Source: a virus
Virus record (IMG/VR): IMGVR_UViG_3300007363_000062
Coordinates: 1 to 33,781 of that record
DNA length: 33,781 bases
Direction: 5' to 3' (one strand)
Part shown: piece after piece, positions 1 through 33,781 of the stretch
Numbering within the stretch: the stretch's first letter is position 1
Layout of the letters: every line of letters begins with the position of its first letter
Notes under the pieces: generated by a model
Told to the model about the DNA's origin: nothing
The model's database searches: none
What the model saw: only the letters and a program-made list of their open reading frames with translations
Made by a program: the position numbers and the translations under genes

Positions 1-2
1 AG

Positions 3-95
3 CGCCTCCACGCTGGCGGCGATGCGGTCCTCTCCGGCATCGTGGGTAAGCGCCTCACCTACACCGCGTTGACCGCCGCGCCGACCGCCGTTTAG
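3..95 (+). CDS. 3' end of a truncated plus-strand gene, unknown product
   Basis: An open plus-strand frame enters from the left edge and stops at TAG 93-95. Its 30 residues end in LTYTALTAAPTAV. Third codon positions are mostly G or C, as in the rest of the phage, and the other two plus frames stop early. The stop overlaps by a few bases the stop of the convergent minus gene at 92-304. The Gly/Thr/Ala-rich tail would suit the C-terminus of a structural protein, but this is a guess. It could be chance, since only 90 bases are visible. Confidence 0.35.
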   Translation, partial: RLHAGGDAVLSGIVGKRLTYTALTAAPTAV

Positions 96-304
96 GGACG
101 GGAACGGGACGCGCTTACCCCGCGAGAAGCGCGGGAAGCGGCGGAAGAAGTCTTGATCTTCGGCTTGGGGCCGCGTCTGTTGGGATTCTCCGCAGACGCG
201 GCCTTTTCTGCCTCGACTCGCCGTAAGATCTCGTCCTTCGGCACCGTTAAGAGACGGTCCACTAGCGAGGTGAAGGCGTGAAACTCCTTCGGCGGACGAG
301 ACAT
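92..304 (-). CDS. small basic hypothetical protein
   Basis: 70 aa, ATG start preceded by GGAGGCAAG, a strong ribosome binding site at good spacing. The N-terminal half looks helical (FTSLVDRLLTVPKDEILRRVEAE). The C-terminal half is a basic Ser/Ala-rich tail with RRGPKPK. Small proteins with a helical start of this type and a KRGPKP-like tail are common as hypothetical genes in bacteria and phages, but I cannot name a function. Its start overlaps by 27 bases the start of the divergent plus-strand gene at 278, an unusual arrangement. It lies beyond the left end of the minus-strand early operon. Confidence 0.6.
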   Translation of the reverse strand: MSRPPKEFHAFTSLVDRLLTVPKDEILRRVEAEKAASAENPNRRGPKPKIKTSSAASRASRGVSASRSRP

Positions 305-1120
305 CTTGCCTCCATAGTAGCCCTGACGGGACTATTCTTGGCGCTTGTGACGCTTGGTCACGAACTACGAGCACTGGCGCAATTACCACGGCAGCAACAA
401 AGAGAACAGGCCGACAGCCAGCGCAATTCTCCCGGCCTGCCTGTCCGTCCGATTCCCCCGAACGATCTTGCTCTTGCCCCACCACAGGCCCCACAGCCCT
501 ACAGTGAACCGAAGCCCGACAATGAGTGGCTCAAGCCGTCTACGCTCATCAACGTAGCCTTGGCTTGTGCTGCCTTTTGGGCCGCTACTATCGCGCTGGA
601 CAGCCTGAGCGCCATTGAGAAGCAAAGCAGGGCGAACGAACTGGCGGTGCTCTATGCGCACCGGCCCAGGCTTGTCATCCGTCACATCGTTGTCAGTGGC
701 ATTTCCGCCGGCACTGTTCCTGATCGCCTGCAGAATGGCCGGGCCTGGATCGTCAATACTGGGCCGATGCCCGCACAGTTCATCGGCATACACGCCCAGT
801 GGCTCATTCGCGACAGCCTGCCAGCCAATAACCCCGCCATTGCAGTTGAGCTTGGCCCCGTAGTTTCCGAAAACGTAGACCCGGGACATGTGATCCAACG
901 CGACCTGCCTGACCGCGTGATGGACGGTGTAATTGAGCACGCGAGGTGGTGGAGCGATGCCTCCGACAGATCGCCAGACGGGTACCGAATCTTTTTGATT
1001 GGTTTTATTAAGTACTCCGACTCTATTGGCATCCGTCGCAAGTACTTCGCGTACCGATATAGCCACCGGAGGAGCCGCTTCGTGTCGCTTAAACACCCAA
1101 GCTACAACTACGAGGATTAG
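278..1120 (+). CDS. two-segment membrane protein, probable cargo gene
   Basis: 280 aa from GTG 278, with GAGG at 267-270 as ribosome binding site. Residues about 10-30 form a hydrophobic segment or signal anchor, then a Pro/Gln-rich linker, then a second segment around residues 90-108 (INVALACAAFWAATIAL). The rest is a soluble domain that begins with AHRPRLVIRHIVV and ends with a DPxYxYED-like tail (KHPSYNYED). From memory, bacterial hypothetical membrane proteins share the two-segment start, the HRPRL motif and the YEDE/YEYED-type end. GC is visibly lower than in the neighbours, the gene has no phage-structural features, and it runs against the early operon. These point to a recently acquired accessory gene (moron). 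The role is unknown. Confidence 0.72.
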   Translation: MKLLRRTRHLASIVALTGLFLALVTLGHELRALAQLPRQQQREQADSQRNSPGLPVRPIPPNDLALAPPQAPQPYSEPKPDNEWLKPSTLINVALACAAFWAATIALDSLSAIEKQSRANELAVLYAHRPRLVIRHIVVSGISAGTVPDRLQNGRAWIVNTGPMPAQFIGIHAQWLIRDSLPANNPAIAVELGPVVSENVDPGHVIQRDLPDRVMDGVIEHARWWSDASDRSPDGYRIFLIGFIKYSDSIGIRRKYFAYRYSHRRSRFVSLKHPSYNYED

Positions 1121-1336
1121 AGCAACGAGAACGCTAAAGACGGCTCCGCATATTCCTAAGTACGCGAATCCCGCCTCGCGCGTTCCCGTCTGTGAGGGCC
1201 GCCCTGTCGAGAAATGAGACGCGGGGGTCACTGAGGAAGTTTCCCCGTCAGGTATATTGTTACCGTCAGCAACAACTGGGCTACGGCCTATCTCGTCCCG
1301 CAACTGCTCCAACGCCGTCCGCTGATCGCGTGTCAT
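383..1336 (-). CDS. last gene of the early operon, membrane protein; 3' part doubtful
   Basis: The start is well supported: ATG 1336 overlaps the TGA of the preceding gene (ATGA) and follows GGAGGGCAGCG. Residues 1-55 are polar and residues about 57-82 are a strong transmembrane segment (GICGAVFSVLVALILVVVAWVF). From about residue 73 the frame runs antisense to the 278-1120 gene in exact codon register. An open frame there only needs that gene to lack TTA, CTA and TCA codons, so the remaining 240 residues may be an artefact. I think the gene starts here but its natural 3' end was replaced when the plus-strand gene arrived. The length of the functional product is unknown. Confidence 0.4.
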   Translation of the reverse strand: MTRDQRTALEQLRDEIGRSPVVADGNNIPDGETSSVTPASHFSTGRPSQTGTREAGFAYLGICGAVFSVLVALILVVVAWVFKRHEAAPPVAISVREVLATDANRVGVLNKTNQKDSVPVWRSVGGIAPPPRVLNYTVHHAVRQVALDHMSRVYVFGNYGAKLNCNGGVIGWQAVANEPLGVYADELCGHRPSIDDPGPAILQAIRNSAGGNATDNDVTDDKPGPVRIEHRQFVRPALLLNGAQAVQRDSSGPKGSTSQGYVDERRRLEPLIVGLRFTVGLWGLWWGKSKIVRGNRTDRQAGRIALAVGLFSLLLPW

Positions 1337-1683
1337 CGCTGCCCTCCTCGCCTGACCCGTGCCGCATGGGCCAGCCAGCCCCGCCGATAGCCCCGCGCCT
1401 CAATCCGCGCCAGATGCCGCTCAACCCGCGCCCGGAGCGGCGCATCACACGCCGAGGCCGCGCCCCCAATCACCGCCAGGAGCGCCACCGCATCCCCACC
1501 GATGCGCGCCCGCACACGCGCCACGTAAAAGACGCGCGCCCGCTCGCGTCCCTTCGCCAGATTCGCCCGCGCCGTAGCCGCGTGCCGCTCGGCTTTCGCG
1601 TCGCCCATGCACGCCAACCCGCAATAGACGCCACGCGGGCGGGACACCGGCTTTTTCCGGCACCACGCGCAGAGCGGCCTCAT
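1333..1683 (-). CDS. small zinc-finger protein
   Basis: 116 aa. The N-terminus has a likely metal site, C5-x2-C8 followed by YCGLAC at about residues 20-25, similar to the short zinc fingers found in many phage early genes. The rest is an Arg/Ala-rich helical region (RARVFYVARVRARIGG). It lies between two other small genes of the early operon, and its stop overlaps the start of the membrane protein at 1336. DNA or RNA binding is plausible, but there is no specific evidence. Confidence 0.6.
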   Translation of the reverse strand: MRPLCAWCRKKPVSRPRGVYCGLACMGDAKAERHAATARANLAKGRERARVFYVARVRARIGGDAVALLAVIGGAASACDAPLRARVERHLARIEARGYRRGWLAHAARVRRGGQR

Positions 1684-1692
1684 CGCCTCCCC

Positions 1693-1962
1693 CTACTCAC
1701 CGGCTTGCGCTTTCCGAATGTCCTTGAATCGCGAGAGCGTCTTCGCGACCAGATCCGACACCGTCCCAAAACCGCTCTGCGTGTCTCTCCGTATCGCGTG
1801 GACCGCTGACGGCTCTGGCGCCTGTGCGCCGAACTGCTCAGCCACACAGCGCGCGCAGCGGAGTTTCTGCGCCTCCGTCACCGTCGCGTAGACCGCACCG
1901 CGTGGCGTGTGACCTCCGCACCGTCCGCACTTCACCGGGACAATCGCGATCCGCCAGTTCAT
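1693..1962 (-). CDS. small zinc-ribbon protein
   Basis: 89 aa from ATG 1962, chosen because this ATG overlaps the TGA of the replication gene upstream (ATGA), like most junctions in this operon. Two Cys pairs, KCGRCGG near residue 12 and RCARC near residue 36, form a four-Cys zinc ribbon. The C-terminal half is charged, with a helical end (SDLVAKTLSRFKDIRKAQ). It is directly downstream of the replication initiator-like gene and may work with it, but this is inferred from position only. Confidence 0.62.
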   Translation of the reverse strand: MNWRIAIVPVKCGRCGGHTPRGAVYATVTEAQKLRCARCVAEQFGAQAPEPSAVHAIRRDTQSGFGTVSDLVAKTLSRFKDIRKAQAGE

Positions 1963-2744
1963 GCGCTCACCGCCTTGCGCGCTTTCCCGAGAATGTCGGC
2001 ATCCGCGCACTTCGACCGGCTCGCGCACTCCGGCTCATGCGGGCATTCCCACGCGGTCCATGTCCCGCGCGCTTTCGCCACGCGGGCGCTCTGAATGCCG
2101 ATGCCGGACTCCTGCCGTGTTTCGTCCTGCCACCGGCCCTGCTTCAACCACGTCCGTGGATGCGGGATGAACTCCCCTCCGTTATCCAGCCATTGCCGCG
2201 TCTGCGATTGCAGCAACACGGCGCTGAGCATGATTTCCAGTAGCGCATCGTCCGGCCTGATGCGTTTCCATTCAGCCCACGCGGCGTCTTTGCCGACTTT
2301 CCGGGGATACTTCGCCCAGAACACGTCGAAGCTCGCGCGCCATACTCCTTCCTGTTCCTTTCCTGTTCCCTTCCCTTCCCTTCCTACGGGCTCGTCTGGT
2401 GCTGGCACCGTGCTCGCACTGTGCTGTGGCGGAATCTCGCTGTCCGCCTCCTTGATGTGGGGCTGTTGATGCTTGTCCCACTTCGGGATGGCGATGAACT
2501 GCCCTCCGTCCCGGTCGTACCTGACGATGAAGCCTGCGTTTGCCAGACAGCCAAGCCCATCATTCACATCCAGGTCGTCATACGGGAACAACACGGCCTT
2601 GATCCGCGCTGGTCGGTCCTCCAGTCTCCCGGCGCGATCCGCCTGCGTCCACAGGCCGATAAAGAGTAGTCGCCACTGGAACGGCAGCGCCGCCAGTTCT
2701 TCGTTCAAGAAAAAGCCAGGCTTGATCGTCCGGATGCGCGCCAT
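1959..2744 (-). CDS. phage replication initiator-like protein
   Basis: 261 aa. The start MARIRTIKPGFFLNEELAAL followed by RLLFIGLWTQADRAGRLEDR is the typical opening of a large family of phage replication proteins with an N-terminal winged-helix domain. KHQQPHIKE (about residues 91-99) also fits. A low-complexity linker follows, then FWAKYPRKVGKDAAWAEWKRI (about 142-162), a helical segment found in the C-terminal half of such proteins. A Cys/His group (CPHEPECASRSKC) lies near the C-terminus. The expected role is to recognise the phage origin and recruit the host helicase. No helicase or primase gene is visible nearby, which fits a phage that relies on host replication proteins. The origin itself was not found. 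Confidence 0.82.
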   Translation of the reverse strand: MARIRTIKPGFFLNEELAALPFQWRLLFIGLWTQADRAGRLEDRPARIKAVLFPYDDLDVNDGLGCLANAGFIVRYDRDGGQFIAIPKWDKHQQPHIKEADSEIPPQHSASTVPAPDEPVGREGKGTGKEQEGVWRASFDVFWAKYPRKVGKDAAWAEWKRIRPDDALLEIMLSAVLLQSQTRQWLDNGGEFIPHPRTWLKQGRWQDETRQESGIGIQSARVAKARGTWTAWECPHEPECASRSKCADADILGKARKAVSA

Positions 2745-3260
2745 CTACCGCACCATAAGAACGTTCGCAGCAGCGCACACTTCCCGAATACATCCGGCAG
2801 GGTCGCGATGGAACTCCGACCCCGCAAAATGAATGACGCGCCATCCGTTCGCCATCAGATCGCGATCGCGGCGGTTGCGCCTTTCAACCTGACTCTTAGT
2901 GCGCTCATGGAAGTCGTGGCCATCTAACTCGATTGCCAGTGGCAACATGGCTTGACCGTTCGGCAAGTGTTCGTCGGTCTGCCACACCGCGAAATCGAGC
3001 CTATAGTCGCGACCGTTAACCGTGACTTCGGCCTGTGCCTCAAGATGCAGGGACCACGGCACATCTGGCCCCGTTTGCATCATGTAGAACCAGAGCGCAA
3101 ACGCCGCCTCAAGGTGGCTGTCATACGAGTCGCGATGAAACGCGCGCTCGTAGGCTACGCAGTGGTCAAGGATGCGCCGCCCGAGCCAGTCGGCCGCGCG
3201 GGCTGAATGTTCCTGGTAGAAATCCGATTTGATGATGTCTTGCAGTGAGACGCCGGCCAT
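2745..3260 (-). CDS. PD-(D/E)XK-type endonuclease (DUF559/Vsr-like)
   Basis: 171 aa. The core reads YRLDF at about residues 86-90, then LAIELDGHDFHE at about 108-119, QVERRNRRDRDL at 124-135 and GWRVIHFAGSEF at 139-150. This is the arrangement of DUF559/Vsr-related nucleases: first acidic residue D89, then E111-x-D113, a basic helix and a final strand. The N-terminal 80 residues are helical and not recognised. TAG 2747-2745 lies directly against the ATG of the replication gene. A role in nicking or processing DNA during replication or repair is likely, but the substrate is unknown. Confidence 0.72.
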   Translation of the reverse strand: MAGVSLQDIIKSDFYQEHSARAADWLGRRILDHCVAYERAFHRDSYDSHLEAAFALWFYMMQTGPDVPWSLHLEAQAEVTVNGRDYRLDFAVWQTDEHLPNGQAMLPLAIELDGHDFHERTKSQVERRNRRDRDLMANGWRVIHFAGSEFHRDPAGCIREVCAAANVLMVR

Positions 3261-3331
3261 CTATCGCGCCTCCCAGATGGAGGGTGAGACAGCCAGGGTG
3301 CTAGAATCTGGAATTGCTGCGGGGGTCAACA

Positions 3332-3332
<1 letters not shown>
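3261..3332 (-). CDS. possible 23-aa leader peptide between coupled genes
   Basis: A very short frame (MLTPAAIPDS...SIWEAR) fills the only gap between two coupled genes. Its ATG overlaps the TGA of the upstream gene (TGATG), and its TAG is immediately followed by the ATG of the nuclease gene. A good ribosome binding site for that nuclease gene (GGGAGG) lies inside it. It may simply keep ribosomes moving along the message. No function is claimed. Confidence 0.35.
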
Positions 3333-4521
<1,189 letters not shown>

Positions 4522-4525
<4 letters not shown>

Positions 4526-4842
4526 GCGACCTCCCGCCGATGCATCGCGCGTTCAATGTCCGCCGCCCGCTGAATCATCAGATTCCCCTGCCGGCGCATC
4601 CAGGCCGCCGCGTGCCGGGCCTCCTCCACCGTCGCCTCGGCAATCAGCGCGTAGCCCCGCTGTCCGCTGATGATCTGGCCGTGACTGGCCGACGCAATCG
4701 CTCGGAGTGTCCGGTCGTTGAAGCCGTGCCGCCGGAGCTGCTTGGCCGTCTGCCAGCCCGACCCGCGCAGTAGGTCACAGAGCGCCGCGACCAGCACGGT
4801 TTCATTCGTGGCCGCGATCTGCCAGAACGTCGGTTGTGTCAT
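4522..4842 (-). CDS. winged-helix-like hypothetical protein
   Basis: 106 aa. The central part (WQTAKQLRRHGFNDRTLRAIASASHGQIISGQRGYAL) reads as a helix-turn-helix with a wing: a gene of this type usually ends in a Gly-Tyr hairpin such as GQRGYAL. The C-terminal half is a long charged helix. Its stop overlaps the start of the nuclease gene and its ATG overlaps the stop of the gene upstream. DNA binding is likely. Function not known. Confidence 0.55.
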
Positions 4843-5258
4843 GGGCGGTCGTCGTGGCGCAGCCGATAGTCACCGGCAATCCACGCTCTGATGTCGAGTT
4901 CCGCCTTGCACAGCGCTTCATCGAACGACACACCAGACCACCGATAGTGTCGGTTGGGGCCGATCAGGTAACAGTGCAACTCAATCCCCCACGCTTCTTC
5001 GCGGAGCCAGCCGTAGTCGTGCTCGTGCGCGGCCCGTTCTTCAAAGAAGTTAGGCAGCGACACCGAAAGCGCTCCCTCGTAGGACTTACAGTGGCCGTCC
5101 TCTGCCAGCGACTGCGCGATGGCTGTGAACAGCTCGGCACGCAGTTGCACGAACCGCTGCCAGTGCTCGGCCGTTGGGCCAGCCTTTCGCACACGCTCTT
5201 GCACTTCCTCTGGACTTGGCCCCTTCCAGAGGCCCTGATCCGTGTTGTATTCCGTCAT
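4839..5258 (-). CDS. hypothetical early protein
   Basis: 139 aa, ATG 5258 overlapping the TGA of the HNH gene. The N-terminal half is helical (AEHWQRFVQLRAELFTAIAQSLAEDG). The C-terminal half is rich in W, Y and H (HEHDYGWLREEAWGIELHCYLIG) and looks like a mixed fold. No motif recognised. The tight overlaps with both neighbours support it as a real gene. Confidence 0.55.
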   Translation of the reverse strand: MTEYNTDQGLWKGPSPEEVQERVRKAGPTAEHWQRFVQLRAELFTAIAQSLAEDGHCKSYEGALSVSLPNFFEERAAHEHDYGWLREEAWGIELHCYLIGPNRHYRWSGVSFDEALCKAELDIRAWIAGDYRLRHDDRP

Positions 5259-5614
5259 GCCGCCCCCTGTGTGCTGTCTGAAACAGCCCCCAGCCCGAGC
5301 ACGTCGCTAGACTCCCGCAGGGCCGTGCTGGCCTCGATAAACTGCAATGGCCCGTTGGCGTCCGTGCCGACAATCCGCAGCCGGTGGGCATGAATCGCGG
5401 AATGGCACGCCATACACACCAAAACGACGTTTTGTTCCGTGGTCGGGCCTCCCTGCGAGCGGAACACGATGTGATGCCGATGCAGCCCGGAGCCACGGCC
5501 ACAGCACCGACAGAACACATCCCGCGCCGTCACGGCCGCATAGACCGCGCGGCGTCGAGCGGCGTCCCGGTGGCGCTTCGAGGGCCGGCGCGTGGGCTTG
5601 GGGATCGGCGGCAT
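5255..5614 (-). CDS. HNH endonuclease
   Basis: 119 aa. The HNH core is complete: VFCRCCGRG (Cys at 35, 37, 38), LHRHHIVFRSQGG (catalytic His 47/48), N62 in EQNVVLVC, then CMACHSAIH with C67, C70, H71 and H75. The basic N-terminus (RRPSKRHRDAARRRA) probably binds DNA. HNH enzymes in phages serve in packaging (when beside the terminase) or as mobile nicking enzymes. This one lies in the early recombination operon, far from the terminase, so a recombination, host-DNA or homing role is more likely. Confidence 0.85.
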   Translation of the reverse strand: MPPIPKPTRRPSKRHRDAARRRAVYAAVTARDVFCRCCGRGSGLHRHHIVFRSQGGPTTEQNVVLVCMACHSAIHAHRLRIVGTDANGPLQFIEASTALRESSDVLGLGAVSDSTQGAA

Positions 5615-5617
5615 GTC

Positions 5618-5836
5618 TCAGAAGGGGATGTCCGATTCGTTGATGGGCGCGACAGACGGCCCGTCCTCGCGCGGCTTGCTCTTCATCACCCGCCACTGCG
5701 GCGCTCGCTCGTGGCTGCTCTTCGTGCGGAAGCACACCACCTTGACGCCGTTGACCTCGCCGGTCATGTACTCGCCCTTCGCGCTGCTCTTCACCCACAG
5801 CGCCCCGATCTCGTCTGGATCTTTCTCGTATGCCAT
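5618..5836 (-). CDS. small beta-rich protein (DUF736-like)
   Basis: 72 aa from ATG 5836, the start that overlaps the TAA of the exonuclease gene (TAATG). The pattern IGALWVKSSAKGEYMTGEVNG followed by VVCFRTKSS and APQWRVMKSKPR resembles the small DUF736-type proteins, in which a short beta domain ends with a P-x-[WY]-R-[VI] motif. The family is found in phages and plasmids and has no firm function. Its place next to the recombination exonuclease would suit a single-strand DNA binding or accessory role, which is unproven. Confidence 0.6.
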   Translation of the reverse strand: MAYEKDPDEIGALWVKSSAKGEYMTGEVNGVKVVCFRTKSSHERAPQWRVMKSKPREDGPSVAPINESDIPF

Positions 5837-6600
5837 TACGCGGCCTCCTGTGCGGCCTGTCGCAGCGCCGCTTCCTGTGCGTCCACTTCCCGAAGAAACT
5901 GCCGAACGTTTAACTCGTGCGCGGCAAGGTCCACGCCATGCACACGCGCGATCGACGGCGGCATGGATACGGGACCCGTGATCGGGCTGACCACCATCCG
6001 CACGATCACCAGCCGCAACGGCGCGGGCATCTGCGGGCAATAGCTCGCCACGTCCCACCAGGGCGCGGATGTTGTGAGCAGCGTGTGCGCGATCTGAGCT
6101 TCGTAGTCCGCCACCAGCAGCGACGGATCGAGCCGGTAGGCGTTGTGATTCGCGGGCCGGGGCACCTTCACATCCACGCCGCCGAGGAACACATCCACGG
6201 CTGGATACATGGCGATGTCCCCATGCCGCTCTGGATCGCCTTCGATACCCAGCCCCACCAGCGCCCCGTCCGGGCTGCACCCGATGGGCAGATCGTCCCG
6301 GTAGACAAACCCCACCGGCGTCAGCAGATGCCCGGTCCGCGCTTCGTAGGCCGCCAGCGCCTCGGCTTCCAGTTCGCGGCCACGCTCGGTATCGCCGTTG
6401 CCGCCGAAATCCTCCGGCAACGCGGCCCCGTTGATGCGCTCCAGTGCGAGCCTGAACCGCAGGTCACGCCGCGTGGTCGATTCTTCGCCTTTCTTGCGGC
6501 CCTGCATCGCGGGCACATGAGCGAGGGAGGCGGTCAACTTGCCGGCGCGGGCGGCTCTCCAGTCGTCCGACCGTTGATCGATATTCAGGATGTGCCTCAC
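5836..6600 (-). CDS. YqaJ/lambda-type recombination exonuclease
   Basis: 254 aa from GTG 6600, overlapping the TGA of the ERF gene (GTGA). It has the YqaJ viral recombinase layout: QRSDDWRAARAGKLTAS at 9-25, RGRELEAEAL at 74-82, GCSPDGAL at 107-113 (catalytic D111) and GGVDVKVPRP at 140-149, where D143-x-K145 takes the place of the usual E-x-K. It would digest the 5' strand of double-stranded ends and hand the single strand to the annealing protein encoded directly upstream. The GTGA coupling to that gene fits a two-component system. The Asp for Glu in the D/E-x-K motif is still compatible with metal binding. Confidence 0.88.
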   Translation of the reverse strand: MRHILNIDQRSDDWRAARAGKLTASLAHVPAMQGRKKGEESTTRRDLRFRLALERINGAALPEDFGGNGDTERGRELEAEALAAYEARTGHLLTPVGFVYRDDLPIGCSPDGALVGLGIEGDPERHGDIAMYPAVDVFLGGVDVKVPRPANHNAYRLDPSLLVADYEAQIAHTLLTTSAPWWDVASYCPQMPAPLRLVIVRMVVSPITGPVSMPPSIARVHGVDLAAHELNVRQFLREVDAQEAALRQAAQEAA

Positions 6601-7277
6601 TCCGCCTCCGACGCGCCGACCTTGCGGGCATTCGCTTTCAGCGCCTCGCGGGCCTGCTGGCTGACGGTCGCCACGTAGTGCGCCCGGAACGCCTCAGGAG
6701 CCGCCTTGAACGCCGCCGTGAGCGCGTCGAGGCCGTTGTCCGCCGTCGCCTCGAAGTCCATCAGCCACTCGGGATAGCCCACCAGGCCGGCCGGCTGCGC
6801 CGGTTCCGGCGTGGTAGCGTCCGCGTCGTTGTCACCTTCCGTGGGGATGCAGAACGTCTGGAACGCCGCGTACTTGTAGGCCGCGCTCATGGCCTTGTTC
6901 GTGGCCTTATCGCCGCTGTCCTGGGCTTCACCGTAGGTCCGCGCCGTCACCTTCGACCCGTCCGACACGGCAATGAAGTCGAACTCCGCGCAGACCGTCA
7001 CGTAGAACTGCGCCGTGCCCGACTTGCTCACCCGGTCCACGCTCTGGCGGTCCAGAATGCGCGGCACCACGATCAGCCCGTGCTGTGGGAGTAACGGCGC
7101 GAGCGCCCCGTAGACCTCATCGATACCGCGGAACTTGTACCGCTGCTGCTCGTTCGTGCGGCTCTTGGAAATGCCCACCTTGGACAGGGCCTCCCCGATA
7201 CGCGAAATCGCCGCGTAGACTTGGGATTGCGCTACCGTCACCGCCACTGGTGCCTCCACTACTGCTGTGCTGCTCAC
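6597..7277 (-). CDS. erf: ERF-family single-strand annealing protein
   Basis: 226 aa from GTG 7277, chosen because it overlaps the TGA of the gene upstream (GTGA). The ERF domain covers roughly residues 20-150: SKSRTNEQQRYKFRGIDEVY, LLPQHGLIVVP and the near-invariant GDKATNKAMSAAYKYAAFQ with TFCIPTEGD after it. ERF proteins form rings on single-stranded DNA and anneal complementary strands, circularising or repairing phage genomes. The C-terminal 70 residues are less conserved and helical. Paired with the downstream exonuclease it makes a complete Red-like recombination system. Confidence 0.9.
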   Translation of the reverse strand: MSSTAVVEAPVAVTVAQSQVYAAISRIGEALSKVGISKSRTNEQQRYKFRGIDEVYGALAPLLPQHGLIVVPRILDRQSVDRVSKSGTAQFYVTVCAEFDFIAVSDGSKVTARTYGEAQDSGDKATNKAMSAAYKYAAFQTFCIPTEGDNDADATTPEPAQPAGLVGYPEWLMDFEATADNGLDALTAAFKAAPEAFRAHYVATVSQQAREALKANARKVGASEAE

Positions 7278-7699
7278 GCTGCCTCCTTCGTTCGCTTCCG
7301 CTTGCTGCTGTCCGGTTCCGCGTCCGGTGTCACAATCCCCAGGTCGAGCAGTGCCCACGTTCGACAGTCCTCGATCAGCGCCGAGACTTCCGGCTGCGTC
7401 ATCTTCGACATCGAGAGCCGCGCTTTCAGTGGCCCGTGTTCCCCGCGCAGCTTCCGCATCACCGCGTCATGCACCGCGTCGTGCTCCCACCGGCCGTACC
7501 CCAATTCCTCGGCCAGTAGCGGAATCAGGACGCCGTGCCAGTAGCCGAGCTGCTCGGGTGACTTCGCGGCCTTCACTGGCGTGAGTGCGAAGCCGTGGCC
7601 GGGATGCTGCGCCATCCACGCGATCAGCAGCCGCCGCGCCTCCCATGTCAGCCGCTTGCCATCGTCCGAGACGGCCCCGCGAAAGACGGGCGTGTTCAC
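7274..7699 (-). CDS. recombination-module protein, possibly NinB-like
   Basis: 141 aa from GTG 7699, overlapping the TGA of the gene upstream. Notable stretches are KSPEQLGYWHGVLIPLLAEE, EHDAVHDAVMRKL and a C-terminal IEDCRTWALLDLGIVTPD. The QLGYWHGVLIPLLAEELGY pattern is shared by phage proteins next to annealing proteins, some of which resemble NinB/Orf recombination mediators. I am confident that the gene is real and belongs to the recombination module, but not of the exact family. Confidence 0.6.
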   Translation of the reverse strand: MNTPVFRGAVSDDGKRLTWEARRLLIAWMAQHPGHGFALTPVKAAKSPEQLGYWHGVLIPLLAEELGYGRWEHDAVHDAVMRKLRGEHGPLKARLSMSKMTQPEVSALIEDCRTWALLDLGIVTPDAEPDSSKRKRTKEAA

Positions 7700-7971
7700 C
7701 AGCCGCCCCGCTCCCGCCACGTCTCCCGCCACCGGGCCGTGGCATCCGCCCGGTAGTCGTGGCACAGCACGCGATTCCAGCGCACCGCCCGCCCGCAGCC
7801 CTCGGCCTGACAGAAGCCCGTCGGCTTGCGCGCCTTCGCCTTCGGCACGTCATGCGCCCGCAGGACGGTCGGACGCGGCTGGTGATACTGCGGTGCCCGC
7901 GTGTCGATGGCCCTGATGCGTAGTTCCTGCTGGAAGAACGCGATATTGAGATCCGTCAGGGCGGGGCTCAC
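7696..7971 (-). CDS. small zinc-finger-like protein
   Basis: 91 aa from GTG 7971, overlapping the stop of the tiny membrane protein upstream (GTGA). The N-terminal half has a helical segment (LTDLNIAFFQQELRIRAIDTR). The C-terminal half has a Cys cluster, GFCQAEGCGRAV followed by LCHDY, a probable zinc site, then a charged helix (ADATARWRETWRERGGW). Not recognised further. Confidence 0.55.
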   Translation of the reverse strand: MSPALTDLNIAFFQQELRIRAIDTRAPQYHQPRPTVLRAHDVPKAKARKPTGFCQAEGCGRAVRWNRVLCHDYRADATARWRETWRERGGW

Positions 7972-8111
7972 TTCGGCCCCCACTGGCTCGCCGCGAACAT
8001 GCCCCACGCGAACGATGCAACGAGGTTCACAACGACAGGTGCGCCAGTCAGCCAACACACAGACCCGACCACCGCCGCACCCGCCACCACAATCAGCCAG
8101 AACGTCGTCAT
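7968..8111 (-). CDS. 47-aa membrane protein
   Basis: ATG 8111, sharing its A with the TAA of the gene upstream (TAATG). Two hydrophobic segments, FWLIVVAGAAVVGSVCWL and VVVNLVASFAWGMFAA, nearly fill the protein, making a probable two-span membrane hairpin. It is the last of five consecutive very small membrane proteins. Function unknown. Confidence 0.6.
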   Translation of the reverse strand: MTTFWLIVVAGAAVVGSVCWLTGAPVVVNLVASFAWGMFAASQWGPK

Positions 8112-8341
8112 TACGCCCTCCGTCTCAGCGTCACGACATCCACACGCGGCGCGAGATGCCGATACAGCGCCTCGAATACATGCCCGGCTGCGAACAGCCA
8201 CGAGAACAGCAGCAGCCCGACACCCACCAGCAGCCACGCGGCCACCGGCACCGCCTTGGACCAGCCCGCCAGCCCGTCACTCGCCCAATCGAACAGGCTG
8301 CGGACCAGCACCGGCAGCTCGTCCCGAAATTCGCGCGGCAT
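8111..8341 (-). CDS. 76-aa single-span membrane protein
   Basis: ATG 8341 overlaps the TAA of the gene upstream (TAATG). A charged N-terminal helix (REFRDELPVLVRSLFDWA) is followed by one strong transmembrane segment (VPVAAWLLVGVGLLLFSWLF) at about residues 31-50 and a basic C-terminus (TLRRRA). It belongs to the cluster of five tiny membrane proteins. Confidence 0.6.
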   Translation of the reverse strand: MPREFRDELPVLVRSLFDWASDGLAGWSKAVPVAAWLLVGVGLLLFSWLFAAGHVFEALYRHLAPRVDVVTLRRRA

Positions 8342-8493
8342 TACCAGATCCTCCGGTTGCCTTCATCGAGCCAGTCCTTGCGCTTGGCCCGCGCCCGCTT
8401 CCAGGTATGCCAGCCCTCGAACACGCCGCCCGCCAGGAAGAAGATCGCGAGCAGCAGCAGGTAGCTACAGAGCGTCCCGAGGTCAGCGGACAT
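8341..8493 (-). CDS. 50-aa single-span membrane protein
   Basis: ATG 8493 to TAA 8343-8341. Residues about 7-25 (LCSYLLLLAIFFLAGGVF) form one membrane span, followed by a strongly basic cytoplasmic tail (WKRARAKRKDW). By the positive-inside rule the tail is cytoplasmic. Its start lies 11 bases inside the end of the gene upstream and its stop overlaps the next ATG. This tight tiling supports it as a real gene. Confidence 0.58.
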   Translation of the reverse strand: MSADLGTLCSYLLLLAIFFLAGGVFEGWHTWKRARAKRKDWLDEGNRRIW

Positions 8494-8668
8494 CGTCATC
8501 CCCCAACGTCAGCGACCCGAACAGGCAGACCCCGCCGAGCGCCAGCAGCGCCAGCGACGCCAGCGCCATCACCACGACCTGCCCGCCGAGCAACCACACG
8601 ATCCGCCCGCCGAGGGTCAGCAAGATGCCGCCGATGCTGCCCGCCACCATCCGCTCGCTGAACGTCAT
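8483..8668 (-). CDS. 61-aa two-span membrane protein
   Basis: ATG 8668 overlaps the TGA of the gene upstream (ATGA). Two spans, GSIGGILLTLGGRIVWLLGG and VVVMALASLALLALGGVCLF, are joined without a clear loop, and the protein ends in an acidic tail (GDDDVR). Part of the tiny-membrane-protein cluster. A holin-like or exclusion function is possible but nothing in the sequence decides. Confidence 0.58.
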   Translation of the reverse strand: MTFSERMVAGSIGGILLTLGGRIVWLLGGQVVVMALASLALLALGGVCLFGSLTLGDDDVR

Positions 8669-8817
8669 CGCTTCACCATCCCCGTGGTGGTCACCAGTAA
8701 GGCAGCCGAGAAGACGGTGATTCCGCACAGGACCGACCTGCCTGCGACAGCGCACCCCGCCGCCAAGCCGCAGTTCAGCGCGAAGATCAACGCGCTGAAC
8801 ACGTCTCTGCCGCTCAC
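8665..8817 (-). CDS. 50-aa two-span membrane protein
   Basis: GTG 8817 overlaps the TGA of the DUF5658-like gene upstream (GTGA), and its own TGA overlaps the next ATG. Two hydrophobic stretches (VFSALIFALNCGLAAGCAVA and VLCGITVFSAALLVTTTG) predict a membrane hairpin. It is the first of the five consecutive tiny membrane proteins. Not recognised. Confidence 0.55.
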   Translation of the reverse strand: MSGRDVFSALIFALNCGLAAGCAVAGRSVLCGITVFSAALLVTTTGMVKR

Positions 8818-9233
8818 TTCGCCACCGCCTGCACCGTGTTGGCGAGGCCGGGGATCAGCCCCGTCCAGCCGATGGTCTTCGCCGCGCCGTCGGCCTGTCC
8901 CTTCGGCAGCGCGTGCAGGCCGAACGTGCCGAGAATGAACAGCCCCTTGACGCCGTAGCGCACCGCCCGCTTCTTCATCAGCGGATTGAGTTCCGTCCCG
9001 CCCCGCGCCAGCGCGACATCAGTTGAGATCAGGTCCAGCGCCTGGCCGAGAATCGCGAAGGCGATCAGCTTCTTCGTCGTGCCCCAGCGCATCGGCTGGG
9101 CCGCAGGCGAGACGGCCCCGAAGGTGAGCGGGCCGGTCGTCACCGTCTCCGGGATTAGCACGCCCTCCGGAAGCGTGTCGGCCTTCACCACAACCGCGCA
9201 GAGCAACACCGCCGCGAGTAGTCCGTGCTTCAT
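8814..9233 (-). CDS. exported or membrane protein, DUF5658-like
   Basis: 139 aa from ATG 9233, which overlaps the TGA of the HTH gene upstream and follows GGAGGACGGC. Residues 1-18 look like a signal peptide (LLAAVLLCAVVVKA). The second half has membrane segments around LIAFAILGQALDLISTDVAL and GVKGLFILGTFGL. The ALDLISTDVAL...GGTELNPLM stretch matches the D-x2-[ST]-T ... E-x-NP pattern of DUF5658-type membrane proteins. No biochemical role is known. It sits at the head of the tiny membrane-protein cluster. Confidence 0.62.
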   Translation of the reverse strand: MKHGLLAAVLLCAVVVKADTLPEGVLIPETVTTGPLTFGAVSPAAQPMRWGTTKKLIAFAILGQALDLISTDVALARGGTELNPLMKKRAVRYGVKGLFILGTFGLHALPKGQADGAAKTIGWTGLIPGLANTVQAVAK

Positions 9234-9577
9234 GCCGTCCTCCACCGCACATGCGTTTCCACATCCGCCCCCAGCCCTTGCGCCCCTACCGTCAGGAACG
9301 GCTGCGCGATCTCCGGCACCGCATACACGGCCTCGAAGTGCAGCCGCTCGGACCCGGCGATCCACCGGGAGAGCTGCGCCGGGTCCAGATCCGACCCCCG
9401 CGCCGCCCCGATCAGCCGCGCCGCCTCCTTGATGGACAACCCCGCGATCGAGATCGCCCGCCCCAATAAGTGCCCCACCGACCGCTTCGCCTCATGAACC
9501 GTGAGATCCGCCTTCAATGGCGTCTCATGCATCAGGCGTGGCGTGACGATGTCTAACCGCGTCAGACTCCTACCCAT
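9230..9577 (-). CDS. HTH DNA-binding protein
   Basis: 115 aa, ATG 9577, with an unusually strong ribosome binding site (GGAGGAGGG). Residues about 38-70 (AISIAGLSIKEAARLIGAARG...DPAQLSRWIAGSERLHFEAV) form a XRE-like helix-turn-helix with the typical SRWIxGxE recognition and following helix. The N-terminal 35 residues and C-terminal tail are not recognised. It could regulate the membrane and recombination genes downstream, but no operator was identified. Confidence 0.65.
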   Translation of the reverse strand: MGRSLTRLDIVTPRLMHETPLKADLTVHEAKRSVGHLLGRAISIAGLSIKEAARLIGAARGSDLDPAQLSRWIAGSERLHFEAVYAVPEIAQPFLTVGAQGLGADVETHVRWRTA

Positions 9578-9908
9578 GACGACCCTCCTCCGTGCTTACC
9601 AGCGCCGCGAATCGCGCGAAGCCATCCCGCGCCGGGCACTGCCGTTCCTGCCATTCCCCGAGACAGAGCGGGCACCCGAAGGCTCCGGCATCGCTCCGAG
9701 CCTCGGCTTCGAGCGAGCGCGTGACCGTCGGACCCGCCCAGTGATGCCGGATGCACATCGCGGCGTAGGCCCCGTGGCCGACGTGAAACACGGACGGGCG
9801 TGGCGGGCACGTGTCCGCGTGCAGATGTGGCGGCTGCGCCTCGCCGTGGCGATCAACCGACGGGAGCGGATCAGACTGGAGCGTCTGCTCACACAGGAGG
9901 CAGGGCAT
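9570..9908 (-). CDS. Cys/His-rich zinc-binding protein
   Basis: 112 aa from ATG 9908. Cys and His are dense: MPCLLCEQ at the start, HLHADTC near residue 32, AAMCIRHHW near residue 50 and GCPLCLGEWQ near residue 80. This suggests two zinc sites. The gene overlaps the start of the HTH gene by 8 bases. Three bases separate it from the gene upstream. No family recognised. Confidence 0.58.
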   Translation of the reverse strand: MPCLLCEQTLQSDPLPSVDRHGEAQPPHLHADTCPPRPSVFHVGHGAYAAMCIRHHWAGPTVTRSLEAEARSDAGAFGCPLCLGEWQERQCPARDGFARFAALVSTEEGRHG

Positions 9909-9910
9909 GG

Positions 9911-10096
9911 TCAGCACTCCTCGTCGTAGTCCGGCCCATCGAGCCGCCCGAGGTCGATCCGTTCCGCGCACAGCAGGCAGAGCTTCCAGTCGTCCGCTGT
10001 CAGCGCCGCGCCGCATTCGCAGTAGTCCGGCTCGGGGGCCAGCGCGTTCTGTTCTTCTTCGGGCTGCGTGGTCAGCCAGCGATCCAGTCCGGTCAC
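9911..10096 (-). CDS. 61-aa zinc-ribbon protein
   Basis: GTG 10096 overlaps the TGA of the gene upstream (GTGA). A four-Cys ribbon, YCECGAAL then LCLLC, lies in the middle, between an acidic N-terminus (TTQPEEEQ) and an acidic C-terminus (DGPDYDEEC). The acidic surface argues against simple DNA binding and for a protein-protein role, but this is inference. Confidence 0.58.
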   Translation of the reverse strand: MTGLDRWLTTQPEEEQNALAPEPDYCECGAALTADDWKLCLLCAERIDLGRLDGPDYDEEC

Positions 10097-10269
10097 AGTG
10101 CCTCCTTCATCTTCTGGATGACCCGCAGATCCCACAGCAGCAGGCGCGGGCCGAGCCGTTCGGCCGGTACGCCGTGGCGCTTCAGCCACTTGCGCGCCGC
10201 AGCCACCGGCCGCTTCGCCGTGGAGAAGTACTGCGCGGCGATCACTTCGGTGCGAACAAAGTCAGGCAT
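10093..10269 (-). CDS. excisionase-like small HTH protein
   Basis: 58 aa from ATG 10269, five bases after the TAA of the gene upstream. The sequence VIAAQYFSTAKRPVAAARKWLKRHGVPAERLGPRLLLWD has the shape of MerR/Xis-type winged helices: an HTH with RKWLKRHG as recognition helix followed by a short wing. Phage excisionases are often this size, but many unrelated small HTH proteins are too. It lies in the early operon opposite the integrase, where an excisionase would be expected. Confidence 0.5.
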   Translation of the reverse strand: MPDFVRTEVIAAQYFSTAKRPVAAARKWLKRHGVPAERLGPRLLLWDLRVIQKMKEAL

Positions 10270-10273
10270 GGGC

Positions 10274-10519
10274 TTAGTCGCTGTCGATGCAACGCGCGGC
10301 TGCATCGCGGATGGACGCCGCGACACGGTCGCCGCGCTCAGTTAGGGCAATCTGAATGTTCCGAGCCGCCTGCGTGGTGATCTGCTCTGCGGATTCGTCG
10401 GTGCCGAGCTGGCAGGCGCACCAGAGCGCGTCGATCAGCGCCGCTTTGCTGACGGCGTCGCACATGTCAGCGAACTCAGCAGAGGCCATCAGCGCAGGCT
10501 TCTTGTTGATGCCGCTCAT
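10274..10519 (-). CDS. hypothetical early protein
   Basis: 81 aa, ATG 10519 overlapping the TGA of the Cro-like gene. It is predicted helical (FADMCDAVSKAALIDALWCACQLG and AARNIQIALTERGDRVAASIRDAAARC) with no known motif. The overlap shows that it is translated with the Cro-like regulator. Function unknown. Confidence 0.55.
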   Translation of the reverse strand: MSGINKKPALMASAEFADMCDAVSKAALIDALWCACQLGTDESAEQITTQAARNIQIALTERGDRVAASIRDAAARCIDSD

Positions 10520-10749
10520 GCGGCCTCCTGAATCGCCACGCTCGGCAGGTCCGCCACGCGCACGCGCAGCACGCGGGCAATCGCCTTGCGCTGCTCCGGC
10601 GTCGGGACGCGCCAGCCGTTTTCGATCTTCGAGTAGAGGGTGGGATCGACCCCCGCGAGTGCGGCGGTTTCGAGCGCCGTCAGCGCCCGGTCATCCCGGA
10701 GGTTGCGGTAAGCCCGCCGGACCGCCCGGCGCTGCGTCTCGTTCAGCAT
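10516..10749 (-). CDS. XRE-family regulator, Cro-like
   Basis: 77 aa from ATG 10749. A complete XRE helix-turn-helix: RAYRNLRDDRALTALETAALAGVDPTLYSKIENGWRVPTPEQRKAIARVLRV, with the YSKIENGxRxPTPEQ signature. It is the first gene of the leftward early operon and faces the repressor-like gene at 10853 across a 103-base control region, the classical Cro/CI arrangement. No ribosome binding site precedes this ATG. The promoter upstream would start transcription at or next to the ATG, so the message may be leaderless (see the promoter entry). A TTG six bases further upstream in frame is a less likely start. Confidence 0.75.
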   Translation of the reverse strand: MLNETQRRAVRRAYRNLRDDRALTALETAALAGVDPTLYSKIENGWRVPTPEQRKAIARVLRVRVADLPSVAIQEAA

Positions 10750-10755
10750 GGCCAA

Positions 10756-10785
10756 ACATTACGCGAGACATAACTTTCATGTCAA
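10756..10785 (-). promoter_or_regulatory. probable early leftward promoter
   Basis: On the minus strand, a consensus -35 box TTGACA (10785-10780) is followed after 18 bases by a weak -10 TAATGT (10761-10756). Transcription would begin about 7 bases further, at or within a base or two of ATG 10749, giving a leaderless message for the Cro-like gene. The -35 box is overlapped by the inverted repeat GACAT-N7-ATGTC, so a bound repressor would block polymerase. The -10 fit is poor (T1, A2 and T6 match), so the exact box is uncertain. Confidence 0.5.
10767..10783. promoter_or_regulatory. candidate repressor operator (17-bp inverted repeat)
   Basis: A perfect inverted repeat GACAT-N7-ATGTC, 17 bp long, is the size of lambdoid operators. 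It lies between the two divergent HTH genes and overlaps the -35 box of the leftward promoter. It is the only clear dyad in this gap. The half-site with its flank (TTGACATG) also occurs in the palindrome at 29850-29861. Confidence 0.55.
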
Positions 10786-10852
10786 CAAGTTTCTTATGCG
10801 GCACAGAAGAATCTTGGGGCCGAGAGGGCTTCCGGCCACGATAGGACGCCCT

Positions 10853-11314
10853 ATGCCACCGACAAATGAGACGGCGGACCGCCTCAGGGCCTACGTGCGG
10901 GCACGGGTGCGGAAGGACGGTGCCTACTATGTCCGGGGTAATGCCGCCAGACTGGCCGAAGCCCTTGGGGTGTCGCCGGGATGGGTGACCACCTATACAG
11001 ATGACCCACCAACCGCCCACGCCGACCTCGATCTGGCGCTGGCGATCTGCACGTTTTTCGGTATTTCATTACCAGATTTAGGTATTGCCACTCAGCCGCG
11101 CACGGGCGCAGGATCACGCACCGGAGGGTCGGATGCTGCACCACGTCGTGCCGTTCTCCTCGTCGCGCAGGCCGAGGCCCGCGCATCTGAGCTTTATGCC
11201 CGACTCGTCCGCGCCAGACGCCTCGTCCGTGCCGTCGCCGCTGCTCTTGCAGACCCAGAAGAAACTGGCCCAGATCGTCGCCGTCGCACCGGAACTACTC
11301 CCCGTGGTGGATGA
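10853..11314 (+). CDS. repressor-like HTH protein
   Basis: 153 aa from ATG 10853, preceded by TAGGAC. The N-terminal part has an HTH: RKDGAYYVRGNAARLAEALGVSPGWVTTYTDDPPTAHADLDLALAICTFFGISLPDLG, with GVSPGWVTTY as turn and recognition helix, ending near residue 75. The C-terminal half (AVLLVAQAEARASELYARLVRARRLVRAV) is helical and could mediate dimerisation. No peptidase (LexA-like) domain is present, so this repressor would not be cleaved in the RecA manner. It diverges from the Cro-like gene, so it is the best candidate lysogeny repressor. Its 3' end overlaps another frame (11196-11360). Confidence 0.68.
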   Translation: MPPTNETADRLRAYVRARVRKDGAYYVRGNAARLAEALGVSPGWVTTYTDDPPTAHADLDLALAICTFFGISLPDLGIATQPRTGAGSRTGGSDAAPRRAVLLVAQAEARASELYARLVRARRLVRAVAAALADPEETGPDRRRRTGTTPRGG

Positions 11315-11360
11315 CCTGCTCGACCGACTCTTAGAGCTGATCGACCGCACGAACGAATAG
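11196..11360 (+). CDS. 54-aa helical protein overlapping the repressor gene
   Basis: ATG 11196 to TAG 11358-11360, overlapping the last 119 bases of the repressor-like gene in another frame. The C-terminal 35 residues make a regular amphipathic helix (TQKKLAQIVAVAPELLPVVDDLLDRLLELIDR). The integrase GTG follows three bases after the stop and has no ribosome binding site of its own, so translation through this frame would explain how integrase is expressed. The ribosome binding site of the small frame itself is weak. Either frame of the overlap could be an artefact. Confidence 0.4.
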   Translation: MPDSSAPDASSVPSPLLLQTQKKLAQIVAVAPELLPVVDDLLDRLLELIDRTNE

Positions 11361-11363
11361 CCC

Positions 11364-12443
11364 GTGCCCGCCCACCTGACGCCCACCCCGCACGGGGTGC
11401 AGGCCCGGCTGACGATCCGAGGGGTCCGCTACTCGCGCCACTTCCGGCGCGGGACGCCGGACTATGCCATCCAGAAGTGGCTACTCACGACGAAGCTGGC
11501 GCATGTCCAGCCGGGCGCGACAGCCGCCTCGGGGACGTTCGCCGCCGATGCCGCCGCCTACCTGGCGTCCGTCGCGGCCATGCCGACGTTCGCCACGCGG
11601 ACGCAGCACATCGAGGAGTGGGTCGCCTACTTCGGGAAGTCCCGCCGCCGGGACACGATCACGCCCGCCGAGATTGCGGCCGCGCTCCAGATGTGGCGCA
11701 CGGTCCCCCCGGCTGATGACAAGAAGCGCAACGCCATGCGCGGGCCGACGCTCTCCGCTGCCGCCGTGAACCACCGCCGCACGGCTCTCATGCACCTGTG
11801 GAGCACGCTGGACGGCAAGCACGCGCCCAACCCCGTCCGATCGGTGCCGAAGTTCCGCCGCCCCGACGTGCAGCCGCGTGCCCTGTCGTACGCGGTGATC
11901 GGGACGATTCTCCAGCAGCTCCCGCCCGGTCCCGCGCGTGCCCGGCTCGAGGTGATGGCGCATACCGGACTCCCGCAACTCCAGATCATGCAGCTCACCC
12001 CGGCCGACATTGATCTCACGGCCAAGACGCTGACGGTGCGCGGGCGGTCGAAAGGGGCCGGGACACGGGCCAGCGTGCGCCCACTCAGCCAGGCGGCCGT
12101 CACCGCCCTGAAAGCGTTCATCGCCGCCGACGCCTGGGGCCGGTTCGATCCGTCCGTCCTTCGCCAGCAGTTCATGCGCGCGTGCAAGGCGGCCCAGGTG
12201 CCCCCGGTGACGCCCTACGCGCTCCGCCACAGCTACGGAACCGAGTTACTCAGGCTGACCGGCGATCTCCACGCCACGCAAGCCCTCATGGGCCACAGCA
12301 CGCCCCAGCAGACTCAGCGCTACGCGATGGGGGCGAGTGATACCCGCCTCCAGGCCGCCATTGCCGCGCTGGATAGGCGAAAGTCAGCCCCGCGTGCTAA
12401 GCGAAAGGCTAAGAAGTCGAGAAAGACTCGGGAAAAGGCCTGA
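11364..12443 (+). CDS. int: tyrosine-recombinase integrase
   Basis: 359 aa from GTG 11364. Arm and core-binding domains span about residues 1-160; the catalytic domain is about 170-325. Catalytic positions seen: K230 in GRSKGAGT, Arg II at R288 in PYALRHSYG, H311 in LMGHST and the nucleophile Y320 in QTQRYAMG. The expected first Arg (TGLR-x2-E) is replaced by Pro in HTGLPQLQIMQL (P204), and the usual His before Arg II is Tyr (Y285). The C-terminus is a basic tail. The stop is only 10 bases from the tRNA-derived attP core, the usual place for such integrases. From memory, some integrases of poorly studied bacteria also have a P here, so the enzyme need not be dead. Confidence 0.92.
   Translation: MPAHLTPTPHGVQARLTIRGVRYSRHFRRGTPDYAIQKWLLTTKLAHVQPGATAASGTFAADAAAYLASVAAMPTFATRTQHIEEWVAYFGKSRRRDTITPAEIAAALQMWRTVPPADDKKRNAMRGPTLSAAAVNHRRTALMHLWSTLDGKHAPNPVRSVPKFRRPDVQPRALSYAVIGTILQQLPPGPARARLEVMAHTGLPQLQIMQLTPADIDLTAKTLTVRGRSKGAGTRASVRPLSQAAVTALKAFIAADAWGRFDPSVLRQQFMRACKAAQVPPVTPYALRHSYGTELLRLTGDLHATQALMGHSTPQQTQRYAMGASDTRLQAAIAALDRRKSAPRAKRKAKKSRKTREKA
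12394..12413 (+). repeat. candidate arm-type integrase sites, left of the core
   Basis: GTGCTAAG at 12394-12401 and a close copy AGGCTAAG at 12406-12413, in the same orientation and about one helical turn apart. They lie inside the 3' end of the integrase gene, about 40-60 bases from the core. The same 8-mer occurs twice on the far side of the core. Repeats on both sides of a core are what arm-type binding sites look like. Confidence 0.45.
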
Positions 12444-12453
12444 AGTCGTTCCC

Positions 12454-12498
12454 CTCATAACCCAAAGGTCGCGGGTTCAAATCCCGCCCCCGCAACCA
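12454..12498 (+). other. attP: attP core: 3' half of an initiator tRNA-fMet-like gene
   Basis: Reading from the anticodon loop CTCATAA (CAT anticodon) through CCC of the anticodon stem, AGGTC, a perfect T arm (GCGGG TTCAAAT CCCGC), acceptor strand CCCCGCA, then discriminator A and CCA. The 5' half of the tRNA is absent: the sequence before the loop cannot pair. The acceptor strand ends in A at position 72, characteristic of initiator tRNA (unpaired 1-72), and CCC in the anticodon stem fits too. Integration here would restore the host tRNA gene. The core follows the integrase stop by 10 bases. Confidence 0.82.
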
Positions 12499-12518
12499 AC
12501 AAAACCCCACAATTTCCT

Positions 12519-12556
12519 AGCCATTCTGCGGATTCTGGCCGTATTCGGCCGGTCAG
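12519..12556. other. non-coding stretch between attP and the small-gene promoter
   Basis: The 240 bases from the integrase stop to the next gene hold the core, arm-type repeats, a promoter and a short hairpin GGCCG-TATT-CGGCC near 12538-12551. The hairpin has no T-run after it, so it is not a convincing terminator. IHF or Xis sites probably lie here but I could not identify them. Confidence 0.3.
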
Positions 12557-12604
12557 TCGCGTAGCCATGAAGTGCCCACAAGGCCCCATAGACACCCGGC
12601 GAAA

Positions 12605-12622
12605 GTGCTAAGCCGTGCTAAG
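12605..12622 (+). repeat. candidate arm-type integrase sites, right of the core
   Basis: Two exact copies of GTGCTAAG (12605-12612 and 12615-12622), in direct orientation and exactly 10 bases apart. The same 8-mer is found left of the core at 12394. A weaker relative, ACCTAAGC, is at 12636-12643. Together they suggest P and P' arm sites for the integrase N-terminal domain. Confidence 0.5.
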
Positions 12623-12628
12623 GGGCAG

Positions 12629-12665
12629 TTGACAAACCTAAGCGCTTGTGTTATACTGTTTGTCA
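12629..12665 (+). promoter_or_regulatory. near-consensus sigma70 promoter with flanking inverted repeat
   Basis: TTGACA (12629-12634), 17-base spacer, TATACT (12652-12657): the best promoter in the window. It reads into the three small plus-strand genes at 12684-13288. A perfect 8-bp inverted repeat, TGACAAAC (12630-12637) and GTTTGTCA (12658-12665), brackets the promoter, and the spacer contains the palindrome AAGCGCTT (12640-12647). This looks like a repressible promoter active in the lysogen or early after infection. It is next to the attP arm repeats, so integrase binding could also affect it. Confidence 0.75.
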
Positions 12666-12683
12666 GTAGAGGGTGAGTCACGA

Positions 12684-12917
12684 ATGCCAAACAAGATCCG
12701 AATCGAGCGATACGGCAGCCTTGTGCGTGGGACGTGGGAAGCCGAGCCGGGGCATGTTTGGGCTAGCCGCGGCGTGCATGAAATGGTGTCCGAGGCACGA
12801 GGCGGACGCGATGCGACGGAATGCGTGAAGCGCGACCTTCACACAGACGCGGCGATGGGGCAATACAGATGCGAAGAACCGGAGTGCGATTGGTGCCATC
12901 CGGAGGAAGAGGCGTAG
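12684..12917 (+). CDS. small hypothetical protein with C-terminal Cys cluster
   Basis: 77 aa from ATG 12684, with GAGGGTG about 10 bases upstream. A start 36 bases earlier exists but would lie at the promoter -10 box. The protein has a mixed N-terminal half (KIRIERYGSLVRGTWEAEPG), and its C-terminal end carries CEEPECDWCHPEEE, a likely metal site. It is the first gene behind the strong promoter at 12629. Unknown function. Confidence 0.55.
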   Translation: MPNKIRIERYGSLVRGTWEAEPGHVWASRGVHEMVSEARGGRDATECVKRDLHTDAAMGQYRCEEPECDWCHPEEEA

Positions 12918-12931
12918 TGGAGGGCTGCGGT

Positions 12932-13159
12932 ATGGTAAGCGTAGGCGACAGAAACGGATTCCGGGCACTGAAAGCACTCGCGAAGGCGGCACAAGACGAG
13001 CGGGTAGATGAGATTGAAGGTGGCGGCTGCGACGAAGGCCGCGCCCTGATCCATTTGAAGCCGGGGTACGTGTTCTCCGGGTATGAGTCCCGCACGAAGG
13101 GCGTCGGTAGCGGTGAAGAGTTACGCTACGCGCTGTCCATTATTGAGCGGAGGGCCTGA
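12932..13159 (+). CDS. 75-aa hypothetical protein
   Basis: ATG 12932, chosen over the overlapping GTG 12917 because GGAGGG lies 7 bases before it. The N-terminal half is helical and charged (FRALKALAKAAQDERVDEIEGGG). The C-terminal half looks mixed (RALIHLKPGYVFSGYES), ending in an amphipathic helix (ELRYALSIIERR). It is co-directional with its neighbours behind the 12629 promoter. No recognised family. Confidence 0.5.
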   Translation: MVSVGDRNGFRALKALAKAAQDERVDEIEGGGCDEGRALIHLKPGYVFSGYESRTKGVGSGEELRYALSIIERRA

Positions 13160-13162
13160 GGC

Positions 13163-13288
13163 ATGGCGAAGCACCCCGCCGCCGTGGCGCTCGGTAAGCT
13201 TGGGGGTGCCGTGCGCTCAGACAAGAAAGCCGCCGCCGCGCGGAAGAACGGGGCCAAAGGTGGCCGCCCTCGAAAGAAGCCGAGCTAA
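13163..13288 (+). CDS. 41-aa basic protein with AT-hook-like tail
   Basis: ATG 13163 to TAA 13288. Strongly basic and Ala/Gly-rich, with GKLGGAVRSDKKAAAARKNG and a GGRPRKKPS end. The GRP core flanked by basic residues resembles an AT-hook. The short Ala/Gly/Lys start is typical of small phage and plasmid proteins (the LGxxGGxARA type). Likely nucleic-acid binding. It is the last gene of the plus-strand group. Confidence 0.55.
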   Translation: MAKHPAAVALGKLGGAVRSDKKAAAARKNGAKGGRPRKKPS

Positions 13289-13296
13289 GTGGCTCA

Positions 13297-13362
13297 GGCC
13301 GGTGCGCTGACCCTCTTTCCACCGCCGGGGTTGCGATGGTCCCAGCAGGCCGCGCACCGGCC
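13297..13362. repeat. long-range inverted repeat at the convergent junction
   Basis: GGCCGGTGCGC (13297-13307) and its exact complement GCGCACCGGCC (13352-13362) enclose 44 bases between the plus-strand group and the minus-strand lysis genes. There is no T-run, so it is not a textbook terminator. It could fold into a stem at the end of both transcripts and separate them. Confidence 0.45.
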
Positions 13363-13380
13363 AGACCGCCTTACTTCCCG

Positions 13381-13770
13381 CTAGTTGCCGTCCTTCGTGC
13401 CGCCGTGCGTGCCGCCGAGCAGAACGCCCAGCATGGCGACCGCTGCCGCCTTGAACGTCAGGCCGTTCTGTAGGAACTCCAGATAGGCGATACCCAGCCC
13501 CGCCGCTGTGGTGAGGGGGGCCTTGTAGACGTTCTGAATCAGGTTGAGCAGGTTCATGATCGCGGTTCTCCATCGGAGCGGCAGGGGGAGCACTTCCACG
13601 AGTGATGCCGCCGCAATCACCACCCGCGTCCAATAGACCTGTGAGCGATAGAGCGCGTGGGCCGTGGTGCCCGTGCGCTGCCGCAGGTCGTAATCCGTCG
13701 CCCCGCGCTCCAGCTCGTCATGGAGCCGCTTGGCCCGTGTGCCGATCTTGAGCGTGGCTAGCCAACCCAT
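13381..13770 (-). CDS. holin-like membrane protein
   Basis: 129 aa from ATG 13770. The N-terminal half is helical and charged, with a hydrophobic stretch VVIAAASLVEVLPLPL around residues 50-66. The C-terminal part (NVYKAPLTTAAGLGIAYLEFLQNGLTFKAAAVAMLGVLLGG) resembles small phage holins with a short amphipathic start and one or two spans. An internal ATG at 13557, with GGAG upstream, would make a 58-aa form of just that part. It is the last gene of the late operon, beside the DUF5675 gene, where lysis genes are expected. Alternative: two genes fused by chance. Confidence 0.55.
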   Translation of the reverse strand: MGWLATLKIGTRAKRLHDELERGATDYDLRQRTGTTAHALYRSQVYWTRVVIAAASLVEVLPLPLRWRTAIMNLLNLIQNVYKAPLTTAAGLGIAYLEFLQNGLTFKAAAVAMLGVLLGGTHGGTKDGN

Positions 13771-13850
13771 GACCGGCCACAGACCTGACAGAACCAGCCG
13801 CGCCCGATTTTCTCGATACAGCGTTCCTCGCCGCAGAAGGGACAGGTCAT
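13758..13850 (-). CDS. 30-aa zinc-ribbon peptide
   Basis: A very short gene with a complete four-Cys ribbon: CPFCGEERC, then FCQVCGRSW. ATG 13850 overlaps the TGA of the gene upstream (ATGA), and it ends 12 bases inside the start of the holin-like gene. The W after the last Cys pair is usual in zinc ribbons. It recalls the minimal ribbon domains of transcription-associated proteins. Role unknown. Confidence 0.6.
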   Translation of the reverse strand: MTCPFCGEERCIEKIGRGWFCQVCGRSWVG

Positions 13851-13963
13851 CGGGTGCGCTCCACGATGCGCGTCAGCAGCTTCGCCGCGAGGCGCTGGAA
13901 CCAGTTCATCCTGGGAGCCGCGAACCGGCCTGACGTATCGCGGATCGGCTTACGCGCCGTCAT
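13847..13963 (-). CDS. 38-aa basic peptide
   Basis: ATG 13963 with GGAGG six bases upstream; a second ATG at 13969 is too close to that site. The sequence is MTARKPIRDTSGRF followed by a helical end (NWFQRLAAKLLTRIVERTR). The amphipathic basic helix could bind nucleic acid or membrane. It overlaps the gene upstream by 14 bases and the zinc-ribbon gene by 4. Confidence 0.45.
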   Translation of the reverse strand: MTARKPIRDTSGRFAAPRMNWFQRLAAKLLTRIVERTR

Positions 13964-14180
13964 CGTCATCCTCCTCCGGCCCGCTGTAGCCGGTGGCATC
14001 CGCCCGCACGCGGACCGGCGTCGGGGTGCGCTGAATCGACAGCCGAATATCCCCGCCGTCGTTCCCGTTGCCCCGTGCCGCTGACACGATCAGATACTTC
14101 GGCCCCACCGCCCAGCAGGAGACGCGCTCCCGTGGGGACGGGTCCATCGTCCAGACCGCGCGAGGGCCGGGCAGGCTCAT
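13950..14180 (-). CDS. 76-aa hypothetical protein
   Basis: ATG 14180 overlaps the TGA of the DUF5675 gene (ATGA). The middle reads as strands (KYLIVSAARGNGNDGGDIRLSIQRTPTPVRVRADATG) and the end is very acidic (EEDDDDGA). It resembles no family I know. Its fixed place in the lysis module suggests a late role. Confidence 0.5.
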   Translation of the reverse strand: MSLPGPRAVWTMDPSPRERVSCWAVGPKYLIVSAARGNGNDGGDIRLSIQRTPTPVRVRADATGYSGPEEDDDDGA

Positions 14181-14620
14181 GCGGCCATCGCTCCCGTAGG
14201 GTTCACGATGTCCAGATACACATCCATGACCCGCAGCGCCCGCGACAGCCGCGCGAACACCTCGTCAAACGCGGCCCGCGACTCCCCGATCTGCGTCGGG
14301 CTGATGCGCGTCTTGCCGAGCAGCAGGCACCCTTCGGTATCGGCCGCCGTGTTCCCCGGATGGATGCGAATCCCTGAGAAGCCCGGCACGTCCAGCAGGA
14401 TCGGCAAGGGCCGTTTGAACCGCGCGGACGGGGTAATCGCCAGCTTGTAGCGCCCGGCCGGGATGGCTGTCTGTCCGGCGACTTTCCAGACCTGCACCGG
14501 CATGCCAGGCATCTCCCGGATGGCATCTTCCAGCGTGTAGCAGAACCGGCCGGAGCCGAGGTCCAACTCGCCCAGCGTGGCCCCGGCGAACGTCGGAAAC
14601 CGGCGGACGGTCCAGATCAT
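14177..14620 (-). CDS. DUF5675 protein, possible lysis enzyme
   Basis: 147 aa from ATG 14620, which overlaps the TGA of the gene upstream. The DUF5675 pattern is clear: TLGELDLGSGRFCYTLEDAIRE, then GQTAIPAGRYKLAITPSARF, LLDVPGFSGIRIHPGN and DTEGCLLLG. The RIHPGN...DTEGC part resembles the His/Cys arrangement of L,D-transpeptidase-type active sites, so a peptidoglycan role is often suggested. It stands where an endolysin would be, and I see no other endolysin in the window. Activity not established. Confidence 0.75.
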   Translation of the reverse strand: MIWTVRRFPTFAGATLGELDLGSGRFCYTLEDAIREMPGMPVQVWKVAGQTAIPAGRYKLAITPSARFKRPLPILLDVPGFSGIRIHPGNTAADTEGCLLLGKTRISPTQIGESRAAFDEVFARLSRALRVMDVYLDIVNPTGAMAA

Positions 14621-14922
14621 CGGCCGTGCTCCCGCCGCCATTCTTCCAGCGCGGCGACCTTCGCTTGCAGCACTGGCACCGCCTGCACCATCGAGGCGAA
14701 GTTGCTCGAGCGCTCGTCGGCTTTGTCCATGCGCTTCACGATGTCCGCGTGATACTCATCCACGCGCCGGGACAGGGCCGCGATGTTGTCCGTGACGCGA
14801 CCGGATTCGGCCGCGTGGCGCTTGTCCGTCTCCACGTCGTTCCGGCGGGCCAGAAACGCCAGCCCACCCCCAAGGAGTCCCAGCCCGGACATCACCAGTC
14901 CCGCCACCGTTTCCCCACTCAT
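14617..14922 (-). CDS. single-span coiled-coil protein of the lysis module
   Basis: 101 aa from ATG 14922 (ATGA overlap with the gene upstream). One hydrophobic segment, VAGLVMSGLGLLGGGLAFLA, lies at residues 5-24. The rest is a long charged coiled coil (VTDNIAALSRRVDEYHADIVKRMDKADE ... VLQAKVAALEEWRREHG). The shape, an N-terminal anchor followed by a coiled coil, fits a spanin-like or holin-associated protein. Anchor type and partner are uncertain. Confidence 0.58.
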   Translation of the reverse strand: MSGETVAGLVMSGLGLLGGGLAFLARRNDVETDKRHAAESGRVTDNIAALSRRVDEYHADIVKRMDKADERSSNFASMVQAVPVLQAKVAALEEWRREHGR

Positions 14923-15029
14923 CGCAGCACCAGCCACAGATGGCCGAACCCGTTGCCGAACAGCAGGGCAATCCCGATCCGCTCGGGCCAGCTAAACGCG
15001 CGATGCCAGCGCAGGATGAGCGCGGCCAT
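14919..15029 (-). CDS. 36-aa single-span peptide
   Basis: ATG 15029 lies one base after the TGA of the gene upstream, and its own TGA overlaps the next ATG (ATGA). The peptide is MAALILRWHRAF followed by a hydrophobic stretch IGIALLFGNGFGHLWLVL, a probable membrane segment. It would suit a tiny holin or an anti-holin. Recognised only from its position and the overlaps. Confidence 0.5.
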   Translation of the reverse strand: MAALILRWHRAFSWPERIGIALLFGNGFGHLWLVLR

Positions 15030-15030
15030 G

Positions 15031-15948
15031 TCAGCGACCCGCCACGGCGTCCTGAAGCGCCCGGCGCAGCCATCCGATCCCCGCCGCCGCCGCGCCGGTC
15101 ACGCCGGACGCCCCCGCGACCCACTTTGCGGCCTTGCCAGCTTTGGCCGCGCGCGCATACTCCGCGACGCCTCGGGCGTACTGGTCCGCTGTGCCCGCTG
15201 GACCCAGCGCGGTGGTCAGGTCCGAGCGCATCCCCTGCGTCAGACGAACCAGCTCGCGCATCGCCGCCTTGGACGTGCCCTGCGCGTCCTTTGCGGACAG
15301 GTCGCCCAGCTTGGTAATGAAGTCCTGTGTTTCCTTCGCCAGTAGATCCCCGCCCCTGTACTGCGTGACTTTTGGATTCGTCAGCCGGTCCAGCAGTTGA
15401 TTGACGACCTTGTTCCCTGTGCCCGCCAGATCGCGCGAGCGCAACGCGGCGGCCTGCGTGGCTTCAGACAGCGGCACTGTGACATCCTTAGCCGCTTCCA
15501 GCGCCGCGCCCATGTTTGCGCCGGCCCGTGCCTTGCTGATGCCGAGGCCCTTGGCAATCACGCCGGGAGCCTTACGCGCGACCGACACGGCCAGCTTGCC
15601 AGGCCCGTAGAGTTCCGCCGCGAGTTCCGCCGCCGCGCCCGCCTGTTCCATAGGCGTCCGGCGCGTGGTGTCTACCGCCACGGGCGGCACGAGGGCGTCC
15701 AGCTTCACCACACCGGGAATCTTGCGGAGAAGGTCACCCCCAGCACTCACGGACTCCATGGCCCGTTTCATAAACCCACGCGCCAGATCCCCGCCCGCGA
15801 GCGCATCCATCGCTACGGCTGACCCGCCAGCGTTCGGCTGCTCAGAAGCCTGACCGCGCACAATCGCGGCGGCTTTCTTCGGGTCCATGCCAGCCGGAAA
15901 GACGTGCTCGGTGCCGTCGTCTCCGATGATGACGATCTCGTCGCCCAT
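15031..15948 (-). CDS. probable internal virion (DNA-ejection) protein
   Basis: 305 aa. It opens with EIVIIGDDGTEHVFPAGMDPKKAAAIV, a short motif common to podoviral ejection-type proteins that contain a GTEHxFPxGMxPxxAAxxV segment. It is then Ala/Gly-rich and helical, with a hydrophobic stretch near the C-terminus (GASGVTGAAAAGIGW). It is one of four consecutive coiled-coil or Ala-rich genes after the tail genes, the usual place of ejection proteins in short-tailed phages. The role is inferred from position and composition. Confidence 0.6.
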   Translation of the reverse strand: MGDEIVIIGDDGTEHVFPAGMDPKKAAAIVRGQASEQPNAGGSAVAMDALAGGDLARGFMKRAMESVSAGGDLLRKIPGVVKLDALVPPVAVDTTRRTPMEQAGAAAELAAELYGPGKLAVSVARKAPGVIAKGLGISKARAGANMGAALEAAKDVTVPLSEATQAAALRSRDLAGTGNKVVNQLLDRLTNPKVTQYRGGDLLAKETQDFITKLGDLSAKDAQGTSKAAMRELVRLTQGMRSDLTTALGPAGTADQYARGVAEYARAAKAGKAAKWVAGASGVTGAAAAGIGWLRRALQDAVAGR

Positions 15949-15949
15949 A

Positions 15950-17074
15950 TCAGCGCCTCACCGGGTTCCCGTTCCCGTCGTAGTAAACGCGGACCGCGCC
16001 GCCCGCGCCGGGCTGACCCGCCGGAGGCACCGACGCCTCGGGAATCCGCCCGGTTTTCAGAAACTCCCGCGCGTCCCGAATGGCCTGCCGCGCGTCCTCG
16101 GCGGAGATGTTCGGATTCTGGAGAATCGTGGACTTCTCCTTGATGAAGGCGACGTCTCGATCCGAGGCCGGACCCTTGAGGCTGCTCATATTCGGCAGCG
16201 CCAACGCCGCCACGACCGAGTTCGCCATCGCCCGCCAACTCCGCGCGTCCTGCGTCAGCCCGCGCAGTTCATACGCGCCCGTCGCCTTCTCCAGTCCGGG
16301 GTGATTCTCCAGACGGTTCAGCATCTCAATGGCGTTCTGCGCGTCGTTCGTGCGCGTCGCCTCCGCGCGGGTCCGCTCCGCGTTCGCCGCTTCGTTCTTG
16401 TCTTCCAGCCCAGCAATTTGCAGCTCTTTTAGACGGGCATCCAACGCCCGCGCCTGCGCGTTCCCCTGTGCCGCAATCGTGGAGATCATCTGGCGCATCT
16501 CACGCTCGGCCGCCGCCCGCTCACCGGCTGCGATGCGGTTCAGGTTCGCTTGGCCTTCCATAAACGTCCGCTGTGCCTCGGCGTCGGTATACTTGGCCCC
16601 AGGCTGGAGCCTCGTCCGACCTGGAGCTTGAGATACCGAGTAGGTGGGCACGTAGCCATTCGCCTCGCTCGGCTCCTCCTGCATCGGCCCCTGCGACACG
16701 ACGCCAGGAATCCTCTGCAACTTTGAGCCGAAGCCCTGCCGCTCCACGGCCGCCACGGCTTCGGGGGCGAGATCGCTGTCGTCTGGCCTGGCTTCGTCGA
16801 TCATCCCCTTAACCTGCGTGTATTCCCGCTGGTCGATCAGGCTCTTATTGATCTCCGCTTGCGCCGCTGCTTCCCGCGCCGCCTGCTCACGCCGAAACGC
16901 CAAGTCGTCATTGCGCGCCGCAATCTCGGCGTCCCGCTGCCGGATCGCCGCTTCCTGTTCCGCGCGGGCCTGTGCGTCCAGCTGGGCCTGCCGCTCCAGC
17001 GCCTGCCGGCGCATCAGTTCCTCGACGATGGCATTCCGGGCCGAGGCACCGGGACTGACGAAGTTGAGCGGCAT
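15950..17074 (-). CDS. probable internal virion protein, coiled coil
   Basis: 374 aa. Residues 20-90 form a long Gln/Ala/Arg-rich coiled coil (RRQALERQAQLDAQARAEQEAAIRQRDAE). The second half has NMSSLKGPASDRDVAFIKEKSTILQNPNISAEDARQAI, a segment typical of phage internal or ejection proteins (LKGxxSDxDV). It ends in a short Gly/Pro linker and YYDGNGNPVR. Its neighbours are other late, Gln/Ala-rich proteins. Likely packed in the capsid and released with the DNA. Confidence 0.62.
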   Translation of the reverse strand: MPLNFVSPGASARNAIVEELMRRQALERQAQLDAQARAEQEAAIRQRDAEIAARNDDLAFRREQAAREAAAQAEINKSLIDQREYTQVKGMIDEARPDDSDLAPEAVAAVERQGFGSKLQRIPGVVSQGPMQEEPSEANGYVPTYSVSQAPGRTRLQPGAKYTDAEAQRTFMEGQANLNRIAAGERAAAEREMRQMISTIAAQGNAQARALDARLKELQIAGLEDKNEAANAERTRAEATRTNDAQNAIEMLNRLENHPGLEKATGAYELRGLTQDARSWRAMANSVVAALALPNMSSLKGPASDRDVAFIKEKSTILQNPNISAEDARQAIRDAREFLKTGRIPEASVPPAGQPGAGGAVRVYYDGNGNPVRR

Positions 17075-17076
17075 GG

Positions 17077-17667
17077 CTAGAACCTCATGTTCCCGGTCAC
17101 GTTGGCGCTGGTGATCCCCGGCGCGGGCGTCCTCGCACCAGAGGACGACGGCATCCCACCCAGCAGGGCACTCAGCCAGCCCATCACCGACTCGCCCTTG
17201 CCCGCCTTGAGCAGACGCGGGTCGACCGTCGCCATCGGGTCACCGATGGAGACGTTCCGCCGCGTGACTTCCGGCATCGGGTTGCCGTTGATGAGCCGAT
17301 CCCGCACTTCTTCTGAGAGCGCCGTCGCGCCCGTCTGCTCGGCGTGCGTCGGCGTCCTCGGCGCAATCGAATACGGCGAGAGCTGCGGCTTGGCTCCGGG
17401 ATTCGTCACCCGCTGCGCGGACAGAAGCTTCTTCCACGCATCATCCCGACCCGCGCGGTTCTCCTGCTCGCGCCCGACGGTCTGGGTGAAGAAGTCGTTA
17501 TCCGCCTGTGCGTTCAGCATGCCCGCCGTGCGGTCCCGCTCCAGCAGCAGACCCGCGAGGTCCATCTGCCCCGAGAACTGATTGCCGCGATTGTTCGCCC
17601 GCGCCTGTGACGCCGCGCCGAGCGCCGCGCCGACCGGCTTGATGAGTGCGTTGAGAAATCCAAACAT
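17077..17667 (-). CDS. late structural protein, unknown
   Basis: 196 aa, ATG with GGAG upstream. The start is hydrophobic and amphipathic (FGFLNALIKPVGAALGAASQA). A helical stretch follows (FSGQMDLAGLLLERDRTAGMLNAQ), then a Pro-rich region and GWLSALLGGMPSSSG. It lies inside the row of presumed ejection-protein genes, so a virion location is likely. No family match from memory. Confidence 0.55.
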   Translation of the reverse strand: MFGFLNALIKPVGAALGAASQARANNRGNQFSGQMDLAGLLLERDRTAGMLNAQADNDFFTQTVGREQENRAGRDDAWKKLLSAQRVTNPGAKPQLSPYSIAPRTPTHAEQTGATALSEEVRDRLINGNPMPEVTRRNVSIGDPMATVDPRLLKAGKGESVMGWLSALLGGMPSSSGARTPAPGITSANVTGNMRF

Positions 17668-17676
17668 CGTCGTCTC

Positions 17677-18666
17677 CTAGAGGCTCGCCCAGCGGAAATC
17701 GTTCTGGTTGCCGAGATCCCACTCACGGAGCGCCAACTCCCGCAGGAACTGGTCCATGCTGAGATCCTGTCCCCGGCGTCCGAGCGCCAACTGCCCGAGG
17801 CCGAGCGTCCGGTTCAGATCCAGCCCGGCGAAGCCGAGCGCGTTCTGCGAGGTCAGGGCGGTGTTCTGCGCTGACAGGCCCAGCGACTGCATCTGGTTGT
17901 CCAGCAGCGACATCTCCCGCGTCAGGCCCGCCTGCTGTTCGGCTGTCAGCAGCCCCCGCGCGCTGTTGAGCGCGTTCTCGATCTCGGCGCGACGGGACAT
18001 CAGCTCGCGGCCCAGCAGTTCCGCCTGGAAGCCGCCGACCGCCTGCCCGGTTTTCTCGGCGGCCATGCGCTGCTCGCCACGCAGGTTCGCGATCGGCCCC
18101 GAGGCTTCCGCCACATCCGAGAGGTAATCGCGCTTCGCCCGCGTCTGCTCGTTGCGGAAGGCGTCGACCTGGCCCTTGATGATCGGGTCGTTCGCGTCGA
18201 TCTGTGTGCCCTGCTGCGCCCGGCTCATCAGCTCGCCATAGAGCGCGTCCCGGCGGGTTTTCTGCTCGGCGTCACGCGCGGCGGCGGCGGCCTGCTGCTC
18301 GCGCAACATCGCCATCTGCTGGCTAATCAGCCCGGTCTGCGCCTGAATCGCGGCCGACACGCCGGCGTCGTTCCACGACTGCGTGGGCGGCGGGGCCTGC
18401 GTCGGCGGCGGCGTTGTCCCGCCCCCGCTGCCGGTGCTGTTCGCGCCGCGCTGTTTGTACTGCGTCTCGAGCGCCTTCTTGAAGTTCTCGTACTCGTCGG
18501 GCGAGCTGATGCCGGACTGCTGCCAGTTGGCATTCGGGTCGTTCTGGAGTTCGCGATACTTGATCGCGCCACGGCCGTACTCGTCGAGCTTGTCTGTGTC
18601 GCCCTGCTCGTAGGCCACGTTGTATCGCTTTGCCAGCCCCTCGACGTATTCGCGGTTCGTCGCCAT
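17677..18666 (-). CDS. late structural protein with helical repeats
   Basis: 329 aa. Starts with a charged helix (YVEGLAKRYNVAYEQGDTDKLDEYGRG), then a Pro/Gly/Thr-rich linker (PPPTQAPPPTQ) near residue 90. A long Gln/Ala/Leu-rich helical region follows (ISQQMAMLREQQAAAAARDAEQ and RELMSRRAEIENALN). Strings of small Leu/Asn/Gln turns finish it (LDLNRTLGLGQLALGRRG). The composition fits an internal virion protein or a tail-associated component. Position: after the tail genes, before two other coiled-coil genes. Confidence 0.57.
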   Translation of the reverse strand: MATNREYVEGLAKRYNVAYEQGDTDKLDEYGRGAIKYRELQNDPNANWQQSGISSPDEYENFKKALETQYKQRGANSTGSGGGTTPPPTQAPPPTQSWNDAGVSAAIQAQTGLISQQMAMLREQQAAAAARDAEQKTRRDALYGELMSRAQQGTQIDANDPIIKGQVDAFRNEQTRAKRDYLSDVAEASGPIANLRGEQRMAAEKTGQAVGGFQAELLGRELMSRRAEIENALNSARGLLTAEQQAGLTREMSLLDNQMQSLGLSAQNTALTSQNALGFAGLDLNRTLGLGQLALGRRGQDLSMDQFLRELALREWDLGNQNDFRWASL

Positions 18667-18667
18667 G

Positions 18668-19048
18668 TTATGCCTGCTCCAAGATCGTCACGCGGTCCGA
18701 TACCGCCTTGAGGTCTGTCCGTAGCTTGACGCCCTGCGCTTGCAGGATGCTAACGGTCGTCTGCGTGGAGGCCACCGCTACCTCGACGGCGTCCAACCGC
18801 GTAGACAGAATCCGCAGCGCGGACTCGGCCTTCTCGGCTCGCGCCAGCAGTCGCGCGAGCCGCTCATCTAACCGCCCGCGCTCACCGACCGCCGCCGCCT
18901 GGTAGGCCGCCAGATCGACGAGCGTGCCACCGGCTGGCGGGTCCGGCATCGTCCACGACCCGTCCGGCTGCTGGTCCGGGCCGAGCGCCCGCTTGGCGAC
19001 CACCACGCCCCCGTCCACGATCACGTAGTGCTGCGTTGCGGGCTTCAT
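18668..19048 (-). CDS. coiled-coil protein after a fibre-like gene
   Basis: 126 aa from ATG 19048, overlapping the TGA of the gene upstream (ATGA). The N-terminal part is short and globular (HYVIVDGGVVVAKRALGPDQQPDGSW). The rest is one long coiled coil (ERLARLLARAEKAESALRILSTRLDAVEVAV). The start suggests the tail-fibre assembly type in which a small domain is followed by a trimeric coiled coil. Possibly a fibre chaperone or spike part. Confidence 0.5.
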   Translation of the reverse strand: MKPATQHYVIVDGGVVVAKRALGPDQQPDGSWTMPDPPAGGTLVDLAAYQAAAVGERGRLDERLARLLARAEKAESALRILSTRLDAVEVAVASTQTTVSILQAQGVKLRTDLKAVSDRVTILEQA

Positions 19049-19611
19049 AGCACCGACACCACGCGCCAGATCTCGCTCCCAACGTCGTAGTAGAGCCAGA
19101 TGTATTCGTTCGACCCGAGCGACACATCCGCCGCGTTCGGGCACCCGAAGCGGTTGTAGTACTGGCTGCTCGCGTTGTTGTGCTTGAGCGTGACCGTGTA
19201 GTTGCCACGATTGCCAAAGATCAGTAGGCGCTTCTGCCGCTGCCCCCGGTCTAGCCCCGTGATATTCCGGTCGGCGTCCGTTTCAACCTCGACGATCACG
19301 GCATCCACCAACCCCGCCGGGTTGTAGTCGTTGACGCTCGCCGTCCACTGCGGCGGGCGCAGGCCGATCACGTGCGTCTGGTTGCCGGCCGCGTCGAACA
19401 GCCACGAGCCCTTCGTGAACGTCAGCCGCCCGTCAATCGGCAGCAGCCGATCCGTGCGCCGCGTGCTCAGGCTGTCGCACGTAATGGCGGTGTGTGCGCC
19501 CGTGTCGCCGTCGTGTTCCTGCTCGATGGTGGCGTTGACCGCCGCCAGCACGGCGTCGAGTTCCAGATCGACACCGGGCGGCAGGAGTTCCCGGAAGGAG
19601 AGGCCGATCAT
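19045..19611 (-). CDS. tail-fibre-like protein
   Basis: 188 aa from ATG 19611, overlapping the TGA of the tail protein upstream. The C-terminal half has a motif seen in many tail fibres: LLIFGNRGNYTVTLKHNNASSQYYNRF, then ADVSLGSNEYIWLYYDVGSEIWRVV. The usual form is IxNxGxxxxTLxHxxxxSxxxNRF...LxPxxxVxLxYDxxxxRW. The N-terminal half (VDLELDAVLAAVNATIEQEHDGDTG) may link to the particle. Position after the adaptor-fibre and tail genes supports a distal tail role. Confidence 0.68.
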   Translation of the reverse strand: MIGLSFRELLPPGVDLELDAVLAAVNATIEQEHDGDTGAHTAITCDSLSTRRTDRLLPIDGRLTFTKGSWLFDAAGNQTHVIGLRPPQWTASVNDYNPAGLVDAVIVEVETDADRNITGLDRGQRQKRLLIFGNRGNYTVTLKHNNASSQYYNRFGCPNAADVSLGSNEYIWLYYDVGSEIWRVVSVL

Positions 19612-21542
19612 GCCGTCTGCTCCTGTTCTTCTTGCACGTCCAGCCGGTTCACGACCCACTGCGCCGTCGGGCTGGTCACGTCCGTGATCTGGAATTGCGC
19701 GACCGTCAACTCTGAGCCCTTCAGGTGATCGAGCGGCGCGAGGATGTCCGTCTCCGAGGCCGTGGGCGAGAGGCTAATGTCGGACACCGTCGCCGTGGTT
19801 TCCAGCCCGAAGTCCCGGATGCACTTGAGCGTCACGGCCGCACTCGCCACGGCGGCCCCGCAGAGCGTCGCCGCCCGCACCTGGAATTTCTGGAGCAGCG
19901 ACCGCAGGAAGTACGGCCGCGTCGTCACCGTCGCCGTGTAGGCCGTGCCGCTATCGGTCGTCCCGGTGTCGCACAGGTGCGCGAGGGACAGCCCCTCCGT
20001 GCCAATGAGCGGCACCAGCACCAGACTCCGCGCCGTGTTGGCTTCGAGGTTGTCCGCGTAGAGGCAGGCGCACAGCGCCGAGGCCCGCGTACCCGTCCAG
20101 ACCGCCCAGCCCTTCCGCACGCCGTCCGCGAAGTCCCGCGCCAAGCCCGTATGCAGCACGATCATGGTTGTCGGCGTGTTCCCGCCGCTCACTGACAACG
20201 CCCACTGCACCTGTCGCTTGTAGGGGTAATACAGCCCCGTGCAGACGACTTTCGTGGCGTCGACGTTCAGCGTCTCCCACGTCACCCGCAGGTCATCGCC
20301 GCACCGCTTGATCCCGCCGACGCCGATCCGACACGGCCCCGCGTCCGGGTCGATGAAGTAGACGGCCGGCGAGCCCGCCGCGTCGACGCCGTTCACCACG
20401 GACCCCGGCACCGCGCCGAGCGTGTTCGAGAACTTGATCGCCGCGTAGGCGGCCTGCCGCTTGCCGGTGCGGATCAGCTTGTAGACCGCGCTCGTCTTGA
20501 ACACCCAGATCGCGCCGAGGGCCGGGGCGCTCATCCCCGTGATGGGACCGCCCTCGTAGGTGTCGAGATCGAGGAACGGGTCGGTGTCCGTCTCGAACCG
20601 CTCATCGTTGCCCACCCCGTCCGCCCCGAAGACCGGCGTCCAGCCCACGCGCGAGGCGAAGTCCGCGTCCTCCCACGAACCCGCCCACAGCAGCCGGTCC
20701 TCGTCCGTCGTCAGATACTTCGCGGAGGGAATCAGCGCGTAGTCGCCGCTATCCTCGGACAACGTGAACGCGGTATAGCCCGTCGTGTAGGCCGTCGAGT
20801 CGTCATAGGTGGCGGTGCCGACGACCGTTGTGGCGATCCGGTAGAAGTTGACGTCGTCCGTGCTGGCTTCCAACTCCCAGTGCGTTTCGCCCTCGCTGAT
20901 GGACGCGGGCTTCGTGACGCGCACGGACGCCCCCGACCCACTCGGCGTAATGCCCGTGCTGTCGGACGGCTCACTGCGGAGGACGGTGGTCCCGCCGACT
21001 TGGACCGTGTAGCGGACCCGGTAGTAGCGCGTGCCCGACAGGGTGCCGACGCCCGTGTTCGCCGTGGTGGGCGCGGACGGTTCCGCCAGCCCCACCCGCC
21101 GCATGGACGTGCCGTCCCACACATGCAGCCGGTCCACGTTGCTGTCGTAGGCAAAAAACAGCTTCCCGTGCAGCGTCACCGCCGCCCAGCGATACTGCGC
21201 CAACCCGGACAGGTTCGGCGTGTCGCTGATCGTGACTTCCGCCTGCCAGGTCGACGTCTTGCGACCGAGCGCCGCCGTGCTGGTGCCCGTCACACCCAGC
21301 AGCCACAGCTCGGACGCCGTCTCATCCGCCGTTGGCAGATGCCGATGGGCGAACGTGATCCGGTCCTTCCCGGACAGGAACGCCGGGAGGGTCACGGCGC
21401 TCGTGCCCTTGCGGCGCTCGGCCAGCATGGACGTGAACCATTCGACATTGCGCGCGAGCACGGCCTGATCGTCCGGGATGGCAATCGCCGGATCGCTGTT
21501 GTTCATGCCGCCACGAAGGCTTGTGATGGCGAGGTCGGGCAT
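19608..21542 (-). CDS. large tail protein, nozzle or hub-like
   Basis: 644 aa, ATG 21542 sharing A with the TAA of the adaptor-fibre gene (TAATG). It starts LAITSLRGGMNNSDPAIAIPDDQAVLARNVEW, a typical opening of podoviral tail or stabilisation proteins of about this length. The rest is beta-rich. A fibronectin-like segment (STRYYRVRYTVQVGGTTV in an FN3-type order) lies near residues 170-220, and repeats such as AVYKLI and AVYFIDPD look like propeller blades. It is probably the tail protein that plugs or forms the short tail, like the P22 gp10-type or T7 gp12-type nozzles. Identity below that level is uncertain. Confidence 0.68.
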   Translation of the reverse strand: MPDLAITSLRGGMNNSDPAIAIPDDQAVLARNVEWFTSMLAERRKGTSAVTLPAFLSGKDRITFAHRHLPTADETASELWLLGVTGTSTAALGRKTSTWQAEVTISDTPNLSGLAQYRWAAVTLHGKLFFAYDSNVDRLHVWDGTSMRRVGLAEPSAPTTANTGVGTLSGTRYYRVRYTVQVGGTTVLRSEPSDSTGITPSGSGASVRVTKPASISEGETHWELEASTDDVNFYRIATTVVGTATYDDSTAYTTGYTAFTLSEDSGDYALIPSAKYLTTDEDRLLWAGSWEDADFASRVGWTPVFGADGVGNDERFETDTDPFLDLDTYEGGPITGMSAPALGAIWVFKTSAVYKLIRTGKRQAAYAAIKFSNTLGAVPGSVVNGVDAAGSPAVYFIDPDAGPCRIGVGGIKRCGDDLRVTWETLNVDATKVVCTGLYYPYKRQVQWALSVSGGNTPTTMIVLHTGLARDFADGVRKGWAVWTGTRASALCACLYADNLEANTARSLVLVPLIGTEGLSLAHLCDTGTTDSGTAYTATVTTRPYFLRSLLQKFQVRAATLCGAAVASAAVTLKCIRDFGLETTATVSDISLSPTASETDILAPLDHLKGSELTVAQFQITDVTSPTAQWVVNRLDVQEEQEQTA

Positions 21543-23632
21543 TACGCCATTAGCTCCGTCAGCACGATCGTGCTGACCGCGCTGCTCAGTTGCACGCTGG
21601 CCGTCGCGATGTTCCCGGCGCTGGCGTACTGCGTTTTGTAGGCCACGGCGGAGGACGTGGCCGGGGCGTCGAGGTACGACGCACTGACCGCGCCGAAGTA
21701 GTTGCGCGCCGCCGTGCTGGTATTGCCCCCCTGCACCGAGAGCACCGCAAGGTCCGTCGAGGCCCGCACAAGCTTCAGATTGAGCCCCGTGTCGTTAACC
21801 TTCCCGCAGCCGTTCTGATGCACGTCCACCTTGACGCGGTTCGCCGCACTGGTCGGCGTGATGCTCGCCGTCAAGCCGGAATCCGCGTAGGCGCTGGACG
21901 AACTGTTCGCTTCCGTGCTGTGCGTGCCCATGACGGTCTGGATGGGCCGTCCCGGTAGCGGCACATCCGCCGTGTAGACCTGCGCCCGCGTCGGCGCACT
22001 GGCATACGTGCCCGCCGTCGCCAGCCCACTCTCGTAGGTGACATACCCGAGCACGACGTAGGCTTTCGAGGTCACCCCGGTGTCGGTGTAGAACACCTGC
22101 GCGGAATCCGCGCCCGTGCCGATAGTCGTGGACGATGCGATGCCCCACGCCCCCAACGGGTAGAGGCTCGTGCTGTTCGCGCAGTTGATGATGCCGAGGC
22201 GTACCGTCCCGGCATCGTTGAACGCGACAATCCAGGCCCGGAAGGCAACGTTATTGGACGTGCCCAGCGTGGCGGTATCTGGCACGACCACGGTGGCGGC
22301 GGCCGTAACCTGCACTTTGGTCGGCGTGCCCGTGGCGGCCGTGACATTGCGGAACCAGAGATCCACGGGGTCCGTCGCGCTCGGGGTGCCGCCGCTGTTG
22401 GACACCAGCGCCACGGTCAAGGCGTTCCCGGCCACCGACGCCGACAGGCCCCACCCCACGATGGCGTTTAGCGTGGACCCGTCCGTCACCAGCCCCGTGC
22501 CAGGCGCGAGGCCGAGCGTCGTGCGCTGATTACTCGCCGCCGCATCATCCAACAGCGCCCGGCCGGCGGCCGTGCAGGTAATCTCCTCGACATCACCCGC
22601 GCCAGCCGTGGACCGTCCCAGCAGCTTGTCCGTCGCGGAGACGTTCTGCATCTTCGCGTAGGTCACGGCATCGTTTGCGATGGTCGTCGTCCCGCTGCCG
22701 GCGCTGGCCGTTACGTCTCCGGTCAGGGCTGACCGCTGAATCCCGCCGCTGCCGGTAAACTCCAGGCCGCCGCCGACCGTGAGCTGCTCCGTCTCGCCCG
22801 TGCCGGCCGTGTCCCGGCCGATCAACCGATCGGTCGTGATGTTGCCCAGAAACTCGGCCCCGAGGTTCGCCACGTAGGGCGCATCCGCCTGTGCGACGGC
22901 GAACGGCGCGACGCCCGCGCCACGGTCGAACGTCAGCAGGCCGCTCTGTGTGTAGGACGTGCCGCCCGTGTTCCCGCTGCCGCTGCCGCCGCCACTCGCC
23001 CCCACCGTCGACGCACTCCCCTGCCGGGTCAGCGCCATCGGGGAATCGGCCAGATGGAACCGCAGGTCCGCCAGCAACTGCTCGGCGCGGTCCTGATACT
23101 GCTTGGCGAGGCCCGCCTTTTCCTTCTTGAGCAGTTCTTCCGAAATCACGAACCATGCCAGGATGTCGTGGAACGACTCCGGGAACACCGGCTCATCAGA
23201 CCCGGACAGGTCCGACAGCGTCGTCCAGCCGTCCGCTTGGAGGCTGTAGCTGCTCCCGGTGGCCGGGACGACATCGAGGCGCACCGTCACGCTGTCGGCG
23301 TCGGTGTTCTGGAGCGCCCACTTCGACGGCTGACCCGTGCCCGGCTGCGTCCCGCGCAGTTCGTGGATCGAGGTTTCCGTCAGCAGCCGGATCGCCGTCG
23401 ACGTCGTGGCGTCAATGATCCGGTCAATCTTTTCGATCTCGGTGAACGTGACCGTCGACACGCCCTCCGTCGTCGTGGTACTGCGCGTCACGAACCGCGC
23501 CGCGTTCAGCCCGAGCAGGGACGTGACCCGCCGGTAGTGCCGATTGACCGACTTGCCGACACGGGTATCCGCCTCAGTGCTGGTGAGGGACAGGTAGTCC
23601 TTAACGACGGTCTTCAGCTCTGTAAATGTGAT
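21542..23632 (-). CDS. head-tail adaptor fused to tail fibre, apparent ATC start
   Basis: 696 aa if translation begins at ATC 23632, with AGAGGG seven bases upstream. An in-frame GTG at 23491 is the first ordinary start, but 47 residues that clearly belong to the family lie before it (TFTELKTVVKDYLSLTSTEA ... VNRHYRRVTSLLGLN). Residues 1 to about 200 are a podoviral adaptor type (opening TFTEL, ending FHDILAWFVISEELLKKEKAGLAKQYQDRAEQLL). From about 220 on it is a fibre: RLIGRDTAGTGETEQL and LLGRSTAGAGDVEEI repeats, a Gly/Ser-rich linker and a C-terminal fibre domain ending STIVLTELMA. Adaptors are normally short separate proteins, so this is a fusion. The homing endonuclease upstream explains the missing normal start (see findings). 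Confidence 0.78.
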   Translation of the reverse strand: MTFTELKTVVKDYLSLTSTEADTRVGKSVNRHYRRVTSLLGLNAARFVTRSTTTTEGVSTVTFTEIEKIDRIIDATTSTAIRLLTETSIHELRGTQPGTGQPSKWALQNTDADSVTVRLDVVPATGSSYSLQADGWTTLSDLSGSDEPVFPESFHDILAWFVISEELLKKEKAGLAKQYQDRAEQLLADLRFHLADSPMALTRQGSASTVGASGGGSGSGNTGGTSYTQSGLLTFDRGAGVAPFAVAQADAPYVANLGAEFLGNITTDRLIGRDTAGTGETEQLTVGGGLEFTGSGGIQRSALTGDVTASAGSGTTTIANDAVTYAKMQNVSATDKLLGRSTAGAGDVEEITCTAAGRALLDDAAASNQRTTLGLAPGTGLVTDGSTLNAIVGWGLSASVAGNALTVALVSNSGGTPSATDPVDLWFRNVTAATGTPTKVQVTAAATVVVPDTATLGTSNNVAFRAWIVAFNDAGTVRLGIINCANSTSLYPLGAWGIASSTTIGTGADSAQVFYTDTGVTSKAYVVLGYVTYESGLATAGTYASAPTRAQVYTADVPLPGRPIQTVMGTHSTEANSSSSAYADSGLTASITPTSAANRVKVDVHQNGCGKVNDTGLNLKLVRASTDLAVLSVQGGNTSTAARNYFGAVSASYLDAPATSSAVAYKTQYASAGNIATASVQLSSAVSTIVLTELMA

Positions 23633-23636
23633 GGCC

Positions 23637-24140
23637 CTACCCTCTTACTTTCCGCGATCCAGAGAGCAACCGACTCACTGACGCACTTGAACGGTTGAAC
23701 CGTCGCGCGATGTCCACCTGAGTCACGCCCGCGCCGTGCAACGACCGCATTTCGGACAACTCTCTCGGCGTGCATCTACGGGCCAGCGTGAAGCGCCTAC
23801 GCGCCTCCACTTCCGTGCGCCTGTACGTTCTCAACGCAGCGCTGGCAGCCGCTTTGCGCCTCAGGCCTAACCATCTCCACAGCATCGCAATGACGGCTTG
23901 GCCGGCTTCAAAGGTCGTGGTCGTCCACGTCCAATACGGCTTATGGTTTGCTTTCCCGGAGTGCCTAGGCCCGTACACCGCCCCAACGCCGATAACGCGC
24001 GCGAATCTGCGCACCACGTCTTCGTCTGTTGACACAAGCTGACACCTGAGCCTGCGCCGTGTCTTACCGTCAGCAAAACACCCGACGTTGCCCTCGCCCT
24101 CGAATAACCCAGCCGCCCACGCCAGCTCCGTGAATGTCAC
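23637..24140 (-). CDS. LAGLIDADG homing endonuclease
   Basis: 167 aa from GTG 24140, overlapping the TGA of the gene upstream (GTGA). The LAGLIDADG motif is at residues 6-17 (LAWAAGLFEGEG, acidic E16), followed by the usual strand and helix (RCQLVSTDEDVVRRFARVIGVG) and NHKPYWTWTTTTFEAGQ. The C-terminal end is a small helix-turn-helix (VTQVDIARRFNRSSASVSRLL). One LAGLIDADG motif implies a homodimer. GC is somewhat lower than around it. Its first codons (TFTEL) duplicate those of the adaptor it precedes, so it has inserted at the start of that gene. The frame and stop rule out an intein, and there is no room for a group I intron. Confidence 0.82.
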   Translation of the reverse strand: MTFTELAWAAGLFEGEGNVGCFADGKTRRRLRCQLVSTDEDVVRRFARVIGVGAVYGPRHSGKANHKPYWTWTTTTFEAGQAVIAMLWRWLGLRRKAAASAALRTYRRTEVEARRRFTLARRCTPRELSEMRSLHGAGVTQVDIARRFNRSSASVSRLLSGSRKVRG

Positions 24141-24484
24141 AGACGCACCCCATCCCGCCGCGCTTCATCGCGGAGCCGTTTCGCCCGCTGCGCCTCGCCG
24201 CTGCGCTGCCAGTCCGCCCGCACCCGCGCGTCCTTCGTGCGGTCCTCGCTGTAGACGTCCGTCCACGGCGTCAGCCCGCGCTTGAGGCATTCCTGCCGGA
24301 TTTCCGATCGCGAGTAGTAGGTGCGCGGCGTCCCGTCCTCGTGGCAGAGGCCGTGCTCGATGGTCAGCCCGCCGGGGATGTCGTCCGGCCGCACGACGTA
24401 GTGGACCGGGCGCGGTTCCAGCGGGCACAGGAACACGCCGTGCTCCCCGTGTGTGAGTGGCTGATAGCACCGCTCGCAGACCAT
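24137..24484 (-). CDS. Cys/His-rich late protein
   Basis: 115 aa, ATG 24484 sharing A with the TAA of the portal gene. It starts VCERCYQPL and has HGLCHEDGTPRTYYSRSEIRQEC, then PWTDVYSEDRTKDARVRADW. The Cys/His pattern suggests a zinc site. Proteins with the GTPRTYYSRSE and YSEDxTKDAR segments are found beside phage portal and adaptor genes, but have no assigned role. Perhaps it helps portal or adaptor assembly. Inferred only from position. Confidence 0.58.
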   Translation of the reverse strand: MVCERCYQPLTHGEHGVFLCPLEPRPVHYVVRPDDIPGGLTIEHGLCHEDGTPRTYYSRSEIRQECLKRGLTPWTDVYSEDRTKDARVRADWQRSGEAQRAKRLRDEARRDGVRL

Positions 24485-26445
24485 TACGCGCCTCCGTCGG
24501 CCTGTCTGCGCTCGATGCGCGGGGCCGAGTCCCAGTTCGGGTTAGCGATGCCGGGTGTCTGCGGGTCGGACGGCTGACCGGGCACCGGCTCCGGCGTCGG
24601 CAGCGTCAGGTTGACCCCGAGCAGCTCCAGCGCCTGCATGAGCTTCTGGGCGGCCTGCACGTCCTCCGGCGTCGGGGCCTGCTGCGTCCGCATCAGCGTC
24701 GCCATCACCACGGGGTCGTGGAGATCGAGGGCGCTCGAGATCGACAGCTTCACCGGCTCCGGCGGCTTCGGCTGGGGATCGATGACGACCTGCGCCGGAT
24801 CTTCCCCGAGCAGTTCCCAGATCTTCGCGACGACCGGCTTGATGTTGACGTGCCCACTCTGGGCGGTCAGGTTCAGGCCCTTCGTCAGCCGCTCGATCTG
24901 CTCATCGGCCTCGAGGCGCACCGTCGCATCGACGCGCGTGTTGTAGGTGAAGGCGTTGCCGAGTTCCTGCCGCAGCGGCCCGAGCGCGTCCGGCAGCGGG
25001 AACCGGCCATAGAGCGCCAGATGCCCGGCCAGCACTTCCACGATGCCGAGGAAGAAGCGGCTGACCTTGTCCTGCTCCTGCCCCACGCGGCGCTGGAAGT
25101 TCCGCTCGATGATCCCGGCCTCTCGGGCGCTGCGCTCGCCCGCCGCAAAGGCCCCGGCCTGGTTCGTGCCGACCTGCCAGATCTCGGTGAGGTCGCCCTT
25201 GATGACGCGGTCAAACTCGAACCGCTCGGCCGGGTAGGACGCACGGGCCACTTCACCGATGGCGCGTTCTCCCGCACCGTTGATGCCGATGAAGCCCTGA
25301 AAATCGCCCTTTTCGAGCTGGTTGCGGGTGTTCGGCCCGACGCGGTTCGTGTCGAACCACCGGATCGGCGTCGAGTGCTTCCGCTGCTGGACCATCGCAT
25401 CGCGCGAGGCTTCCAGCTCCTCCACCTGGAACCGGCCGACCGACGAATCGGACGGCGGCAGCGCGTCGTCGCTGATGTAGGTGAGCGTGAGAATCCGAAT
25501 CGGATTCTTCACGACACCGATCAGCCGGCCGTCCTCGAGCCGCGCCTGCGCCCGATACGGCTCGTTGATGACCGGCTCCTCGAGGCCGTCGACAAACACC
25601 ACACGCTGGAGCGCCGAGAAGCTGGTTTCCTCGGGGTGGTAGTAGTGCCGCCAGTAGAACACCTGCGTGTAGTTGACGACGTCGGTGTCTTTGAACGCGA
25701 GGGAGTCCGAGTTCAGGCTGTGCGTCGTCCCGCTGGCCCGACGATCCGTCTGGAGCACCTTCTCCTTAACGTCGTCGGTCAGGCCGAGATTCGACACGGC
25801 CTGCGCCCACGTCATCCGGCCTTCTTCGCCCAGCCACCGCGCCTGGTCGTAGGTGCTGCCGGTGAAGTCGTCCGGGATCAGCAGGTCCGCCGGGGAGATG
25901 CGCTGCGCGAGATACCGGACGTCGGTGGGGGCGTCGACCTCCACCATCGGGATCTCGATGGCCCCCTGCATGAGCAGCGCCTGCTCCTGCGGGCTGAGCG
26001 TCGCCGGGTCGACTTCCGGCACCTGGCGCTTTTCCGTCTTGATCTCGCACGACACCAGCACGCCCGCGATGCCCGAGGCGTTGATGACGTCCGCGAGGCA
26101 TTCCTCGATGGTGGCCCCGATGGCGGCCTGCCCGACCACGTCGTTCAGTTCGCGGCCAAAGACCTGCACGGCCTCGGCAAACCGCTCATCCCGTGGCGTG
26201 AGGCGGACTTCCGGCGTCTGGGAGTAGAGCTGCGCGATCTTGGCTTTGGTGAGCGGCCAGTCCTGATTGACCGAGATGCCCCGGCTTTCCCGAATGGCGA
26301 TCCGGTCGGCGGCGTCGCGCGTCTTACTGATCGACCCCTTGCGGAGATCGACGTTCTCCTGCCACTCCGACACGCGGTCGTCGCGGCGCTTCTTGGCTGC
26401 CGCGATGCGATGCTGCCACGCGGCCCACGGCGTCTGCTCGCTCAT
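24484..26445 (-). CDS. portal protein
   Basis: 653 aa, a length usual for podoviral portals. It starts with a charged helix (WQHRIAAAKKRRDDRVSEWQENVDLRKG). The portal body follows: SVNQDWPLTKAKIAQLYSQTPEVRLTPRD, FYWRHYYHPEETSF, PRIRW-like loops and the wing or stem region. The C-terminus is helical and Gln-rich (TPEDVQAAQKLMQALELLG) and Pro-rich at the end. The VNQDWPLTKxKIxQLYSQTPEVRLTP stretch is characteristic of this portal family. It makes the dodecameric ring that receives the terminase and the adaptor. It lies well downstream of the capsid gene, an unusual gene order. Confidence 0.85.
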   Translation of the reverse strand: MSEQTPWAAWQHRIAAAKKRRDDRVSEWQENVDLRKGSISKTRDAADRIAIRESRGISVNQDWPLTKAKIAQLYSQTPEVRLTPRDERFAEAVQVFGRELNDVVGQAAIGATIEECLADVINASGIAGVLVSCEIKTEKRQVPEVDPATLSPQEQALLMQGAIEIPMVEVDAPTDVRYLAQRISPADLLIPDDFTGSTYDQARWLGEEGRMTWAQAVSNLGLTDDVKEKVLQTDRRASGTTHSLNSDSLAFKDTDVVNYTQVFYWRHYYHPEETSFSALQRVVFVDGLEEPVINEPYRAQARLEDGRLIGVVKNPIRILTLTYISDDALPPSDSSVGRFQVEELEASRDAMVQQRKHSTPIRWFDTNRVGPNTRNQLEKGDFQGFIGINGAGERAIGEVARASYPAERFEFDRVIKGDLTEIWQVGTNQAGAFAAGERSAREAGIIERNFQRRVGQEQDKVSRFFLGIVEVLAGHLALYGRFPLPDALGPLRQELGNAFTYNTRVDATVRLEADEQIERLTKGLNLTAQSGHVNIKPVVAKIWELLGEDPAQVVIDPQPKPPEPVKLSISSALDLHDPVVMATLMRTQQAPTPEDVQAAQKLMQALELLGVNLTLPTPEPVPGQPSDPQTPGIANPNWDSAPRIERRQADGGA

Positions 26446-26482
26446 CTGGTGTCGTCCGCCTTCACGTCCTCAGAAACACAAC

Positions 26483-26514
26483 GGGGCCGACCCGGCACCT
26501 GCCGAGACGGCCCC
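26483..26514 (-). terminator. stem-loop before the portal gene
   Basis: On the minus strand GGGGCCG (26514-26508) and its complement (26489-26483) form a 7-bp stem with an inner 5-bp stem (CGGCA/TGCCG). It is followed by TTGTGTTTCT, a T-rich but imperfect run. It lies in the 104-base gap between the 26550 gene and the portal gene, so it could cut transcription down before the portal and change the dose of capsid versus portal proteins. Confidence 0.55.
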
Positions 26515-26549
26515 CTAACCCCGGAGTCGGGACAGATTGTCCGACCGCG

Positions 26550-26951
26550 CTAGTGCGTGGTCTGTTCCGCCCAGATTTTCCCGATGAGCGTGTCGAAGTC
26601 CGGCGCGAGCGCGTAGAACCGCATCCGGTCGTCCGGCGTGCCCGTCTTGTAGAGCAGATGCACGCTGTTCTTCGCGTCGCGTGCGACTTCCACCTTGCCG
26701 CCGAGATACCGCCCCGGCTTCAACTCCGCAACCCGAGAGATCGTCTCAGGCTGAAGGCCCCGCGCCTGCGCCTTCTTGCCGTTCTGGTAGACCGGCACCG
26801 GGAAGTCCGCAAAGACGCCCTCCTCGCGCAGCCGCTCCTGATACTTGGGATGGCCGAAGCCGATCTCGGGTGCGGGGGCGTTCGCCGCCAACTGCTCCAG
26901 GACGGCGGCAATGCGGTCGTCGGTGGTCGTCTCGGTCGCCTGTCGGGCCAT
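26550..26951 (-). CDS. late hypothetical protein
   Basis: 133 aa, ATG 26951. The N-terminal part is helical (DDRIAAVLEQLAANAP). A central region (IGFGHPKYQERLREEGVFADFPVPVYQNG) and a basic one (RYLGGKVEVARDAKNSVHLLYKTGT) follow. It has no recognised motif. It lies between the FkbM gene and the portal, last before a hairpin terminator. Confidence 0.5.
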   Translation of the reverse strand: MARQATETTTDDRIAAVLEQLAANAPAPEIGFGHPKYQERLREEGVFADFPVPVYQNGKKAQARGLQPETISRVAELKPGRYLGGKVEVARDAKNSVHLLYKTGTPDDRMRFYALAPDFDTLIGKIWAEQTTH

Positions 26952-26964
26952 GTCTGTCTGCTCC

Positions 26965-27561
26965 TTAGTGCGTCACACGCGAGGCGTGGACGCTGTATCC
27001 GTCGCCGCCGATGCCGGGCACCGGGCGGGTGTAGCCGTGTGCGGTGAGCCAGTCCGTGATCGCGTCGGTGTGCTGCACATACTCGAACCACAACAGCGGG
27101 CGGGACGTCGTAATCAGCCGCTCCGCCCCGCGCCACACGTCGACTTCCGCGCCTTCCACGTCCAGCACTAGCGCATCCACGGGGTCCGCGATGACGTCAT
27201 CGAGGCGGACCTGCGGGATGTCGCCCGCCCCCTCGACGCGCCAGAGGCCCGCCTGCGCCTTCGGACGAGTCAGCCCGACCCGCCCCGGCACCGATCCGAG
27301 CGCCGCCGCCGTCACTGTGATCGCCGGCCAGTCCGCCACGTTGGTCTGGAGCGCCGCGACGTTGGCTGGCTCCGGTTCGAACGTGTAGACCCGCGCGAAG
27401 TAGAGGGACAGCGCCAGCGGCCACAGCCCCGCACAGCCCCCGGCCTGCACCACGACCCCATGCCCGGCCGACCGCTCCGCGATGGCAATCGCCGCGACCT
27501 GCGCCGTTACCCACTTCTGGTGCGGGTGCGTGAAGTCCGGCGGATAGGTCGTTACGCGCAT
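26965..27561 (-). CDS. FkbM-family methyltransferase
   Basis: 198 aa from ATG 27561, overlapping the end of the gene upstream by 10 bases. FkbM pattern: VVVQAGGCAGLWPLALSLYF (SAM motif I), YTFEPEPANVAALQTNV (motif II), DALVLDVEGAEVDVWRG and LLWFEYVQHTDAITDWLTAHGY. These enzymes add a methyl group, often to sugars. Set among virion genes, it could modify a sugar on the capsid or on the host surface, as in phages that carry glycan genes. The acceptor is unknown. Confidence 0.85.
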   Translation of the reverse strand: MRVTTYPPDFTHPHQKWVTAQVAAIAIAERSAGHGVVVQAGGCAGLWPLALSLYFARVYTFEPEPANVAALQTNVADWPAITVTAAALGSVPGRVGLTRPKAQAGLWRVEGAGDIPQVRLDDVIADPVDALVLDVEGAEVDVWRGAERLITTSRPLLWFEYVQHTDAITDWLTAHGYTRPVPGIGGDGYSVHASRVTH

Positions 27562-28214
27562 TCCGCCATCGCCTCGGGCATCCGCTCCCGCTCCACGCCC
27601 ATGTCGTAGCCGTAGCGATGCGACAACGGGGGCGGGGTCGGATGCGTCACCGGGTCCAGCAACATCTCCGGCGTGATGAGATTCGACTCGCGCGTATCGA
27701 AGATGATTTCGACGCCGCGCGCATTCGCCAGCCGGAGCCAGTAGAGGAACGTCCCGTGGTGCTTCCACCACTTCTGCGCCGCCTCGCCCGTGCGATCCCG
27801 GCAATACGGCTGGCCGACGCCGTAGAGAATCCAGCGGTCAAAGCCTTCCAGGAGGGCCAGCGCCGCCATGTAGTCCAACTGACAGCCGAAATAACCCGCC
27901 CCGAAGGCGTCCGTCACGGCGTCAATCGGATACGCGCGACTGGCGAGGATCGACGGGTGCCGCTCGGTGAAGTAGATCGGCCGCTCGCTGCCCTGTTTGT
28001 GGTACCACGCCAGCACATCCGGCCGCATGGCCCGGATGCCCGGATAAAACGAGTTCGGCTCGATCGCGTGAATGTCGAACCAGCGGGACCAGTCATACAG
28101 CATCCAGTCCCACGCCCGCGCACTCGTAGACTGGAGCCACAGCTCCGCGTCCGGGAAGTGGAAGCGAGGACTTTCGACCGTGTGACGATACCCACCGAGG
28201 ATGACTGCTTTCAC
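27552..28214 (-). CDS. unknown enzyme-like protein next to the methyltransferase
   Basis: 220 aa from GTG 28214. GGGAGG lies only three bases before that GTG, and it is the first in-frame start at this site. It starts VKAVILGGYRH and is rich in W, Y and H: ELWLQSTSARAWDWMLYDWSRWFDIHAIEP, WYHKQGSERPIYFTERHPS and YFGCQLDYMAALALLEGFDRWILYGVG. The N-terminal LGGY plus W-rich pattern looks like a nucleotide-binding enzyme fold (glycosyltransferase- or DUF115-like), but I cannot confirm the family. It overlaps the FkbM gene, so the two probably act together on a sugar. Confidence 0.6.
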   Translation of the reverse strand: MKAVILGGYRHTVESPRFHFPDAELWLQSTSARAWDWMLYDWSRWFDIHAIEPNSFYPGIRAMRPDVLAWYHKQGSERPIYFTERHPSILASRAYPIDAVTDAFGAGYFGCQLDYMAALALLEGFDRWILYGVGQPYCRDRTGEAAQKWWKHHGTFLYWLRLANARGVEIIFDTRESNLITPEMLLDPVTHPTPPPLSHRYGYDMGVERERMPEAMAECA

Positions 28215-28234
28215 ACGCCTCCCGTGAGGAACGG

Positions 28235-28265
28235 CGGCGGCTGAGAGTATGCCTCCCAGCCGCCG
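28235..28265. repeat. hairpin between two late genes
   Basis: A perfect 9-bp inverted repeat, CGGCGGCTG (28235-28243) and CAGCCGCCG (28257-28265), 13-base loop, lies in the 59-base gap between the decoration-like gene and the enzyme-like gene. No T-run follows on the minus strand. It may slow transcription or protect the upstream message end. Confidence 0.5.
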
Positions 28266-28273
28266 AACCCGTG

Positions 28274-28759
28274 TTAGCCGGCCGATTCGTTCGAGTGGCC
28301 GACGAAGGCGCGATCGATCTGCACCTGTGCGGAGCCACCGTCGGCACCCGCCGCGTTGCGGATCATCATGTTCAGGATCTGGTCGCCCTTCACGGCCGTG
28401 GACGACACGTAGCCCGACACGCCGCCGATGAACAGCGCTGTGTTGGACGTCGTGGCCGACCGCACCGTGATGGTGTCCGACCCGATGTAGGTGAACCACC
28501 CGTACTCGGTGGCGGCATCGACGGCCGCCGTGGCAATCGCCACGCTGCCCTTGACGCCGGTCGCCGCGAGCACGGCCGTCCAGATCCCCGGCTGGAACAC
28601 CACCACCAGGCCGTCCGCGCAGGACGTCACGCCCTTAAGGTAGATGTAGTGGTTCCCATCCGAGAACAGGCGCACCGCGCCGAGGGGGTTCTTCTGGGTG
28701 TCGTGGACTTCGCCGGGGGCTCCGACCGCCGGAGAAGCGTCTACGCAATAGGCAGGCAT
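28274..28759 (-). CDS. probable head decoration protein
   Basis: 161 aa, ATG 28759, immediately after the capsid gene. It is beta-rich with small residues: NHYIYLKGVTSCADGLVVVF, VKGSVAIATAAVDAATEYGWF, SNTALFIGGVSGYVSSTAVKGDQI and a C-terminal AFVGHSNESAG. Phages of this type often encode a small capsid-decorating protein of similar length right after the coat gene. From memory, YLKGVxSCADGxVVVxQPG-type proteins are such. Not verified. Confidence 0.62.
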   Translation of the reverse strand: MPAYCVDASPAVGAPGEVHDTQKNPLGAVRLFSDGNHYIYLKGVTSCADGLVVVFQPGIWTAVLAATGVKGSVAIATAAVDAATEYGWFTYIGSDTITVRSATTSNTALFIGGVSGYVSSTAVKGDQILNMMIRNAAGADGGSAQVQIDRAFVGHSNESAG

Positions 28760-28769
28760 GTTGTCCTCC

Positions 28770-29714
28770 TTAGGTGAACAGCACGCCGCCCCGCGACCGG
28801 TTCCGGGTCGCGAGCTGGCACACCGAGAAGATCTTCATGTTGGACATCGCGGCGTTCACGTGGTCCTGCACCTTCCGGCGCTGACGCCACGCGGACATCA
28901 CGACGTAGAGCTGCGTGTCGGCCGTGTTGAACATCCACGCGCTGTCCGACGTGTAGGACGCCGAGAACAGGTAGGGGATGGTCTTGAACATGATCTCCGT
29001 GAAGCCACCGCTCGCGGAGTTCGTGTTCATGTACCGCTGGTTGGCCGTCAGCGCCGCCTCGTAGTTGGCCTGCATCGTGGCCGACCCGACGATCACGTTG
29101 GGCTTCTTGCCGCTCGAACCCTTCGCGCACGAGTTGTAGAGGGTCGTGTAGTCCGCGAGCAGCGTCGCGCCCGTGTCGGTGCCCCAGTCCTTGAACTGGT
29201 TCTTCCACCACGTCTCCGTGCCGGAGACGATGGTGCCGACCGTGCCCGTGCCGTCCTCGGTGTAGAGGTCAACGAGCGTGTTGAAGCCGTCCGTGCCGCC
29301 CGTGGAGGCGAACAGGGCGTCCTCAATCGCGTCGTCGTGCGAGGCGAGCGCGTTGTCGACGATGGCCGACACGAGGTCGACCTTCTGGTTCTTCTCGGAG
29401 TTGACGGCTTCGTCGAAGAAGCTCCAGTTGACCGGGACCACCAGCGGAATGAAGCTGTAGGACGCGGCCGTCAGGATTTCCGTCTTGCCGGTGCTGGTGC
29501 CGGTGGAGTCGGTGGCGAGGAAGTCCGCCGCCGAATTGGCCTGGTAGTCGAGCGTGACCTGGAGGGTCGCGCCGCCCAACACCTTCTTGACGCCGCCGAG
29601 GCGTTCCAGCCCCTTCAGGAACGAGCTATCCGACCACTGGTCGGCAGCCTTGTTGCGCTCGGTAACGACGTCGTCATACGTCGCCGCCACGAGCTGAGAG
29701 AACGGTACGGCCAT
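28770..29714 (-). CDS. major capsid protein
   Basis: 314 aa, ATG 29714, with a strong site GGAGG upstream. It starts VPFSQLVAATYDDVVTERNKAADQW and continues as an HK97-fold-type coat: VKKVLGGATLQVTLDYQANS, FIPLVVPVNWSFFDEAVNSEK (a long helix segment), HDDAIEDALFAST and DTQLYVVMSAWRQRRKVQDHVNAAM. The length is usual. It lies downstream of the scaffold-like gene. The decoration-like gene follows. A 170-base regulatory gap lies upstream. Confidence 0.82.
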   Translation of the reverse strand: MAVPFSQLVAATYDDVVTERNKAADQWSDSSFLKGLERLGGVKKVLGGATLQVTLDYQANSAADFLATDSTGTSTGKTEILTAASYSFIPLVVPVNWSFFDEAVNSEKNQKVDLVSAIVDNALASHDDAIEDALFASTGGTDGFNTLVDLYTEDGTGTVGTIVSGTETWWKNQFKDWGTDTGATLLADYTTLYNSCAKGSSGKKPNVIVGSATMQANYEAALTANQRYMNTNSASGGFTEIMFKTIPYLFSASYTSDSAWMFNTADTQLYVVMSAWRQRRKVQDHVNAAMSNMKIFSVCQLATRNRSRGGVLFT

Positions 29715-29884
29715 AGGGCCTCCTCAGACAGAAAGGTTTGGTCCATCGCGTGAGGCTCGATGGGTTTGCCAATCTGCCGGTGAGGGGGGCAGGCCCCTAT
29801 GGTGCTAGACGCTAGGCGCGTCTGGTGTGAAGAGACTACCGTCAACGATTTGACATGTCAAGCCAAATCGTCAACGGTTTGACG
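29715..29884. promoter_or_regulatory. repeat-rich regulatory gap upstream of the capsid gene
   Basis: 170 bases without a gene. Direct repeat GTCAACGATTTGAC (29841-29854) and GTCAACGGTTTGAC (29870-29883), 29 bases apart (13 of 14 identical); 12-bp palindrome TTGACATGTCAA (29850-29861); inverted repeat ACGATTTG (29845-29852) with CAAATCGT (29864-29871). A second direct repeat GACGCTAGGC is at 29808-29817 and 29881-29890. On the minus strand TTGACA, 17 bases, TAGTCT gives a possible promoter for the capsid gene. A stem AGACGC/GCGTCT (29807-29823) follows it. Confidence 0.55.
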
Positions 29885-30931
29885 CTAGGCTCCGCGTTCC
29901 AGCCGGGACAGCGCCCGCGCGGCCGCGTCGGCGGTCGTCCTCGGGCCGGTGACTTTCGGGGCTTCCCCGGCCGACCGGCTCAAGGCCGGGGCTTTGGGGG
30001 CCTGTGCAACTTCCCGGAGCACGGTTTCCCGCATCCGGCCGCTGTCCGCCGTCATCTTCTCGGCGTAGACCTCGAGATAGGCCTGTCGGAAGCTCATGGA
30101 CGGCCGGCGGCGTTCACGGGCGGCCTGCTGGGAGTCCTCGCGGAGCTTGTCGAGCACGGCCTGCTGGAACGGGGTCAGGCTCCCATCCTCCGCAAGCGGC
30201 CCGAACCCCGGCCATTCCGTCGCCTTCTGGATGGTGGTCTGAATGGCGGCGTATTGCGCCTGTTCCTGCTGGGCGCGTTCCCGCTCCTTGACCTGGCGCT
30301 CGATGGGGGTGAGCCGCTGATCGAGGGCGTGCCGGACCTGCCACTGGAGCAGCTTTTCCAGCCCCTCCGGGGAGTAGGTGCGCTGCCCGTTCCCGAGGTC
30401 GAGGTCAGGCTCCGGCCGCGCCTCGGCCGAGGGCGGGGCCTGCGGGGCCTGTCCCGTCTGGAGAAACCGCTGAAACGCCGGGTTGAGGGTCGCCAGCTCG
30501 GCCAGAAGCGCCTCTGGCTCCCCATGGATGCCGCTGGCAATCTGCTCCACCGCCGAGCGGAGTTCCGCGGCCTGCTGTTCCAGCACCCCGCGTTCCGTCG
30601 TCCACTTCTCCTGCCCGCGCTTGAGGCCGGAGCCGATCATCTTCAGCACCTTGGAGCGGGGGATGTAGTGCTCGCGGCCGTCCGGCTTGCGGGCGTCCTT
30701 GAAGCCAAACTCCGCGAGCAGGGCTTCGATCTCCGTGTCCTCCGGGTTCGCGGTAGGGGTGTCGACGACGGGGGCGGGCGGCTCGGCCGGGGCCGTCTCC
30801 ACGGGGGCCGGGTTCTCATCGCCGGGGTCGGTGCCGGACTCGAAGGCATCGAATGCCTGACTGGCGATCTCGGCGGTGGGCGTCGGGGCGGCTGCGTCAG
30901 CAGCGGGGGTCGATTCGGGCATCTCGGACAT
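29885..30931 (-). CDS. scaffold-like protein
   Basis: 348 aa, ATG 30931 abutting the terminase stop. Strongly acidic and Ala/Pro-rich N-terminus (AADAAAPTPTAEIA, ESGTDPGDENPAPVETAP), a helical centre (LKRGQEKWTTERGVLEQQAAELRSAVEQI and RQVKERERAQQEQAQYAAI) and a basic/Ala-rich C-terminus (SRSAGEAPKVTGPRTT). Position between terminase and capsid genes is where scaffolding proteins lie. The acidic N-terminus with a coiled coil is typical. No protease is visible. Confidence 0.65.
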   Translation of the reverse strand: MSEMPESTPAADAAAPTPTAEIASQAFDAFESGTDPGDENPAPVETAPAEPPAPVVDTPTANPEDTEIEALLAEFGFKDARKPDGREHYIPRSKVLKMIGSGLKRGQEKWTTERGVLEQQAAELRSAVEQIASGIHGEPEALLAELATLNPAFQRFLQTGQAPQAPPSAEARPEPDLDLGNGQRTYSPEGLEKLLQWQVRHALDQRLTPIERQVKERERAQQEQAQYAAIQTTIQKATEWPGFGPLAEDGSLTPFQQAVLDKLREDSQQAARERRRPSMSFRQAYLEVYAEKMTADSGRMRETVLREVAQAPKAPALSRSAGEAPKVTGPRTTADAAARALSRLERGA

Positions 30932-32419
30932 TTACCGTCTCCTGTAGCGCAACCGGGAGGCCGATTGGCCTTCCCGCATCCACGACATCCACTCCGGCTC
31001 GCTCCGCGACTGCGGGGCGGCCGTCACACTCAACATCCCGGACGAAATCGCGAAATAGGCCAGCGCCACGATCCAGTGATCGAACTTGTGGTCGGCCATC
31101 TTCCGAGGATTCTTGTCGTCCCACCGCATTTTGGGGAGGTACTTCGCCAGCATCGGACAGCCGGGCTCGTAGATCTGGAACCGGGGCACGCCGGGCTCGA
31201 CTTCTTCCCCCAAGAGCGTATGAATCGCGTCCGCGTAGAGCACCCGGTCGTTGATCGAGCACTCAATCGGCACCCCGCCCCTCTCCAAATGGTCTTTGAC
31301 CGTCACGACGTCGCCGGTTTTCGTGTCGATCACCGGGTCGGCGTAGGTCATCACGACCGGGGTGTCCCCGACGAGTTCCCGCGTCACCGCCTGGATCTGT
31401 TTGGACAGGTCCGGGGCGATCGTCTGGAACCACGTTTCCTCGTGGAACGCGATAATCCGCTTCCCCACCACCGCCAACCAGACACAGACCGCCGGATCAG
31501 GGTAGAAGCCCATGTCAAAGGCCCGATAGACCTGAATCCACGGCACCTGCAACAGCGGGACGCCGCCGATCTTGGGTAACTCGGGGATGTAGTGGTAGGG
31601 CTGGCCGTCTTTCTTCGGATGGACCGTGAACAGCGTGCGGGCATCCATCCGCACGCCGTCGATCCACGCCGCCCGGAAGTGCGCCGGCACCCCCGCAAAC
31701 TGCTTGAGGTATTCCGCCTCGTCCAGTGAGGGGTTATCCGTCCGGTGGACCGGAATATGGCACCAGTCCGCCGGGTCGTAGGCGGGATCTTCGAGGGGAT
31801 CGACCGTCTGGTCGACGAAGTACTTGTCCAGCTCCTCGATCGACTCCCCGATGGGGTTTCCGCCGTAGATCTCACAGATGAAGTAGGGCTGCGTCCCGTC
31901 CGCCCGCTTCGCTACACGGAGCGACGGGGCCAGCGTCCGCAAATGCTCCCACTTGATCTGCGGGGCTTCATCGACAAACAGGATCGCCGCCTCCGCGCCG
32001 ACGATCTTGTCGACGTCGTTCTCGTCCTCGCACTGCCGGTAGAACCCGACCGACCCGTTGGGATACGTCGCCGTGCCCTGGTTGTCATTCCACCCGGTAT
32101 CGACCCCGCCCCACAGCGTCCGCATCTCCCCCCGGAGATAGCGCAGGTGGTTCAACCGCAAGTCCGGCATGTTCCGCCGGACCACGACGTAACTCAGCCC
32201 AGGTATCGCCATCGCGAGCGCGTGCAACACCCCGCGCCGGATCAGGAAGCTCTTGCCCCCGCCGCGATTCCCCCGCAGAAAAAACTTGCTCGGCCCCTCC
32301 CCCGTCCGCACCCGACGGGCAATCCGCTGGACCGTCGCGAGCTGCGTCCCCGGATGCGGATCGAAGAAGACCTCAGAGTGATCTCCTGAGCCGATGGTGA
32401 ACGCGTAGGGACTCGCCAG
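30932..32419 (-). CDS. terminase large subunit, apparent CTG start
   Basis: 495 aa if it begins at CTG 32419, with GGGAGG nine bases upstream. The first ordinary start in the frame, GTG 32311, would lose 36 residues with a clearly protein-like sequence (FDPHPGTQLATVQRIARRV) that includes the usual terminase start HPxQ. Motifs: Walker A RGNRGGGKS (about 49-57), Walker B AILFVDE (about 146-151) and nuclease residues in RAFDMGFYPDPA (about 302) and KFDHWIVALAYF near the C-terminus. It is the ATPase and nuclease that packages DNA. No small terminase subunit was identified. It starts within a few bases of the stop of the truncated gene. Confidence 0.9.
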   Translation of the reverse strand: MASPYAFTIGSGDHSEVFFDPHPGTQLATVQRIARRVRTGEGPSKFFLRGNRGGGKSFLIRRGVLHALAMAIPGLSYVVVRRNMPDLRLNHLRYLRGEMRTLWGGVDTGWNDNQGTATYPNGSVGFYRQCEDENDVDKIVGAEAAILFVDEAPQIKWEHLRTLAPSLRVAKRADGTQPYFICEIYGGNPIGESIEELDKYFVDQTVDPLEDPAYDPADWCHIPVHRTDNPSLDEAEYLKQFAGVPAHFRAAWIDGVRMDARTLFTVHPKKDGQPYHYIPELPKIGGVPLLQVPWIQVYRAFDMGFYPDPAVCVWLAVVGKRIIAFHEETWFQTIAPDLSKQIQAVTRELVGDTPVVMTYADPVIDTKTGDVVTVKDHLERGGVPIECSINDRVLYADAIHTLLGEEVEPGVPRFQIYEPGCPMLAKYLPKMRWDDKNPRKMADHKFDHWIVALAYFAISSGMLSVTAAPQSRSEPEWMSWMREGQSASRLRYRRR

Positions 32420-32420
32420 G

Positions 32421-33781
32421 CTATTGGTCCTCCCGGACCTGCACGGAGCCCAGCACGTAGGTCGCGGTGCCGGTGACGGCCCGCGCAGCGAGCGTCAACA
32501 CCTCGCCCGGCTGGAGCAGCAATTCGGCATCGCTCAGGGGGAAGTTGCCGCCCCCACTCTGCCCCAGCATGAGCGTCGTCTCGATCTGCTCATTGGACGC
32601 GACCGTGCACGTCGTCGCGCCCTGATCCCACTCGGTGACGCTGTTGGTGGAAAACGCCGAGAAATTGACCGGCCCCACCAGTGTGGGATTCCGGAGGAGC
32701 GCGAACGCGACCGGCGTCGCGTCATCATGCGAAGCGGAGAGCGACAACACGCGCACGACGGCCTGATTGGGCCGCGCCGCCACGGTCAACCCGTTCCTGA
32801 TCGAGAACAGCGGATAGTAGGTGCTGGCCGTGGAGCCGACCAACCCATTGGTTTCCCGCTGAAACGAGCCCCGCGGCCCCACCAGCCGGATCTCCCCTTC
32901 AATGAAGCCCGCGAAACTGGCGACCGAGACCGCGACATTCGTCGTCGACCCCGCCGAATAGGCCGTCATCGTGAACGGAAACGACGGCTGGGTGAACGTG
33001 ACCCCCGTCCGGCTATTCGGGAAATTGAACGTGTGGCAGGTGACGAAGTCGGCATTGTTCCCGCCCTCGTCCGGCACCTCCACCTGACACGTCACCGTGC
33101 CAAAGCCCAGATACTGCACGCCGATCTGAAACACGTTCCCTTTGGACGGGTCCAACTGAAAGCGCGTCGTATCCGTGCCATCGCACCGGTCGCCATTCCA
33201 GTCCGACTGCGGCACCCAGGTATCCGTCGAGGCCACGCCCGCGACGGTTTCCACGTCCGCCCCCGCCGCCGGGACGCCCGCCCCCGTTTGCGCGAGGCTG
33301 AACGTGCCACTTTTCGGCCCCGCATCCGAGGCCAGGAACACCACCGTCGCCCCCACCGCTGACGCCGTCCAGCCCGGAAACGTCCCCAGACTGATCTCGT
33401 ACGCGGTGCGCGTCGTGCTGCCGTTATTGGTCGCCGTCACCGTCACCGTGGACGTGTCCGGCAGCGTCACCACGTACTCATTCGTCGCCGTGGACGCCGT
33501 CGTCACCGTGAGCGTGTGGATCTCCCGCACCCCCCCCGTGACATGCAACAACCCGAAGCTCGTCCCGTTGTAACCGAAATAAATCCCCGACTCGGACGTC
33601 CCATACCCCGCGACCACAATCGACGCCGCCACCGGGGCCGACCAGACCGCCGTAAACCGCCCGACGACCCCCTGCCCCGGCCGATACCGCAACCGCCGCC
33701 GACTCTGGAGCGTCCCGTAGGAATACGCCGTCGTCCCCGTCGACACCGTAAAGAGATTGTTCGCGACCGCCGCCCCCCCCC
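32421..33781 (-). CDS. structural protein, 5' end beyond the window
   Basis: The frame is open from the right edge to TAG 32423-32421. A GTG at 33746 is a possible start, but in-frame sequence before it (AVANNLFTVSTGTTAY) reads on without a stop, and the opening SYGTLQSRRRLRYRPGQG also continues from it. So the gene is truncated at its 5' end. Beta-rich: FTAVWSAPVA, LTVTTASTATNEYVVTLPDTSTVTV, ASDAGPKSGTFSLAQ, GVASTDTWVPQSDWNGD and FQLDPSKGNVFQIGVQYLG. Proteins with the SKRxLRYRPGQ opening and PxKxNVYQI segments are found among virion proteins of several phage groups (from memory). A decoration or minor structural role is likely. Confidence 0.72.
   Translation of the reverse strand, partial: GGAAVANNLFTVSTGTTAYSYGTLQSRRRLRYRPGQGVVGRFTAVWSAPVAASIVVAGYGTSESGIYFGYNGTSFGLLHVTGGVREIHTLTVTTASTATNEYVVTLPDTSTVTVTATNNGSTTRTAYEISLGTFPGWTASAVGATVVFLASDAGPKSGTFSLAQTGAGVPAAGADVETVAGVASTDTWVPQSDWNGDRCDGTDTTRFQLDPSKGNVFQIGVQYLGFGTVTCQVEVPDEGGNNADFVTCHTFNFPNSRTGVTFTQPSFPFTMTAYSAGSTTNVAVSVASFAGFIEGEIRLVGPRGSFQRETNGLVGSTASTYYPLFSIRNGLTVAARPNQAVVRVLSLSASHDDATPVAFALLRNPTLVGPVNFSAFSTNSVTEWDQGATTCTVASNEQIETTLMLGQSGGGNFPLSDAELLLQPGEVLTLAARAVTGTATYVLGSVQVREDQ

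Follow-up and report, generated by a model that had tools for sequence, protein, structure and literature searches.

Introduction

Where the structure of a short-tailed phage has been solved, one protein forms the joint between head and tail and another the fibre that binds the host. The Escherichia phage SU10 (Kuravirus) has an adaptor dodecamer, gp11, between portal and nozzle that offers six docks for trimeric fibres of gp12 (PMC9509320), and an adaptor dodecamer is also the fibre dock in the T7-like phage P-SCSP1u (PMC9509320, PMC10575957). In the T7-like adaptors and fibres (T7 gp11; gp22 and gp28 of the cyanophage P-SCSP1u), the ring adaptor has a helix bundle and a beta fibre-dock domain, and the fibres sit at the adaptor-nozzle junction (PMC10575957); these fibres are trimers apart from the adaptor, and each has an N-terminal domain of its own for docking. 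The C-terminal embracing loop of the SU10 adaptor is wedged between the portal clips (PMC9509320), and an equivalent C-terminal embracing helix in P-SCSP1u touches portal and capsid (PMC10575957). In the SU10 genome the fibre gene directly follows the adaptor gene, with a gap of 9 bp.

The window analysed here is a whole linear virus record of 33,781 nucleotides with 66% G+C (IMG/VR record IMGVR_UViG_3300007363_000062). A sequence-only reading of it had singled out one gene, at 21542-23632, as a head-tail adaptor fused to a tail fibre, and had seen two oddities in it. That adaptor and fibre are normally separate proteins is correct, and the covalent link is unusual; fibres placed at the neck, in contrast, are normal in SU10 and P-SCSP1u, where they sit on the adaptor (PMC9509320, PMC10575957). 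Fibre attachment to the adaptor being already known, what is unusual is the covalent fusion, which begins at the very C-terminus with which adaptors of known structure grip the portal. We found no report of an adaptor-fibre fusion in the open-access literature searched.

The fused gene

The gene is one uninterrupted open reading frame on the minus strand, translated from 23632 to 21542 as 696 residues plus a stop. Its coordinates had been given correctly, with the strand to be added; a plus-strand reading of the same interval contains stops. The gene and its regions are as follows.

21542..23632, minus strand: adaptor-fibre fusion gene, 696 aa plus stop (same ORF in a second contig, L001)
23039..23632, minus strand: head-tail adaptor domain, residues 1-198 (PF24175 SU10_adaptor, E 9.1e-12; AlphaFold2 pLDDT 90; Foldseek matches to podovirus adaptor chains)
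22940..23038, minus strand: Gly/Ser-rich linker, residues 199-231, 33 residues (Gly/Ser fraction; pLDDT about 30)
22451..22939, minus strand: fibre shaft-like region, residues 232-394 (two GRxTAGxG segments, DUF5907 repeat; 80% identity to L004 over 231-353)
21545..22450, minus strand: exchangeable fibre tip module, residues 395-696 (L055 58%, L056 61%; MEP402 gp57 45%, HTVC026P gp57 39%)

Nothing interrupts the frame between 23644 and its stop codon at 21542-21544, the 696 residues being counted from codon 23632. No stop or frameshift lies at about residue 200-220, the place at which one had been named as fatal to the fusion. A second IMG/VR contig, L001 (IMGVR_UViG_3300025635_000362; L001/L003), carries the same ORF and is 99.98% identical to the window over 11.5 kb, the whole ORF included, with two substitutions of which one is inside the ORF; because of this identity a sequencing frameshift is very unlikely. 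For a free fibre the window ORF offers one weak, non-conserved internal start, GTG at codon 254.

When searched alone, residues 1-198 match PF24175 (SU10_adaptor, the Pfam family named after SU10 gp11) with 46.3 bits against a cutoff of 27 (E 9e-12; profile positions 2-182 of 194), and the control, SU10 gp11, scores 103.6 bits. The family is matched by seven of the ten alignment members, namely the window and six of nine relatives. A whole-protein Pfam scan of the ORF misses PF24175, which appears only with the N-terminus searched alone, and the lesson for annotators is that the adaptor of a fused ORF may escape such a scan. The AlphaFold2 model of residues 1-198 (pLDDT 90) has the helix bundle with beta dock domain of the SU10_adaptor fold, and each of the 15 PDB entries that Foldseek matched at E<=1e-3 is a chain of adaptor size belonging to a phage portal/tail assembly (A4, VP1, SU10, KHP30, Pa223, crAss001, B2, GP4, DEV and N4), the top matches with a probability of about 1. 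TM-scores against the solved structures are modest (0.3-0.42, rmsd about 10), which we read as domain displacement between the model of a free monomer and ring-bound chains. An hhalign comparison of the profile with SU10 gp11 alone gave no significance, and searching PDB sequences with profiles of the adaptor, portal, capsid and nozzle returned no phage relative. In structure prediction of the full protein, which had been put forward as a check, the fibre part came out with pLDDT below 50 and was left out of use.

The linker that follows is modelled with a pLDDT of about 30. Across the relatives, the Gly/Ser fraction around residues 196-232 is 0.28-0.50, and, apart from an RQ(G) stretch that recurs directly after the adaptor domain, their linkers share no cleavage motif. 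The shaft-like region holds two copies of the GRxTAGxG segment (residues 272-285 and 339-352), which are the repeated GRDTAGTGETEQL-type segments already remarked on, and a DUF5907 repeat at residues 303-351 (29.9 bits against a Pfam cutoff of 27). The tip, residues 395-696, is 58% and 61% identical to the C-termini of L055 (524 aa) and L056 (453 aa), stand-alone fibre-like ORFs of unrelated phages whose records are without this adaptor type; L056 adjoins genes that look long-tail-type. The last 136 residues (21545-21952) also resemble annotated tail-fibre genes, MEP402 gp57 (45%) and HTVC026P gp57 (39%). The same distal tip module, at 39-61% identity, is found in four proteins in which, unlike here, it is not joined to an adaptor. 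In contrast to the fibres of T7-like phages, the fibre begins after adaptor and linker, and a Pfam scan of the ORF detected no N-terminal fibre docking domain of its own, T7-type included. With repeat and tip domains in common with other fibres, the C-terminal part is, by its sequence, like a podoviral tail fibre. The proposed fusion thus holds up: a single open frame joins an adaptor in the first 200 residues (PF24175 above cutoff, a fold with pLDDT 90) to fibre-like sequence in the remaining ~490 (DUF5907 above cutoff, tip homologues at 58-61%).

Relatives and genome context

The fused gene lies in a structural region of the window, and other features of the window are as follows.

30932..32311, minus strand: terminase large subunit (phrog_2, E 1e-20)
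28770..29714, minus strand: major capsid protein (phrog_9953, E 2e-22)
24484..26445, minus strand: portal protein candidate of 653 aa (named from its size and position, without a family match; anchor for finding relatives)
24137..24484, minus strand: small conserved gene of 115 aa separating the portal candidate from the adaptor (stop codon overlapping the GTG of the endonuclease)
23637..24140, minus strand: homing endonuclease gene, LAGLIDADG/HNH-type plus C-terminal HTH (phrog_5046, E 2e-16)
19608..21542, minus strand: nozzle-like tail protein, 644 aa, after the fusion gene (named from its position and from weak similarity of its N-terminus to SU10 gp17, E 0.21)
19045-19659: fibre-like ORF, 204 aa, after the nozzle gene (weak Phage_depo_C match, E 0.008)
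11364-12443, plus strand: tyrosine integrase (PF00589), which suggests a temperate phage

Relatives were gathered by searches with the portal candidate, the capsid protein and the adaptor, near-identical contigs being counted once, and the adaptor is present in twelve lineages besides the window. Eight of these have complete fused ORFs of 335-555 aa (L004 519, L007 335, L014 414, L017 555, L018 358, L045 490, L050 481 and L082 508 aa). In L011 and L015 the frame is open for 628 and 491 aa up to the contig end and is clearly fused; L010 (248 aa) extends into the fibre start seen in L011 and then runs off its contig, and L012 (232 aa) stops in the linker at the contig end. The fusion is thus clear in 10 of the 12 related lineages, the other two being fragments that end too early. 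There is one adaptor domain per genome, window included, always within a long frame of 344-700 aa, and in L004 and L018 both PF24175 and DUF5907 score above cutoff in one ORF. An adaptor-only gene occurs in none of the 12, and two viral scans for adaptor-only relatives returned just the already-known members. Searches of bacterial genomes with the adaptor and portal profiles yielded no relatives, nor did plasmids. The conserved order is portal candidate, 115-aa gene, fused gene and nozzle-like gene, where portal and nozzle are named by size, position and one weak match; the nozzle-like gene is kept after the fused gene in L004, L014, L017, L018 and L050. The fusion is typical of a family of short-tailed bacterial viruses, which are uncultured.

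Close relatives with two separate genes had been named as evidence that would count against the fusion. No relative splits adaptor from shaft, which favours the fusion; L007 and L018 do have a shorter shaft followed by two small genes. In these two the fused gene is short (335 and 358 aa), with an extension of about 105-130 aa after the linker, and the small genes lie at 10487-11175 in L018, before the nozzle-like gene, and at 7935-8404 in L007, where the contig ends first. Some of the fibre may be encoded apart in these two, perhaps as a split fibre tip.

The adaptor domains align in 78 of 78 pairs at 36-73% identity, and the distal regions form a mosaic. Over residues 231-353 the window and L004 are 80% identical, with no significant similarity afterwards, and L017, L045 and L050 have another tip in common. 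For the same pair, window and L004, dN/dS is 0.23 in the adaptor, 0.33 in the linker and 0.11 in the shaft, so that purifying selection, as estimated from the sequences, runs through the junction. This uncultured clade has fixed the fibre to the ring and still swaps the tip as a module.

Extended adaptors also occur elsewhere. Among the best 50 predicted viral adaptor-fold proteins in BFVD, four are longer than 300 aa and align over 226 columns or fewer (330, 410, 308 and 402 aa). A0A6J5PS98 (330 aa), A0A5Q2W8Q5 (410 aa) and A0A6J5Q433 (402 aa) combine an adaptor fold spanning about 205-226 alignment columns with extra sequence, and A0A6J5S1E6 is likewise one of these 308-410 aa adaptor-fold proteins of uncultured phages, the usual size being about 200-250 aa. 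The four are possibly other fusions.

Proposed architecture and alternatives

We suggest that one protein probably serves as ring-forming adaptor, linker and fibre arm, the arm ending in a receptor-binding tip that can be exchanged. A fibre chain would come with every adaptor subunit, of which there are presumably 12, and the fibres would be covalently anchored, as opposed to the separate trimers that dock in SU10 (gp12 on gp11). SU10 uses two proteins, with 12 adaptors, six fibre trimers and a portal-gripping C-terminal loop; here there would be one polypeptide and 12 chains per ring against 18. Such a protein could have arisen by the joining of neighbouring adaptor and fibre genes, which is plausible because the SU10 fibre gene starts so close behind the adaptor gene.

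The arrangement meets two difficulties. The free portal-embracing C-terminal end is missing, its place being taken by the Gly-rich linker and then about 465 more residues; such an end belongs to the solved structures and is no part of how Pfam defines SU10_adaptor. Since the C-terminus of solved adaptors is wedged against the portal, a C-terminal fibre would need another exit path, or a cut. Moreover, twelve chains do not fit six trimers. The fibre might leave from the embracing C-terminal end of the adaptor through the 33-residue Gly/Ser linker, which would replace the embracing segment, so that the arm would exit beside the portal. Twelve chains could form 12 arms, or else six dimers or four trimers that neighbouring subunits would build through the flexible linker. 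A distinct neck design, in which each subunit of a 12-fold ring carries a receptor-binding arm from its portal-gripping end and the fibres depart in number and symmetry from the customary six trimers, is a tentative proposal to which we give somewhat less than even chances. If it is true, host binding would pull directly on the portal clamp; more generally, a product that is not cut would alter how many fibres, and with what symmetry, are to be expected, and a direct mechanical path would lead from receptor to portal.

The alternative that survives best, although we think it unlikely, is that the product is a precursor whose linker (about residues 198-231) is cut by a protease at assembly, the adaptor C-terminus then clamping the portal and the fibre docking non-covalently. 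The flexible, Gly-rich linker of every relative, with the RQ(G) stretch recurring right after the adaptor domain, would suit such a cut, as would the free C-terminal segment by which known adaptors grip the portal (PMC9509320, PMC10575957). Neither a defined protease motif nor a recognised phage protease gene was found here, however, and after a cut there would be 12 adaptor chains and as many fibre chains, a number that again does not fit six trimers.

We give rather less credence to the C-terminal part being a whisker-like collar or neck decoration, with the main receptor binder elsewhere, for example in the 204-aa ORF after the nozzle gene. The further fibre-like ORF at that position and the short extensions of L007 and L018 agree with it. 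The tip, however, is common to the distal ends of stand-alone fibre-like ORFs of unrelated phages and is swapped among relatives, a pattern expected of receptor-binding tips. That an assembly artefact or frameshift joined two genes is scarcely credible, given the near-identical second contig, the recurrence of the arrangement across related lineages and a dN/dS well below 1 through the junction.

A homing endonuclease at the adaptor start

Codon 1 of the fusion gene, its apparent start, is ATC (ITFTELK...), with GAGG 8 nt upstream, and the first 47 codons of the frame contain no ATG, GTG or TTG start. This ATC codon sits exactly where the relatives begin M/V-T-F. In the relatives the adaptor starts with (A/G)TGAC.., and this start overlaps the stop of the 115-aa gene or lies close to it; in the window the endonuclease ORF is found there, an insert that occurs in none of the relatives found. 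Its first codons are repeated at the adaptor.

23615..23632, minus strand: present first six codons of the adaptor, ATCACATTTACAGAGCTG (ITFTEL), a near-duplicate of 24123-24140

The endonuclease ORF begins GTGACATTCACGGAGCTG (VTFTEL) at 24123-24140, identical to ATCACATTTACAGAGCTG in 14 of 18 bases, and its similarity to endonucleases of other phages starts mostly from residue 4 or later. The adaptor proper starts 4 nt past the endonuclease stop. The simplest reading of these sequences is endonuclease insertion with start capture: a mobile endonuclease gene would have inserted and taken the start and first six codons of the adaptor, leaving behind a recoded copy that would start at ATC, presumably by translational coupling. 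An intron at the adaptor start was considered and rejected, the insert of about 508 bp being nearly all endonuclease ORF and giving no Rfam match, and an intein is excluded by the stop codon between endonuclease and adaptor.

Elsewhere in the structural region, an FkbM-type methyltransferase gene (26965-27804, minus strand; PF05050, E 4e-9) lies between the capsid and portal-candidate genes. The last nine nucleotides of the record, 33773-33781, are all C and fall within a structural gene that is still open, probably an assembly end.
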